This document shows positions 1-64,000 of a stretch of 64,000 nt of DNA, in pieces (the first letter of the stretch is position 1; each line of letters begins with the position of its first letter). Source of the stretch: Anadara kagoshimensis (taxonomy: Eukaryota > Mollusca > Bivalvia > Arcoida > Arcidae); NCBI GenBank assembly GCA_021292105.1, contig CM037869.1, positions 47,490,447 through 47,554,446 of the forward strand, read 5' to 3'. The translations under genes and the position numbers were made by a program. The notes under the pieces are model-generated. The model was not told where the DNA came from. It searched no databases and was given only the letters and a program-made list of their open reading frames with translations.

Positions 1-175
1 CTTTGACTTAATGACAAACATATAAAAAACAATACAAACACTAACTATAGGTATTGGTAGCTATATAATTACAAAAACAAAATACATTGAAGTATCACTG
101 TTTAAGTACATGTAATTCTGCATGTTAAATAAATAAATAAATAAATAGACACCTTTATCAAACACAAATATTTCT

Positions 176-595
176 ATCCATGTTCAAACCAAAATACCAA
201 AGCAAGCAAAATCTTTGGAACTGACAAGTAAGGTTGACACGTGAACTTCCACCAGAGAAGTAAGACCGGGTGCTTCGGAAGGGTAAGTACCTTCTGAGCT
301 AGCTACATCCGCGCCGTGTGTAATCAAATTTGTGTGTAGGGGACATGGAACTTTGGGACGACAAATATATCCAGGGAAATTCTCGAAACAGAGACATCAA
401 ACTTATCAACAATACTGTGATGATGACGACCATTAAACTTTTCGAATGCCTTGATAAGCATAGGCTTGCAATATCCTGTGTCAACAATTCGTTTATCGTT
501 GTACAAAATTCCCATAGTGGGAACAAGCTTTATTATAGCGTAATAATTGGGAAACAAATACACCATAAGCATTAGAAGCAGGTATATTGTTGCAA
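176..595 (-). mobile_element. 3' end of a reverse-transcriptase retroelement, degraded
   Basis: The minus strand retains remnants of the RT C-terminal region (ITNELLTQDI-like; the frame is broken) followed by a 3' tail. Read on plus, the tail is catgttcaaaccaaaatacc, gaacttccaccagagaagta, gctagctacatccgcgccgt. The same module recurs at 4265, 6400, 18475 and 28400. Confidence 0.6.
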
Positions 596-600
596 AGAAA

Positions 601-616
601 AGGAAAGTTTACAATA

Positions 617-658
<42 letters not shown>
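601..658. repeat. (AAAT)n microsatellite
   Basis: About 11 units of AAAT/ATAA. Confidence 0.9.
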
Positions 659-660
<2 letters not shown>

Positions 661-759
661 GCTGAAACTGGCAAATCAGGTTAAACACGTGAACTTAAAC
701 CTAAATATTGAGGCCGGATGCTTCGAAAGTGTGGGCACCTAGTATTAAGCTAGCTTCAG

Positions 760-1600
760 ATTCTAAGTGCTAAATCAAAATTGAGATATGAGAAATATTG
801 AACTACTGGATAGAAATATACAGGATTACTGATAGCTTTTATGTATAGCGGACATTTTCTTGACAGGTTTTATTTTGATGAATTTAGCATTTATTATCTT
901 ATTGCATACTATAATAAAAATACTTAGTATACAACCAAAAGTAGAGGCGGTTTGTCTATCACCCTTTTCTTCTATGATATTTTGAAACTGACTGACTGAT
1001 TTTGGTTTTTTTTTGTTTTGCCCAACTGGACTACCGTCAACTTAATGTCATAGAACCAAACAGTTAAGTAGTCTGCCACCTTTTTATGCCCAGATATTTT
1101 AAAATTAAAAAAATTGTGTGGGTTTTGTTTTGTCCAATTGAACATTTATCACTATCATGGTATAGACCCCACAGTAGAATAAATAAGTATGTACTGATAA
1201 GTCTGCCACGTTTCTTCTAAAATATTTTATCACTAAGCAGCTCCTGCTCTCTGGTTTTTATTTTTATTTTTGTGTAAACGGACATTGTACTTTGACATTT
1301 TAATTCAAATTAAATCATGACAGTTAAATAATGTTTGCATGTTTATCGTAATTTGAAATGATTTCGTAGTAGTTTGACGCCTATTGGGATAGGCTCTAGT
1401 TAGAGGGTTTGTCAGTTCACTAGCCGAGGGTGGTTCGTCAGTTATTCTCATTTTCTTCGTCACAACAACACCAGTCGTGAAAGGTTAGGAAAACAACGTA
1501 ACATTACTCTTAACCACACCAGCAAATGGAATACTACTCGACAAACTCAAACTACGATGTTTGATTTTTTTCAGCGAAATCTCTTGTCTTATTCGACACA
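760..1600. other. Non-genic interval
   Basis: AT-rich, without a convincing ORF. 'gtctgccacctttttatgcc' and 'gtctgccacgtttcttct' recur near 1070 and 1200, suggesting an old duplicated repeat. Confidence 0.5.
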
Positions 1601-1604
1601 ACCT

Positions 1605-2065
1605 TTATAACCGGAGGCTCTGGTCCCGCGTCTAATTTCACGCAGTGTAAATTACCGGAACCTCAGATCTCGCTTCTAATTCCACACAGCTTATTTAACC
1701 GAAAGCTTTTATCTCTTGTCTGAGACCATACCACCTTTATAACCGGAAGCTCTCATTTCATGTCTGATTCAACATCCAATATACAACCGGAAGCTCTTGT
1801 CTCGCATCTGATTCAACACCATTTATTTATGTCGGTTCTCCGATAATTCCGGATTCCTTTAATACACATTACTAGCCAACTTGATATAAATAGCTTGATT
1901 GGCAAAACACCGTTACTTTAGTGTCAACTTTAACACCATTATGAAAATCATTCCAACCCCAGTTGAACTACAATGTGTGATATCTTTACTGGAATCTCGT
2001 GTACGATTCCACACCACTTATATAACCGGAAGCTCTCATCTGGTGTCTGATTTACCAGGACTTAT
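1605..2065. repeat. Degenerate ~53-bp minisatellite
   Basis: The phrase ataaccggaagctctcatct and variants recur about seven times (1610, 1655, 1690, 1740, 1785, 2023), with gtctgattcaacacc between. Confidence 0.6.
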
Positions 2066-2379
2066 AATATGTTCTGTTTAAAGAATATGCAAACACAAAA
2101 TTAACACGTTTGTTTTTAACACAACATCTATTAAGAATAAGAAAAACTGTGTGAAGCTCTTAATTGAATGATTTAATTATCACTGATTTAGTATTATTTC
2201 TATCGACAACCTATGCAGGTGCCATCATACAAAAGTGGTAGGATGACGTCATCAAAATCCGCCGTGTTTTGACACTTACACAATAACATGCCGTCTATTC
2301 AGTTGCTATGGTAACACTTTGAAGACACTTATTAACTTAGTGGAACATTTACAATCAAACTACATGCAATAATATGTTT

Positions 2380-2551
2380 TACAGTCAAACTGTCTAATAA
2401 GGCCACCTAAGGGAAGGCCTTTATGGGCAGACAGTCTTTATATACAGGTTCAAATAGTATGAATAAAGAACAATTGGGATACCATTCCACTGGCCTTTAT
2501 AAGCAGGTTACCCGTATATAGAGGTTGGCTTTAAGACAGTTGCGACTGTAC
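2380..2551. mobile_element. ACAGTCAAAC-family MITE
   Basis: Ends tacagtcaaac/gcgactgta-like. The interior has aaggccacctaagggaaggc and cctttataagcaggttaccc, rich in repeated 'ggcctttat' phrases in both directions. Copy 1 of at least five in the window. Confidence 0.7.
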
Positions 2552-2904
2552 TTTCAAAATTGTTTTCATTGTGAAAGTTCAAGTGTTTCTTGATTTCGAA
2601 GTAACTTTTACCTTGCTTTTAGGATTGTGATTTGTACATAGATAAGTATGTTGTGTCTGATTTTTGTTAAATTACATAATAACTAAACTGTATTGCATTG
2701 TTGTAATTTACGTCATAAATTTCTATATTATGTTTTAATCAGAACACACTACTCCATGTTTAAAAACACAATTGAAAATACCAATCAAGTTATAGCAATT
2801 TACATATTATACCAGTTTAAATTTTACAGCACTAGACGGCCGTTTCAGAATACAATTCCTCATCATTAAAACAACCATCAAAGAAGTGGTGACGGGTTAG
2901 CAAC

Positions 2905-3185
2905 TCTTATTCCACTAGCTTCACTCGCTACGTATGTAATTAAAATTTAGAATTAAAGGAACATGGAACTCAGGGAGGTTAAACATATACAATATATATA
3001 TATATTGGTTTAACATAACCCATATATGTACACTTGATCGAGTTATTAACAAAAAGACAGAGAGATATCATACTTATCAACAATGTGATGACGACCATTA
3101 AAGGTTTTAATGGTATTGACAAACCTTGCTTTGCATTATACCATTTTGTCCACAATTTATTTGTAAGCAGTTTGCTTCGCTATTC
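2905..3185 (-). mobile_element. Fragment of the same retroelement 3' region
   Basis: agaattaaaggaacatggaa, gatatcatacttatcaacaa and gcagtttgcttcgctattca match the module; interrupted by a TA run. Confidence 0.5.
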
Positions 3186-3189
3186 ATTG

Positions 3190-4260
3190 TTTTAATTGTC
3201 CATGAACGCTTGCAAATGTCAAAAGTGAAATATTCTTGACGTAAAACGCCATCAAATTAATAAAGTCAATTTTTCTTATAAGGTTTTTACTTGAAGAAGT
3301 TTCAAATATTTTAACAACTATTTTCATGTCAGGTCTTTATATTGATGATAGTTCTGCAACGCTTTCTGTTGTATCTGAACTGATATCCACTTTTAGACAT
3401 TATTGCCATCTTGAATAGTAATGTGAAAATAGTATTAATGTCACTTAACACAACCAAAAAAGTACGTCAATACCTTTATGATCGTCTCAAAAATTAACTG
3501 GCGCCAACAATTTCTAATTTAAATCTACTGGCAGCCCTTATGAGATAAAGGATGGAACCGGGGCCGAATTTCAAGGGCCAATATGACACTCCGAGACTAA
3601 ATAACTGGATCATTATGAAAATACCTGATTAATGATAATATTAAAAAAACAGTTCAAACTCTCGATAAATTTGTCAGTATCGTCGACTTTTACATCAACA
3701 AATCTGCTATTTTTGACAAAGGTTAATTAGTATCGGTTTCGATATATAAGAAGATGTTGTTGAGGCCAGAACCTTGAATGTCTGTCACTTTTAATAGCGA
3801 GTTAGGTCTCAATCATGCCTTTCTCAGAACAAACATGTTTTTCTGACACTAACTGCATCACATTGTTGTCGCCCGATTGTTTGTAAACATACCGAGTCAA
3901 AGACATGAGAGACGAGCGAATCAGTAAATGTGTAGCTTTTTGTATATTCTGTGGGATACATTTATTGATAATATATTTTTTCAAACAAAAGTAAATTTTC
4001 CACATAAATAAGAATATTTTGTAATCAGAAAATTATTTAATTGCCACTTACCCTATTTGATTTTGCAATTTTTTGATGCGCTATGTGGTCAGCCATTTTT
4101 TTAATGACATCTGTTAGAATATTTGCACGCGCCCATATTGGCTCAGTTTTTTTATACTGGCCCAGTGTTTTATATTGGCCTAGTTTTGAGGCAGACTTTT
4201 ACGTATTGTATCAATAACACTTTGTGAGTTAATACTTGCATTCATTACTAAACCAGTTTT
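3190..4260. other. Non-genic interval
   Basis: No exon-like open frame with good splice sites. A 67-codon minus frame at 3802-4005 has no recognisable feature. Confidence 0.5.
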
Positions 4261-4264
4261 AATT

Positions 4265-4700
4265 TTATAACCAAAAACAAACATACTAATTCATTTCCGA
4301 ATCACAATCCAGAAGCAAAGTAAAAACTTTGGAACTGACAAGTTAGGTTAGACACGTTAACTTCCACCAGGGAAGTAAGGCCGGGTGCTCCGAAAGGGTA
4401 ATCACCTCCTGTTTAGCTAGCTACACCCGCCACCTGTGTAATCAAAATTGTGTGAAAGGAACATGGAACTATGAGCCGTCTAATATATCCAAGGCAATCC
4501 TGGACACAGTGACATCAAACTTATCAACAATACTGTGATGACGGCCATAACACTTTTTGAGGGCCTTGATAAGCCTAGGCTTGCAATATCCCTGAATCAA
4601 CAATTTATTTGCAAGCAACCTACTTCGTTGAACAAAGTCACCGTAGTTGGAACAAGCTCTCCCATAGCGTTTTAATAACACTAGACGTTTTAGAATAAAA
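4265..4700 (-). mobile_element. Best-preserved retroelement 3' end (RT C-terminal remnant)
   Basis: The minus strand encodes RYGRACSNYGDFVQRSRLL, NKLLIQGYCKPRLIKALKK and YGRHHSIVDKFDVTVSRIA. This resembles the C-terminus of a reverse transcriptase family abundant in molluscs, cnidarians and fish (YSRAC..F..R...L..KLL.QG......FKKFYGRHH.LVDKY). A non-coding tail ends near 4290 (gaatcacaatccagaagcaa on plus). The copy is 5'-truncated and lacks the catalytic domain. Confidence 0.7.
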
Positions 4701-5199
4701 TTTCCCATCTGTAGTTCTCAGACCAAAATTATTGAAACCAAAATAGTTTTTTTATGTTGAAATGCGCGAAACATATTATACCAAATCCACTAAAGGCAAT
4801 ACTGTGTACGATAAAGCATAGCTTATTTTTAAGTAGGTAATCTTGATGAATTTTATTACAATTTTAAACAAAAAGAAAAAAGGGAGTATTCTGTGATCGA
4901 GCGATACGGACGTATAATAGTCCACGAACTAATATGCGAGTTATCATCAGACGCAAACATACTGATGCATGTCTTAATTAAAAACTCAAAAGCAATGTGC
5001 ACAACGAAAAAACTTTGAAAACAGGCAAAAAAATGAACCACAGGGAAGTTAGGCCGGTTGCCAGAGAAATGCAAGGACCTCTTGTTTAGCTAGATACACC
5101 CATCACGTGTAAAAATCGAATTGAAAATAAAAGAAACATTGACTTATGGAACGTCAAATATATTAAGAATTATTTTGGATATAGATACATCATACTTAT

Positions 5200-6390
5200 C
5201 TAGAAATTTTTGCACGAATCAAAATTATTCTAAAAACGATATTTTTGTCCAGCAAGTCCAGTAAAACACATTATCATCGAGGATTCTTCTTTATTCTTTT
5301 ATTATTATTTTTATGTTTATTTCGCCAAACGCTTACTACAAAAAGTGTACTACATGTAATTGTATTGTTAGAATATGTTAGCACTCTTAACTTGTGTCCT
5401 CACCCAACGACTTCATTTGGATCCAACGAAAATCTGAAAAAAATCATAATTGATAAAATATCTGTTTCAGATTTAATGATTTTTTTTAATTGCTCAAACA
5501 AGAACATTATCAATCCATAAGTCTGGGATTTCTTAGTAATGTTGCTGCAGGGCCTTGTCAAGATACTTTTGTTTAATAGGTAGAAATTATTTTACTGGTC
5601 CCGAGTGGGATTCGAACTTAGGAGATCAGGGACATTGTAACCAGTGGTGTTTGAGACCACTTGGCCATCGAGGATCCCAGCAAATTTCATGGAGGTTTCA
5701 TAGTTAATTAAAATATTATATTTACATTTGTGATGTTTTAATGTATTAAACTTTTAAAACCAGATGACAGTTATAGGAGTAAAAATGCCATTACTAATGT
5801 GACGTCACTCATATCTTACTTGGGGCTATAAGCGTGACGTCATTGATTGGCGGTTCCAGCGATTGGAAATACATGTCGTACACGACAGTGTTTTAATTTT
5901 TTATGATTAAAATACCAAAATAAGGTTTTCAAAAAATAGGAAATAACTATTCAACTGTCTAGACATGGCATTTATAGTGCTATAACTGTTACAGCCGTGC
6001 AAAGCAAACTAATCATAATGCGCTAACACACGCATTTTTCAGTTTACTTTACATGGCAATGGCAGTTATAGCACTATAAACGCCGTTTGCAGACAGGCCA
6101 ATGGTTAAATAATTATCACAGCCTTTATCAATCCAACCAGCAGCAGTTGGACCAAACTGTAACGTTAGAATGTATAAGAAATGTCTAATTAATAAAATAC
6201 ACTAAGTAATCTGCCTATTAATCACAATCATACCGATTTATGTCCCAATCACAATAATAAATTAAAAGATTTTAAAAACTGAAATGTTAAGTTTAGTACC
6301 AGGGAAACGAGGACGGGTTAATATATATATATATACTACTTTCAACAGTTGATAATTTAACATAAATATATCGACCCATTTTCCATTAAA
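5200..6390. other. Non-genic interval with a SINE-like scrap
   Basis: At 5600-5675 a tRNA-like phrase (gtgggattcgaacttaggag, gagaccacttggccatcg) marks a degraded second-family SINE head. Nothing else is supported. Confidence 0.5.
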
Positions 6391-6399
6391 AACAAATAT

Positions 6400-6765
6400 A
6401 CTAATCAATGTCCAAATCACAATCCAGAAGCAAAGTTTACACTTTGGAACTGACAAGTTAGGTTAGACATGTGAACTTCCACCAGGAAAGTGAGGCTGGG
6501 TGCTCCGGAAGGGTAAGTACATGTACCTCCTGTTTAGCTAGCTACACCCACCACCTGTGTAATCAAAATTGTGTGAAAGGAATAAAGAACCAAGATACGT
6601 CAAATATATCCAGGGCAATCCTGGAAACAAAGACATTAAACTTAGCAACAATACTGTGATGACGACCATAAAACTTTTTGAGGGCCTTCATAAGCCTAGG
6701 CTTGCAATATCTCTGAGTTAACAATTTATTTGCAAGCAGCCTGTGTCATTGTACAAAGAATTACC
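6400..6765 (-). mobile_element. Retroelement 3' end copy
   Basis: gtccaaatcacaatccagaa, gtgaacttccaccaggaaag and gccttcataagcctaggctt; same module as 4265-4700, with the coding part broken. Confidence 0.65.
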
Positions 6766-6779
6766 TTTTCAATTGAACA

Positions 6780-7275
6780 CTTTGAAAACTGGATAATTAA
6801 GTTTAACACGTTTATTTTCAACTAGGAAAGTGACGCCGGATGTTCCGGAAACTTATGCATCTTCTACTTCCACTAGCGTGATGCTAATAATCAAACAGTC
6901 TAGATCCCAAAGTAAAAACTTTGAAAATTGGCAAATAAAGTGAAACATACTGATTTTCAAATAGGGAAGTGAAACTGAGTGCCCCGAAAACTTATCCACC
7001 TCCTACTTTCAATAGCATGATAATCAAACATAGTTCAAATCCTAAAGTAAAAACTTTGAAAATTGGAAAAAAAAGTTTGACATGTGGTGGATTTTCAACT
7101 AGGAAAGTAAGACTGAGTGCCCCACAAAATTTATTTACCTCCTAATTTCTGCAGCGTTATAATCGAACATAGTCCAAATCCTAAAGTAAAATTTTTGAAA
7201 ATAGGAAAATAAAGTTTAACACGTGTGTTTTCAACTAGGAAAGTGAGGCTGAGTGCTAAGGAAACTTGAGTTCCT
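6780..7275. repeat. Tandem array of four ~130-bp retroelement-tail monomers
   Basis: The phrases agtaaaaactttgaaaattgg, aactaggaaagtgaggctgag and tagcatgataatcaaacata repeat every 125-130 bases. They continue directly from the retroelement 3' end at 6400 and stop 60 bases before the last lectin exon. Confidence 0.7.
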
Positions 7276-7335
7276 CTTTCTTTCAGTAGCATGATATCTT
7301 AAACGATTTTGTAAGTTGTAAAAATAAAGTTGTTC

Positions 7336-10081
7336 TTACTCTATCTCGCATATCGGATGCATCTGTGAATTGCAGTAGTAATCACCAACTTTATAATCAC
7401 TAGGCATCCACATTAGAGCACAATCTTCCCTAGTTCCGTTACTTGGGTCTGTGGGCAACCACGTGACTTGATCACGTGTCATCGGAGCGAGAGGATCTAT
7501 CCATTGCCATTTTCCTTCTTCATATGAATCTGTAGCTCCGATCCAGAATCCCAAGCCGCCAAAAGTTGCTATGTTGAAATGAAAAACAATATTGCAATCA
7601 CGCATTTCAGTAAAGTTTAACACTAAGCTGACGGATTACTGTAGGAACCACTGTGGCTGTGACAGTGAAATACTCTTTATGTCCATAAAAAAATCAAATA
7701 AATTTGAATAAAGATTGATATTTTTCACTTACTTGTACCTAGTCATAACAGGAAATATGTATGCGCATCCGCAATTGTCATAAAGTATGTCTGTAGAAAG
7801 GAAAATGTTGGCGGTATGGGGATTTTACACATGCGAAAATGACGATGTTTACACCAGAAGCGATGTTCTTGGTGACGTTTTACGTCATATGCGCAACATA
7901 ATCCGCCATTTGCCTGGTTTTTCAACATGTTTAATTCCATAGCACCAACGTTTTACCCTATGCAGATACGCGATGCGCATACAGATTTCCTGTTACGACT
8001 AGGTACAAGTAAGTGAAAAATATCGATCTTTATTCAAATTAATTTGATTTTCTATGGATATAAAGAGTATTTTACTGTCACAGTCACAGTGGTTCCTACA
8101 GTTCCTACAGTAAGCTGACGAATTAGTGCCGAATCGACCCCTGGTATGCCTCGGCAACTGCTATCTATTTCTCGATAGTTTTTCTACCACTAGCTATCCA
8201 AACCTAGGCAATTTCGGAGCTAATTAGCTTCGATATTTCGTTAGCTCGGTGTTAAACATTCACTAGATCTGTACTCTATATAGTAAATATTCGCTATCAG
8301 ACAAGAATTTCCTTTTCAAATTTATTTTGTGAAATATTACGTATATTGGTTTGAGATCGGGATGTCTGAAAATGAATGTTGATAAGATAATCCCAGACTC
8401 GGTTTGGACCATGTTGTCAACACTCATGACAAACGGTCTCACACAAATCACTTAGGAATGGAGGTTTATGTGAAATTGATTTCTCACTAGACTTCATGTC
8501 CTCATTTTGTGATAAAAAGTACTAAGTTTACGTAGAACCCCCCCCCCTCTATCGTTGTACAGTGAATTATAATACCTTCTTGTTCTCGCTTTTTTTCAAT
8601 CCAAAAATGAATTTTTTTACTGCTATTGTCCGAGATCTATCGGGTTTGTGGTATGGTCATAGATATAACAAACAAACACACCAAACCATGCCCACACCAC
8701 AACCCAAAGCAAAGAAAAAACGATGGCAAACCAGGTTAACGCGTGAACTATCCCAAGGGATCGTAGTGGTGCGAAATGTCAAGCACTTACCGTCTAGCTA
8801 ACCATACCCACCACATGTAACCACAAAACGTGGGTTTTGTTCACAGACACTGCATCAACAATGTATTTGTAAACAGCAGCTTGCATCGTGGTAATACACA
8901 CCGTCTGGGTAGGGTTTGGGGGATTAACTTTAGGTGAAAAGTAATCCTAATCATAAAGGAATTTTACCTCTTAACGAATGAGCTTTGGCTTTCAGATATT
9001 GGAATTCTTCTAGCTCCTGTATTCTCACTAATTTGGCGTTCAATGCTTTACAAAATGTCTACAAAATTTAGAATAAACCTTTAACTACCAGGAGTTAGAA
9101 TTTCATACATACTAAAGTCACATCAATTTCTGATAAAAATTATCTAAAACTTTTATTACAAATTTACAAGTCCTCAAATCAAGGTAAAAATCATGCAGTT
9201 AAAATGAAAAGTCCAGTTTGAAACAAAGCTTAGAGAAAAACACGATCAATGCATTTTGACGTTATTTGCCAATTTTAAGTTTTTACTTGAGATTTAGACA
9301 TGGGCTAATAAATCTGTTTTTGGTTTACACTATATTCATGAAATTACACATGCCAACATCACAATATGGTGTGATGTCTCTGTATCTAAAATCTACCCGA
9401 TATTTAATGTCCATTAGTTCCATATTCCTTTCACTCAGAATTTCGATTACACGTGTGGCGGATGTAGCTAGCCAGAAATGATGTACTTACCTTTCCAATT
9501 AGCCGCCCTCACCTCTGTGGTGGTAGTGTTTAACTTAGTATATTTTAATTCTAGGTATCTTTTTAATATCATCATTTTCAGTTTATTTATGATAATCAAC
9601 ATTGGTCACGTGATCAATAGAAAAGATGACGGAGTCGGTGGTTGTAAATGGTTACGAGCTAAGTACGTCAGTGACGTCATTTGTATTATTGCGCCATATG
9701 ATGGTGGCAGTTTGAATGTAAAGTTTTGAAAACATTAAATTGTCATTAAATTTATAAATATTATTGCAAAATTATTTTTGAATTAAATTATCATAAATAA
9801 CTTTGATATATTTTGGTTTATCATTTTAATACCCAAAACCGGTGTGTAAACTGTATTCGCGGAGTTATAATTAAATTATCATAAATAACTTTGATATATT
9901 TTGGTTTATCATTTTAACCCCCAAAACCGGTGTGTAAACTGTATTCGCGGAGTTATACAGTTTACATACCGGTTTTGGGGTTAAAAATGCTAAACCAAAA
10001 TCATATCAAAGTTATTTCTTAATTGCCAGTTTTCAAAGTTTTAATTTGAATCTGGATTGTGGTTTGGGCATCAATTAGTAT

Positions 10082-10122
<41 letters not shown>

Positions 10123-11814
10123 CATTTTTACCTTTCCGATCAGCCGTCCTAACCTCCGTGGTGGTAGTGTTAAACTTAATTTGCCAGTTTTCAAAGTTTT
10201 TTACTTTGCTTCTGGATTGTAATTTGGGCATGAACTATTATGTTTGTTTTTTATTCTTATCTTTCCAATCAGCCGTCCTAACCTCCGTGGTGGTATAGTT
10301 AAACTTAATTTGGCAGTTTTCAAAGTTTTTACTTTGTTTCTAGATTGTGATTTGGGCATGAATTAGTATGTTTGTTTTTTATGTTATTACCTTTCCGATC
10401 AGCCGTCCTCACCTCCGTGGTGGTAGAGTTAAACTTAACTTGCCAGTTTTTAAAGTTTTTACTTTGCCTCTGGATTGTGATTTGGGCATGAATTATAGTG
10501 TTTGTTTGTTTTTTATTCTTACCTTTCCAATCAGCCGTCCTAACCTCCGTGGTGGTAGAGTTAAACTTAATTTGGCAGTTTTCAAAGTTTTTTACTTTGC
10601 TTCTGGATTGTAATTTGGGCATGAACTATTATGTTTGTTTTTTATTCTTATCTTTCCAATCAGCCGTCCTAACCTCCGTGGTGGTAGAGTTAAACTTAAT
10701 TTGGCAGTTTTCAAAGTTTTTACTTTGTTTCTAGATTGTGATTTGGGCATGAATTAGTATGTTTGTTTTTTATGTTATTACCTTTCCGATCAGCCGTCCT
10801 CACCTCCGTGGTGGTAGAGTTAAACTTAACTTGCCAGTTTTTAAAGTTTTTACTTTGCCTCTGGATTGTGATTTGGGCATAAATTATAGTGTTTGTTTGT
10901 TTTTTATTCTTACCTTTCCAATCAGCCGTCCTAACCTCCGTGGTGGTAGAGTTAAACTTAATTTGGCAGTTTTCAAAGTTTTTTACTTTGCTTCTGGATT
11001 GTAATTTGGGCATGAACTATTATGTTTGTTTTTTATTCTTATCTTTCCAATCAGCCGTCCTAACCTCCGTGGTGGTAGAGTTAAACTTAATTTGGCAGTT
11101 TTCAAAGTTTTTACTTTGTTTCTAGATTGTGATTTGGGCATGAATTAGTATGTTTGTTTTTTATGTTATTACCTTTCCGATCAGCCGTCCTCACCTCTGT
11201 GGTGGTGGTGGTAGTGTTAAACTTAATTTGCCAGTTTTCAAAGTTTTTACTTTGCCTCTGGATTGTGATTTGGGCATTTGGGCATGAATTAGTATGTTTA
11301 TTTTTCATTCTTACCTTTCCGATCAGCCGTCCTTACTTCTGTGGTGGTAGTGTTAAACTTAATTTGCCAGTTTTCAAAGTTTTAATTTGCCTCTAGATTG
11401 TGATTTGGGCATGAATTAGTATGTGTTTTTTTTTATTCTTACCTTTCCGATCAGTCGTCTTCACCTCCGTGGTGGTAGAGTTTAAGTTAATTTGGCAGCT
11501 TTCAAAGTTTTAACTTTGCTTTTGTGGTTTGGGCATGGAATGGTATGTTAAGTTTGGTTTATTTAAGAATATAATTCTTCTAGCGTGAAAAACGCTTAAA
11601 CACGATTTCCGATAAATTGAGTACGTTTACGGTATTTATTGTTTTTTCTGTAGTTCAAAAAAATCTGAGAATCTTTTCGTCTAGTGACTGATACTTACTA
11701 CGGATTCTGGCCATGAAAACAATTCGGGAAAAAATTTATAACAAGATCCCATGTGTTGGCTAAACCCTCCGGGGCATTGTGTATCTCCCGTCGGAACATT
11801 GGACGTTCCTGCTC
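7336..11814 (-). CDS. Perlucin-like C-type lectin (minus-strand copy, first exon not found)
   Basis: Read on the minus strand, exons are 11814-11699 (116 bases), 9058-8968 (91) and 7568-7336, with intron phases identical to the plus-strand lectin. Exon 2 gives TQCPGGFSQHMGSCYKF and SWPESV. Exon 3 gives TFCKALNAKLVRIQELEEF. Exon 4 gives GFWIGATDSYEEGKWQWIDP, DPSNGTREDCALMW and GDYYCNSQMHPICEIE. All six long-form CTLD cysteines are present, and the WIGATD core is better conserved than in the sister gene. The expected QPD/EPN triplet reads DPS. The signal-peptide exon should lie above 11814 but I could not identify it. The terminal GA^GTAAG is both a donor and the start of a TAA stop, as in the paralogue. 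The second intron contains the 130-bp tandem array; the third contains a fold-back element. Probably a secreted lectin. Confidence 0.8.
7639..8110. mobile_element. Fold-back element in the minus-strand lectin intron
   Basis: Arms of about 120-130 bp begin CTGTAGGAACCACTGTG and end with its complement, flanking about 200 bp of unique sequence. The right arm repeats TTCCTACAG once more. TAAGCTGACGGATTA (7624-7638) and TAAGCTGACGAATTA (8111-8125) flank it; the repeat begins and ends in TA. Confidence 0.75.
8650..8885 (-). mobile_element. Diverged retroelement tail fragment
   Basis: ccatgcccacaccacaaccc, aggttaacgcgtgaactatc and ctagctaaccatacccacca; only loosely similar to the module. Confidence 0.4.
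9782..10020. repeat. Tandem duplication followed by an inverted third copy
   Basis: An ~87-bp unit (aataactttgatatattttgg, aaaaccggtgtgtaaactgt, cgcggagttata) occurs twice in direct order, then once inverted (cagtttacataccggttttg). Together they can form a large stem. Confidence 0.75.
10020..11545. repeat. ~130-bp tandem array with a 391-bp higher-order unit
   Basis: About 11-12 monomers contain tttctggattgtgatttggg, cctttccgatcagccgtcct and cctccgtggtggtagagtta. Segments starting at 10329, 10720 and 11111 are almost identical, so three monomers (391 bp) form a higher-order repeat. The monomer is related to the retroelement tail on the opposite strand. The array lies within an intron of the minus-strand lectin. 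Confidence 0.85.
10083..10122. repeat. 40-base poly-T tract
   Basis: Uninterrupted T run at the start of the 130-bp array. Confidence 0.9.
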
Positions 11815-11926
11815 CTTCAAAATAGAAAATACATAGTTTCTTACAAGCAAGTATACAACCAAAGTAAACTTTTGCTGCACATAATAAGGTCTGATTGCGC
11901 GTTTGATTTATCGCATAGAGTTTTTA

Positions 11927-11930
<4 letters not shown>

Positions 11931-11972
<42 letters not shown>
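11931..11972. repeat. (CT)n microsatellite
   Basis: About 20 CT units. Confidence 0.9.
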
Positions 11973-11975
<3 letters not shown>

Positions 11976-12409
11976 CGAGTGTTATCATTGATTTCTTTTA
12001 TTTCTTTGCTAATTGATTGATGGCAGGGGGTTTTACGTCCCAGTCACAGTATGCATAACGCGCTTTACGAACCCTTTTTATGCATTACCTGAGCGCACAA
12101 AAAAGTGTCAGTTCTTGGATGGCGAAGGAATCCGAGGTTCCAAGAGAAAACCCACTTAGCTATGGTCAGCTATTTTCGCTCTAGAAGCTGCCCAGGTTGA
12201 ATTCGAATCAAGGCGATGGCATGCGCTATGATACGGAAGCCGACGCCTTAGACCACTTGGCCACCGAGGTTCTGTCATGGAGTAAGGTAACTGTTTCGAA
12301 ATACATTTATATCGCCGTATATTTTGTGCATTTATATCACCAAGCTCGGTATTATATGGTCAGTTTAAATTCTCTCAAAGAATTTTAAGTAAGTTATAAT
12401 TGAAAAGAG

Positions 12410-12715
12410 TTGAGTTTAGCAATGGGGTTTAAAGTCTTAGTCAAAAAATTTTCACTTATATCGAGACGTCACCAGCTATAGCCGAAGGTGCAAAAATTTT
12501 GCCTGTGCATTACGCTGATAGCATTATAAAACAGGGTTCATTATCGTGACACGCCTACCGTAACACGGGTCCTCGTTTATTTTAAGTTCCCATCCGAAAG
12601 AACCGTCACTTCCGAACTGTCCACTTTCAAGTTATAGGTCTGACCTGGTTGGGGTTCAAACCCACAAACTTCCACTCACGTAGCGAACACTCTACCAACT
12701 GAGCTACCACAGTGG
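12410..12715 (-). mobile_element. SINE, near full-length copy
   Basis: Reverse orientation: the tail (tatcgagacgtcaccagcta) is at the left and the tRNA-like head (caactgagctaccacagtgg) at the right. Same family as 19694-20023. Confidence 0.75.
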
Positions 12716-13779
12716 TTAATATATTACTGAAAAGAGATGTAATTTAAAAATGTCCACAAAATTAAACAAACATCAACAGGGGAAATCCTAAACCATGTGC
12801 ATGATTTTAAAATATAAATAGCCAATAGCGCATCTACTCAACCCAAAGATTGTTCCTGGTAAGTTTCATAAAGATCTGTTAAACACTTTACGAGAACAGT
12901 AGCTGACAAAATATTGGCAAAAGAAATGGAGCAAACGCAATAGCCAATCCCCACCTCGATTCGTGGGGGGGGGGGGCATAAATATCATACCTGTCCAAAA
13001 TAAACAGAGAAAATTCAGAACGAACCACTTGATGGTGACCTCCATGATCGAATTTTATCTTTGTGGACTTTTATCTCGTATAAAGTTAAGGTTAGTGTTA
13101 CCGTTATAGGACACTTACCATTATCTACCTTTTTGAACCAAAATCATGATCGCGGCATTTCGAAAAGCGGTTACTAGTATATTTATGGCACTCAAATTTA
13201 ATTGAAACCTAGTTTCTCGCCGGGAAACACAGTAACCTAAACTTTGTCAAGTAAGGTGATAATCCCATCACGATCGGGAATCTAGGTTTTTCGTTTTAAT
13301 TAGTGAAACCCGATCTTGAAACATAGTTTCTTGCAATGGAATCTTGACTTCTTGTCGAGGGTCTCATTTTCTAGGCACTCCAATTTCAAAAAAAAAAAAA
13401 AAAAAAAAAAGCGAGATACTAGGTTTCTCGTTCGGGTTACCGTGTTTCTCTAAATTTTGTTAAATTGGCGTGCCATATATATTCTTGAACCAAATTCACG
13501 ATGAAGACTTTTTATTTTGGACATCCGTTGGGTCATGTGTGCAAAGCCGCTGGCATTTGTTCAAAGGACGTCACTGTTTCGTTATACTTTTTACAAGTAC
13601 TTGTCTTATGTAAGTCGGTATATAGTTACACGGACCTGAATTCTCATCGGTATTTTAATCAACAGGCTTAAACACAATTGTAAGGGTTATCACAATATTG
13701 TTAATAACTATGAACGCTCTGTATCTCAAGTTATTCCGAATATATAGTAATGTCCAATAGTTCCATGTTCCCTTTTTGT

Positions 13780-14335
13780 CTTTTTTTATTTCACATATGG
13801 CGAATATAGGTAGATTAACGGGTTGAGCACCCGGTCTCACTTCTCTGGTGGAAGTTCGTGTTTTTCACTCACTTTGCAAATTTCATTCTTATTTCTTCAT
13901 TTCACATGTGGCGGATGTAGCTAGATAAACGGGTTGCTTACCCTTCCGGAGCACCCGGTCTCACTTTTTTTGGAAGTTCGTGTTTATCACTTACTTTGCA
14001 AATATCATTCGTATTTTTTTTTCTTCATTTCACGTGTGGCGGATGTAGCTAGATAAACGGGTTGCTTACCCTTCCGGAGCACCCGGTCTCACTTTTCTTT
14101 TGGAAGTTCGTGTTTATCACTTACTTTGCAAATATCATTCGTATTTTTTTTTCTTCATTTCACGTGTGGCGGATGTAGCTAGATAAACGGGTTGCTTACC
14201 CTTCCGGATCACCCGGTCTCACTTCTCTGTTGAAAGTTCATGTTTTTACCTACTTTAATTTTTTTTCATTTCACATCTGGAAGATGTAGCTAGATAAATA
14301 AGGTGTGCTTACCCTGCCTCGCTTCTCTGATGGAA
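13780..14335. repeat. ~129-bp tandem array of retroelement-tail monomers
   Basis: About four units containing gtggcggatgtagctagata, cgggttgcttacccttccgg and cacccggtctcacttttctt; two adjacent units near 13990-14220 are nearly identical. It lies between the two divergent lectin genes. Confidence 0.8.
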
Positions 14336-14440
14336 ATATGGTCGACTAAATTGGTCTGTTGTCTTAATTTATACTTTGCTTTTTGGGGGATTTTGATTTG
14401 GACATCTATTCGTATGTTAGTTTGTTTTGGTTTTTTTCTT

Positions 14441-14487
14441 TTTTTGGGGGGAGGGGGGGTGTGGGGTGGGGGTGGGGGTGGGGATGT
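14441..14487 (+). repeat. G-rich tract able to form a G-quadruplex
   Basis: Runs ggggggaggggggg, ggggtgggggtgggggtgggg: at least four G4+ tracts with 1-base loops, about 300 bases upstream of the plus-strand lectin ATG. Confidence 0.6.
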
Positions 14488-14778
14488 GATTTTGGGCACG
14501 GTATGTTTGCTTGTGACGATTTTCACGTTCCATAGACTACCCTTAAACGATGTTTAAATATGCAGTGTGCTTAAATTTAGAAGAATTGGGTTATCATCAT
14601 CCAGTATTTAACGGATATTACAGAAGTGGGCAAATCAAAATTATCACAACTACTTGTCCAATCAAAACAAAATACTAATCTATATTCAAATCACAATCCA
14701 AAAGGAATCTAAACTTAACAAAATAAAAATATTTTAACACAACTCCATAGAACTCAAATTGTGGAGCGAAATACAAAG

Positions 14779-17700
14779 ATGGGTCTTCACTGTTTGGTGG
14801 TGATGCTTTCATTGTTTGTGGTCTTAAAAGGTAGAAATTACATTTTTTTAGTGTTTGACATATTTTTTGTTTTTATCATTATTATCATTGTATTGAGTGT
14901 TTTGTCTTAAATATATCTCAGTAAATAACGTATTTATTTGTTAATTCTAAATATATATAATGGGTTTCACCGACGTATATATATGGTATGTCAATAGTTT
15001 GTTGAAAAATATTGTATAAATTTAGATTCATAGTAAATACTATCTTCATTCAAAAATATACACATAAATTTGTACACAAACGTTTTGAGTTATTGTTCAC
15101 GTGGTACGCTTACGAACCCCATTGCTTGCGGCGGTAGCTAAACAATATTTTAAGAATCCATTAGTTAATCACACAATTATTATTTAAGCTCTCAAGGATT
15201 TATAAGCTTTTGTTTCTAAGTGATTTTGCCTGCTTATTTGGCAATATTTATTTTGAGACAAAACTAGTCTTAATGTATACCAATTAGTTTACAGTTTCCA
15301 GATTGGTTGGAGATGTTCATCTGGTCGGTCATTCTGTTCTAGATTGATCGGAGATGTTCATTTAGTCGGTTATTTTCAGGATTCCAGATGTTTGAGATTA
15401 ACAGAATGTTTATCTGTTAATTTCAGAAATACGCGGTAAAGCACTTAACCAATCAGACACTCGTGTTGTAACTGGACAGTGTCCGAATGGCTACCTTCAT
15501 CACGGAAACTCTTGTTATAAGTTCCATCATGAAACTTTAAGTTGGCCAGAGGCTGTGGTAAGTAGTGTTGTATACAATTCTGTTCTCTTTTTGATTAGTT
15601 AGATCTTTTGTTATTTTTGCATGAAAGAATATATTTCAGTGACGTCATGTTATTATTAACGCACAGAAACATTTGCTACACCGTTCATTGTAATGCAATT
15701 TTATTACGTGCTTTTTCTGTTTAGTGGTTTAAGTCGTTATTTTTTTTTTTTTTTTTTTTTAGGAATAATATAGATTTAGAAATTATTTGTTACGTAACGA
15801 ATCATTTTACCATGGAAAAGAAAATATTTCGAAAGTGTTGCAATTCTCCTACGTTTCAAGTATTTTGATTTTTTTATCATTATTAATGCATGAAAGGATT
15901 TGCTCTCCATAACGAAATGTAATTATGGACAACGCACATAGACATAGCGACGCTATTTGTTTACACTTTTATATTTGCTTAAATAGTTGATTTGTGAAAT
16001 CATATATAATTTGAGTTATGAGAAATTTTTTTTTTTTTCTTGTTTGATATTAGATATTTTAAACGCATGACATAATTTGTAGCGATTTAAGTAAGCGCTG
16101 AAAAATAATAACAAAAAGCAAAATATACTGCGAAGTATATTAATGTTTGCCGCTTCACCACGTCATACCCAGTGCAGAACTATTATCCCCATTGCATATA
16201 GAATTAAATCACGGTTTTTTTCCCCGTAAAATCGGCGTTATTCCGGGAAATCGCGGTTAAAACATTTCCCAAAATGTCGAGCACAACCGTTAAGGGGTGT
16301 TGATCACGTGGTACAGCGTCAAACTCCATTATTGGTTCATTTAAATAAAGGTTCTTACTAGTATCATACATTTCACGCTTTTATCGTCATTTTCGGGTAT
16401 TTTGTAAAATTCATGAATCGAAACTGGTAAGGGTTGAAACAAAAGTCGAACACGATTTCCTTCGCCTTAAAGCTCAAGAACTCAAAGGTAACACGCTATA
16501 ACTAAAATTGAATGTCACTTCAAAATCATATCCTCCGGATTTATTTTCACCCTGATAAAATCATCATATGGCGATTACATAAACATAATATATTCTTCAC
16601 TTTAGTGGGTGCATAATGATAGAGCCCTTGTTGTTCTTTCCACGAAATGACGCTTAAACATAGAGATATAGCTATCGAGGATAGAAATGACTTGAGTTGA
16701 GTAATGGTGTTTAACGTTCCAGTCAAGCCGGAATATTTCACTTATATCGAGACGTCGCCAGCTATAGGCGAAGGTGCAGAAATTTTGCCTGTGCGTTGCG
16801 TTCATGACATTATACAGCAGGGTTCTTTATCCTGCCAAGCCCACCATGACACGGGACCTCGTTTATTTTAAGTTCTCATCCGAAAGAACCGTGACTTTCA
16901 TTTCGTAATGCCGAGAAGAACATGGCAAAAGAACAGTCACTACCCACTTTCAAGTCTTGGGTCAGACCCGGCCGGGGATCGAACCCACGACCTCCCACTC
17001 TACAGGATAGAAACGAGTTGCTGGTTTTAGTTGTCTCATCTTATTAGGGAATGACCTTATGTACATAGGGAATTTTTTGCATCATCTAATTTTCGCGTGG
17101 ACGCACTTTAATATTTATTCGCGTCTTTTAATTTACGCGTGATCGCGACTCTGTAGCATTGGGAAATTTTTGCGTCATCTAATTTTCGCGTGAACGCACT
17201 TTAATATTTATTCGCGTCTTTTAATTTTCGCGTGATCGCGACTCTGTAGTTATAATTTTAATTACTGCTTATTTTTCGCGAAACTATTATTTTCGCGACT
17301 CGTTTCACTCGCGAATTTACGCCAAAATAAAACGATCGCGAAAATTTCCCAATTTACAGCATTGTATGCGTACACTGTAAAACTTTCAAACTGAAAATTT
17401 TTTATGTCAAACCAGCGACATTTACCGTGTATAAAATGTTGCTGGTCCAACAACTCCATCTTTTCATCAGGTTATTTCAATACAACTTTTATATAGTTAT
17501 AATATCAAAACAATTTTTATACCATTATTAAATTTCAAAGATAACAGATGTTGTAAAGATTTATTTGGCAAATTGTTACTGGTTTTCAATTGGAAATTTT
17601 GCATATTAAAAAAAAACCCTATTTTAGGATAAATGACCAATAAATTGTCGGGATAGGGTTATGTACTGTATGGGACAGGTCTTGGTTTCACAATCATTTC

Positions 17701-20261
17701 TTAACTTACGATTTTCCTTAGCTTAAATCTGGTAAATTAAAAACCTTAATAATTTTGATAATTGTTAAGAGATTAGGAGATTAAGGTGTCATTTTAAAGA
17801 TTATATCAAGTTTATGACATCTGCATTTAGTTTTGAAAAAATATTTATTCAAAGTTCCAAAAAGATCTTGCCAAAATTTGGTAAATTTAAGTTAAGGAAA
17901 ATCTTAGTTAAGGCCAGAGTCATTACGGTTGTGTATACCGTATTTGTGTGGTAAAAATCAGTGGCGGGTCCAGGATTCTATGTTAGGCGGAGGGGGCACA
18001 CTGACAAAATTGTTTTGGGACAAAAGCAAAAATGCATTTATGGACTAGTAAAATATTTCTTAATATGAATATCCGAAAATTTGAAGGGGGGGGGGGGACA
18101 GGCCAGGTGTGCCCCCGTCTGGATCCGCGCCTGAAAATAGTCATTTGGGTTCAGATGACTTAATTTTTCAGACACTCGTTCAAGCGCTTTTTGTCTTTAT
18201 TCATTAAGGCTCGTTTGGTGATCGATATCACGTCGGTGGCACCACAGCTTTAGTAAAAGGCGAATGGCAATGGGTAGACCCGTTAACTCCAGTGACCTAT
18301 AACGGGTGGCGTCCGGGTGAACCAGCGAACCACGTGGCTGAGGATTGTTTGGGAATGTTGGCTCCAAGTTATCAATTTGACGATGTCTACTGCACAGATC
18401 AACGTCCATTTATTTGTGAAGTAGAGTAAGTTTTTACAACAAATTGTTACCATGGTAATCAAAAACATATCAATGCATGTCCAAATCACAATACCAAAGC
18501 AAATTAAAACCTAAGAAAGCTGGGAAATTTAATTAAAGTGAACTTTTACCAGGGAAGTGAGACCGGGTGTTCCGAAGGGTAAATGCCTCCTGCCTCGCCA
18601 ACTACACCCGCCATGTGTGTAATCACAATTAAGAATGAAAGTAACATGGAAGTATGGGGAACCAATATTTCATGATATTTTTGGATACAGAAACAGCATA
18701 CTTAACAATATATTGCAATGACGGCCATTAAACTTTTTTAGAACCTTAATACGCCTAGACTTGCTATATACTTGGGTAAACAATTTATTTGTAAGCAGCT
18801 TCTTCCGTTGTATAAAGTTAAGTTCACTTAGTGGAAACAAGCTCTGCCGTAGCGTGTTGAGAAACAGCAGGAGAAGCATGTGTATTTTCTCTTTTTGAGT
18901 CGGGTACCATGTTGTCGAGTGATCTATATCAGTCTATATTTGTGGGTTTCAGCTCATGTCACCTTCTTGGGAAAAAATCTCGTCTCTTGAAATGTCCGAG
19001 TGCAAGAAATTGTCAATTTGTTCGCTAAAGGCAGGTGGTTTTCTCCGGGTATTAAGAACGGGGCGGATCTCCCTTCATCCCAACACAGACCGTCTCGACC
19101 ATCATAAATAAAATAACTGATTGGAAGGACCATTAAGGACCACTATTATACTTTTTTGACAGATTTTAACGTCAAAACCTAATTTCATTATTTATTACAG
19201 ACTGGTATGTTTCTGTTTGACATTTGAAATTTGGCTTTTGACATGGACAAGTATATTTTTAGTTGACATTTGAGATTGGGATTTTGACCTGTACCAGTAT
19301 GTTTTTTGTTGACATTTGAAATTGGGATTTTGACATGGACCGGTATGTTTTTGGTTGACATTTGAAATTGGGATTTTGACATGGACTGGTATGTTTGTGT
19401 TTGACATTTGAGATTGGGATTTTGACATGGAGCGGTATGTTTGTGTTTGACATTTGAGATTGGGATTTTGACATTGACCGGTATGTTTGTGTTGATATTT
19501 GAAATTTAGATTTTGACATGGACGGGTATATTTGTGTTTGACATTTGAGATTGGGATTTTGACATGGACCGGTATGTTTTTGGTAGACATGGACCGGTAT
19601 GTTTGTGTTTGACATTTGAGATTGGGATGATTTCGCAATCATTCCTTAGTTAAGATTTTCCTTTTGGAAAACTTTGGTAATCTCTTTTTGGAACTAACCA
19701 CTGTGGTAACTCAGTTGGTAGAGTGCTCGCTCCTTAAGTGGGAGGTCGTGGGTTCGAGGCCCGACCGGGTCTGACCCAAGACTTGAAAGTGGGTAGTGCC
19801 TGTTCTTTCGCCAAGCACTCGGCATTACGAAATGAAAGTCACGGTTCTTAAAATAATCGAGGACCCGTGTCACGGTGTGCTTGGCACGATAAAGAACCCT
19901 GATGTATAATGCCGTCAGCGGAACGAATAAGCAAAAATTCTGCACCTTCGCCTATAGCTGGCGACGTCTCGATATAAGTGAAATATTCTTCACTGGGACA
20001 TTAATCACCATTGCTGAACTGAACTCTTTTTGGAATAATTTTGTTAAAACTAAACATAAATGTTTTAATCTAGACGTGATATAAAAAGAAACCTAAATTC
20101 CTAAATACTAGTACATGTATCCTAAAAATTAACAGAATTCTTTTGCAATATTTAAGTTAATGTGAATTTTAGCTAAGGAATGATTGTGAAACTGATACCT
20201 GGACATCAAACATACTCTATTTTACAGATTGGGAGGCGAGCCTGGCATGATATTAGGTTAG
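14779..20261 (+). CDS. Perlucin-like secreted C-type lectin (plus-strand copy)
   Basis: Exons 14779-14830, 15427-15557, 16397-16487, 18209-18425 and probably 20228-20261 join in frame (52+131+91+217+34 bases) to 174 aa. Exon 1 encodes a signal peptide (MGLHCLVVMLSLFVVLKG). Exon 2 holds the first two C-type lectin cysteines (GQCPNGYLHH, NSCYKF) and SWPEAV. Exon 3 gives FCKIHESKLVRVETKVEHDF. Exon 4 has GEWQWVDPLTPVTY, GWRPGEP, EDCLGML, then DDVYC and FICEVE. Six cysteines fit a long-form domain. The sugar-binding triplet position reads EPA, not EPN or QPD, so Ca-dependent binding is uncertain. Exon 3 is preceded by GG where AG is required, although its frame, phase and 91-base length match the minus-strand paralogue exactly. 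If the last intron is retained, translation ends at TAA 18427-18429 (164 aa). The gene may be a recent pseudogene or use a non-canonical site. Confidence 0.8.
16690..17005 (-). mobile_element. SINE, 5'-truncated copy inside the plus-strand lectin intron
   Basis: Shares tatcgagacgtcgccagcta, cgaaagaaccgtgactttca and the B-box region gggatcgaacccacgacctc. The A box is missing. Confidence 0.75.
17684..17915. mobile_element. CGGTTTC-family inverted-repeat element, uninterrupted copy
   Basis: Starts ggtttcacaatcatttcttaa and ends aagttaaggaaaatcttagt; the ends are mutually inverted. The centre (caagtttatgacatctgcat) corresponds to the LTR insertion point in the 57.5-60.5 kb copy. It lies in the intron before the last large lectin exon. 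Confidence 0.7.
18475..18890 (-). mobile_element. Retroelement 3' end copy
   Basis: gtccaaatcacaataccaaa at the left. The minus strand reads LSELNFIQRKKLLTNKLFTQ and RIKVLKKFNGRHC, matching the RT remnant of the 4.3 kb copy. It begins about 50 bases after the large lectin exon. Confidence 0.65.
19200..19628. repeat. 46-bp minisatellite, about nine copies
   Basis: Unit tttgacatttgagattggga ttttgacatggaccggtatg plus a few bases. Because 46 is not a multiple of 3 and the unit lacks stops on the minus strand, all three minus frames stay open, which creates spurious ORFs up to 147 codons. Confidence 0.85.
19628..20200. mobile_element. CGGTTTC-family inverted-repeat element split by a SINE
   Basis: Left end tttcgcaatcattccttagt at 19628, right end gctaaggaatgattgtgaaa near 20175-20195. 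A complete SINE with a 12-bp target-site duplication sits inside. Confidence 0.7.
19694..20023 (+). mobile_element. Complete tRNA-derived SINE with 12-bp target duplication
   Basis: The tRNA-like head carries an A box (actcagttggtagagtg) and a B box (gggttcgaggccc). The body (cacggttcttaaaataatcg...) ends with the family tail (gacgtctcgatataagtgaa, attaatcaccattgctgaac). The sequence CTCTTTTTGGAA flanks it on both sides (19682-19693 and 20024-20035). This is the reference copy of a family present at least nine more times in the window. Confidence 0.85.
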
Positions 20262-20948
20262 AGTTCTGTGCCTGTGAAGAAAAGACTGTTCCCTTTTTCT
20301 AAAGCTTTGAACTAGCTATAGACTGCTTTTATGAATGTTGGGAAACTTAAACTGCAAATGGAAATAACAAAACAATTAAAGGCACTGTATTGTAATCCAT
20401 TGTTGTTTTTTAATCAGACATTAAATGCCAGGAATATTCAGATTTTCAACATTGTCATGTTTCATCTTGTTTATAGAATGTTGCTATGCTTTTCAAGGAA
20501 GTAGGATGTTCTGAAGACGGTATCCTTGGTTTCGGGGAAGTAGCACTAAATGTCACCAGAAGTGACGTCGACCACATTGTACAAAACAAAAATTTAGAAC
20601 ATGCATGTTTTTTATGAAATCACGTGAAAGGATTGGTCATGGTCAGGTTATTAATTAGGTAATCAACCCACAGGTGATTCATATAACAGCGGAAAAAAAC
20701 AATTTTAAATATTTACAAATATGACTGTATCTCTCTTCGATGAAACAGATACAGAAGCAGTTTATTGCAATTCCCGTTGAAAGACAATAGGGGCCATGAT
20801 CTTTGACGTGTATCAATTTTCCCGCAATATAACGTCATGTCCCGCACAGGATCATGTGAGATACGCCGATCTCGCATGGCTAAAACCCTGATATGTAAAA
20901 AATAGCGCCAAGGTACAAAATATTTATTAAAAGAAAGAATTGTAAATC

Positions 20949-21106
20949 TAAGAAATGACATTTCTGCTCATGGCATTTCAAGGAGTTATGAAAGATAGTG
21001 TGGCGCGTGCCAAATTCAAAAATGAAGGGCATGTCATCGAATTTGGCACGCGCCACACCATCTTTCATTACCCCTTGAAATACTATGATCAGAATGTTAT
21101 TTCTTA
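20949..21106. repeat. Hairpin-forming inverted repeat
   Basis: Two arms of about 65 bp (aaggagttatgaaagatagt, gtggcgcgtgccaaattc and their complements) flank about 20 bases. There are only a few mismatches. It is probably a short fold-back MITE. Confidence 0.65.
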
Positions 21107-21109
21107 ATT

Positions 21110-22240
21110 CAGTAACTAGATATTATTCAATTCAAAACATATTACTTCATATTATAATATAGACTGGAAATTTCCACGTAAACGTTTTCCAAAACGTTAC
21201 TTAAAGTGTATTGGTCACGTGGTAAGCTGTCGAACTCCGTTGAAGAGGTGACTTATTGGTGAAACTCAATCTTTGAGTTTTGACCATTTTTCTAAAAAAA
21301 AAAGTTTATCTATTTATTTATTTATTTGTTTATTATTATTATTTTTAATATAAAATAAAGGATTTCAATCGACTTAATCCAGAAATGGGTTTGATTCGAT
21401 TTTTATACTTAATATGTAAAATTTTATCAATAATTTCAATAATATTTCAAAATTTACAAATCTACACAACGAAGCGCATATAGCCAGTAATGACATTTAA
21501 GGCAAATGGTAATAGAGGTTTAAACTGTTAAAATATCGCCTACGTTCCAATCCCAACAAGTCAGATTCTAGTGTGAGCGGGAAGTCCGTTATTTTGTTTG
21601 CGGGAAGTCTGTGGTTTCCTCCCGGGACTTTAGTTTCCTCCACTATCCCAGAACGAGCGATGCAATAACGAAATAATAAAATAAAAAAAGTATTTGCTAT
21701 GGTGCTTTGTAACGCCATATAGCGGTGTTGCCACATAAGCGCGCCAAACATGTATATGCGGGAAATTCCAACGCAAAAAGAGGTCGACTACGTATATGCG
21801 GTGGCGTTCAACGCATGAAGATGTGTTGCCTATATGCGGCGCAAGGGTGTCTGTTTGACGCATTAAGAGGACTGAAAAAAGAGAAAAAAGAAAAAAAGTA
21901 CGTGGTGGTGACAATCCCATACCACTCACCACCATAATAAAACAATTGACCAAGTTTCAGCTTAATCGGATGCACGTTTTTCATTTAAAAGCACGGAAAC
22001 CAAATTATTCACGCACACAGCGGTATTACTCTATCCCTCTCACCCCTAAGGGCTGCGGGATAAAAATAAAATGATAATGATGATGATGATGATAGTGATG
22101 GTGGTGATGTTTTTAGTGAAGGTGGTAATAATGATGGAAGTGTATGTGATGATAGTGAAGGATATTATGGTATCGTGCTTTAAATGTTTTATGTGGCGGA
22201 AGGTGTTGGAACACGTTTATGCGACAACACCGCTATGTGG
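21110..22240. other. Non-genic interval
   Basis: Simple AT/TTAT runs and an ATG repeat at 22071-22093. Around 21710-21850 'tatatgcggtg' and 'cgttgaacgc'-like phrases recur and resemble the edge of the 42-bp array (gttatgcgacaacaccgcta). Confidence 0.4.
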
Positions 22241-22242
22241 CG

Positions 22243-22822
22243 TAACAATGCTTAACGGGTTGGTTGGTTGTAAAATATATTTTTGCTATGGCGGTTAACG
22301 GGTTAGTTGGTTGTAAAATATATTTGCTATGTCGCTTAACGGGTTGGTTGGTTGGTTATAAAATATATTTGCTATGTCGCTTAACGGGTTGGTTAGTCGT
22401 AAAATATATTTGCTATGGCGCTTAACGGGTTGGTTGGTCGTAAAATATATATTTGTTATGTCGCTTAACGGGTTGGTTGATTGTAAAACATATTTGCTAT
22501 GTCGCTTAACAGGTTCGTTGGTTGAAAAATATATTTGTTATGGCGTTTAACGAGTTGGTTGGTTGTAAAATATATTTGTTATGGCGCTTAACGGGTTGGT
22601 TGATTGTAAAACACATTTGCTATGTCGCTTAACAGGTTTGTTGGTTGAAAAATATATTTGTTACGGCGTTTAACGGGTTGGTTGGTTGTAAAATATATTT
22701 GTTATGGCGCTTAACGGGTTGGTTGATTGTAAAACATATTTGCTATGTCGTTTAACAGGTAGGTTGGTTGTAAAATATATTTGCTATGTAGCTTAACGGG
22801 TTGGTTGGTTGGTTGTAATGTT
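22243..22822. repeat. ~42-bp minisatellite, about 14 copies
   Basis: Unit cttaacgggttggttggttg taaaatatatttgctatgtcg, with small indels in the GGTT run and variant cells (taacaggttcgttgg). Confidence 0.85.
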
Positions 22823-23141
22823 GTTTAACGTCGCATCAGCAATTTTAAGTATTTCCGACATTATCAATTTTATTCATCTCTAAGGATTAATCTAAGAACC
22901 AGTTCATTAATGTACATGTGTTAGATGCCTGAGTCTTGCACCCTATATAAAAAAAATCCATAAAAGAAATGTGCATGATATCTCCATCTTGTACCCCCCC
23001 CCCCCCCCCTGCACCCTGCGCGCTGTTTTTCCCGCAAAATTTTATCAATAAAATCAGAGGTGTATCGATAAGTTGAAATTGATTTTAAATTGAAAAATTG
23101 TGTTTCTGGTGCAAGAAATAGAATCAATCACTACTTGTAGT

Positions 23142-23290
23142 GCCACATAAGGAAATCTCAGCCCTTGTTCTAATATATTTGGTCCAGAACTCGGCAATCG
23201 GCAAGACTCGTTCTGTACCTAATATATTAGAACTCGGGTTGAGATTTCCCTATCTTGCACCGCAAGTTGTGATAGATTATATTACTGTTT
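23142..23290. repeat. Imperfect fold-back element (ATCACTACTTG ends)
   Basis: atcactacttgtagtgccac, gaaatctcagcccttgttct and the rough complement (agaactcgggttgagatttc, gtgatagatt) at the right. A related fragment with the same start lies near 61072-61190. Confidence 0.5.
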
Positions 23291-23339
23291 TATAGTCTAC
23301 ATTATACTAGCGCACACTCGAGGTATCTTAAGGTACTAG

Positions 23340-23540
23340 CTCATGGAGTAAGTACGCCGTAGACAATCATACCACTACCCCAGTCACATTGTCAAGACAC
23401 CAAGTGAGCCAGTCCTCTTTATAACGGGTACCGAGCGCAAGGCAAAGAAGCAGTATCTCTTATGTAGGACCCAGCCGGAGTTCGAACCCATGACCTTCGG
23501 CTCTCAAGGCAGGCGCTCTACCACTCTACCACTGAGCCAA
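23340..23540 (-). mobile_element. SINE-like element with tRNA-related head
   Basis: The right end reads gttcgaacccatgaccttcg and gctctaccactctaccactg, the complement of B and A boxes. The left part (gccagtcctctttataacgg) is not shared with the other families here. Confidence 0.5.
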
Positions 23541-23645
23541 TAAATAAATTAATTAATAAATAAATAAACAAGATATACAATATGGGACTCATTTATTTCA
23601 ATAATTTTAAGATAAAATATTTTAAGGTGTAGATCAATAAATCAA

Positions 23646-25760
23646 TCAGTCCACTTGTTTCTTTTTCTTCAGGTTAAAAATGTGGTATCCTTCATCCTCA
23701 ATAATCTGAAAAAGATTAACAAAAACACATTTTAACAAACTAATTCGGTGAATTAGGATCTCCCGCCAGCAGGTTCTTTTTTGTGGGTTGCACTTATGTT
23801 CAAAGGGCCGTAACTCAAAAGGAAAATGAGCAAATCAACTCGGGTTAACGATATGCGCATTTCCTATAGATCTATGTTGATACTTTGCACCAAGTTTCAT
23901 GAAATAGTATTTCATAGTTTTGTATAACTAGAGCAGACAAGAATTTCAGACGGACGGAAAGATGGACGGACAAAAACTAGGGGGATAAAAAGTTTTAGAA
24001 TATTGATAAACTATTTTATGCCTCTGTAATTCCCTCCCCTCACCCCAAACATTTCGCTATAAATCTTCAAAGACGTAATCGGATGCGAAAAAACTTTCCC
24101 AAAATTAGCAAATACGTTATGATTTCTGGCGATACCATTGTAAAGGATCGCCAAACTTGGAAACTTTAACGTCATCGTGTCACAAACGGGAAGCGGTGTG
24201 TTTGTGTTTGTGAGTCTTGCTGTTATTAGTTAGGGGCAGACCCCATAAATCTTACACTCCCTAAACTTTTTTGTTAAAAGCAGGAAACATGGTAGATCTT
24301 ATTGTCCAAAATGTACTTGGGTTAGGCTAGGTATGGTTCCTAAATCCAAGATGGCCGCCAAAAATGATAATTTTAGTCTTAAAGTCAAATATCAAGCCCA
24401 ATATCATAAATGATAGTTGAAAATTATATCTTAAAATGAACGGCGTTACGGAGAATATAAAAAAGAAATTGAAACTATTGAGAAAAAATCATTGTATTTC
24501 AAAAACTATTACTTGGCCTGAGAAGCTAAAACATCTTCGAGTTCGACGATATAATCACACCCCCGAAATTCAAATGACACCCCCTTATTTTTGTTTACAT
24601 TTCCATGAAGTATGGTGGCTTATTGCTAACATCTAGAGAATTAATTATAAATTATCTCGACATGATCACCTAATGAGGCTGAAATTGTCTCGACGTCAGA
24701 AATAAGCCACCATAATATGGTGTGTGTGTGTGTTGCTTTTGTTGTTGATTTTACTGTTAGGATACTGGGACATAAGATAAAGCATTAATGGTATATTGCA
24801 GTGCTCTACTCTCTCTCTCTCTCTCTCTGTGAGTGTGTGCGTTGCTGTTGGCTTTTATTTTACTGTTGTTTAAGGATACTTGGAGATTATAAGATAAGGA
24901 ATTACTGAGAGACAATAATATTAACTTTCGTCAATCCAATGCCGGAAACTGGTCACTTTGTTGTTTTTATTTATTTTCTCTTTAATATTGTTTGTTTTAA
25001 ATAGTTTTCCTTGTGAATAACGCGGGAGGTGGTTGTTTATTATTGATAATATATTTTTGTTAATTACATGATCATGAATGGTTTGTCGTTCAAACAAATA
25101 ATAATAATATTAATGGCGATCCTTGTACAAACGAATTATTTCAACAACAATAATAGCGATCCTTGTGTAACTTCAAATACAGTCAGCATTTGTATCATAT
25201 TGTCCAAAAATGGTGTCAAGTACAGAAAATATATAGAAAAGCTGTATATTATAACAAATAAGCGGAAATATTTTCCTGTTGGGTGGTTTGTCAAAATTAA
25301 AACCACACGTCCTCGGCTGTTTAATTCTGATTTATGTTTATACCCCCCCCCCCCCCCCGCAAACTAAACTAGTTTGAGGTGATATATATAGGAATAACCA
25401 TGTCTGTCTGTCCGTCCGTGTAAAATCGTGTCCGGGCCATATCTCTTGAGTGCTTCCGACGACTTTCAAGAAACTTCACATGAATAATCTTTATGGTCCA
25501 AAGGCGCGATATGACCTTCAATCAAGGTCATATCCGAAAGATTAAGGTCGCGGTAAAACATTAAATGTTGGTGTAGGAGACATATTGGGTCTCAAGAGAC
25601 GGTTCTAGTTTTTAATTGGTTATGATTACATATTATACCAGTTTTAATTTACACTAGACAGCCGTTTCGGAATACAATTCCTCATCAGTAGTGCCTGGAC
25701 CAAAATTATGAAGCCAAAATTATTTTGAAGATGTTAAAAACTACCCAACCCAAAGGATTA

Positions 25761-25808
<48 letters not shown>

Positions 25809-27306
25809 CTGTTCTTGACATTTTTTTAATATATCCCATTTCGAGATGGTTAATTTTGCCTGCATCGTTTTATCGTTTTTTTTTTGTTTTTTTTTTTTTT
25901 GTTGTTTTTTTTTTAGTAATTGACAATAGCCAATAGAACCTGAAACACAACACCATGTGTAAAAACCAAATAAATGAAAAATAAACACGAAAAACAAACA
26001 AAAACAAGTTTTCAGATCAGTGATAAAAAACTATTGAATTTGGGCGGATCTGTCATTTACCACTTCTGTAATTTAATCATAAAATACATCCATATACCAA
26101 TTTTTGGATTTATTTTATGATTAAATTAAAAAGTGGTATATGGCAGCTCTACTGTCATGTGCTGTTTTTGAATTTCTATTAAAATAATGCATTCAAAAAC
26201 AGCACATGACAGCTCTACTAACAATGTCACCGTGTATACTGCCTTACAATAGGGGATGATTATGAATGATTTTGAAATGGGAATTTGTAAATAATTGGTT
26301 CACAGACATACCGTAATAATCCGTGCGGTATTATTTATGACCAAAATATGCCATTTTGATACAGAACGAAAGCATTCTGAACCCAGCTGCCTGTATACCC
26401 CGCTTTAAAAAAATACCCCCGATTCAACCGTATCAAACATGCGTACAAAAACATACAAACCAAACAACAAATACTAGAGGCCCCAACAAAAAAGCTGTTT
26501 AAACGCCAAATAAAATCAGGCCTCTGTGAAAAAATTATTTTGGTTTTTGTGTTATTGATCACTGGATAGGAACAATGAACGCAAACAGTGTCAATGCACA
26601 TGTCATGTCTTTAAAAGCAGTCTAAACAAGAGAGAGAAGAGTAATGATGTTTATCGTCCCAGTCAAGAATATTTCACTTATATCGAGACGTCGCCAGCTA
26701 TAGACAAATTAAGAGGTGCAGAAATTTTGGCTGTGCGTTGCGCTGATGGCATTATACAACAGGGTTCTTTAGCGTGACAAGCCCACCGTGACACGGGACC
26801 TCTTTTATTTTAAGTAACCATCCGAAAGAACCGTGACTTTAATGTCATAATGCAGAGTGCTTGGCAAAAGAACAGTCACTACCCACTTTCAAGTCTTGGG
26901 TCAGACCCGGCCGGGGTTCGAACCCACGACCTCCCACTTACAGAGCGAGCACTGAATGTTTTAAAGACTGTACATCCGACAGTCAAAGTACAATAAGGAA
27001 AGTTAAATGTAATGATATTAGAAATTATATGAAAATAAACCCAAATATGTTCTAGTATTTCAAAATTATACTTTGGGCTATATCTTTATATATAAGGTTA
27101 ATTACTCAAGTCATCCATCCTCATGTCAATGGTAAGGCAAAACCTTGTACAACTTCAAGGCAAATATTCAATAACTTACAATCTGGGCACGACATGATGT
27201 ATACACCTTTTCTAATTAACCTGTACAAATTATGATATTTGTTCAAAGGTTCGGTCAGTACCTAACAGAAGAGTACTTGTATATAAGGTTGTTGCAAGCT
27301 TCACTC

Positions 27307-27360
<54 letters not shown>

Positions 27361-28624
27361 ATGCATCCACTCCGGAGGACACAGGACTCAGCTACGAACA
27401 AGAACAAAAGTATCATCAAAAACCAAAAGATGCCTCAGTTATCATTATATCATCAAGTGTGTTGTAATCCGGCTTCAGTACATAAAGATGTTAAAAAAGT
27501 TCCCATACACGCCAGCCCCAGTCAATTTTCGTTGTCCAGTACGGATCCAATACGGACCAGTACAGATTACCACGAATTCGGGCTTATGTATAGTTGACCG
27601 TAACTAACCGTATAAATCCTTGACGAGTTCGGGCTTACTGATAAGCACGGGTTAATACGGTGTTGATGGGGACTTAGAACGGATCAGCACGTTCTAATAC
27701 GGTTAAGTAAGGATATACTACGGTTGTTTGATCCGTGGTCAAATTTTGAACTTGTTAAAAAATTGTCACGGATATAGAAATACTACTACGAATAACTACG
27801 TATAACTACGGCTACTATACGGAAAGTTACGGACCACTACAGATGCCGGATCGTACCCGTAGCTAATCCAGCGAGGTGATCAGTGAACATTGGTGTCTTC
27901 TATGGTGAAACTGAATAAGCATCTTAATGGGAGAAAACATACGGTGCACGTGGTATGGAGTGTTGAACACGTGTTTTAAAATGACACTTGATATCTATAT
28001 TAAGTAAAGTTGCTATTTTTAACGACATTTTCTCATTATTTGTGACTAAATACATCAAGAAAGTGTGAAAAGTCGTCTTTCTTTCAATACAACTTACGTT
28101 AAGAAACGTTATAACATTGTTATTTTTATCTACATTGGTAATGACTCACTTTTTTCTCAACTTGTTGTTCTCCATCTTTCTGCAGATCTTCATATGAGCT
28201 ACCAGTTCCCCACCACGCCCGTGTTTGTAACACATTGCCCAATATAATTAAGAACAGTGTGACAACAACAGCGATTTTGTACTGTAAAAAGAAAAGGCTT
28301 GGCATTAGAACCGTTTATTCTTTAATTAGAGTCGTCTATTTTAAAACAAATTCGTTATAAATTTAAACAGATGTACAAATCTTGTAAAATCAAAAACAAA
28401 AATAATAATCCATGTCCAAATCGCAATCTAAAAGCAAAGTAAAAACTTTGGAAATGGCAACTTAAGTAGTTAAACACGTGAACTTCTAGCAGGGAAGTGA
28501 GGCTTGGTGCTCCGGAAGGGTAAGCAACTCCTGCTTTTATCTAGCTACACCCGCCACCTGTGCAATCAAAATTGGAAATGAAAGGAACATGGAATTATGG
28601 GACGTCATAATATATATATATGAA

Positions 28625-28662
<38 letters not shown>

Positions 28663-29041
28663 ATGTAATTTGGGACTCAGAGACATCATACTTATCAACA
28701 ACACTGTAATGATGGCAACAAAACCTTTTCAGAACCTTGATAAGTCTAGGCTTGCAATATTCTTGCGTCAACAATTTATTTATAAGCAATTTGCTTTGTC
28801 ATATAAAGTACCCGTAGTGGGAACAAGCTTTCCATAGCGTATTAATTGTGAAACAAATACACCATAAGCAGGAGAAGCAGGTATATTGCTGCATAGAAAA
28901 GCAAAGTTTATTTATTTAAACAGACATACAACAATTAAACAAAATGGATCATTCTCTTGAAAGACAAATACCTCTGTCCCCAAACAGTGCCGAGTTGTAG
29001 GATATAGGATTTTACATTAAAATATAATAACAACAACACCA

Positions 29042-29085
<44 letters not shown>

Positions 29086-30158
29086 GTCGATTGGGACATT
29101 GCTTCTACGTGGAATCTCTTTCCCAACGGTACCAACTTGCCGCGTATATATTTACACTCAGTGAAACGCAAACCTACGAAAGCTTGTTCGTGCCACTTTG
29201 TAATTTTTTTTCTTCTCAAATCGTAGGTTCGATTTTTTAATTCGTACGTGCGATTTTAAAAATCGTACCTACGATTTGAGAAAAATAATCAGATTACAAA
29301 ATGGCACGAACAAGCTTTCGTACATACCCTTCATCAGCATGCATTGGAATATATATACTGCTGGCAGTCCATCCTTATCGCAAGTAATGAATATTGCCAT
29401 AGCAAATATCGATTATTTATAACTTTTACAGTGAAATAGCTTCATCCTGACCAACGAATTCACAGTTCAAATAAATAATGTTGTAAATGTTTTAATATTC
29501 GCGGTGTACTCATTTTCGCCTATTTCGCGGTAGTTTGTTTTGCACAAAAATTAATACCAAGCGAAAATTAAGTTATGTTTATTGTGTTAAAGTGCAGATT
29601 TAAAAAAAAATGCAAAAATTTAACTACGCGGACATGTCTAAACTTGAAGTTTAATTTCATATACGTCGAAAATAAATACATGCGAAATTTAATTCAGTAT
29701 ATACATGCATTACATATTTATTTTTAAACATAAACCAAAAATCACGAATTTATCACCCCGCGAAAGGGTATTTTTCAGAACCTTAAAAAATTGGGACATC
29801 GCAAAAATAAATAGTAGTAACCTGGTTTTGTATCAAAGAAGTGCGTTAGAAAGTGGCGAAAGAGTGAAAGAGACAGAGGTGAAATACTAGTGTTTAAACC
29901 GGTATATAAGGGCGAGTCCAGTAATGGTGTTTAACGTCCCAGTAAAGAATATTTCACTTATATCGAGACGTCGCCAGTTATAAGTGCGTTATGAGTGCTT
30001 AAAGTGCTTGATTGACTTTTTTCTTTTTTTCGTGAACTAAAAATGTATCTCATATTCGCGAAAAGGTGGTGTTTTAAAACTGATTAATTTAGTTTGAATT
30101 GCGATGATGTGGTTTGAAAAAGAAAAATTAAAACTTACCGGTGCAATTAAAATCATAT
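23646..30158 (-). CDS. Small secreted protein of unknown function, three visible exons
   Basis: On the minus strand three short exons have strong splice signals and matching phase 0. Exon 30158-30139 begins AT-ATG and encodes MILIAP before gtaagt. Exon 28281-28150 (44 codons) continues YKIAVVVTLFLIILGNVLQT, RAWW and GSSYEDLQKDGEQQVEKK before gtgagt. Exon 23705-23646 follows tttttcag and encodes IIEDEGYHIFNLKKKKQVD, then TGA. The start is a convincing signal peptide with cleavage probably near QTRA. If directly joined, the product is 69 aa, with about 40 mature residues, acidic in the middle and basic at the end, without cysteines. Further exons in the 4.4 kb last intron are possible. I do not recognise the family. 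A tttatt (AATAAA on the minus strand) lies at 23592-23597. Confidence 0.55.
25385..25615 (+). repeat. Dispersed repeat with GGCCATATCTC motif
   Basis: Best copy of the family: ccatgtctgtctgtccgtcc, cgggccatatctcttgagtg, gaccttcaatcaaggtcata. Confidence 0.6.
25759..25805. repeat. (TA)n microsatellite
   Basis: Mostly uninterrupted TA dinucleotides. Confidence 0.85.
26085..26215. repeat. Two adjacent small hairpins
   Basis: taatttaatcataaaataca pairs with tttattttatgattaaatta. Next to it, cagctctactgtcatgtgct pairs with the complement around 26190-26215. The first hairpin type recurs at 63205-63320. Confidence 0.55.
26640..26955 (-). mobile_element. SINE, nearly complete copy
   Basis: Tail atatcgagacgtcgccagct at 26690, B-box region gggttcgaacccacgacctc near 26925. 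The head ends early (acagagcgagcactga). Confidence 0.75.
27309..27358. repeat. (CA)n microsatellite
   Basis: About 25 CA units; they give a false Thr-His ORF. Confidence 0.9.
28400..28865 (-). mobile_element. Retroelement 3' end copy with TA expansion
   Basis: gtccaaatcgcaatctaaaa to gggaacaagctttccatagc, interrupted by a TA repeat at 28606-28660. Confidence 0.65.
29041..29086. repeat. (ATT)n microsatellite
   Basis: About 14 units of ATT. Confidence 0.9.
29175..29322. repeat. Hairpin-forming inverted repeat
   Basis: TACGAAAGCTTGTTCGTGCCA at the left and its complement at the right; the inner part repeats AAATCGTAGGTTCGATTTT-like motifs in both directions. Confidence 0.65.
29920..29985 (-). 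mobile_element. SINE tail fragment
   Basis: Only the 3' end remains: gtaatggtgtttaacgtccc, aatatttcacttatatcgag and acgtcgccag. Confidence 0.65.
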
Positions 30159-30343
30159 CTGCTACCACGTCGTATGCCTTTTTAAGAAACCAATATAATA
30201 GATAAAAAAACTTCGGTAAATGGTGTTTACAGATAACGGTGATACTTTAAACCAAACAGATGCCTTTGTTAAAGCTTATATTTCTCATTAATCAATATTT
30301 ATTCTCCTAATTGTGTCAAATGATAACAAAAATGAAAAAACAG

Positions 30344-30565
30344 TACAGACTTGCCGAAAGTTTAACACCAAGCTCACCGTCGAAAAGGAGTGAAATGGAC
30401 AAGATTGATAACTAGTGACAGAAAAGCCACAAGAAATATACAAATAGCACAGCTGCGCGCTGCCGAAAAGTTGTCGAGATGAAGTTGACGAGAGGCCGAG
30501 CTGACATGCATGTCCATTCGTCACCTATTCATTAGCTTAAGTGTTAAACTTTCGACAGGTCTGTA
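30344..30565. mobile_element. TACAGACTTG-family inverted-repeat element
   Basis: tacagacttgccgaaagttt and aaactttcgacaggtctgta are inverted ends; the interior is non-coding. Same family as 37551-37758 and 37779-38383. Confidence 0.7.
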
Positions 30566-30599
30566 TCTGTATATTTACTCGTATTGTTATTAGTTCTCA

Positions 30600-32070
30600 C
30601 ATCCGCAACAGGTTTTTAATTTTTTACTTTCACACGTGTTAAAAAGATCTAGAGATGTATTGTGTGTAAGTGTCTGATTATATCACGTGACTGAATACAT
30701 CCGGGAAGTTTTATTAATTAAAAATACATGCTGATTTGATTCACTAGGATGTTGTGATATTTTTTCTACATAAATACCTGAAAAAATTATAGTTTTCTCT
30801 AAATCTTGTAGCTATCAAAATCGTTTTCATTTCCAAAAATATTATACAGGGCTGTTTGACGTTTAACACTGACCTACCGAAAAAGTACTGAATAGGAAGC
30901 TCGTCTCAGCCCCTTGTTAGCTTGGCAGACTTTTTATTTATCTGCATCTGTTCAGCCATGAGCTTGCCATGACGGGTGTACGGGTGGCATGATTGAAAGT
31001 TCTACAAAAAATGACAAAACACATCAGTAAATCGATATTTCAAACACTTCACTGTAATGGATTAATTATTTTCCTTCCACTTGCGGAGCAAATAGGTGAC
31101 GCCAATGGTAATCAATCATGGACATATAATAACAATTGATTTCAAATAGTGTTATAGAACAAAACAATTACTTCGATATCAGTGTTTAAAATTTGGATTT
31201 TTCCGAGAAACTTCTTGAACTTCGAATCCTGGAGGGATTGTAGGTAGGGGCGTAGCTGGATCCGAGATATCATCTCGGCACAGACGCATAATGTGCAAAG
31301 CGCCGATAGGCAGGGTGAGGGAAGTGTTTTGAGGGGGAATACCGGGTGTCCCTTCCGAAAATTTTTAAATATCTAATCGAAAACACGCAATTCGGAATGT
31401 TTAAATGTCCATATTACATATTGTATGCTGTAAAAACTTTATACTGAAACCGTTAATTGAAAGAGAAAGTTTGACTTTATTTCAGTAGATTGCTGTCAAA
31501 GTCAAATAAGATTTTTATTGCAGGATGTTTCACTGATATTGTGTTTTTGAAATTCTTAGTGCCTCGTCATACTAGTAGTCTATGGTAAATGTGGTAGCTC
31601 GGTCGGTTAAGTGCTCGCTTCGTATGTTGAAGGTCGGGGTTCGAATACCGGCCAGGCAGAAGTGGTAGTCTTCAGCAATAAGAAATGCAAGTCACGTATC
31701 CTTTGGATGTGATCTTTAAAAAAACAATCCCCTTGGCATGGTAGGCGTGACACGCTAAAACACTCACTGTACATTGTCCTAGATGCAATAGAAACTTAAT
31801 TAAATCTATTTAAATGATTCTTAATACATTAATATCTTTGTCAAAATAATGTGTAGGCACATTCCTTTTGGCCTTAAGACAGCTACGCCCCTGGTACTAG
31901 GATTGGAACTAGTTCCTTTTGAAAAAAAATAATTAGGTCACCTAACCTCCCGGATAGCACTGAAATAGGTATATTCTATATTGTTTTTTTTTTCATTCAT
32001 TTTAAACAACAAGGAAATGTCAATACAATCTAATTAAAGTCCATCCCTTAAAGATGTTATATAATGAACA
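30600..32070. other. Non-genic interval
   Basis: Holds a piece of the TACAGACTTG family near 30855-30905, the SINE-like element at 31590 and 'gggcgtagctggatccgaga' (31250), a phrase that recurs as 'gtggcgtagctagaaa' at 50733. Confidence 0.4.
31590..31800 (+). mobile_element. SINE-like element with tRNA-related head
   Basis: A-box-like tagctcggtcggttaagtgc and B-box-like gggttcgaatacc, followed by a degraded SINE body (ttggcatggtaggcgtgaca). The tail is poorly preserved. It has no intact cloverleaf, so it is not a tRNA gene. Confidence 0.55.
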
Positions 32071-32854
32071 AGCCACCTACACGGGGGTAATCCTGATACA
32101 CCGTATTTCATTTACGTCGGAGTATTCCGTCGGTTTTTATTTACGTCCGAGTAAAATCATACATTTTTGGTCGTTACGCTTTACGTTAAAGAGCAAAGAA
32201 GACGGTTTTTCACATAACTTCACAAAAACGAAACTTTAGCAGAAAGCAAAAGGTTATTCGCATTATATTTGATGGTATTTAACTGCCTCATATAAAATCT
32301 TGCAACAATTATTGATATTTTTCACGTACCTGTAACATTTCAATTTTTGGCAGGTCCTTTTGTTTAGCAGCTGATTTTAATAAAGCGGTTTTGGATTCAA
32401 ATGATGTTTCTACTCAAAATTCTCAAGAAATGTCTATACTTTCATAAACTTGCGAAGACAGAAGCTTTACTCTGCTTTTAAGCGAAATTTCATGTTTTGT
32501 TTAAGCGAAGTGGCATAAATGTTACGCTTTCCGACTAGCTGTGTTATGCTTTACGTGAAGACATGTTACGCTTTCCGTTTAATATGATTCGCAATTGACA
32601 GAGCACACTCTTCGTTATAACTTTAGATCGAACGTCTTTCTCGATTAAATCTTCACTGGTTGTTTCAGATATGATTCAGAAACCATTGCAGAACAGGATT
32701 CAATTTTTGAAAGACAACAAAACCACACACAGTTCGTAACATGAACCAATAAAGAAAAAAACATGCTTTTATACAATACACTTCTCCCAAAAGGAAACAC
32801 TTGTGAAAGTGTAAACCGACTTATAGATAGTTATACCAATTGCACAAATAAAAC

Positions 32855-33034
32855 TACAGTCAACCCTGCCGATAAAGGCAACTCAAGGGGACTAGTAAAA
32901 GTGGCTTTATGGGCAGGTAGCCCTTATATACGGTTCAAATGACATGAATAAAGGGCAATTTAGATACAATTTTACTGGCCTTTAAAAGCAAGTGGCCCTT
33001 ATATAGAGGTGGTCTTTAAGGCAAGTTGGACTAT
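32855..33034. mobile_element. ACAGTCAAAC-family MITE inside the long-TIR element
   Basis: tacagtcaaccctgccgata to gcaagttggactata, with the same gcctttaaaagcaagtggcc core. It abuts the inner edge of the left long arm. Confidence 0.65.
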
Positions 33035-33807
33035 ACGTGTTACATACCATTTTAAAAAGGAAAACTGTAGTTCATATATATGATTTTCAGCCCACCTGAG
33101 CTATTGGCTTAGTTGAGCTATTGCAATCTATCACCGTCCGTCGTGTGTCGTGCGTCGTTCGTAAACTTTACATTTTGATCATTTCCTCCAAAACTACTTG
33201 AGCAAATTTGATGAAACTTTATGATTATCATGCCTGGGTAACGGGCATTTAGAATTGTGTTCGGGATTTGGCCACGCCTAAGAAGATGGCTGCCGTTACT
33301 ACATATAGCAAACAAGACCAAAATTCGTTTTCTCTGAAACCAAAACGTGTAAGCAAATTTCGATTGGACATTTGGATTCAGGATATATAACTGGGAATAT
33401 GAAAATTGGACGAAAATATGTAACGCGTGTTTTGCGTGAAGTTCGTAATTTGTAAAACTCAACCAAGGCTGTACTGTATGGAAAATTCACTATTGATCTT
33501 GTCTTGCTATTTTCTTCGAATTGATGTCAAGATCAAAGCTCAAGGTCATGTCCCAGATTACGATCTTTGATTAAAATTGCTATTTTTTTTAAACATTTCA
33601 GGTGATAGTTAATGCATTGGATTTTCAGTTTATTGTAGATATTGACATGACAATCATTTTTATACATAGATCAAGGCCATTGGTTCAAAAGTCAAATTCA
33701 CAAATGCACAAGTAAACCAAAATGGTTAATTATCTGCACTGACTATTAACTTTTTGTATAGGCATGTGTGTTAGAATATTGGTGATCACATAGATTAAGG
33801 TCATGGG

Positions 33808-33890
33808 TTTAGGGTCAAGGTTAACAGATATAGAAAGAATACAGAGGGTTAGGGTCAATGTTACAGATATAGAAAGAATACTGAAATGGA
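33808..33890. repeat. Short direct duplication
   Basis: gggtcaaggttaacagatat agaaagaata and a second copy gggtcaatgttacagatata occur about 45 bases apart, inside the long-TIR element. Confidence 0.6.
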
Positions 33891-34654
33891 TACAATTATT
33901 ATAACTTAACTATATAAACAGATAATGACATCACTTTCTACACATCTCACCCAACTTTTAAGCTCACACGTGTTATTGTGTTGGGACGGCCATTGATCCA
34001 TTGTAAATACTCAGGCGAGCGTTAAGCCCCCCATCTTTCTATTGTTGGCCGGGTTGCACGGAGAGCAAATCCGGTTTATAATATGGTAAATGGCGGTGAA
34101 AATAGGGTACCATCTTTGTGAACTCAACTCTATCTACAGTTTTCAACCAAAAACATTGAAACTTCACAGAATGTTTTATATATATTGAAGAAGTGCACCT
34201 GATTTAAAAATTTATGGAAATATTTCCAGATTTTTCCCCCATTTTTTAGACTTTACTTTTTAGCAAGTATTTGAACTGGGGGTTCCTACTTTTCGAACTC
34301 AACTCCTCCTATAGTTTTCGATCAAAAACCTTTAAACTTCACAGAATGTTTCTATATATATATTGAAGATGTGCACCTGAATTTTTGGAAATATTTCAGG
34401 ATTTTATCCCATATTTTCCAGACTTTGAAACTTAGTTACTTTGTACTGTATATATCAAAAGATTATCAAAGATGTGCACCTGACTTAATGGGATTGTTTT
34501 CCAGAGTTTGAAAAAAGGTACCTATTTCGTTAAATAGCTCCTCCTACATTGTTTAAATTTTCTTCCACACTTTACACCCATTCAATAGAAATTTAAAAAA
34601 CAACCCGACCCATAGAGTTTTTGACCCATTTTTTTATTTTTAACTTTTTAATCT

Positions 34655-34920
34655 AAGAATATATTTAAGTTGGGTTATGGTGTTTTACGTCCCAGTCAAG
34701 ATTCTTCCGTAGATATCGAGGCGGTCAATTCATAGATGGTGAATGAAACAAGTGTACCCAGAGAAGCTGACGACCTTCGGCAAGCGAACTGACAAACTTC
34801 CTCACACTGTCTTATGTGGGACTCGTACTAAGGCGACGAGAGGAACTATGATCCCACAAGCCCACCCTTTAGACCACTTGGCCACCCGTAAAACACCAGT
34901 TTCACTTGACTGGGGCGTAA
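34655..34920 (-). mobile_element. SINE of a second family (GAGGCGGTCA tail)
   Basis: Tail at the left (tatcgaggcggtcaattcat), tRNA-like head at the right (ttagaccacttggccaccc). Related fragments are listed separately. Its distal tail (tttacgtcccagtcaagatt) resembles that of the first SINE family. Confidence 0.6.
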
Positions 34921-35899
34921 AACACAATTACTCAATTCATCTACATTCCGAAAAGAAAAAGGTAAAAATAAAAAAATCACATTGATTGTTTTCAAAATGG
35001 TATTTCTCACGTAAAGTTTTATTTATTTGTGTAATTGGCATAACTATCTATAAATAGGTTTACACTTTCGCAAGTGTTTCCTCTTGAGGGAAATGTATTG
35101 CTAAATAAACATGTACATGTTGTTTTGTTTTTTATTGGTTCATGTTACGAACTGTGTGTGGTTTTGTTGTCTTTCAAAAATTGAATCCTGTTCTGCAATG
35201 GTTTCTGAATCATATCTGAAACAACCAGTGAAGATTTAATCGAGAAAGACGTTCGATCTAAAGTTATAACGAAGAGTGTGCTCTGTCAATTGCGAATCAT
35301 ATTAAACGGAAAGCGTAACATGTCTTCACGTAAAGCATAACACAGCTAGTCGGAAAGCGTAACATTTATGCCACTTCGCTTAAACAAAACATGAAATTTC
35401 GCTTAAAAGCAGAGTAAGGCTTCTGTCTTCGCAAGTTTATGAAAGTATAGACATTTCTTGAGAATTTTGAGTAGAAACATCATTTGAATCCAAAACCGCT
35501 TTGTTAAAATCAGCTGCTAAACAAAAGGACCTGCCAAAAATTGAAATGTTACAGGTACGTGAAAAATATCAATAATTGTTGCAAGATTTTATATGAGGCA
35601 GTTAAATACCATCAAATATAATGCGAATAACCTTTTGCTTTCTGTTAAAGTTTTGTTTTTGTGAAGTTATGTGAAAAACCGTCTTCTTTGCTCTTTAACG
35701 TAAAGCGTAACGACCAAAAATGTATGATTTTACTCGGACGTAAATAAAAACCGACGGAATACTCCGACGTAAATGAAATGCGGTGTATCAGGATTACCCC
35801 CGTGCACCTACAAAACCATTAACTGACCGCCTCGATATGAGCGAAAGAATCCGGAATGAGACGTGAAGCAACATTACTCTACAAATTTAGTGTTGATGA

Positions 35900-36110
35900 C
35901 TCCGAGTAATGGTGTTTAAGTGTTCGCTTATATCGGGACGGCCTGCTCAAGGATGGTGGACAAAACTAGAGTGATCGGAAAAAATCGACATCCAGCAAGG
36001 AAACTGACAAACTTTCTCACACTAGGATTTGTTCCAGGTGGGAATCGAATTTAGGAGATAAGAGGCACTGAGATCTGTAAGCCTGTGCTTTAAGACCACT
36101 CTGCCATTTA
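35900..36110 (-). mobile_element. Second-family SINE copy
   Basis: Tail taatggtgtttaagtgttcg and cggcctgctcaaggatggtgg, head ttaagaccactctgccattt. It immediately follows the long-TIR element. Confidence 0.55.
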
Positions 36111-36774
36111 GGCCCCATAAACTACTTGGATACACTGCGTGACGCTGTTTTAATTAAGGGGGGTAGTATATTCCTCATGTATATCGATATTTTTATTGAG
36201 TTTGAGAAAGAAATATCAAAACAATCCTATTAAGGCAGTCCTTAATACACCAAGAAAATAAGAAGTTGATGTGATGATTTAGTGGAATGGAATTTTATAT
36301 CAAGGCAATCGGTTATGGATGGTGGTGGGGGGGGGGGGGGGGGGGGAGGGGAGCAAGAGTGTCCGGAACTAAGAAATCTTCTCAGACCAAGATCTGTCCT
36401 ATTCAAACCTAGGCGATGAGAGAGGCTCTGTAATTCATAAGCTCGCACTTTAGACCGCTTGGCCACAGTGGTCCCAGATACTACAGAAATCCGACTGTTT
36501 AGACCATTCGGTCACCAGGGTCCCATAAACTACAGGGATACACCTGTCTGACACAATTTAAATTACGAGGATGGTATACTATTATTCTATATATTTATTG
36601 ACATTTTCATTAATTTCAAGAAGGAAATGTCAAAACAAACCGACTTATCAAAGTCCATCCCTTATATTAAAGTTATATAATGAAGTGACCTACAAAACCA
36701 ATTACTGACCGATTTGATATAAGCAAAAGAATCCTAACTAGGGAGGAAAACACCATTACTCAATCCATTTAGAG

Positions 36775-36960
36775 TTTAGTAATGGTATTTATTACGCCGG
36801 TCTTGAAGATTCTTTCGCTAATATCGAGGCGGTCAGTTCAGGGATTGCGGAGGAAAGTAGAGTGCCCGGAAAATATCTACCTTCGGCAAGCTAACTGACA
36901 AAATTGCACACACTAGTATCTGTACCGAGTGGGGTTCGAACATAGGTGGTGAGAGGATCC
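36775..36960 (-). mobile_element. Second-family SINE fragment
   Basis: Contains tatcgaggcggtcagttcag, ggcaagctaactgacaaaat and gtggggttcgaacataggtg. Confidence 0.55.
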
Positions 36961-37550
36961 AGAAAGCAAAGAAATGCACTGCGTGACACCGTTTTAATCA
37001 TTCTAATTGATAATTTCTTTTATCTAACATTAGACTAGTTTTTCTATCTGATTTGGCGTATACAATGACGTCATTACTACAGAACATGTCATAACATAGT
37101 TCAGTGGTTTTCTGTGGTAAAATGTAATTTTTTTCACATAAAGTCTTGTTTTTTATCATTTTAAATAACCTAATAGGAAATGTTAAATAAATACAGTGTG
37201 TATGTACAACCCTTCGTATCAGGTCTCGTCATTTTTTCGTAGCTGTATCACAACTCGTGGCGTAAGCGCGACTCGTAGTGATACGACTAGGAAAAAAGGA
37301 CTCGACCTGATACCGACATGTATTTATTTTGAGAATGAAATGTCACAACATCCTCATTTAGTTCTATCCCTGATTGTTTGTGCAATGTACAAGCGGCCTA
37401 CAAAAATAATTAGGGTACCACGCGTACGTATAAACCCACACGAAATGTACTCTACATGTCCAACATGAAACCTACACGAAATACATGTTGCTTGTGATAG
37501 TCGTTGAAATGTCATTCAAAAACTATTTCTAATATAACACTACATTTCAG

Positions 37551-37758
37551 TACAGACTTGTCTAAAAATTTAACACTGAGCTAACGAAAAGCTCGGCTGT
37601 CAAGTGGCTGAGATATGGGCAGCTAGTGACCGAAAAGCTTCTGAGAGATAGATAGCAGCTGCCAAAAATCTGTCGGGATATAACTAAACGGGCCGAATGA
37701 GATGGTGATTCCGGGTACTTCTTCGTTAGCTCGGTGTTAAACTTTCAACAGTCCTGTA
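37551..37758. mobile_element. TACAGACTTG-family inverted-repeat element
   Basis: tacagacttgtctaaaaatt to gttaaactttcaacagtcct with terminal GTA; interior aacactgagctaacgaaaag. Confidence 0.65.
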
Positions 37759-37778
37759 TTGTACATATGTATATACAG

Positions 37779-38383
37779 TACAGACCTGTCAGGTTGAGTT
37801 GAGTAATTGTGTTTAACGTCCCAGTCAAGAATATTTTACTTTTATCGAACAGACCTGGAGAAAGTTTAGCACTGAGCTAACAAAAAGGAATGTCTGAGTA
37901 GCCGAGATATGAAAAAGCTGTGAAAAATATCTAGAAAACAGCTGCAGAAAAAATTCCCAGATATACACGTACATGGGCGGACATGACCGAGAGGTACTTA
38001 ACTGGCTTTTGAAGTCGAGGGTTGTGGGTTCGAACCTCACTCGGGACTTGGAAATTTTCTGAGATGTTTTTCATCTCCTGCTTATACTAGAGCGGTAAAA
38101 AGATCATTACCAGAATAGTCTTTCGAACGAGACTCAAAACCGAGATCCCGTGTCTCGGAGCACGCTAAACGCGGACACCTCTATAGAATTTAAAAAAAGA
38201 AGAAAGCAAGAAAGAGTAGGCCATCTGTGGCGGCTACATGGCTACAGAGGATGCTTACATATATAAGCTTATGAAACAGACTGATCATGAGCAACAAGAT
38301 AAGGGTACCGAGGAGAGGCTGGGATGAGCTGTCGAATCAGTACTAATTCGTTAGCTTAGTGTTAAACTTTCGACAGGTCTGTA
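37779..38383. mobile_element. TACAGACCTG-family element carrying two inserted SINE pieces
   Basis: The outer ends are tacagacctgtc and cgacaggtctgta. A SINE tail (37790-37848) is bordered by ACAGACCTG at 37780-37788 and 37849-37857. A tRNA-headed SINE piece (ggttgtgggttcgaacctca) lies near 37975-38200. Confidence 0.65.
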
Positions 38384-38871
38384 CTGTATACGAAGGTGTA
38401 CTACTAGATAGTCGCTTTTTTGTTAATTATGCTTTTATGTTTAATGATTTATATTCAATGTTATACATTTTGAATCTGAAATATAAAAACCCAATTAAAT
38501 GTAAAAAAAGTGTTCTACAGCCCTCTGGTTTTGTTCTACATACCGAAAATTAGTTGTTATGAAAAATGACAAAAGTTTTGGTATATACCTGTTTTGTAAT
38601 TCAAGTTCAGGTCAGCAAAACTCAAAGGTTTGATAGGTGATATGATTTTGTTCACAGAAATATCAAAATAAGTACCAATATTACAATACTTGATTTTATA
38701 TTAAAGATAAATCGACTATCTAAGTTATCTGAAACAATAGTAGTCATGACATGTAGTGTTATATAATATGTCAGTTTGACCCAGTATTGTGTTATTCTAT
38801 TTTTTCTATTTCTGACTATTTACTGAGAAATTACCCTATTTCAGCACATTTGTGACACAAACATTCAAAAG

Positions 38872-39059
38872 TACAGTCCAGCCTACTTAAAGGCTACCTA
38901 TATATAAAGGCCACCTGCTTATAAGGCTAGGGCCAGTAGAATTGTATCCCAATTATTCTTTATTCATATTATTTGAACCAGTATATTAAGGCCACCTGCC
39001 CATAAAGACCAATTTTACTGGTTCCCTTTGGTGGCCTTTATAGACAGGTTTGACTGTAC
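38872..39059. mobile_element. ACAGTCAAAC-family MITE
   Basis: tacagtccagcctacttaaa to tagacaggtttgactgta. Terminal TACAGTC/GACTGTA is consistent with a TA target. Confidence 0.7.
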
Positions 39060-39438
39060 TATATTTTCAAATATTTTGGAAATTTGGCAACTAACAATTT
39101 TAAAAGTAAGATAACCTAGTGTAGATAAATAAATAAATAAATAAATAAATAAATCATGAAATAAATAATGTTTAATACCTCAAAAGATAATTATAAAAAT
39201 GTATAGCGTCAGCAAAAACATGTATGGCGAACTACAAAACTATGAATTGGCTAACAGAATATATTAAATTGTTGAAACTTTCATATATATCCACACCACT
39301 AAAAATATTTATTTAGATTCCTTGGATTCATTACAACGAATCGTGCGGGAAAAGTTTAATTTATAACTTAATAAATTGTTATAACTTGAAAAAATATAGT
39401 ACTTTAGTGTGCCAATATATGGCGTATACAGTTAACAT

Positions 39439-39660
39439 TAGACTTGCACACGTCCCTATATTAAATTATTAATTTTAGTATCTTGCCCCTTTAAAACTAT
39501 TACAGAGATCAACTGACAAAAGTCAATTTACTATCAAAACCTAGGAATATATTCCTAGGTTTTGATAGTAAATTGACTTTTGTCAGTTGATCTCTGTAAT
39601 AGTTTTAAAGGGGCAAGATACTAAAATTAATAATTTAATATAGGGACTTGTGCAAGTCTA
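39439..39660. mobile_element. 222-bp near-perfect palindromic element with 9-bp flanking repeat
   Basis: The two halves are reverse complements over about 110 bp each with roughly one mismatch, meeting at the centre CTAGGAATATATTCCTAG. The ends are TAGACTTGCACA and TGTGCAAGTCTA. AGTTAACAT flanks it at 39430-39438 and 39661-39669. A 9-bp duplication is the Mutator-like signature, so this is plausibly a fold-back MITE of that type. Confidence 0.8.
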
Positions 39661-39967
39661 AGTTAACATCCTTCGAAGAAATTGTGAAAAGGAAAGGTTT
39701 AATACAGGAAATGGCTGTCTCCCAATGAGAATGCACATGGTAGATGTGTAGTGGTATGGGTAGCTCAGTTGGTAGAGCGGCATCATGTCACGTTTAGTGC
39801 TTGATGTCCCGGGTCAATCCTCTGTCCATATTTTTCTCTTTTCACAAACCCCAGCAAGTAAAAAATTAAAATGGGGGTTTAGTGGGCTGATTAATCGGAC
39901 TAGTATTTGCCAATTTCTATTCCAAAGATAACCATAACAAACGCCGAAATGAAGTCACCTCGGAATG

Positions 39968-39969
<2 letters not shown>

Positions 39970-40021
<52 letters not shown>
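39970..40021. repeat. (GA)n microsatellite
   Basis: About 26 GA units, 1 kb upstream of the neuroguidin start codon. Confidence 0.9.
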
Positions 40022-40025
<4 letters not shown>

Positions 40026-40955
40026 AACATAGTGGAAAAGGCATCATCTGGGCACGAATTTATACGTCTTCAGATTAATCGTTTTACATAAGTTTTTAAT
40101 GATCAGAAACAAAACCAAAAGCCAATCCTGTCGTTTGCTTATTTTATTTTATTTTCGGAAACTAGAAAGCACGTAAACCTCACAAATCCGGATCCATCAA
40201 TGAATTTCCGGATTCAGTTTTACTTTTACTTACATTTATTTACTTCCGACATAATCACACGTGTTGTATTTCAGTGTTTAGTTTCACTTATCTATCTATA
40301 TTCGACAATAATCTTTGTTTAATTTCAATCGATTTCGCAGTGTAACCATTTTGAAGTGTACATAATACTCGTTGCTAACATGTAAATAGGCAAACTACAC
40401 GTATGACAGAGGAAAACGGTTGGACAGTTGGTGAAATCTGACTTTGTGACTGTCCTGTTCGTTTGTTAAATTGTCGGGTAGGTCTAAGTAATGGACGTTG
40501 CTGGGCGGTACTATTGTGGGAATCACTCTATAATTTTTTTTATGATAGTTCCTCATTTCAATTTTTGTCTTGTCCCCAATAAGACAAAATTAAGATAGGT
40601 ACCCAACTGTCTATAGTGAGCTGATTAGTCGGACCATATGTTAGTGACGGTGAATTACACACAGAATTAAAAGATAATCCAATCTAAACCTGAATAAAGT
40701 TATATATTCGCTGTAACGTGTAATTGATATGATCATAGTATAATAATTTTGTAGTTTCATTGACCAAAGGCCAGTTTTCTTTCACGAATTTTAGTCATTT
40801 CGTACCATATCGGAAAACATTTCATACCATATTTTTTGGCCATTGAAGATTAATGAAGTGTGAATTATACATCTGTTATGGATGTGTATCAACAACATGG
40901 TAAAATTTCAAAGCTCTTTCTGTTAATCATTTTTTTATAATTTTGTTTCAGGAAA

Positions 40956-40997
40956 ATGGATCAAAACATTGTAAAAGCCTCAGAGTTTTGGAAAGTA
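40956..40997 (+). pseudogene. Degenerate tandem copy of the neuroguidin first coding exon start
   Basis: About 117 bases upstream of the true first coding exon, the same stretch appears again: a pyrimidine-rich tract, tttcaggaaaATGGATCAAA and the start of the exon. It reads MDQNIVKASEFW instead of MDQDILKASELL. A one-base deletion (gagttttgg against gagcttttgg) shifts the frame right after the conserved ASE. The surrounding intron sequence (gctnTTTCTGTTAAT plus a T-run) is duplicated too, so this is a local DNA duplication of roughly 40912-40997 onto 41008-41116. It is probably non-coding, though its ATG and splice-like ends could still be used in the 5' UTR. Confidence 0.75.
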
Positions 40998-41072
40998 AGG
41001 CAAAATTCCTAAGCTGTTTCTGTTAATTTTTTTATTTGTTTTTTAGTTTCAGGAAACGATTCCTACAGGAAA

Positions 41073-44000
41073 ATGGATCAAGACATTCTGAAAGCCTCAG
41101 AGCTTTTGGAAAGTATCCAAAGTAATTCAGCAGATGTTATAAAACAAGTCAACAGTATGATACAAACAGCTAAAAAACAAAGTACAACTAAGGTAAGCAC
41201 CTTTTTCATTTACTAATCTCTTAATCTTCATGTACTTATCTTCTCTTAATCTAATCCTGATGGTAGAGTGGTCTAAAGTACATACTTTTGGGTCACAATG
41301 TTTCTTGCCACCTATTTCAAATCCCACTTGGAACAGATCCTAGTGTGAGAAAGTTTGTCAGTTCTTAAAACTCTTAATTTTGCTATAAGTGAAACAATCT
41401 TGGCTGTCGCATAAGAGATTTACTAATTTATGAATTAGGCAAATGGAGTGTAGTAATGGTGTTTTATGCCCCAGCCATGGTTCTTTCACTCATATCAAGG
41501 TGGTATGTTCTGGGATGGTGGAGGAAACCACAGTGTCCCTCAAGAGAATACCACTGATCTTTAGCAAGCGAACTGACAAACTTTCTCAAAACTATGATTT
41601 GAACCTAGGTGATAAGAGGTACTGTGATCTATAACATGCACTTTAGACCACTCAACCACATATACCCTGAAGTTTTCAATTAGAACATTTTCAGAGAAAC
41701 CCTCTCTATATATATTACTCAGAACTTGTTGATTGGAAACTGGAAAAAAATTATTCAAGTTGTCAAAATAATATAAAATGTTCCATTTCTTATCAGCTGT
41801 TTCAACATAAGATTTATGTATTATACCTCCTCCCCTGCAAACTAGTTTGTCGATCTGTCCATCTGTATTTGTTGTTCGTGTGAAATTTTTTCTGGCCAGT
41901 ATCTCATATTTGCATTGGATGACTATCACAAAACTTCATACAAATAATCTTCATTGTCCAATTATTGATTTATTTTACAGGGTATAAGTTTTTTGGAAGT
42001 CAAACATCAGATGTTATTGAGTTATGTAATCAACTTAACCCACACATTGCTGAAGAAGACCAGTGGACAGTCTATCATAGATGATAAAGCCATAGATAGA
42101 ATGGTTGAAATCAGAACAGTAAGTTTTCCTGCTTGATTAGAGTGAAATGAATGTGTTACCCAACAGTGAAGATTCTTTCACATATCCAGGCAGTTCATTC
42201 ATTGATGGTGGAGAAAACCAGAGTACCCAGAGAAAACAGCATGTACACTGACAAACTTGTAACATTATCACTACCCTGTTAATAATATGAAGCTTTGAAA
42301 GTTATCTCTCTTTAATTGGATCATTAATTTGTTAAGAATTATCTCTCTTGAACGCCTGTATATCTTTATGTGAACCCCAGAGAATAAAAATAAAAACATG
42401 CCAGTCACAACCACGAAATCATGTTCATGTTTTCTTGTTTAATTACATCCATATTGGAACCACCCAGCCATTACATTGCTTACACTAGGATTTGTATCTG
42501 TAATGTATTCAAAGTATTTACTATTTATTGGTTACAGTTTTTGTAGTCCCTCTTGAGAATGTTTCGTACGACTCGTAAAGCTGATTCTATGCCCCTCAAC
42601 CCCCTTGTATATTAACACAATCATTGTGATTGCCTTCCTTCCTGCAGAGTTGAAAGTTCTATCTCGTCAAATATTATTTATTTGTGTTAACTTATGTTAT
42701 TTTTTTCCAGGTTTTAGAGAAAATGAGACCCATTGACAAAAAGTTAAAATATCAGATTGATAAAGTCATTAAAACAGCTGTTACAGGGGCATCAGGTAGG
42801 TTATCAACCACAAACATACCGTTCCATGTCCAAATCACAATCCTTTAAGCACTATGTGGCATTTTAGGTTATACAAGTAAAATTCCACTATGTAGGGAAG
42901 TCAGGCTGGGTGCTCTGGAAAGATAAGCATCATCTGTTTATCTAGCTAGCTACACCTGCTACATGTGAAATCAAAATGAGAATGAAACGAACATGGAACT
43001 ATGTAACGTAAAATATATCAAGGACAATATTGGACACAGTGCCAGGGAAAAATCAACAGGTCCATTGATGACCACAGTCCAAAATTGAAAGTTTCATCAG
43101 GGACTAAAAATTTTCCTTATAATTGTTGATGTGAGACATGCAAGTAGCTTGGACCAATATATTTTTCCTGATACTAGGACCAATGGGTAATATATATCTA
43201 AATTTAGAATTTTAACTAACTTTGTCATTTCACTGGTCAGTGGTTTTCTCTGGGTACTCCAGTTTTATCCGACATCCCAGAGCTCACTGTCTCAGTACAA
43301 ATGAAGAATCTTGACTGGCAAAAAACCATATTACTTCACAGTAAAAACTTTTACACTGCACTCATGTTTTAAAGATTTGGTCAGACTCAAACTTTCATAA
43401 GTCCAAAGAAAGTTTTAGCATTCTGACTTACAAGTCCTTAGTGGCTGCAAGTGAATTTCTTGTGTACATGTAGTTGATATGTTGTAAAATCTTGATATTT
43501 TATTATCTTCTCTTTACAGAGAGTTCAGATCCACTAAGATATAAAGCTAATCCTGATAATCTCGTCAGTAAGGTAAGTACTACTAATATTGCAATAAAAA
43601 ATTATCATGGCTTTGTTTTCTTATCCCCACCTTTCGAAGAAAGAGGGAGATATAAAATTTGAGTTTCTGTCCGTCCATTTGTCCTTTCTTCTGTAATTCT
43701 TGTCTGTGCAAATTCTCCAAAACTATAAAGCACTATTTCATGAAACTTAATGCAAGGCGTCAACATTGATCGGAGATATGCATATTGTTAACACGAGTTG
43801 GTATGCTCATTTTCCTGGGAGTTATTGCCCTTTGAACCTTAGTACAAATCACAAAAATGGAACCAATTGACATTTACTTGTTTTAATTGGAATTTGTAGC
43901 ATTCTTTTAGTATATATTATTTAACATAATTATAAAACATGGTCATGATGGTATCAAAAGCTTTTCTTGATGAAATTTGAACAAAGACTGCTGGTATGCC

Positions 44001-47000
44001 TGTTTATGATTTTAAATTAAAACTTTTGTTCATTTTGTTAAATACAAATGTATATATGAAAATAAAATTATGGTAAGATTATCTATTTACAATTTTCTAT
44101 TATCATTTTCTTACAATATTACATTCATAATATTTTATAAAAGTTTTCAGCATGCATATGACATACATGTATTAGTACTGGATACAACTGGAAATAACAC
44201 CTAACTGTGTAAAACCTGTCCATATTGGTCACCTGTCTATAGTGGTCATTTTGGCCTGGTCCAGCAGCTGACTACTATAGACATGTTTGACTGTACCTGT
44301 TCAATGTGTGGTTTTTTCTGATTACTCTGGTTTCCTTCACCATACTATATCTGACATATGTGAAATAGGCTTGAGCTGGAATGTAAAATACCATCCCAAC
44401 CAACATATAGCTACATTTAAATGTATTTCAAATTTAAGGCCAAGCAAAAAAGTTATGCTTCCTATTTCCTGACTGACCCTATTTTAATATAACCGGCCCC
44501 TCAAGATTTCAGAATATACAGCTTTTGGCTTTTTTCTGAAAAAGTATGCAGCAATAATAAAGAAGAAAATAATTAAGTTTTTACATATACAGAAGTGAAT
44601 GATCTTGAAGTAACATATATCAGTTTTCTTTTTTAACATTTCCTCTCACTTTGCCAATGATACAAACAATTTCTGGAAAAAGAGTAAAAAACTTTCTAAC
44701 CCCATTTTGTTTTTGAGAGTGAAATCTAAAACACATATTTTTAGTTTGGCATAATTCTTTGCGAACAATATGTTTTCATAATTCTTTAATTAATTACATA
44801 TATATATATCAGTTTTAATTTTACAGTACTAGATGGCTGTTTAAGAATACAACTCCTCATCAGTAGTGCTTGGACCAAAATTGTGAAACCAAAATTTTTT
44901 CCCCAAATTGTTGAAAAGATTCTTAAAGGACCAAAATATATTTTACCAAATTTAGCCAAGGAAATACTTTGCATGAGGAAGTATACCTTAGTTTTTGAGT
45001 AATTAAATATTTTAACTAGCAGCAAATTTTGACAATAGTATAACTGATAACATCTATATATTGTTTTAATTTGTATAGTTAGATGAAGGTGGATCTGACA
45101 GTGGTTCTGAGGACGACGACGATGACGAAGACAACAAGAATAAACCCAAGTTATATGTACCACCAAAACTAGCACCTGTTCACTTTGGTAAGTTATCTTC
45201 TCTAGAAAGCATATAAAAATCAAGAGTTGTGATTACGAATGCACATTTGCAGATGTTTTCCAAAACCCACAAAAATACCAAATTTTCCCCTTTTGTCTTA
45301 TAAATTACTCTTACGGAAGTGAAAAATATGTCATCCGTTTTCACTTGCTACAGATCCTACTGTGAGAAAGTTGAAGGTTTAGAGTTTGAAGACATAACAC
45401 CTTAATAAAAAGGTCACTGCTGCCTAAGTAGGCTGCCATTTATGTGATGCCAGGGTTCGCACAGTCTTGAAAAGTGCTTAAAAAATGAGCCCTGACCGGA
45501 AAAGTCCTTAAACATGAGTAAAATCAAGCAGAGTCCTTGAAAAGTCCTGGAATTTTAAAATTAACCAACTTGAAACTCGCGGTAAAAATGCAGCTGCAAC
45601 GTTTGTATAAATAAAAAAAAACATTGTGTTATCCCTCGTCTCAGTCAATATCATTTGTGAGTCTACCACTTGTAGCGGAAGAATTCTGGGTGGTGTTTCA
45701 ATACAAGAAGGAAACTACAGAGAATAAGATGCACAATTTGATTTCAGTGGTCAAAAATACCAATTTCAGAGTCCTTGAAAAATGGTCAGAGGGTCCTTGA
45801 AAAGTCCTTAAAAAGTCTTTGAATTTTATCAGGCACTGGCTGTATGAACCATGGATGCTCTTTGACATTTATACTACCACTACAGTAGTGCAGTGGATAG
45901 AGTGTTCTCTCCATATAGCATTTAGAAATAAAAGCCATTTGACCCTTCAGAAGAGACCTCAATGACTACTGATACACCATTTGCACATGCATAAAATGGT
46001 AAAGAACTCACTATGCACATTGTCTGAGTGAACTGCAAAGGTAACAATTTCTGCTACTTCACCTACAGCTGGTGACATCTCGATATAAGTGAAACATTCT
46101 TTACTGGGACATAAAAACCACATACAAACAATTAATCTTTTACATTTGCTATTTCAGATGGTGATGAGAAGGATAAACAAGAAAAAGCTATTGAAAATGC
46201 TAAGAAGAGAGCACTAAGCAGTTCAATGATTCGGGAACTACGGCAGGAATATCAAGAAGGACCTGATGAGATCAGGGTAAATATGAGAGTATAAAGGTCA
46301 AATTTGTATGCCATAGCAGTTCCACCTAGGGCTGGATCAATATACCGGTACTCATAAATCGATTTAGCCCGGTTTTTAGCTTCCAGATATGATATGGTTT
46401 TGCATTTTACATCATACCGGTTCAAAGGGGAACAACTCATACAGATGAAAAAATTCGAAACTTCCGTTTTACTAGCTTTACATTGAACTGTAAACGTATC
46501 GCCTACTGCTTAGTGCTAAACTAAAGACCAAGCTGTCATAACGAAAATCGAAAGTGTGGAACAATTTTTCCAAAACTAATGAAAAAATGTATTGTGCAAT
46601 TTATGAAAAGCCGAAGTCGCAAGCTCCGGAGGAACAACAAATATGTAACTAATAAATAGTAATATAAAAGCAATCAAGATTTTAACAAGTTTAGAAGTTA
46701 GTGCTTGAAAGTTGAAACCCTGTTGTACTATATCGGCAATACATATTGGATATCGGTTTATCCGTATTGCAATACATATCGTATCGATTTCTCCCTGGTA
46801 ATACCCGGGCCTAGTTCCACCATGTTGGTTGTACTAGATGGACTTTTAGTATGACCTGTAGTTCACTAAAAGCAATAGCTGAGTCAAACAGGAATGAAAG
46901 GATATAGTAAAACTTTTGTTACCTAGTTTTGGTGCATAGTAGATGAGTACTAGTTGTCTAGTTTCAAAAAGACGGAAAAATGACAAAAATGCTATTATAG

Positions 47001-50000
47001 AAATAAAAAATGGTAAAACTATTTAAAAAGAGTACATAGTTTTAATGACAAACATCTCAGTTCAAATTTGTCATGTATTACATAAACTCAACTGTAACAA
47101 CTTGACTTGAATGATATTTTCAAAACAGCAATGACAGTGTGGTACATGCATGTGTTTTAATTTGAGTTATCTCCCATTACAGTTTTCCCTACTGATATAC
47201 TATTTCTCTTATTGTCAATTGATTATTTATTGCTGACAAGTGAAAATTAAGTAGTTCAGTTTCCACTTATTCATCATCATCTAACATCTAAATGAAAAGT
47301 CCGAATTTTTAGTATTTTTGGAAAAAATGGGAAAAATCTGTCTAATTTGACCTTTTCATTTTATCCATCTGTTTATTCATTTTTATGGTACAAATCCTTC
47401 AAAAACGTCCAATTGGTCAGCCTGAGACTATGCTGTATATGTCTGTTGCGAGAGCTTACACACTCAGATTAAAGGTTGATTGAAGATAATTTGTAAACAA
47501 ATATCTACATGTACATGTCAGTGTAATCTTTTTGTAGGAATCAAGAGATTTACACAGATTTAAAGAAGACAAAAAAGCAAAAGAAAGAGAAGAGTAAGTT
47601 ATCTAGTCACTATCACAGTAAATATTATTACACCTCATGTAAAAATCTAACAATATCATTGGATGAGAGTTATGGAACAATTTGTATACTGGCACATAAA
47701 ATTTATAAGGTTGCATGACCATGTGGCAGTATTTTTGTTCCAGTTGCCTCCCTTCCTGAAACTTAAACTGAATTGCTTCAGGGCTTTGATCAAAATATGT
47801 GCTTACCGGTATGAGACCGTTTGATTGCTAATGATGTTATTTACATTGGAGGAACTGCATATGTAACATAACTGCTTCTTCTTAATGACAATTTGTACTT
47901 TCACCCTTTTAGAAAAATTATATTATATATCTTCAAACAACTGCATTAGGTCAATCGAACAATAAAATGATATTTGTTAATGCTTTATGCACTCTAGCAG
48001 TTTCCTTACATCTTTGCCCTATCTTCATCAAGTAGGCGACGAACGAATCTTTTGATGAAAACTACCGGTACATGTAAATGAGATCAGTTTTGTATTTGGG
48101 TCATATGGAATAAAAAATAAGTCATACAAAACACTCTTGACAAGTTGTCATCAAACTTGTCCAAAATGATCTGTGATTATGTTCGTAATTCTGTAATCCT
48201 GGGTCATAAAGTAAGTCAACAAACTAAATATTGTAAGAGAACATTTTACTTACATGTATATTGAGATGGCAAGTTTTTGAATAGGAGTTAAAACTGTGAT
48301 ATTTAGAGAAAATCTACCTATCTCTGGCAAGGGAACTCTGTGAGTTTCCTGTATATATCACGTATATTGTGCTCAAAGTGTAAAAAAAATGGGGTGAAAG
48401 CTTATTAATTTTCTAAATTATCTGCAATTTCAGACAGTCTAGTTTTAAATATTTGCTTTATTTGTAGATATGAAGAAGATCATTTTGTGAGGTTGTCTGT
48501 GTCTAAGAAGGAAAAGGTAAGTTGAAGTTTGTAGCATGTAGTTCAGTTGGACATTGGACTGTAAAGGTCGTGGGTTTGAATGCAGATTGGGACATTTTGT
48601 GACCTTAAGCAAGTTACTTTATTTCACAAAAATGGTATTTTTCATTTTCACAATTTGGCTATTTTGACCACTAATTTTCACAATAACAAGGGCCCTGGCC
48701 CCAATCACAAATGATTGTGAAATATGATTGTATTTTTATGATATCATAACTTCATTTTTTGATGTAAAAAATACCCCTTATAAATAGAGCTAGTGTAACA
48801 GTGTCCAAAACACTTATCATATTACAGTAAAACATGTTTATAATGAAGCCTTAGGGGCTCTATTTTAACTTCATTATGAAGCAATTTTGTTATATTGTTA
48901 TATATAGACTTATACAGAGGAGCATACCGGGCCTAATTTTTGACTTCATACTGTCCATGTAATAGGTGTAAGCATGTTCGTTATATCCGTGTTTTACTGT
49001 AATTTTCTTTATATTCGTGTATTACTGTTATTTTTATTTTTTTTTATTTTTTTTTTGTTATTAGAAAACTATTTTTGCTGTATTGTAATTTGTCTTGAAC
49101 ATTTCGTCATTTGGCTGTTTATGTGCTGTTTATGATTAGTTATTTCTTTTTAATTCAGAATGCCAGTAAAAGGATGGGTACAATGTCATCATTAAATAGT
49201 ATTACACAGTTTGATGATATAACAGCCCTCATGGAAGGAGGATTGTCTCAGCAGGTAATTATTTGTAAACAGGAAGGGGTGAAGTAGAGTGGGGTGGAGT
49301 AATCACATATTATACCCTGGTCCAGATTTTTTATTCACTTATGCCCAGGCCAAGATTCTTTCACTTATATTGTAGTTGTCAGTTCTGGGATGGTGGAGAA
49401 TGGTGTATAATGCCTGGTCAAGATTTTTTTCACTTTTTTTGAGGTGGTCAGTTCTGGGATGACGAAAGAAAAAGAGCTATATAAGGAGTTGATTTATATG
49501 TTTGAGGCTGAATTCTTTCACTGATATAGAAGTTGTCAGTTCTAGAATGGCGGAGAAAAAACACTGTATCAGAATTGGAGTGGAATGGAGTGATTTTGTT
49601 TTATGCCCCAGACAAGATCATTTATATGGAAGTTGTCAGTTCTGGGATGATGGAGAAAAAAACACTTTATGAGAATTAGAGTTGAATGAAGTGATTTAGT
49701 TTTACACTCCAGACAAGATCCTTTATATTGAAGTGGTCAGTTCTGGGATGATGGATAAAAGAGAACTATATATGGATTGAAGTGGATTAATTGTGATATA
49801 CACCCCAGTATGATCCTTTTATTTTATATATCAAGATGGTCAGTTCTGAAATAGTAGAGAACATCCGAGTGTCCGGAAAAAACCCACAAAACTTCAACAA
49901 GAGAACTGACAAAGATTTAAACAGGAACGAACCAAGGTTCAATTCTGCCTTGGTGTTTGTTGGACCAAAACCATAGCTATTATTGTAAATCTCAAAACTT

Positions 50001-53000
50001 ACAATTTCTGGATTGAATCTAGATCTTCATGTAGTTTAGTTAGTAACTTTAATATATCGTGGCAACCTCATGAAAATGCCAGGTCAACTCAGTGCAGTGT
50101 TTCACAATATCAGGTCATTAACCCTGAAAATACCAAATCCTGCCTATTAGCCTGGCGTAGCTCCAAGGGACTTCTTCCCAAAATTGACTGAAAAATAATT
50201 TAGTGGACATCATTTCCTGTCTAAAAAAGAAGCCTCGAAGACAGTTGAGGAGTGGGTTAATGGAAAGGACTCTGACTTTTTCCATTCTGGGATAATGACA
50301 CTTGAATACTGTTGACCAAAGTGCATTACAAAAAAAAGAGGTGGATCTCAACCGAAAATAAGTTAAGCTGGTTACTTGTTGCCTCGTCCTCATAATATCA
50401 AAAATAGCCTGCAGGATTGATTCATGTTCACTGCAGGCTGTTGTAAGGTAAACACATGGCAGTTATTACAGTTATTAAATAACTTCTTGACTATTTGTTG
50501 TCAAATGTAAATACTGTTATAAAATTGTAAATTTTTTCACAGACACACCGGTGTACATTTACAGTCCAAACTGCCACCTCTATATAAGAGCCACCTGCTT
50601 ATAAAGGACAGTAGAATTGTATCCCAGTTGTTATTCATGTTATTTGAACCTGTATATAATAACTACCTGCCCATTAAGACCAGTTTTACTGGTTCCCTTG
50701 GGTGACCTTTATCATGTTTATAGACAGGCAGTGGCGTAGCTAGAAAAGAATCAATGTGCAAGCCTGTTGGCAAAGGCACAATCGCGCGTCCGTGGGCATG
50801 CTTCCCTGGAAAATTTTGAAAAATGCCTGTGTATTGTAAACGACATTTGGATACGTAAAGACTTATGTTTGCCTATCCAGAACCAAATATAGTAGTCACT
50901 GTGCAATTATTGATATAGTGAATGATTAATTCTTAAATGATTCAAAAATAAAAGAAAATAATAACTATTATTCAAAATTTATTTTATTTTCATTTGTACA
51001 TAATGACAGATTGAATTAATTTTAAAATCTTTTATCAAAAAATTATGTGCAAGCACAGGATTATTGGCTTATATGCACGCTATGTCACTGACAGGTTTTA
51101 CATGTGAAAGTCGTGGTACTGATGAATGGGAACTTAAAATAAACGAGATCCTGTGTCACAGTGGGTGTGGAATGAAAAAGAACCCTGCTGTATAATGCCA
51201 TCAGTGCAACACACAGGCAAAATTTCTGCACTTTACCTATAGCTGGTGATGTCTCAATGTAAGTGAAATATTCTTGACTGGGACGTTAAACACCATTACT
51301 CAACTCAACTTAACTCTCCTTTTACATTTCATACCTTGATGAATGATTTTAAAATCAAATGTCAATCCTTAAACAACTATAGATATTATGAGCTTTTCAA
51401 AATCTCATTGACTTTACTTTCAGGGAGTTTCTGCTTCAAAGAAAAGGAAAGCTGGAGGCAAAGTAAGTAAAATTTTGGATAATCCTTAGCTAGACTGTCG
51501 ATTGTGAATTGTATGAATTCTATACAGACACTGATATACTGAATTCATGTCATAAGCTAAAATTTGAGAGATTATCTGAATTCCTTTGGACAACTGTCAT
51601 AAAACTTCACATGAATAATCTTCAGGGTCAAAAGGGTAACATGACCTTGAACCAAGGTTATCAGAAAGGTCAAAGTCAGGGAAAAAAATTAAACCCTGTT
51701 AGATGGGGTGTGTGTGGGGGGGATTCAGATTTATTAATATTTATTAATATAATTGGTTTACCGTAATAACCCATGTAATGTACGCACCTGCCTACTGGCA
51801 GTTTTCATTCTAAACATAGAAAGTAGAATCAAGTATCTTTGATGTAAGTATATGGAGCGTAATTATGGATTATACAAATTAGATTATATTTTAGCAATAC
51901 CTTTGAAAATCATGAAAATCCACTGGGTCTGTTTGACTCAAACTTGTTATTGAAGAGCCTTAGTGATATATATATTTGAAAAATCCTTTTGTTGAAACCC
52001 CTAGGTCTGTTGGCTCCAAACTTGGTATGGAAGATCCATTGGGGATATATATTTAAACAAATTCTATTCATGATCTTGTATTGATATAAATATTTTATTT
52101 ATGTTTTTGTAGGGTAAAAAAGGAAAGAAAGGTATGTTTATTCAGTATAAAACATAAACTTTAGTAAAGAATGATTGATTATAATTTCAGTTGATTGATT
52201 AAAACTTTGATTGATTGATTGGAATTTTGATTGATTGATTGATTAGAATTTTGTTTGATCAATTAGAATTTTGATTGATTGATTGATTAGAATTGTGGTT
52301 GATTGGTTGATTAGAACTGATTGATTTATTAATTGATTGATTAGAATTTTGATTGATTGGAATTAATCAATTGATTAGAATGTTAATTGATTGATTAGAA
52401 TTTTGATTATTTGATTTTAACCTTGATTGATTGAATGATTAATTAGAATTTTTTTTGATTGATTGATTGGAATTGAGCTTTAGTTGAAGTTTGTATGTGA
52501 AGCTTGATCTTTTCAGGTCTTGGATTTTTGTGTTATGATGCTGTATAATTTTATACCTCAGTCAGGATTCCTTCACTTATATTGAGGTTGGTTATACATA
52601 TATTGAGGTCAAGGATTGTAAAGAAAACCTGAGTGCCTCGAGGGAGCCACCAACCTTTCAACAAGCAAACTAACAATCTTTCCTACCATAAAATAGGATA
52701 GGATCTGTTCTGAGTGGGATCTCTGCCTAGGTAGTACTGAGATTAGCTGTGATCCATATGTGCATGCTTGAAACTACTAGGCCACCAGTTGAGTAGTATA
52801 TGTGAAAAAATGCACTAAAAACTTGAATTTTGAGGCCATTAATTACATTTTTGCCCCTAACAGGTTGTTGAGTCATGTTAACCCTGTCCACTGGTAATTT
52901 CAGGTGGAGTTGTATATGATGACGACAGCAAAAGAACAAATGATTTTGAACAAAGCATCTTGCAGTATTATATTTGTCATGTAACTAGGGTTGTCAACGA

Positions 53001-53784
53001 GTACTAGATCAGAAAATCGCTAACTGGTTACAATTTTACTAATCAAAAACTTGCTGTATAGTTTTTCGTAAGTGCCAATTATTGTCAGTTATGACAAGTC
53101 TGGTGTTTGAGGTTATTGATTACTTTGACTTGAGCTGCAGATCTGCTCACATTCTATGTAAAAATTAGTTAAAGTTAAGTTAAGTTAAAAGTTAAAGTCT
53201 GTCCTGAGCCATTAGGCCCATCAGGCCTGAGCTTATCCCGGTTTCGGTGGCGTTAAGCGACTGAGAGTACAAGACTCCCCCCTGAATGGGACGCCGGTCC
53301 ATCGCAGGGTTAACCTCCAGCATTTTGCTGGTACTCATTTATTTTTCAGCTGAGTGAACTGGAACAACGTGAAATTAAGTGTCTTGCTCAAGGACACAAC
53401 ACATCGCCCGGTCCAGGGATCGAACCCACGACATTCGAATCATGAGTCCAACGCCTTAACCACTAGGCCACACGCTTCCATGAAAAAATTAGTAACATTT
53501 ATTTTTGTTCTTGATTATAAATTTATTTATTGTCACTTTTCTAAATGTTCATTTGGAATCAATTTATTTAAACAAATTTATTTTGTTTTGTAAATAATAA
53601 ATCTTAATTTTTGATGAGTACCGGTACTCGAGTACTCGATTGGAAAGATGTTAGAGTAACCGGTTAGTGATTTTCATCCAAGTTGACATCCCTACATTTA
53701 ACCCATTTGAATTACTTCTTAAATTACAGGTAATTCTTTTTCTTATGTATTTCAGGTTTCAAGAAAAGAAAAAAGAAATTTTAG
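41073..53784 (+). CDS. NGDN: Neuroguidin (Sas10/Utp3/C1D family), 12 coding exons
   Basis: Coding exons 41073-41192, 41981-42118, 42711-42795, 43520-43572, 45079-45187, 46158-46276, 47538-47593, 48468-48516, 49159-49254, 51424-51462, 52113-52131 and 53756-53784 join in frame with GT-AG borders to 303 codons plus TAG. Neuroguidin is a nucleolar small-subunit processome protein; vertebrate forms are also reported to bind eIF4E and CPEB. Residues 41-95 form the Sas10/C1D helical domain (GISFLEVKHQMLLSY, MVEIRTVLEKMRPIDKKLKY, then KTAVTGASESSDPLRYKANP). An acidic stretch near residue 140 (SEDDDDDED) leads to the family signatures YVPPKLAPVHF, RALSSSMIRELRQEY and VRLSVSKKEK. The tail is Lys/Arg-rich (GKKGKKGFKKRKKKF), typical of nucleolar proteins. 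Length is close to the human protein (about 315 aa). The ATG has a favourable context (gaaaATGG). An acceptor-like tttcag ends at 41052, so a 5' UTR exon probably lies upstream. Introns carry SINEs and inverted-repeat elements. Confidence 0.95.
41450..41665 (-). mobile_element. Second-family SINE in neuroguidin intron 1
   Basis: Tail gtaatggtgttttatgcccc, middle tgttctgggatggtggagga, head actttagaccactcaaccac. Confidence 0.6.
42805..43045 (-). mobile_element. Retroelement 3' tail fragment in neuroguidin intron 3
   Basis: ccatgtccaaatcacaatcc, gctggaaagataagcatc-like and atctagctagctacacctgc; no coding part left. Confidence 0.55.
43050..45060. other. Neuroguidin introns 3-4, repeat remnants only
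   Basis: Apart from the exon at 43520-43572 I see an inverted-repeat scrap at 44206-44295, a 'cgaagaaagagggagata' dispersed repeat (43630-43850) and a 'ctcctcatcagtagtgcttg' phrase (44850) also found at 25680. Confidence 0.45.
44206..44295. mobile_element. Short divergent relative of the ACAGTCAAAC family
   Basis: aaaacctgtccatattggtc ... agacatgtttgactgta. It has the same type of ends and a 'tatagtggtca' core in place of 'tataaaggcca'. Confidence 0.45.
45880..46130 (+). mobile_element. Degraded SINE in a neuroguidin intron
   Basis: Head tgcagtggatagagtgttct and tail ctcgatataagtgaaacatt, tactgggacataaaaaccac; the middle is strongly diverged. Confidence 0.6.
46280..47530. other. Neuroguidin intron 6
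   Basis: No exon-like frame. A stretch at 46330-46810 begins and ends with 'atcaatataccggtactcat' and 'cgtatcgatttctccc', resembling a degraded inverted-repeat element. Confidence 0.4.
48823..49001. mobile_element. TACAGTAAAAC-ended MITE in a neuroguidin intron
   Basis: tacagtaaaacatgtttata at the left, tccgtgttttactgta at the right; inverted ends with TA borders and no coding. Confidence 0.55.
49290..49900. repeat. Run of second-family SINE tails in a neuroguidin intron
   Basis: The phrase gtcagttctgggatggtgga and its variants recur about six times between 49370 and 49850, separated by gagtggagtga-like stretches. It looks like a local amplification of one SINE tail. Confidence 0.6.
50560..50730. 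mobile_element. ACAGTCAAAC-family MITE, 3' end lost, in a neuroguidin intron
   Basis: tacagtccaaactgccacct to tcatgtttatagacaggc; it then passes into unrelated sequence. Confidence 0.6.
51090..51310 (+). mobile_element. 5'-truncated SINE in a neuroguidin intron
   Basis: Contains gggaacttaaaataaacgag, gaaccctgctgtataatgcc and the family tail atattcttgactgggacgtt. Confidence 0.7.
52180..52480. repeat. TGATTGATTAGAATTT minisatellite in the last neuroguidin intron
   Basis: Irregular repeats of attgattgattagaatttt over 300 bases. Confidence 0.75.
52540..52800 (-). mobile_element. Degraded second-family SINE in the last neuroguidin intron
   Basis: Contains cctcagtcaggattccttca, gggagccaccaacctttcaa and gaaactactaggccaccagt. 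Confidence 0.5.
53165..53490 (-). mobile_element. tRNA-derived SINE of a third family
   Basis: Read on the minus strand, the head is gtgtggcctagtggttaagg and gtgggttcgatcccTGGACC. It is followed by the conserved body (caaggcacttaa-like; aatgggacgccggtccatcg on plus) and a distal stretch. The core with cgccggtccatcgcaggg belongs, from memory, to a SINE type spread across many metazoans; I do not assign the family name. Confidence 0.65.
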
Positions 53785-53792
53785 TTGTTAAA

Positions 53793-53798
53793 AATAAA
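53793..53798 (+). promoter_or_regulatory. Polyadenylation signal of neuroguidin
   Basis: A canonical AATAAA lies 8 bases after the TAG stop. This implies a very short 3' UTR; other signals further down were not assessed. Confidence 0.5.
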
Positions 53799-53986
53799 AT
53801 ATTTTATAAAACATTGCAATTTTGTTATGAAGTTAAAGTCCGTTCAGAGCCTATGACCTAATAATGACTTGCTCATAGACATAGCACAGTCCGACTTACA
53901 GTCAGTAGAACCCACGGCTCCTTGAACCACCAGTCCACAACCACTCAGCCATAAATCTTCTCTGCTGTTGCCTGTGTAGATACATA

Positions 53987-54169
53987 TACAGTAAAACCTC
54001 GATTCATCGCCACCATTTGTTCAGTCAAATTTTGGCGTTATAAAGGGGTTTGACGATAAATTGGGGGAGGCGGATAAAGAAAAACATAAACAAAATGGAT
54101 TTTGGGACTTCAGAATAGTGTGGCTATAAGTGAGGTGGCAAAGGGGCATTTTAACGAGGTTTTGCTGTA
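53987..54169. mobile_element. TACAGTAAAAC-ended MITE
   Basis: tacagtaaaacctcgattca and acgaggttttgctgta form inverted ends around a non-coding interior (gcgttataaaggggtttgac). Confidence 0.6.
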
Positions 54170-54469
54170 ATAAAATTGCAGTGTTATCATGGTCATGGCT
54201 TGTTTACAGTTAATATTTGGTCAATTGTAAGTTCAAGACCATAAAGCACAATATCTTAACAATCATAAGAGACATCATTAAATTGCCAAAATAGAAATTC
54301 ATTTTTTAGTCTTTAAAAGTAATCCTTGTATTTTCTCCTGAATTATTCAAAATATCATAGTGTCATTGTATACAGTTTTGTCATATGGCACGAGTTTTAT
54401 AATCCAGGATCTCACTTGGATTATTTCTTATCCAGTTTTCTTATTATAACTCTGCAAACTAGTTTGAGA

Positions 54470-54740
54470 GGTATAGGAATCACCATGTCTGTCCCTCCAT
54501 TCGTCTTGTCTGTCTGTCCATGTAAAACTTTGTTTGGGCCATATCTCATAATTGCTTTGGAGGACTGTCATAAAACTTCACATGAATAATCTTCATAGTC
54601 CAAAGGTGTGTCGTGACCTTGAACCACTGTCATATTGAAAGGTCAAGTTTGCTGGGAAACATTAACCATGTAGATGTTTGGGGGCAGGAGGATGAGGGTA
54701 TTTGACTCTCATAAAAACAGCTCTAGTTTCATTTTTTTGT
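54470..54740 (+). repeat. Dispersed repeat with GGCCATATCTC motif
   Basis: gtctgtctgtccatgtaaaa, tgggccatatctcataattg, aaaacttcacatgaataatc and gtccaaaggtgtg are shared with 25400-25600, 51590-51690 and 41850-41960. Family unknown to me; no coding. Confidence 0.6.
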
Positions 54741-55139
54741 GCCGGTTGCTTTGGCTATATCTTCTACAAAAATTTCAGCTACCCTTGGAAGCATAAAAAT
54801 GTTTTTGTTTCCTAGAGTGGGTCTCTCAGGCCAGGGTTCTAAAGTCCATGCTTACAAATTACAGCGCCTCACTGCCTAGATTCTAATCCAACTCTGAACA
54901 AATCCTTATTCAAAAAAGTTTGTGGGTTAACTCACTGAAGGTGTTATTGTCCTTGTATATTTCGGTTTTCTCCACCATTCATGAACGGACCAGCCCATCT
55001 CTGTATAAGCTGATAAGTGAAAAATATCTTAACTGGGGCATATAAATATCTTTACTCCACTAACCTTCACGCCACCATCCCAGAACTGACTTCCTCGATA
55101 TAAGTGAAAGGATCTTTACTGGGTCATATAACTCCACTA

Positions 55140-55490
55140 CTATTGTAGCTCAGTTGGTAGAGTCCTCGTTCAGTATGTGGAACCCCCGGCTGGATCTGAC
55201 CAAGACTTGAAAATGGGCAACTTCTTTCGCCAAGCACTAGCATTTAAAAAAGTCACGTTGTCCTTCGGAAGAGACCTTGAAAAGCGATGCCCCATGTCGT
55301 GGCACGTAAAAAAAAACACCCTCCCTGTACATTGCCTATACGACCTGCAAAGGTAAAATATTATGCCACTTCGTCTCTAGGTGGTGACGTCTCGATATAA
55401 GTGAAATATTCTCAACTTGGTCGTAAAACTGTGTCGATATAAGTGAAAGAATATTGACTGTGTCCTTAAACACTATTACTCCACTCCACC
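55140..55490 (+). mobile_element. SINE copy downstream of the mucin-like gene
   Basis: Head tgtagctcagttggtagagt, body tcggaagagaccttgaaaag, tail gacgtctcgatataagtgaa. The tail appears twice, so two insertions or a local duplication may be present. Confidence 0.65.
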
Positions 55491-55805
55491 CATCCAGAAC
55501 TGATTGTCTGGTAAGTGAAAGACGTGACTGGGTCGTATAAATACCATTTCCCCGTGTTTGCTAGAGGTATGTCAATTAAGATCAACTACAAATCCAAAGA
55601 CATAACGGCTGTATTATGTTTCCATTACTGGTAGCCAAAATCGTCATTGATTACTAGTTTCTGGAAAATTCTTTCAAAAAGTAACTCAATAACTTATTTT
55701 AGCAAATGTGGAAAAGGTCTATATTTTCATAAATTCTGATTTGGCTACTATTTTGATTTTTGGAACCTTTATAACAGCGCAAGTTAGACAATTTATAAAT
55801 CTCTA

Positions 55806-55811
55806 TTTATT
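55806..55811 (-). promoter_or_regulatory. Polyadenylation signal of the mucin-like gene
   Basis: AATAAA on the minus strand lies about 29 bases past the stop codon at 55840, a usual position for a short 3' UTR. Confidence 0.45.
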
Positions 55812-55839
55812 TTTTTATCGGATAAAAATCGCCATTTTT

Positions 55840-58800
55840 CTATGATGGACTTCTTATGTAGGTACACAAAGTTTGTAAATCTACAATTAACATTAACACC
55901 AGGGCAGTTGTCAACACACCGCAGCCGACATAGCCCACTCCACGTGCTGACGGTCGGTTATCGTCTGCACACGTCTTCTGACGTATCGTGGACGAAAGTT
56001 CACTTTTATTCACAGATAAACTGTCAGTAATTTGCTTCATGGCTTTAAGTATTTCTTCCATTGAGGTATTTGAATATTGTGGTAATTCACATTGACAATG
56101 ACAATAACCATTTTCTATGGTGCTCGTTTCCATGGTGATGAAAGATTCTGTTGTTGTTTCGGTTATTGTTGATCGTTGCGTTGTTTCTGTGGTTACTTCT
56201 GGTGTTGTCGTCGTTGTTGTTGGCTGACTCGTTGTTTCTGTTGTCTTGTCATTTGTAGTTGAACGTTGCGTTGTTTCTGTGGTTACTTCTGGTGTTGTCG
56301 TTGTTGTTGGCTGACTCGTTGTTTCTGTTGTCTTTTGATTTGTAGTTGATTGTTGCGTTGTTTCCGTGGTTACTTCTGGTGTTGTCGTTGTCGTTGTTGT
56401 TGGCTGACTCGTTGTTTCTGTTGTCTTTTCATTTGTAGTTGATCGTTGCGTTGTTTCTGTGGTTACTTCTGGTGTTGTTGTCGTTGTTGGCTGACTCGTT
56501 GTTTCTGTTGTCTTGTCATTTGTAGTAACTGTTGATTGTTGTTTGTTTTCATGGTTACGTCTGTTATTGTCGTCGTTGTTGGCTGACTCGTTGTTTCTGT
56601 TGTTGTTGTTCGTTGCGTTGTTTCCGTGGTTACTTCTGGTGTTGTCGTTGTTGTTGGCTGACTCGTTGTTTCTGTTGATATTTCGTTCACCGTTGACTTT
56701 TCATTGGTAGTTGATTGTTCTGTAGTTTCCATTGTTGATTGACTATCTGTAGTAGTTAGTGCCTGTGTTGTTGTAAGTAATGGTTCTGGGCCTGGATTGA
56801 AATAAAATATCGTGTTACTTTAGTTGCAATTTCTGCATATAACAAATCTGGGTCTGAATTGAAATAAATTATGTACAATGTCATGTTTTGTACATGCTTT
56901 TATTTTATTAGCAATTCCTAAACTTTACAGAAATCACAAAAACTATGGATGTTCATACGAAGATGTAGATATTGCAAAATAATTCAAACACAGACGTAAC
57001 AATTCATGATCAAATTCCAATTTCAAAAGGAAAGAAAAAAATTCCAAAACTTGCAAATTATGTTAAGCATGTGAACTTTTAACAGAAAACCCAGGGGGGC
57101 ATCAAACCCCGGCCTCACACATGGAGCAAGCACTCTACCATAAGAATGAAAACGAGTGATTCACAAAACACACTCGCACACCTCGCGAAAGCGTGAACTT
57201 GATCCAAGATTAAATAATTTTTTGTTGTCCAGAATAGCTAGATATTGCTAATGCAACGATGAACAACGATATAGCCAACAATCTAGAAAACAAACCTTTA
57301 TTGCAACACAAACGGAGAAGACTGGTCAAACGCAAGATGGAGACATATCGTACACAAAATCGGTAGAGTGCATACCCAGCCAAAATACATTTGTAGAAAA
57401 AGAGCCATCAAAGGCAGCCATCAATAGTTTAGAGCAGCACCTCTCACCAGCTAGGTTCGTATTTTACTCGGGACTGGCCCCGGTTTCGCAATCATTCCTT
57501 AGCTAAGATTTTCCTTAACTTAAATCTTGCAAATTTTCATATCTTTATAATTTTGTTTAAAATTAAAGATATTGAGAAATTTAAGGTGTCATTTTTAAGA
57601 TCACTTCTTGATTAAAGTGTAACAGTGGACTTTTCGTCAATTTTAGACATTCCGATTACTTAATATTTTTCATCTTTATTGACATTTTTACTAAGAACTT
57701 CCAGGTGTCTTTACTTTACTTTCTATGATATTTGTTGAGAGGTTTATCTTAATCCAGTGACTTGAGATAATTCGTTTCCTAAAACCCTTGATTTACACTT
57801 TTATTATATAACATTAATTACCTGAATCATGTCATTTCTATGTCTTATATCTCTATATTTGTTTGTTTGTACGAGTATTTACAACATATACCTAAGTTAA
57901 GTTTTCGGTAATCAACCAATCAAATGGTTTCAATTAATCTTTTTCGGGTTAATAGATATTCTTTATATCCACGTGAAATCCCGAAATCTGGGCTTTTCGG
58001 ATCTACCGGAGTGAGAGAAGGTTGACACGGAATTTTACCGTTCACTCAAAAATCGTTGTTCAACATTTAATGTCTAAAGCGGATACACGCAGCATTTAAT
58101 ATAATATTTTATTGTGAACTATTTTACGGACATATCGTTTTAGCGGAAACCCGCAATATTATGCATCTGTATGTGAACAAAATTATTATATGAGATTTAC
58201 ATAGAATACACTTTCAAAAGAAACGACCTTAAGTGTTTTTAGTATCTTATTTTTTTTCATTATTTTATTATTAAGTAAGCCGCCGGTCCGTCCAGCTCTA
58301 CCCACCTAACCAGCGACGTTCCCCAACCACTTACGGACCTTATAGTTTTTGGCGCGCTTACAAGTGGAGGAGATATCCGGGTAGCTTCACTTTTAAGCTG
58401 GAGCTACTTTCCTAGTACCTCAAGCCAAGCAACCTGAGAAATATTTTATTAATTTTTGGATTGACCAAAGATTTAGTGATTCTCGTGTGAAAATGGGATC
58501 GTGTTTCCGAAACAAAAATAATTTCCAATGGAGGGATGGATCAAATACATTTAACTCAACGTACAACAGAGATAAACTTTATTATGGATTCGGCCATCAA
58601 GCGCCACATCACTTCGTTGCTCCAAAGTCGCAACACAAACATTACACTCCTCGCCACACTGGAAATTATTTTGTTTATGTGCCACGTTTTCAGCATCATA
58701 GTTATTATCATATTGATGCAAAACATGCACCTCATAATGTCGGAAACTCACGATCAGAATCAACGACTATCAGGAAAACCAAAAGTGCCTATAGAAAATC

Positions 58801-60762
58801 CAGGGACGCAAGACGTTTGAAAGAATTTATCGAGCGTAAGGTTATCTCATCTTCATTTCCATATTCGGAACTTTCGGACAATGACTTTATAAAGTGTGCA
58901 AAAATAAATTCAATTCAACAAAGTCTCCAACTTGGGCATTCAACTTTGCATGTGAAATCTTTAGAACAATCTGTGATGGAGTTGCAAAAAGAGAACAAAA
59001 CGCTTAATGTGAAATACCAACAACTTCAAGAGAGACAAAGCGAGTTAGAAAAACTTCAAGCAGAAAATATGAAACTCCAGGAGGAAATCACAAAATATAA
59101 TTCATTATTACATCTTGCTCATGACTCATTAAAAGAAAACTGTCAAATTCAATCCAGCATGGAACAATTAAAACTCGAACATGAAACTTTAAACCGTGAA
59201 CATGAAAATCTAAAGCAAGAACTTCAAACCCGACTCTATGATGAAACAAATACAACATACAGCACATTAAATCAAGATTCTTGGACTCCGACACAGATAC
59301 AATGTATGCATTCGATACGACAGGAACCTGTGGATTCATGGGAAGGACAAAACAAACAGAACCATTCAACATGTTATTATCAAAACTCTGCTAACCCCTC
59401 CATTCAATACGCTAAAGAATATTCAAATTACCAAGGACATCAACCAGGACGGCCAAACCGACGCCGACGGAAACAGAACAATGGACATTTTAATCAAGGA
59501 TATTAACTCTAACGTTTCATTTTAAATCTCTTAATCAACCATTGTGTGTTTGTTTTTGAGTGATACGTAACTTAATTTATTTCTACTCTGAGGACAGAGT
59601 AAATTTGAGCGGAAGGATATTGTAACAGTGGACTTTTCGTCAATTTTAGACATTCCGATTACTTAATATTTTTCATCTTTATTGACATTTTTACTAAGAA
59701 CTTCCAGGTGTCTTTACTTTACTTTCTATGATATTTGTTGAGAGGTTTATCTTAATCCAGTGACTTGAGATAATTCGTTTCCTAAAACCCTTGATTTACA
59801 CTTTTATTATATAACATTAATTACCTGAATCATGTCATTTCTATGTCTTATATCTCTATATTTGTTTGTTTGTACGAGTATTTACAACATATACCTAAGT
59901 TAAGTTTTCGGTAATCAACCAATCAAATGGTTTCAATTAATCTTTTTCGGGTTAATAGATATTCTTTATATCCACGTGAAATCCCGAAATCTGGGCTTTT
60001 CGGATTTACCGGAGTGAGAGAAGGTTGACACGGAATTTTACCGTTCAACTCTAAACTCGTTGTTTGAACATTTTTATATCTTAAGCGGATACACGCAACA
60101 TATTCAATATCTATTGTGAACATTTTTATTTATTGTGAACTCTTTTACGGACATATCGTTTTAGCGGAAACCCGCAATATTATTCATCTGAATGTGAACA
60201 AAATTATTATATGTGATTTACATAGAATATACTTCCAGAGAAACGACATCAAGTGTTTTTAGTATTTTATTGTTTTCATTATTTTGTTATTAAGTAAGCC
60301 GCCGGTCCGTCCAGCTCTACCCACCTAACCAGCGACGTTCCCCAACCACCTACGGACCTTATAATTTTCGGCGCGCTTACAAAAGCATTTGCGTTTAGTT
60401 TGGACAAAATATTCATCAGTAGTTTCAAAAAGAGATTACAAAAAATTGCTAAATTTAAGTTAAGGAAAATCTTAGCTAAGGAATGATTGTGAAACCGGGG
60501 CCAGATCCTAGTGTGAGGAAATTTGCCAGTCGCTTATATAAAAACAAGGTTGGTGGTTTTCTCAAGGAACACCGGTGGAAGAAATCTTGACTGGGGCGTT
60601 AACCCACTTCACTCAAAAAGTTTGAAGACGTTAACAGACCAGTAGTATTAGTAGTAACCAGCAAGTTATCACAATGCATTTCAACTTTTAGTATTAAAGG
60701 TTACTAATACTTACCGAACCATCCCCATATCTGCAGTGCATCGCCAAAAACAAAATCTTCAG
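55840..60762 (-). CDS. Mucin-like single-pass membrane protein, C-terminal exons, frameshifted
   Basis: On the minus strand exon 60762-60715 (EDFVFGDALQIWGWFG) joins in phase to exon 56791-55840. The second exon encodes a Thr-rich stalk with about six imperfect repeats of ETTSQPTTTTTPEVTTETTQ, a likely O-glycosylated mucin region. It continues with YCHCQCELPQYS, the conserved-looking LSVNKSELSSTIRQK and ADDNRPSARGVGYVG, and a transmembrane helix (GCGVLTTALVLMLIV). A short tail YIRSPS precedes TAG at 55840. From memory, this Cys-pattern plus LSxxxRKxxxADDxRPSA plus TM ending recurs in molluscan surface proteins with varied ectodomains. Near 56550-56565 one repeat carries a net one-base loss that shifts the reading frame. 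The stalk is open on both sides, in different frames. Upstream exons (ectodomain, signal peptide) were not found. The intron contains the LTR element. Confidence 0.65.
57618..58362 (+). repeat. 5' long terminal repeat
   Basis: Begins TGTAACAGTGG and ends GCGCGCTTACA; nearly identical to 59621-60381. It should carry the element's promoter, but I see no unambiguous TATA box. Confidence 0.9.
58365..58381 (+). promoter_or_regulatory. Putative primer-binding site of the LTR element
   Basis: TGG followed by AGGAGATATCCGGG, two bases after the 5' LTR. Its complement ends in TCCA, as in tRNA-Cys (discriminator U), with several mismatches to a metazoan tRNA-Cys as I remember it. The position is right; the tRNA identity is tentative. 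Confidence 0.45.
58493..59506 (+). CDS. Gag-like coiled-coil protein of the LTR element (337 aa)
   Basis: A single uninterrupted ORF fills most of the element's interior. The first ATG is at 58493; the frame is also open just upstream. The N-terminal 90 residues are rich in His, Tyr, Asn and Phe. Residues about 94-116 form a basic block (RKTKSAYRKSRDARRLKEF). Residues about 155-246 are a strong Leu/Glu/Gln coiled coil (LQKENKTLNVKYQQL, LQAENMKLQEEI, LKLEHETLNREHENLKQEL). The C-terminus is Gln/Asn-rich with a basic cluster (RPNRRRRKQ). There is no CCHC zinc knuckle and no catalytic motif. The likely role is to bind element RNA and multimerise as a particle or RNP protein, with the polymerase supplied by a related autonomous element. 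That is inference; I do not recognise a named family. The intact frame suggests recent selection or recent insertion. Confidence 0.75.
   Translation: MGSCFRNKNNFQWRDGSNTFNSTYNRDKLYYGFGHQAPHHFVAPKSQHKHYTPRHTGNYFVYVPRFQHHSYYHIDAKHAPHNVGNSRSESTTIRKTKSAYRKSRDARRLKEFIERKVISSSFPYSELSDNDFIKCAKINSIQQSLQLGHSTLHVKSLEQSVMELQKENKTLNVKYQQLQERQSELEKLQAENMKLQEEITKYNSLLHLAHDSLKENCQIQSSMEQLKLEHETLNREHENLKQELQTRLYDETNTTYSTLNQDSWTPTQIQCMHSIRQEPVDSWEGQNKQNHSTCYYQNSANPSIQYAKEYSNYQGHQPGRPNRRRRKQNNGHFNQGY
59621..60381 (+). repeat. 3' long terminal repeat
   Basis: Matches the 5' LTR almost base for base. The main difference is an insertion of about 16 bases around 60075-60130. Confidence 0.9.
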
Positions 60763-61071
60763 CTGAAAAATATTCGTTACACTATGCTTATTGTTACAAT
60801 GCATCTACATTAATAAACTAGAAAAACTGTGAGCCACAAGGTCACAAAAAATACCCCGCTCCCCCCACATAGGATCAAGTTTTTAAATAGGAGGTGTACA
60901 TCTACATTATATCACAAAGATTGTGTGAAAGTTTTAATGAAAATCCATTGAAGGGTTTAGGAGGAGTTGCGGATAAGAGATAGGTACCTTAAGGTGTAAC
61001 GGAAGGACGGACGGACACCCCTATCACTATATACCCCCCCCCCCACACTTTTTATGCGGGGGTATAATAAA

Positions 61072-61190
61072 TCACTACTTGTTAGGTCAGATATAGAGAA
61101 ATCTCAATCCGCGTCTTAAAATACTTGGCCCAGAATCCCTATCTGGCACTATACATGTATGTCCACTAGTAGTAATGATTGCATTTTTGC
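61072..61190. repeat. Fragment of the ATCACTACTTG fold-back family
   Basis: atcactacttgttaggtcag and agagaaatctcaatccgcgt match the 23.1 kb copy; the right arm is degraded. Confidence 0.45.
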
Positions 61191-62022
61191 ACCACACAAC
61201 ACATTAATTTATTCAAATATCCAATCCACTTTTACATGTTTTCAATCTTATTTCATTGTTGATCTTGGCGGGAAAAGCGTGTAGGCTATCTTGCATCGGG
61301 GGAGGGGTGTACCGTTCTTTTTTCTGGAGTTTTTAGCCTTTTGAGTCGTTTGCACGAATAAAAATAGACTCGCTTGTTCAAAGCTTAATCAGTCAAAAGT
61401 GTTTTTACGTTATCAAAATATTTCTTAAAATTTTGCTGGAAAAAACACAGCTTTATAGAATTTCATCAAAACTGATCATGAGTCACATTTTTAATTTTTT
61501 TTATTTAATTACAACTTTCATATTTTGAATTTGGGCTAATCATTGATTAAACTAATCAAGTTTTGTACAGGTAGGTATTGATTGTTTAAATTCATTACAA
61601 AGACAATTATAAATGATGATGAATGGCGAACTTGCAGCAGCTGGAAAGTAAGATTATGTGATTTTGTTTGCAACCGAATAAAGGTAGTTTCCCCCGGGAA
61701 AAATGTCTGAAATTTCCCAAATTTGTCCACTAAAATCCCCCAAAACAACAGCGATCGATGCACTAAAAAATTTCCAGTTGTCCCTATCTGCAATATATCA
61801 GATAGAACCACATTATAATGTCTTTACAATGAAGTTACCAACTATTGCCAGCATATCATTATGCAGTTTGCTAGATCTTCAATTTTCCCAATTTTAAAGA
61901 CAGAAGGTTGTTTTCAAAAAATTAACAACTTTATTGAATTGAGGTGGCCAATTCTAAAATCGTTGAAGTTTTGTAATGCGATTACCAACGACTTTCGGTA
62001 ATCGGAGAGACAAAGTTTCGCA

Positions 62023-62189
62023 TACAGTCCGACCTGCCTTAAAGGCCACCTCTATATAAGGGCCGCCTGCTTATAAAGGCCAGCATAATTATATCCCAAT
62101 TGTTCTTTATTCATATTATTTGAACCTGTATATAAAGACCACTTTTGCTGTTTCCCTTGGGTGGCCTTTATAGACAGGTTTGACTGTAC
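62023..62189. mobile_element. ACAGTCAAAC-family MITE
   Basis: tacagtccgacctgccttaa to tagacaggtttgactgta. The internal motif ttctttattcatattatttg is shared with the copies at 2.4 and 38.9 kb. Confidence 0.7.
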
Positions 62190-62569
62190 TAGGTTCTGCC
62201 CTTTTGAGAATCGAACCCAGGTGGCACTGTGAATCGTGATCATAAGCCTATGTTATAGAAAACTTGGTCATCGGATTCTTAAACTGTACTTGACAAAACT
62301 CGAACAAAAACAAGCATATGTTATATCAAAATAGCATGTTATCGATGTCAAATCGGCTGTGAGAAAGTTTTGGTTCATTTGACGAAGGTTGTTGTTTTTC
62401 TCCGGGTACTCCGATTTTCTCCTGAAAACAGACTACTTAAATATTTTCTGCAGCATAAAATTAATCCTCTACTTCACAAAGTTAACAAATAATTTTGCTC
62501 CCTTTATAATAAAAGACAATTTGCCCAGCTCGTATGAGAGTTTGAAATTGAAATAAAAAAAAATTCAAC

Positions 62570-62641
62570 GGGCTCGTCCGGGATTTGAACCCGGGACCTC
62601 TCGCACCCAAAGCGAGAATCATACCCCTAGACCAACGAACC
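62570..62641 (-). tRNA. tRNA-Pro (anticodon UGG)
   Basis: The minus strand folds into a complete 72-nt cloverleaf. The acceptor is GGTTCGT/ACGAGCC (one G-U pair), the D arm contains GGTCTAGGGGTATGAT, and the anticodon stem CTCGC/GCGAG encloses the loop TTTGGGT, giving UGG. The T arm is CCCGGGTTCAAATCCCGGA-like with a perfect B box. There is no intron and no encoded CCA. It stands alone, unlike the tRNA-like SINE heads, so it looks functional. Confidence 0.93.
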
Positions 62642-62649
62642 GCAGATAC

Positions 62650-64000
62650 TTATGATTATATGATAGATCATACTATATACATACTATCAATATTTTCGAC
62701 ACGTAAACTACATGCACAGTGATTGCATCATAGATCAAAAAGTTGTCACTGATCTGCCGCAGGTGTTTACAATGTATATATTAAGGTCATAACTACATGG
62801 ATTGTGTTTAAGGTCACAAGTAACTATTGTTATTATCGATATAAAAATGATGTACAAGTTTTAGAAATAAACATTTTTTTTTCATTTCATAACTTTATCT
62901 CCAGTTTCACAATCATTGTTACTAATATTTTCCAAAAATTCAAATCTGCAAGTTTTGACAATATTTTTGTTACCATATATTCAAATGTATCGTCAAAATA
63001 AAATAGATGTAACGAGCTAATATGATCTTCGAAATGACGCCTTATTTTCAGGTTAAAGGAAAACTTGAATGATGAATGGTCCAGGTTAAGTTTTATTTAT
63101 TTTTTAATTTACGATCATTACGATGTTCTGATAGATCATACGAAATATACAATACATGTAAACTACAGGTGATTGCATCAAAAGGAAACTGTTAATAATA
63201 ATTCTTAGCCATTTTTTAAAAATTAAATCATAAAATACATTCAAAAAATGGTATATGACAATATTTTCATAGACCATATTTTTAATGTATTTTATGATTA
63301 AATTTTAAAAAAATGGTATATATGACATCGATATCGATATTAATCGAATTTACAAGATTTAGACTTTTTTTCAATTCATAATTCATTCGTAAATACTTTT
63401 TTCATGCAATTTTATCAACTTTGAAAAATTTATATATATAAAGGTATAAAAATTATACCCGTCCCTAAAAATTTAACTTCTTAAAAAAGCCTAAAATGAT
63501 GTAAGAGTTGTTTGAATGATTCCAATTTTTTTTTTTTACATTGTTAGATGCGGTTCGTTCCGATTCATCCGACGTTTTCAGTTATAACTTTCACTTGTTT
63601 CTATTTTGTCACCGGCAACTTCAATTACGCCAGTTTTGTTTCAAGAATTTTTAATTGTCCGGTCCATCGATCATTTTTTAATGAATGATTTTTTCCTTAG
63701 CTCACAATGACGCCATGCTATATGGAAGATATGTATCTTTTACCACGGTATTTAGAAATTCAATTTTAATTCTGTATTGAATGCGCTGATTTTTTGTTTT
63801 AAAAAAATCGATAAATTAATTATAATAATTCTATAAATTGAATTATAAGAGATGAAACTAATTTTTCCTTATTTTTATGGAAAATGAAAGATTTTGGCAT
63901 TTTACACACAACACATTAATTCGCTACAAAAAGAAAATAATTTCATTTCTATCTTGACGGATATCAAATCCTAAGATCTAATGTTTAAAATATTCGTTAT
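62650..64000. other. Right-edge non-genic interval
   Basis: Very AT-rich; only the hairpin at 63205 stands out. The upstream exons of the mucin-like gene are not visible here. Confidence 0.4.
63205..63325. repeat. Hairpin with AATCATAAAATACAT arms
   Basis: aaattaaatcataaaataca and its complement tgtattttatgattaaattt enclose about 50 bases; same family as 26085-26140. Confidence 0.6.

What the first reader, a model, noticed from the sequence alone, without database searches (positions are those of the whole stretch)
57618..60381. Intact gag-only LTR retrotransposon encoding a coiled-coil protein
Two near-identical 750-bp LTRs, a 4-bp target duplication, a PBS-like site and a PPT-like stretch enclose one unbroken 337-aa ORF and nothing else. 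The protein is not a standard gag: it has no zinc knuckle, a His/Tyr/Asn-rich front, a basic block, about 90 residues of coiled coil and an RRRR tail. This looks like a self-packaging parasite of an autonomous LTR element, possibly an undescribed family. The ORF remaining open while LTRs have begun to diverge hints at selection on the protein.
Basis: partly seen in the sequence, partly recalled or inferred. Interest (0 to 1): 0.75.

Follow-up and report, generated by a model that had tools for sequence, protein, structure and literature searches.

The report
Single-gene LTR retrotransposon with coiled-coil protein
This is a real, recently active kind of mobile element that carries only one gene, for a coiled-coil protein of RNA-binding type; it has relatives in at least five other families in the same genome, and in the copies read none carries the enzymes needed to copy itself.

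Summary
Observation confirmed. Window 57618-60381 is an LTR element: LTRs of 745 and 761 bp, AAAG target duplication, PBS, one 337-aa frame, pre-PPT hairpin, PPT, no pol. The genome holds 16 full-length interiors; 7 of 7 copies with two full LTRs have a perfect 4-bp duplication, and three other intact-frame copies have no LTR substitutions: the family moved recently. Intact frames show purifying selection (dN/dS 0.32-0.48). The element is not isolated: protein searches reached five related families (B-F), 1.8-2.5 kb, one frame, no pol in the copies read. C-F carry a double CCHC zinc knuckle like that of a Ty3/gypsy Gag, then a basic core and coiled coil; no capsid domain was found. Family A lacks the knuckles. 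A hairpin before the PPT covaries between families. No autonomous helper was found. Best reading: a lineage of satellite LTR retrotransposons that make their own nucleocapsid-like coiled-coil protein and borrow reverse transcriptase and integrase from a Ty3/gypsy-type helper. Closest known kind: plant TR-GAGs.

The parts
57614..57617 (.). target-site duplication AAAG, left
57618..58362 (+). 5' LTR, 745 bp, TGTAACAG...CTTACA
58365..58381 (+). primer-binding site TGGAGGAGATATCCGGG, 2 bases after the LTR
   Evidence: within 1 mismatch in 14 of the 16 full A copies; primer tRNA not identified
58381..58407 (+). possible leader stem-loop just after the PBS
   Evidence: compared by eye; folds no better than shuffles (z -0.48, 83 nt); one pair is C-A in many copies and the C8 copies break it in part
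58493..59506 (+). single 337-aa frame (end includes stop)
58775..58906 (+). residues 95-138: basic core with KSx5RDx2R, the part shared with families B-F
58940..59275 (+). residues 150-261: long helix, coiled coil
   Evidence: single-sequence model, blocks mostly pLDDT 95-98; searches match coiled-coil proteins only
59459..59473 (+). RRRRK tail (residues 323-327)
59584..59601 (+). pre-PPT hairpin TACTCT-GAGGAC-AGAGTA
   Evidence: 66-nt stretch, z -2.74, 3 of 200 shuffles as good; covariation
59607..59620 (+). polypurine-tract-like stretch GAGCGGAAGGATAT before the 3' LTR
59621..60381 (+). 3' LTR, 761 bp; its second half is of another subtype than that of the 5' LTR
60382..60385 (.). target-site duplication AAAG, right

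Best explanation
The element is a copy of 'family A', one of at least six related non-autonomous LTR retrotransposon families in this genome. Each codes for one protein built like a nucleocapsid plus an oligomerisation rod: in C-F a double CCHC zinc knuckle of Ty3/gypsy Gag type, then a conserved basic core, then a long coiled coil; A lacks the knuckles and keeps the core, coil and a basic tail. Inferred mechanism: the LTR drives an mRNA; its protein binds mostly its own RNA (cis preference), perhaps through the pre-PPT hairpin and the leader, and oligomerises through the coil into a particle-like RNP; reverse transcriptase, RNase H and integrase come in trans from a Ty3/gypsy-type helper; a tRNA primes at the PBS and integration makes 4-bp duplications. 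Shown: anatomy, recent mobility, selection on intact frames, family relations, hairpin covariation, zinc-knuckle similarity. Inferred: RNA binding, oligomerisation, cis preference, loss (rather than absence) of the knuckles in A, helper type.
For: 16 full-length interiors at 83-100% identity; 7 of 7 copies with two full LTRs have a perfect 4-bp duplication, and L016, L019, L023 have 0 LTR substitutions (L016 one gap). Intact frames in 4 of 16. dN/dS: A 0.32-0.48 (6 pairs), B 0.20-0.40 (15 pairs), bootstrap upper bounds of these 21 pairs at most 0.82; C 0.15-0.48 in 35 of 36 pairs, one pair having no synonymous change, several with dS under 0.03 (no bootstrap). A core vs C core score 97 against shuffles 24.2 +- 4.6, 0 of 5000; B vs C 72, 0 of 5000. 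Double knuckles of one member each of C, D, E, F vs a Ty3/gypsy Gag of this genome: 87, 77, 56, 87 against shuffle means 24-29, 0 of 3000 each. One D and one E copy read in full: LTR pairs 99.3% and 99.7% identical around one frame, no pol. Pre-PPT hairpin: 17 of 54 cells changed on both sides, covariation 0.870 against 0.294 +- 0.067, 0 of 500 shuffles, slid versions at most 0.324.
Against: No helper was found: 30 of 30 A/B PBS hits carry A or B leaders; of 30 C/D PBS hits 27 lie at C/D protein matches and 3 are chance matches; so the trans-mobilisation step is unproved. The one Ty3/gypsy element looked at (L086) has what looks like another PBS. No NC, capsid or RNA-binding domain was detected in the A protein, and Pfam's zf-CCHC on family C scores 10.6 bits against a cut-off of 20.8. 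The model is poor outside the coil (mean pLDDT 58.8). 12 of 16 A copies are broken, and 2 of 16 lack the PBS within one mismatch. In the hairpin count two of five measures do not exceed the shuffles (pairs with a change on both sides 5, 93 of 500; further pair types 7, 444 of 500), and the 9 rows come from four families only. The leader stem is not unusual by energy. dN/dS used chosen intact frames only.
Confidence: 0.72

Rival explanations
1. Ordinary deletion derivatives: each family is an internal-deletion product of a separate autonomous element that keeps the gag start, as with many TR-GAG or BARE2-type elements (BARE2 recalled).
For: Single gag frames between LTRs are known in plants (PMC9784723 passages); zinc knuckles resemble Ty3/gypsy; the repeat searches score only part of their candidates (40 of 123; 40 of 178), so longer copies may be missed.
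Against: The proteins are homologous between families; no capsid domain; no pol-sized frame in the copies read; no autonomous element with the same PBS within one mismatch. One shared origin is simpler than six separate deletions.
Confidence: 0.1
2. The helper is not Ty3/gypsy but a BEL/Pao or retrovirus-like element; everything else as in the best explanation.
For: Helper not found; 4-bp duplications and these LTR ends fit several integrase classes (established knowledge, recalled).
Against: The knuckle pair aligns without gaps with a Ty3/gypsy Gag of this genome. Three other LTR-like loci share the TTCGAGGACGAA hairpin with a PPT and TGTNACA, but their coding content is undetermined. A like motif in plant Ty3/gypsy elements is recalled, not tested.
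Confidence: 0.12
3. The protein is not a packaging protein but a regulator, for instance an inhibitor or modifier of the helper's Gag, kept because it favours the carrier element.
For: No capsid; a coiled coil could bind another Gag; family A and short B lack the knuckles yet show dN/dS well under 1.
Against: C-F have NC-type knuckles plus a basic core, the usual make-up of an RNA-binding protein; the A tail is basic.
Confidence: 0.1
4. A host gene captured between LTRs, with chance survival of the frame.
For: Pfam and PDB match only generic coiled coils.
Against: The homologues read with flanks lie between repeated ends (A, B, C, D, E; F in part); dN/dS is far below 1 between copies; NC-type knuckles in C-F.
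Confidence: 0.03

Closest known systems
TR-GAG elements of plants (terminal-repeat retrotransposons with a GAG domain)
   Same: Two LTRs around one gag-type frame, no pol, some able to move (PMC9784723, passages seen).
   Different: Those carry GAG and are described from plants in what I read; here no capsid domain is detected, the order is zinc knuckles - basic core - coiled coil, and several homologous families exist in one genome.
biv-TRIM of bivalves (PMC6934838; abstract and one results section) and Helenus/Ajax (PMC10886601; abstract and one section)
   Same: Non-autonomous LTR elements of animals; PPT kept; 4-bp duplications in animal Helenus.
   Different: Those are short: biv-TRIM has 202-218-bp repeats around 77-80 bp, Helenus at most 1263 bp in that paper. 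No Rfam family reaches its threshold in this element.
Ty3/gypsy (Metaviridae) Gag
   Same: The double CCHC knuckle of C-F aligns ungapped over 36 residues with the Gag of L086.
   Different: In L086 the knuckles start after about 248 residues of the frame and a 928-aa RT-RH-IN-like frame follows (domain names by eye); here they are N-terminal and followed by a coiled coil, with no pol.
LINE-1 ORF1p (function only)
   Same: RNA-binding protein that trimerises by a coiled coil (PMC5940361, start of abstract in the listing).
   Different: No RRM was found by Pfam in A, B or C; the carrier here has LTRs, PBS and PPT.

Membership tests
LTR retrotransposon (non-autonomous) | paired LTRs, fixed-length target duplication, PBS and PPT in place | tested here: met
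LTR retrotransposon (non-autonomous) | recent mobility in several genomic places | tested here: met
TR-GAG | one gag-type frame between LTRs, no pol | tested here: met
TR-GAG | recognisable GAG (capsid) domain | tested here: not met
   by sequence; by fold, but on a single-sequence model of low confidence
Ty3/gypsy (Metaviridae) | PR-RT-RH-IN pol | tested here: not met
   no pol-sized frame in the copies read
Ty3/gypsy (Metaviridae) | Gag nucleocapsid with CCHC knuckle(s) | tested here: inconclusive
   absent in family A; present in C-F by pattern and shuffle test, below Pfam's cut-off in C
TRIM | short, non-coding interior | tested here: not met
   337-aa frame under selection
Satellite of a Ty3/gypsy helper | autonomous partner sharing LTR ends, PBS and hairpin | tested here: inconclusive
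   none found; repeat searches score only part of the candidates, so not excluded

The most novel reading that the evidence does not exclude
Families A-F are an old, self-standing lineage of pol-less LTR retroelements ('satellite retrotransposons') that has long replicated with a capsid-free, zinc-knuckle plus coiled-coil RNP protein of its own, exchanging LTRs between families and living on the enzymes of unrelated helpers; in family A even the zinc knuckles are gone and RNA binding rests on the basic core and tail.
Probability: 0.45. Interest if true: 0.82.

Novelty: new variant of a known kind. Interest (0 to 1): 0.68.

Why it matters
Non-autonomous LTR elements are mostly thought of as short-lived deletion products (general view, recalled). 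Several homologous families, without pol wherever read, with proteins held by selection and an RNA hairpin held by compensatory change, would show that such parasites can persist as a lineage and can replace the capsid by a coiled-coil RNP protein. It makes two questions testable: what is the least a Gag must do to favour its own RNA, and which helper supplies the enzymes.

Tried and rejected
Capsid fold: AlphaFold2 on the single sequence is confident mainly in the helix 150-261; Foldseek against PDB has no match below E 1.4. Pfam/PDB sequence hits are coiled-coil noise (best CEP135, E 0.0016). Rfam: nothing at threshold in the element; one sub-threshold snoR4a match on the minus strand (E 0.82). 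Viral and prokaryote contigs: no relative by the pattern-plus-tblastn method. Longer copy at C9:41049767 (LTR spacing 2.8 kb): the extra 0.88 kb is a piece of a Penelope-like reverse transcriptase (named from recalled motifs), an insertion, not pol of the element. Helper candidates by LTR junction at C12:4731615 and C12:34097019: no element. Helper candidates by PBS at C3:44526572, C17:28112569, C2:57132473: chance matches. L086, with frames of 465 and 928 aa of Ty3/gypsy type: other PBS by eye (its LTRs lie outside or at the edge of the piece). tRNA primer: 9 of 30 PBS hits read TGGTGGAGAT, which would suit a tRNA-Ala 3' end; recalled, not tested. Copy numbers are lower bounds. Repbase/Dfam and other animal genomes could not be searched; absence of a description in print rests on the searches only.
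Full report
What is there. It lies in a 1.115-Gb genome held as G000, on contig C13.

Copies and age. The LTR query gives 43 matches (123 candidates, 40 scored), the interior 44 matches, 16 of them over the whole interior (44 candidates, 40 scored). Of these 16 copies (L009-L024), 4 have an intact 336-337-aa frame (the window, L016, L019, L023) and 12 carry a stop, a frame-shifting indel or a lost start. In 7 of 16 both LTRs matched over full length; 7 of 7 have perfect 4-bp duplications. LTR substitutions: 0/748, 0/739, 0/731 in L016, L019, L023; 1/756 in L024; 2/747 in L017; 10/720 in L018; 24/743 in the window copy. So the family moved very recently. In the window copy 23 of 24 substitutions lie from column 431 on (P about 3e-8 under even spread, cut-point chosen afterwards), and among the 14 loci compared the second half of the 5' LTR is nearest to the copy at C9:34.49 Mb (93.7%), that of the 3' LTR to the copy at C9:45.60 Mb (96.9%). 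That is conversion or recombination, not clock-like ageing.

Selection. Among the four intact A frames dN/dS is 0.32-0.48 in 6 of 6 pairs. For B I used six frames (L042, L043, L047, L051, L054, L057) of the seven among 13 B loci that end in the family's tail (L067 was left out without a reason): 0.20-0.40 in 15 of 15 pairs. Bootstrap upper bounds of these 21 pairs reach at most 0.82. In nine C frames (L073 cut short by my fetch, L075 truncated) 35 of 36 pairs give 0.15-0.48 and one has no synonymous change; several pairs have dS under 0.03, and no bootstrap was run. Using intact frames leans towards low values, but the divergence (dS up to 0.36 within families) built up in source copies, so selection acted on them. 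Selection on a protein that could be supplied in trans suggests that it favours its own RNA; that step is inference.

A wider group. The first 70 or so bases of the interior also match 17 other places. Those read are a second family, B, with other LTRs but the same PBS, leader and PPT surroundings and a homologous protein (255-326 aa). The A protein finds 64 matches in the genome (115 of 115 candidates scored): A copies, 17 B-type matches, and a third group C. One C copy read in full (L069) has LTRs with a GTAC duplication around one 315-aa frame. With a C protein as query 99 matches appear (184 candidates, 126 scored), with more groups of uniform frame length. One D and one E copy read in full show LTR pairs (99.3% and 99.7% identical) around one frame of 315 and 306 aa, with duplications GTGT and ATAT. 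One F copy has a 364-aa frame, and only 125 bp of repeated ends were seen, without a checked duplication; its protein finds the C, D and E groups again (68 matches, 225 candidates, 112 scored). In these three lists no open frame exceeds 379 aa except C1:20395939 (465 aa), a Ty3/gypsy-type Gag matched only over the zinc-knuckle part (E 0.049). The elements measure about 2.8 kb (A), 2.5 (B), and 1.8-2.0 (C-F).

The protein. The C-F members begin with a double CCHC knuckle of 36 residues that aligns without gaps with the Gag of L086 (scores 87, 77, 56, 87; shuffle means 24-29; 0 of 3000 each). Then comes a basic core with KSx5RDx2R, present in A-F, and a long coiled coil. A and C cores, outside the coil, align far above chance (97 against 24.2 +- 4.6; 0 of 5000). 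Long B forms (L042, L051) have a Cys-rich stretch where A and short B have none. So the A protein looks like a derivative that lost its knuckles. No capsid domain was recognised by sequence or fold search; the model is reliable only in the coil, and Pfam's zf-CCHC on C stays below its cut-off.

RNA signals. A hairpin just before the PPT has loop GAGGAC (GAGGTC in E) and a stem that differs between families yet stays paired. On 9 sequences of A, B, D, E, 52 of 54 cells pair, 17 are changed on both sides, 5 of 6 pairs have such changes, and the covariation score is 0.870 against 0.294 +- 0.067 (0 of 500 shuffles), slid controls at most 0.324; two further measures (number of pairs with such changes; further pair types) do not exceed the shuffles (93 and 444 of 500), and the rows come from four families only. 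C has the hairpin with loop GAGAC, one base out of register in the alignment, and was left out of that count; F has GGCAT-GAGGAC-ATGCC by eye. A stem after the PBS can be drawn in all families, but for A it folds no better than shuffles, one of its pairs is C-A in many copies and the C8 copies break it in part. The PBS is within one mismatch in 14 of the 16 full A copies (not in L022 and L024).

The helper. No pol-bearing element with these signals was found. PBS A/B: 30 hits, 17 A and 13 B by their leaders. PBS C/D: 30 hits, 27 at C/D protein matches (two of them read with flanks, L069 and L083) and 3 chance matches read and rejected. LTR junction: 52 hits, 2 in the control; 50 are of A, B or C by place or sequence, two are not elements. 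Hairpin TTCGAGGACGAA with PPT: 9 hits, 0 control; 6 of D type and 3 of another LTR-like kind with no pol frame in 1.1 kb upstream. The searches are partial, so a helper may exist with other signals. Calling the helper Ty3/gypsy rests on the knuckles and agrees with the 4-bp duplications.

Known or new. In the papers that could be searched, plant TR-GAGs (passages of PMC9784723) and animal TRIMs (PMC6934838, PMC10886601; abstracts and one section each) are nearest; nothing in the listings or passages I saw describes a capsid-free coiled-coil frame or such a group. Repbase was not available, so single families may have entries. I rate it a new variant of a known kind, with a more novel reading (an old satellite lineage) that the evidence does not exclude.

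Noticed in passing
window 57466-57537 and 60441-60512: 72-nt inverted repeats, 90% complementary, flank the LTR element outside its duplication: it seems to have landed inside a small palindromic (foldback/MITE-like) element.
   Followed up: partly
L034/L049 (G000:C15 about 22.92 Mb): An element with family B leader and protein piece but an LTR of family C type: LTR exchange between families.
   Followed up: partly
G000:C12:6264868-6268512 and C15:22739186-22749417: LTR hits of family C at regular spacing, like tandem arrays; likewise clustered A copies on C8 about 14.34-14.42 Mb.
   Followed up: no
L026 2148-3030, L069 480-536: Pieces of a Penelope-like element inside or beside these elements; by eye its tail resembles the window's 130-bp tandem repeat at 13825-14256.
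   Followed up: no
window 10114-11521: About 11 head-to-tail copies of a 129-130-bp unit, next to a poly-T run.
   Followed up: no
window 55840-56700, minus strand: Thr-rich repeat frame of 286 aa over 87/180-bp tandem units, with a hydrophobic stretch near its end; mucin-like by eye.
   Followed up: no
window 62570-62641, minus strand: tRNA-Pro (TGG), Rfam 53.6 bits.
   Followed up: no
L042, L051: Long family B proteins have a Cys-rich stretch CVRCSKYSCFCNRYH that the shorter B copies lack.
   Followed up: partly
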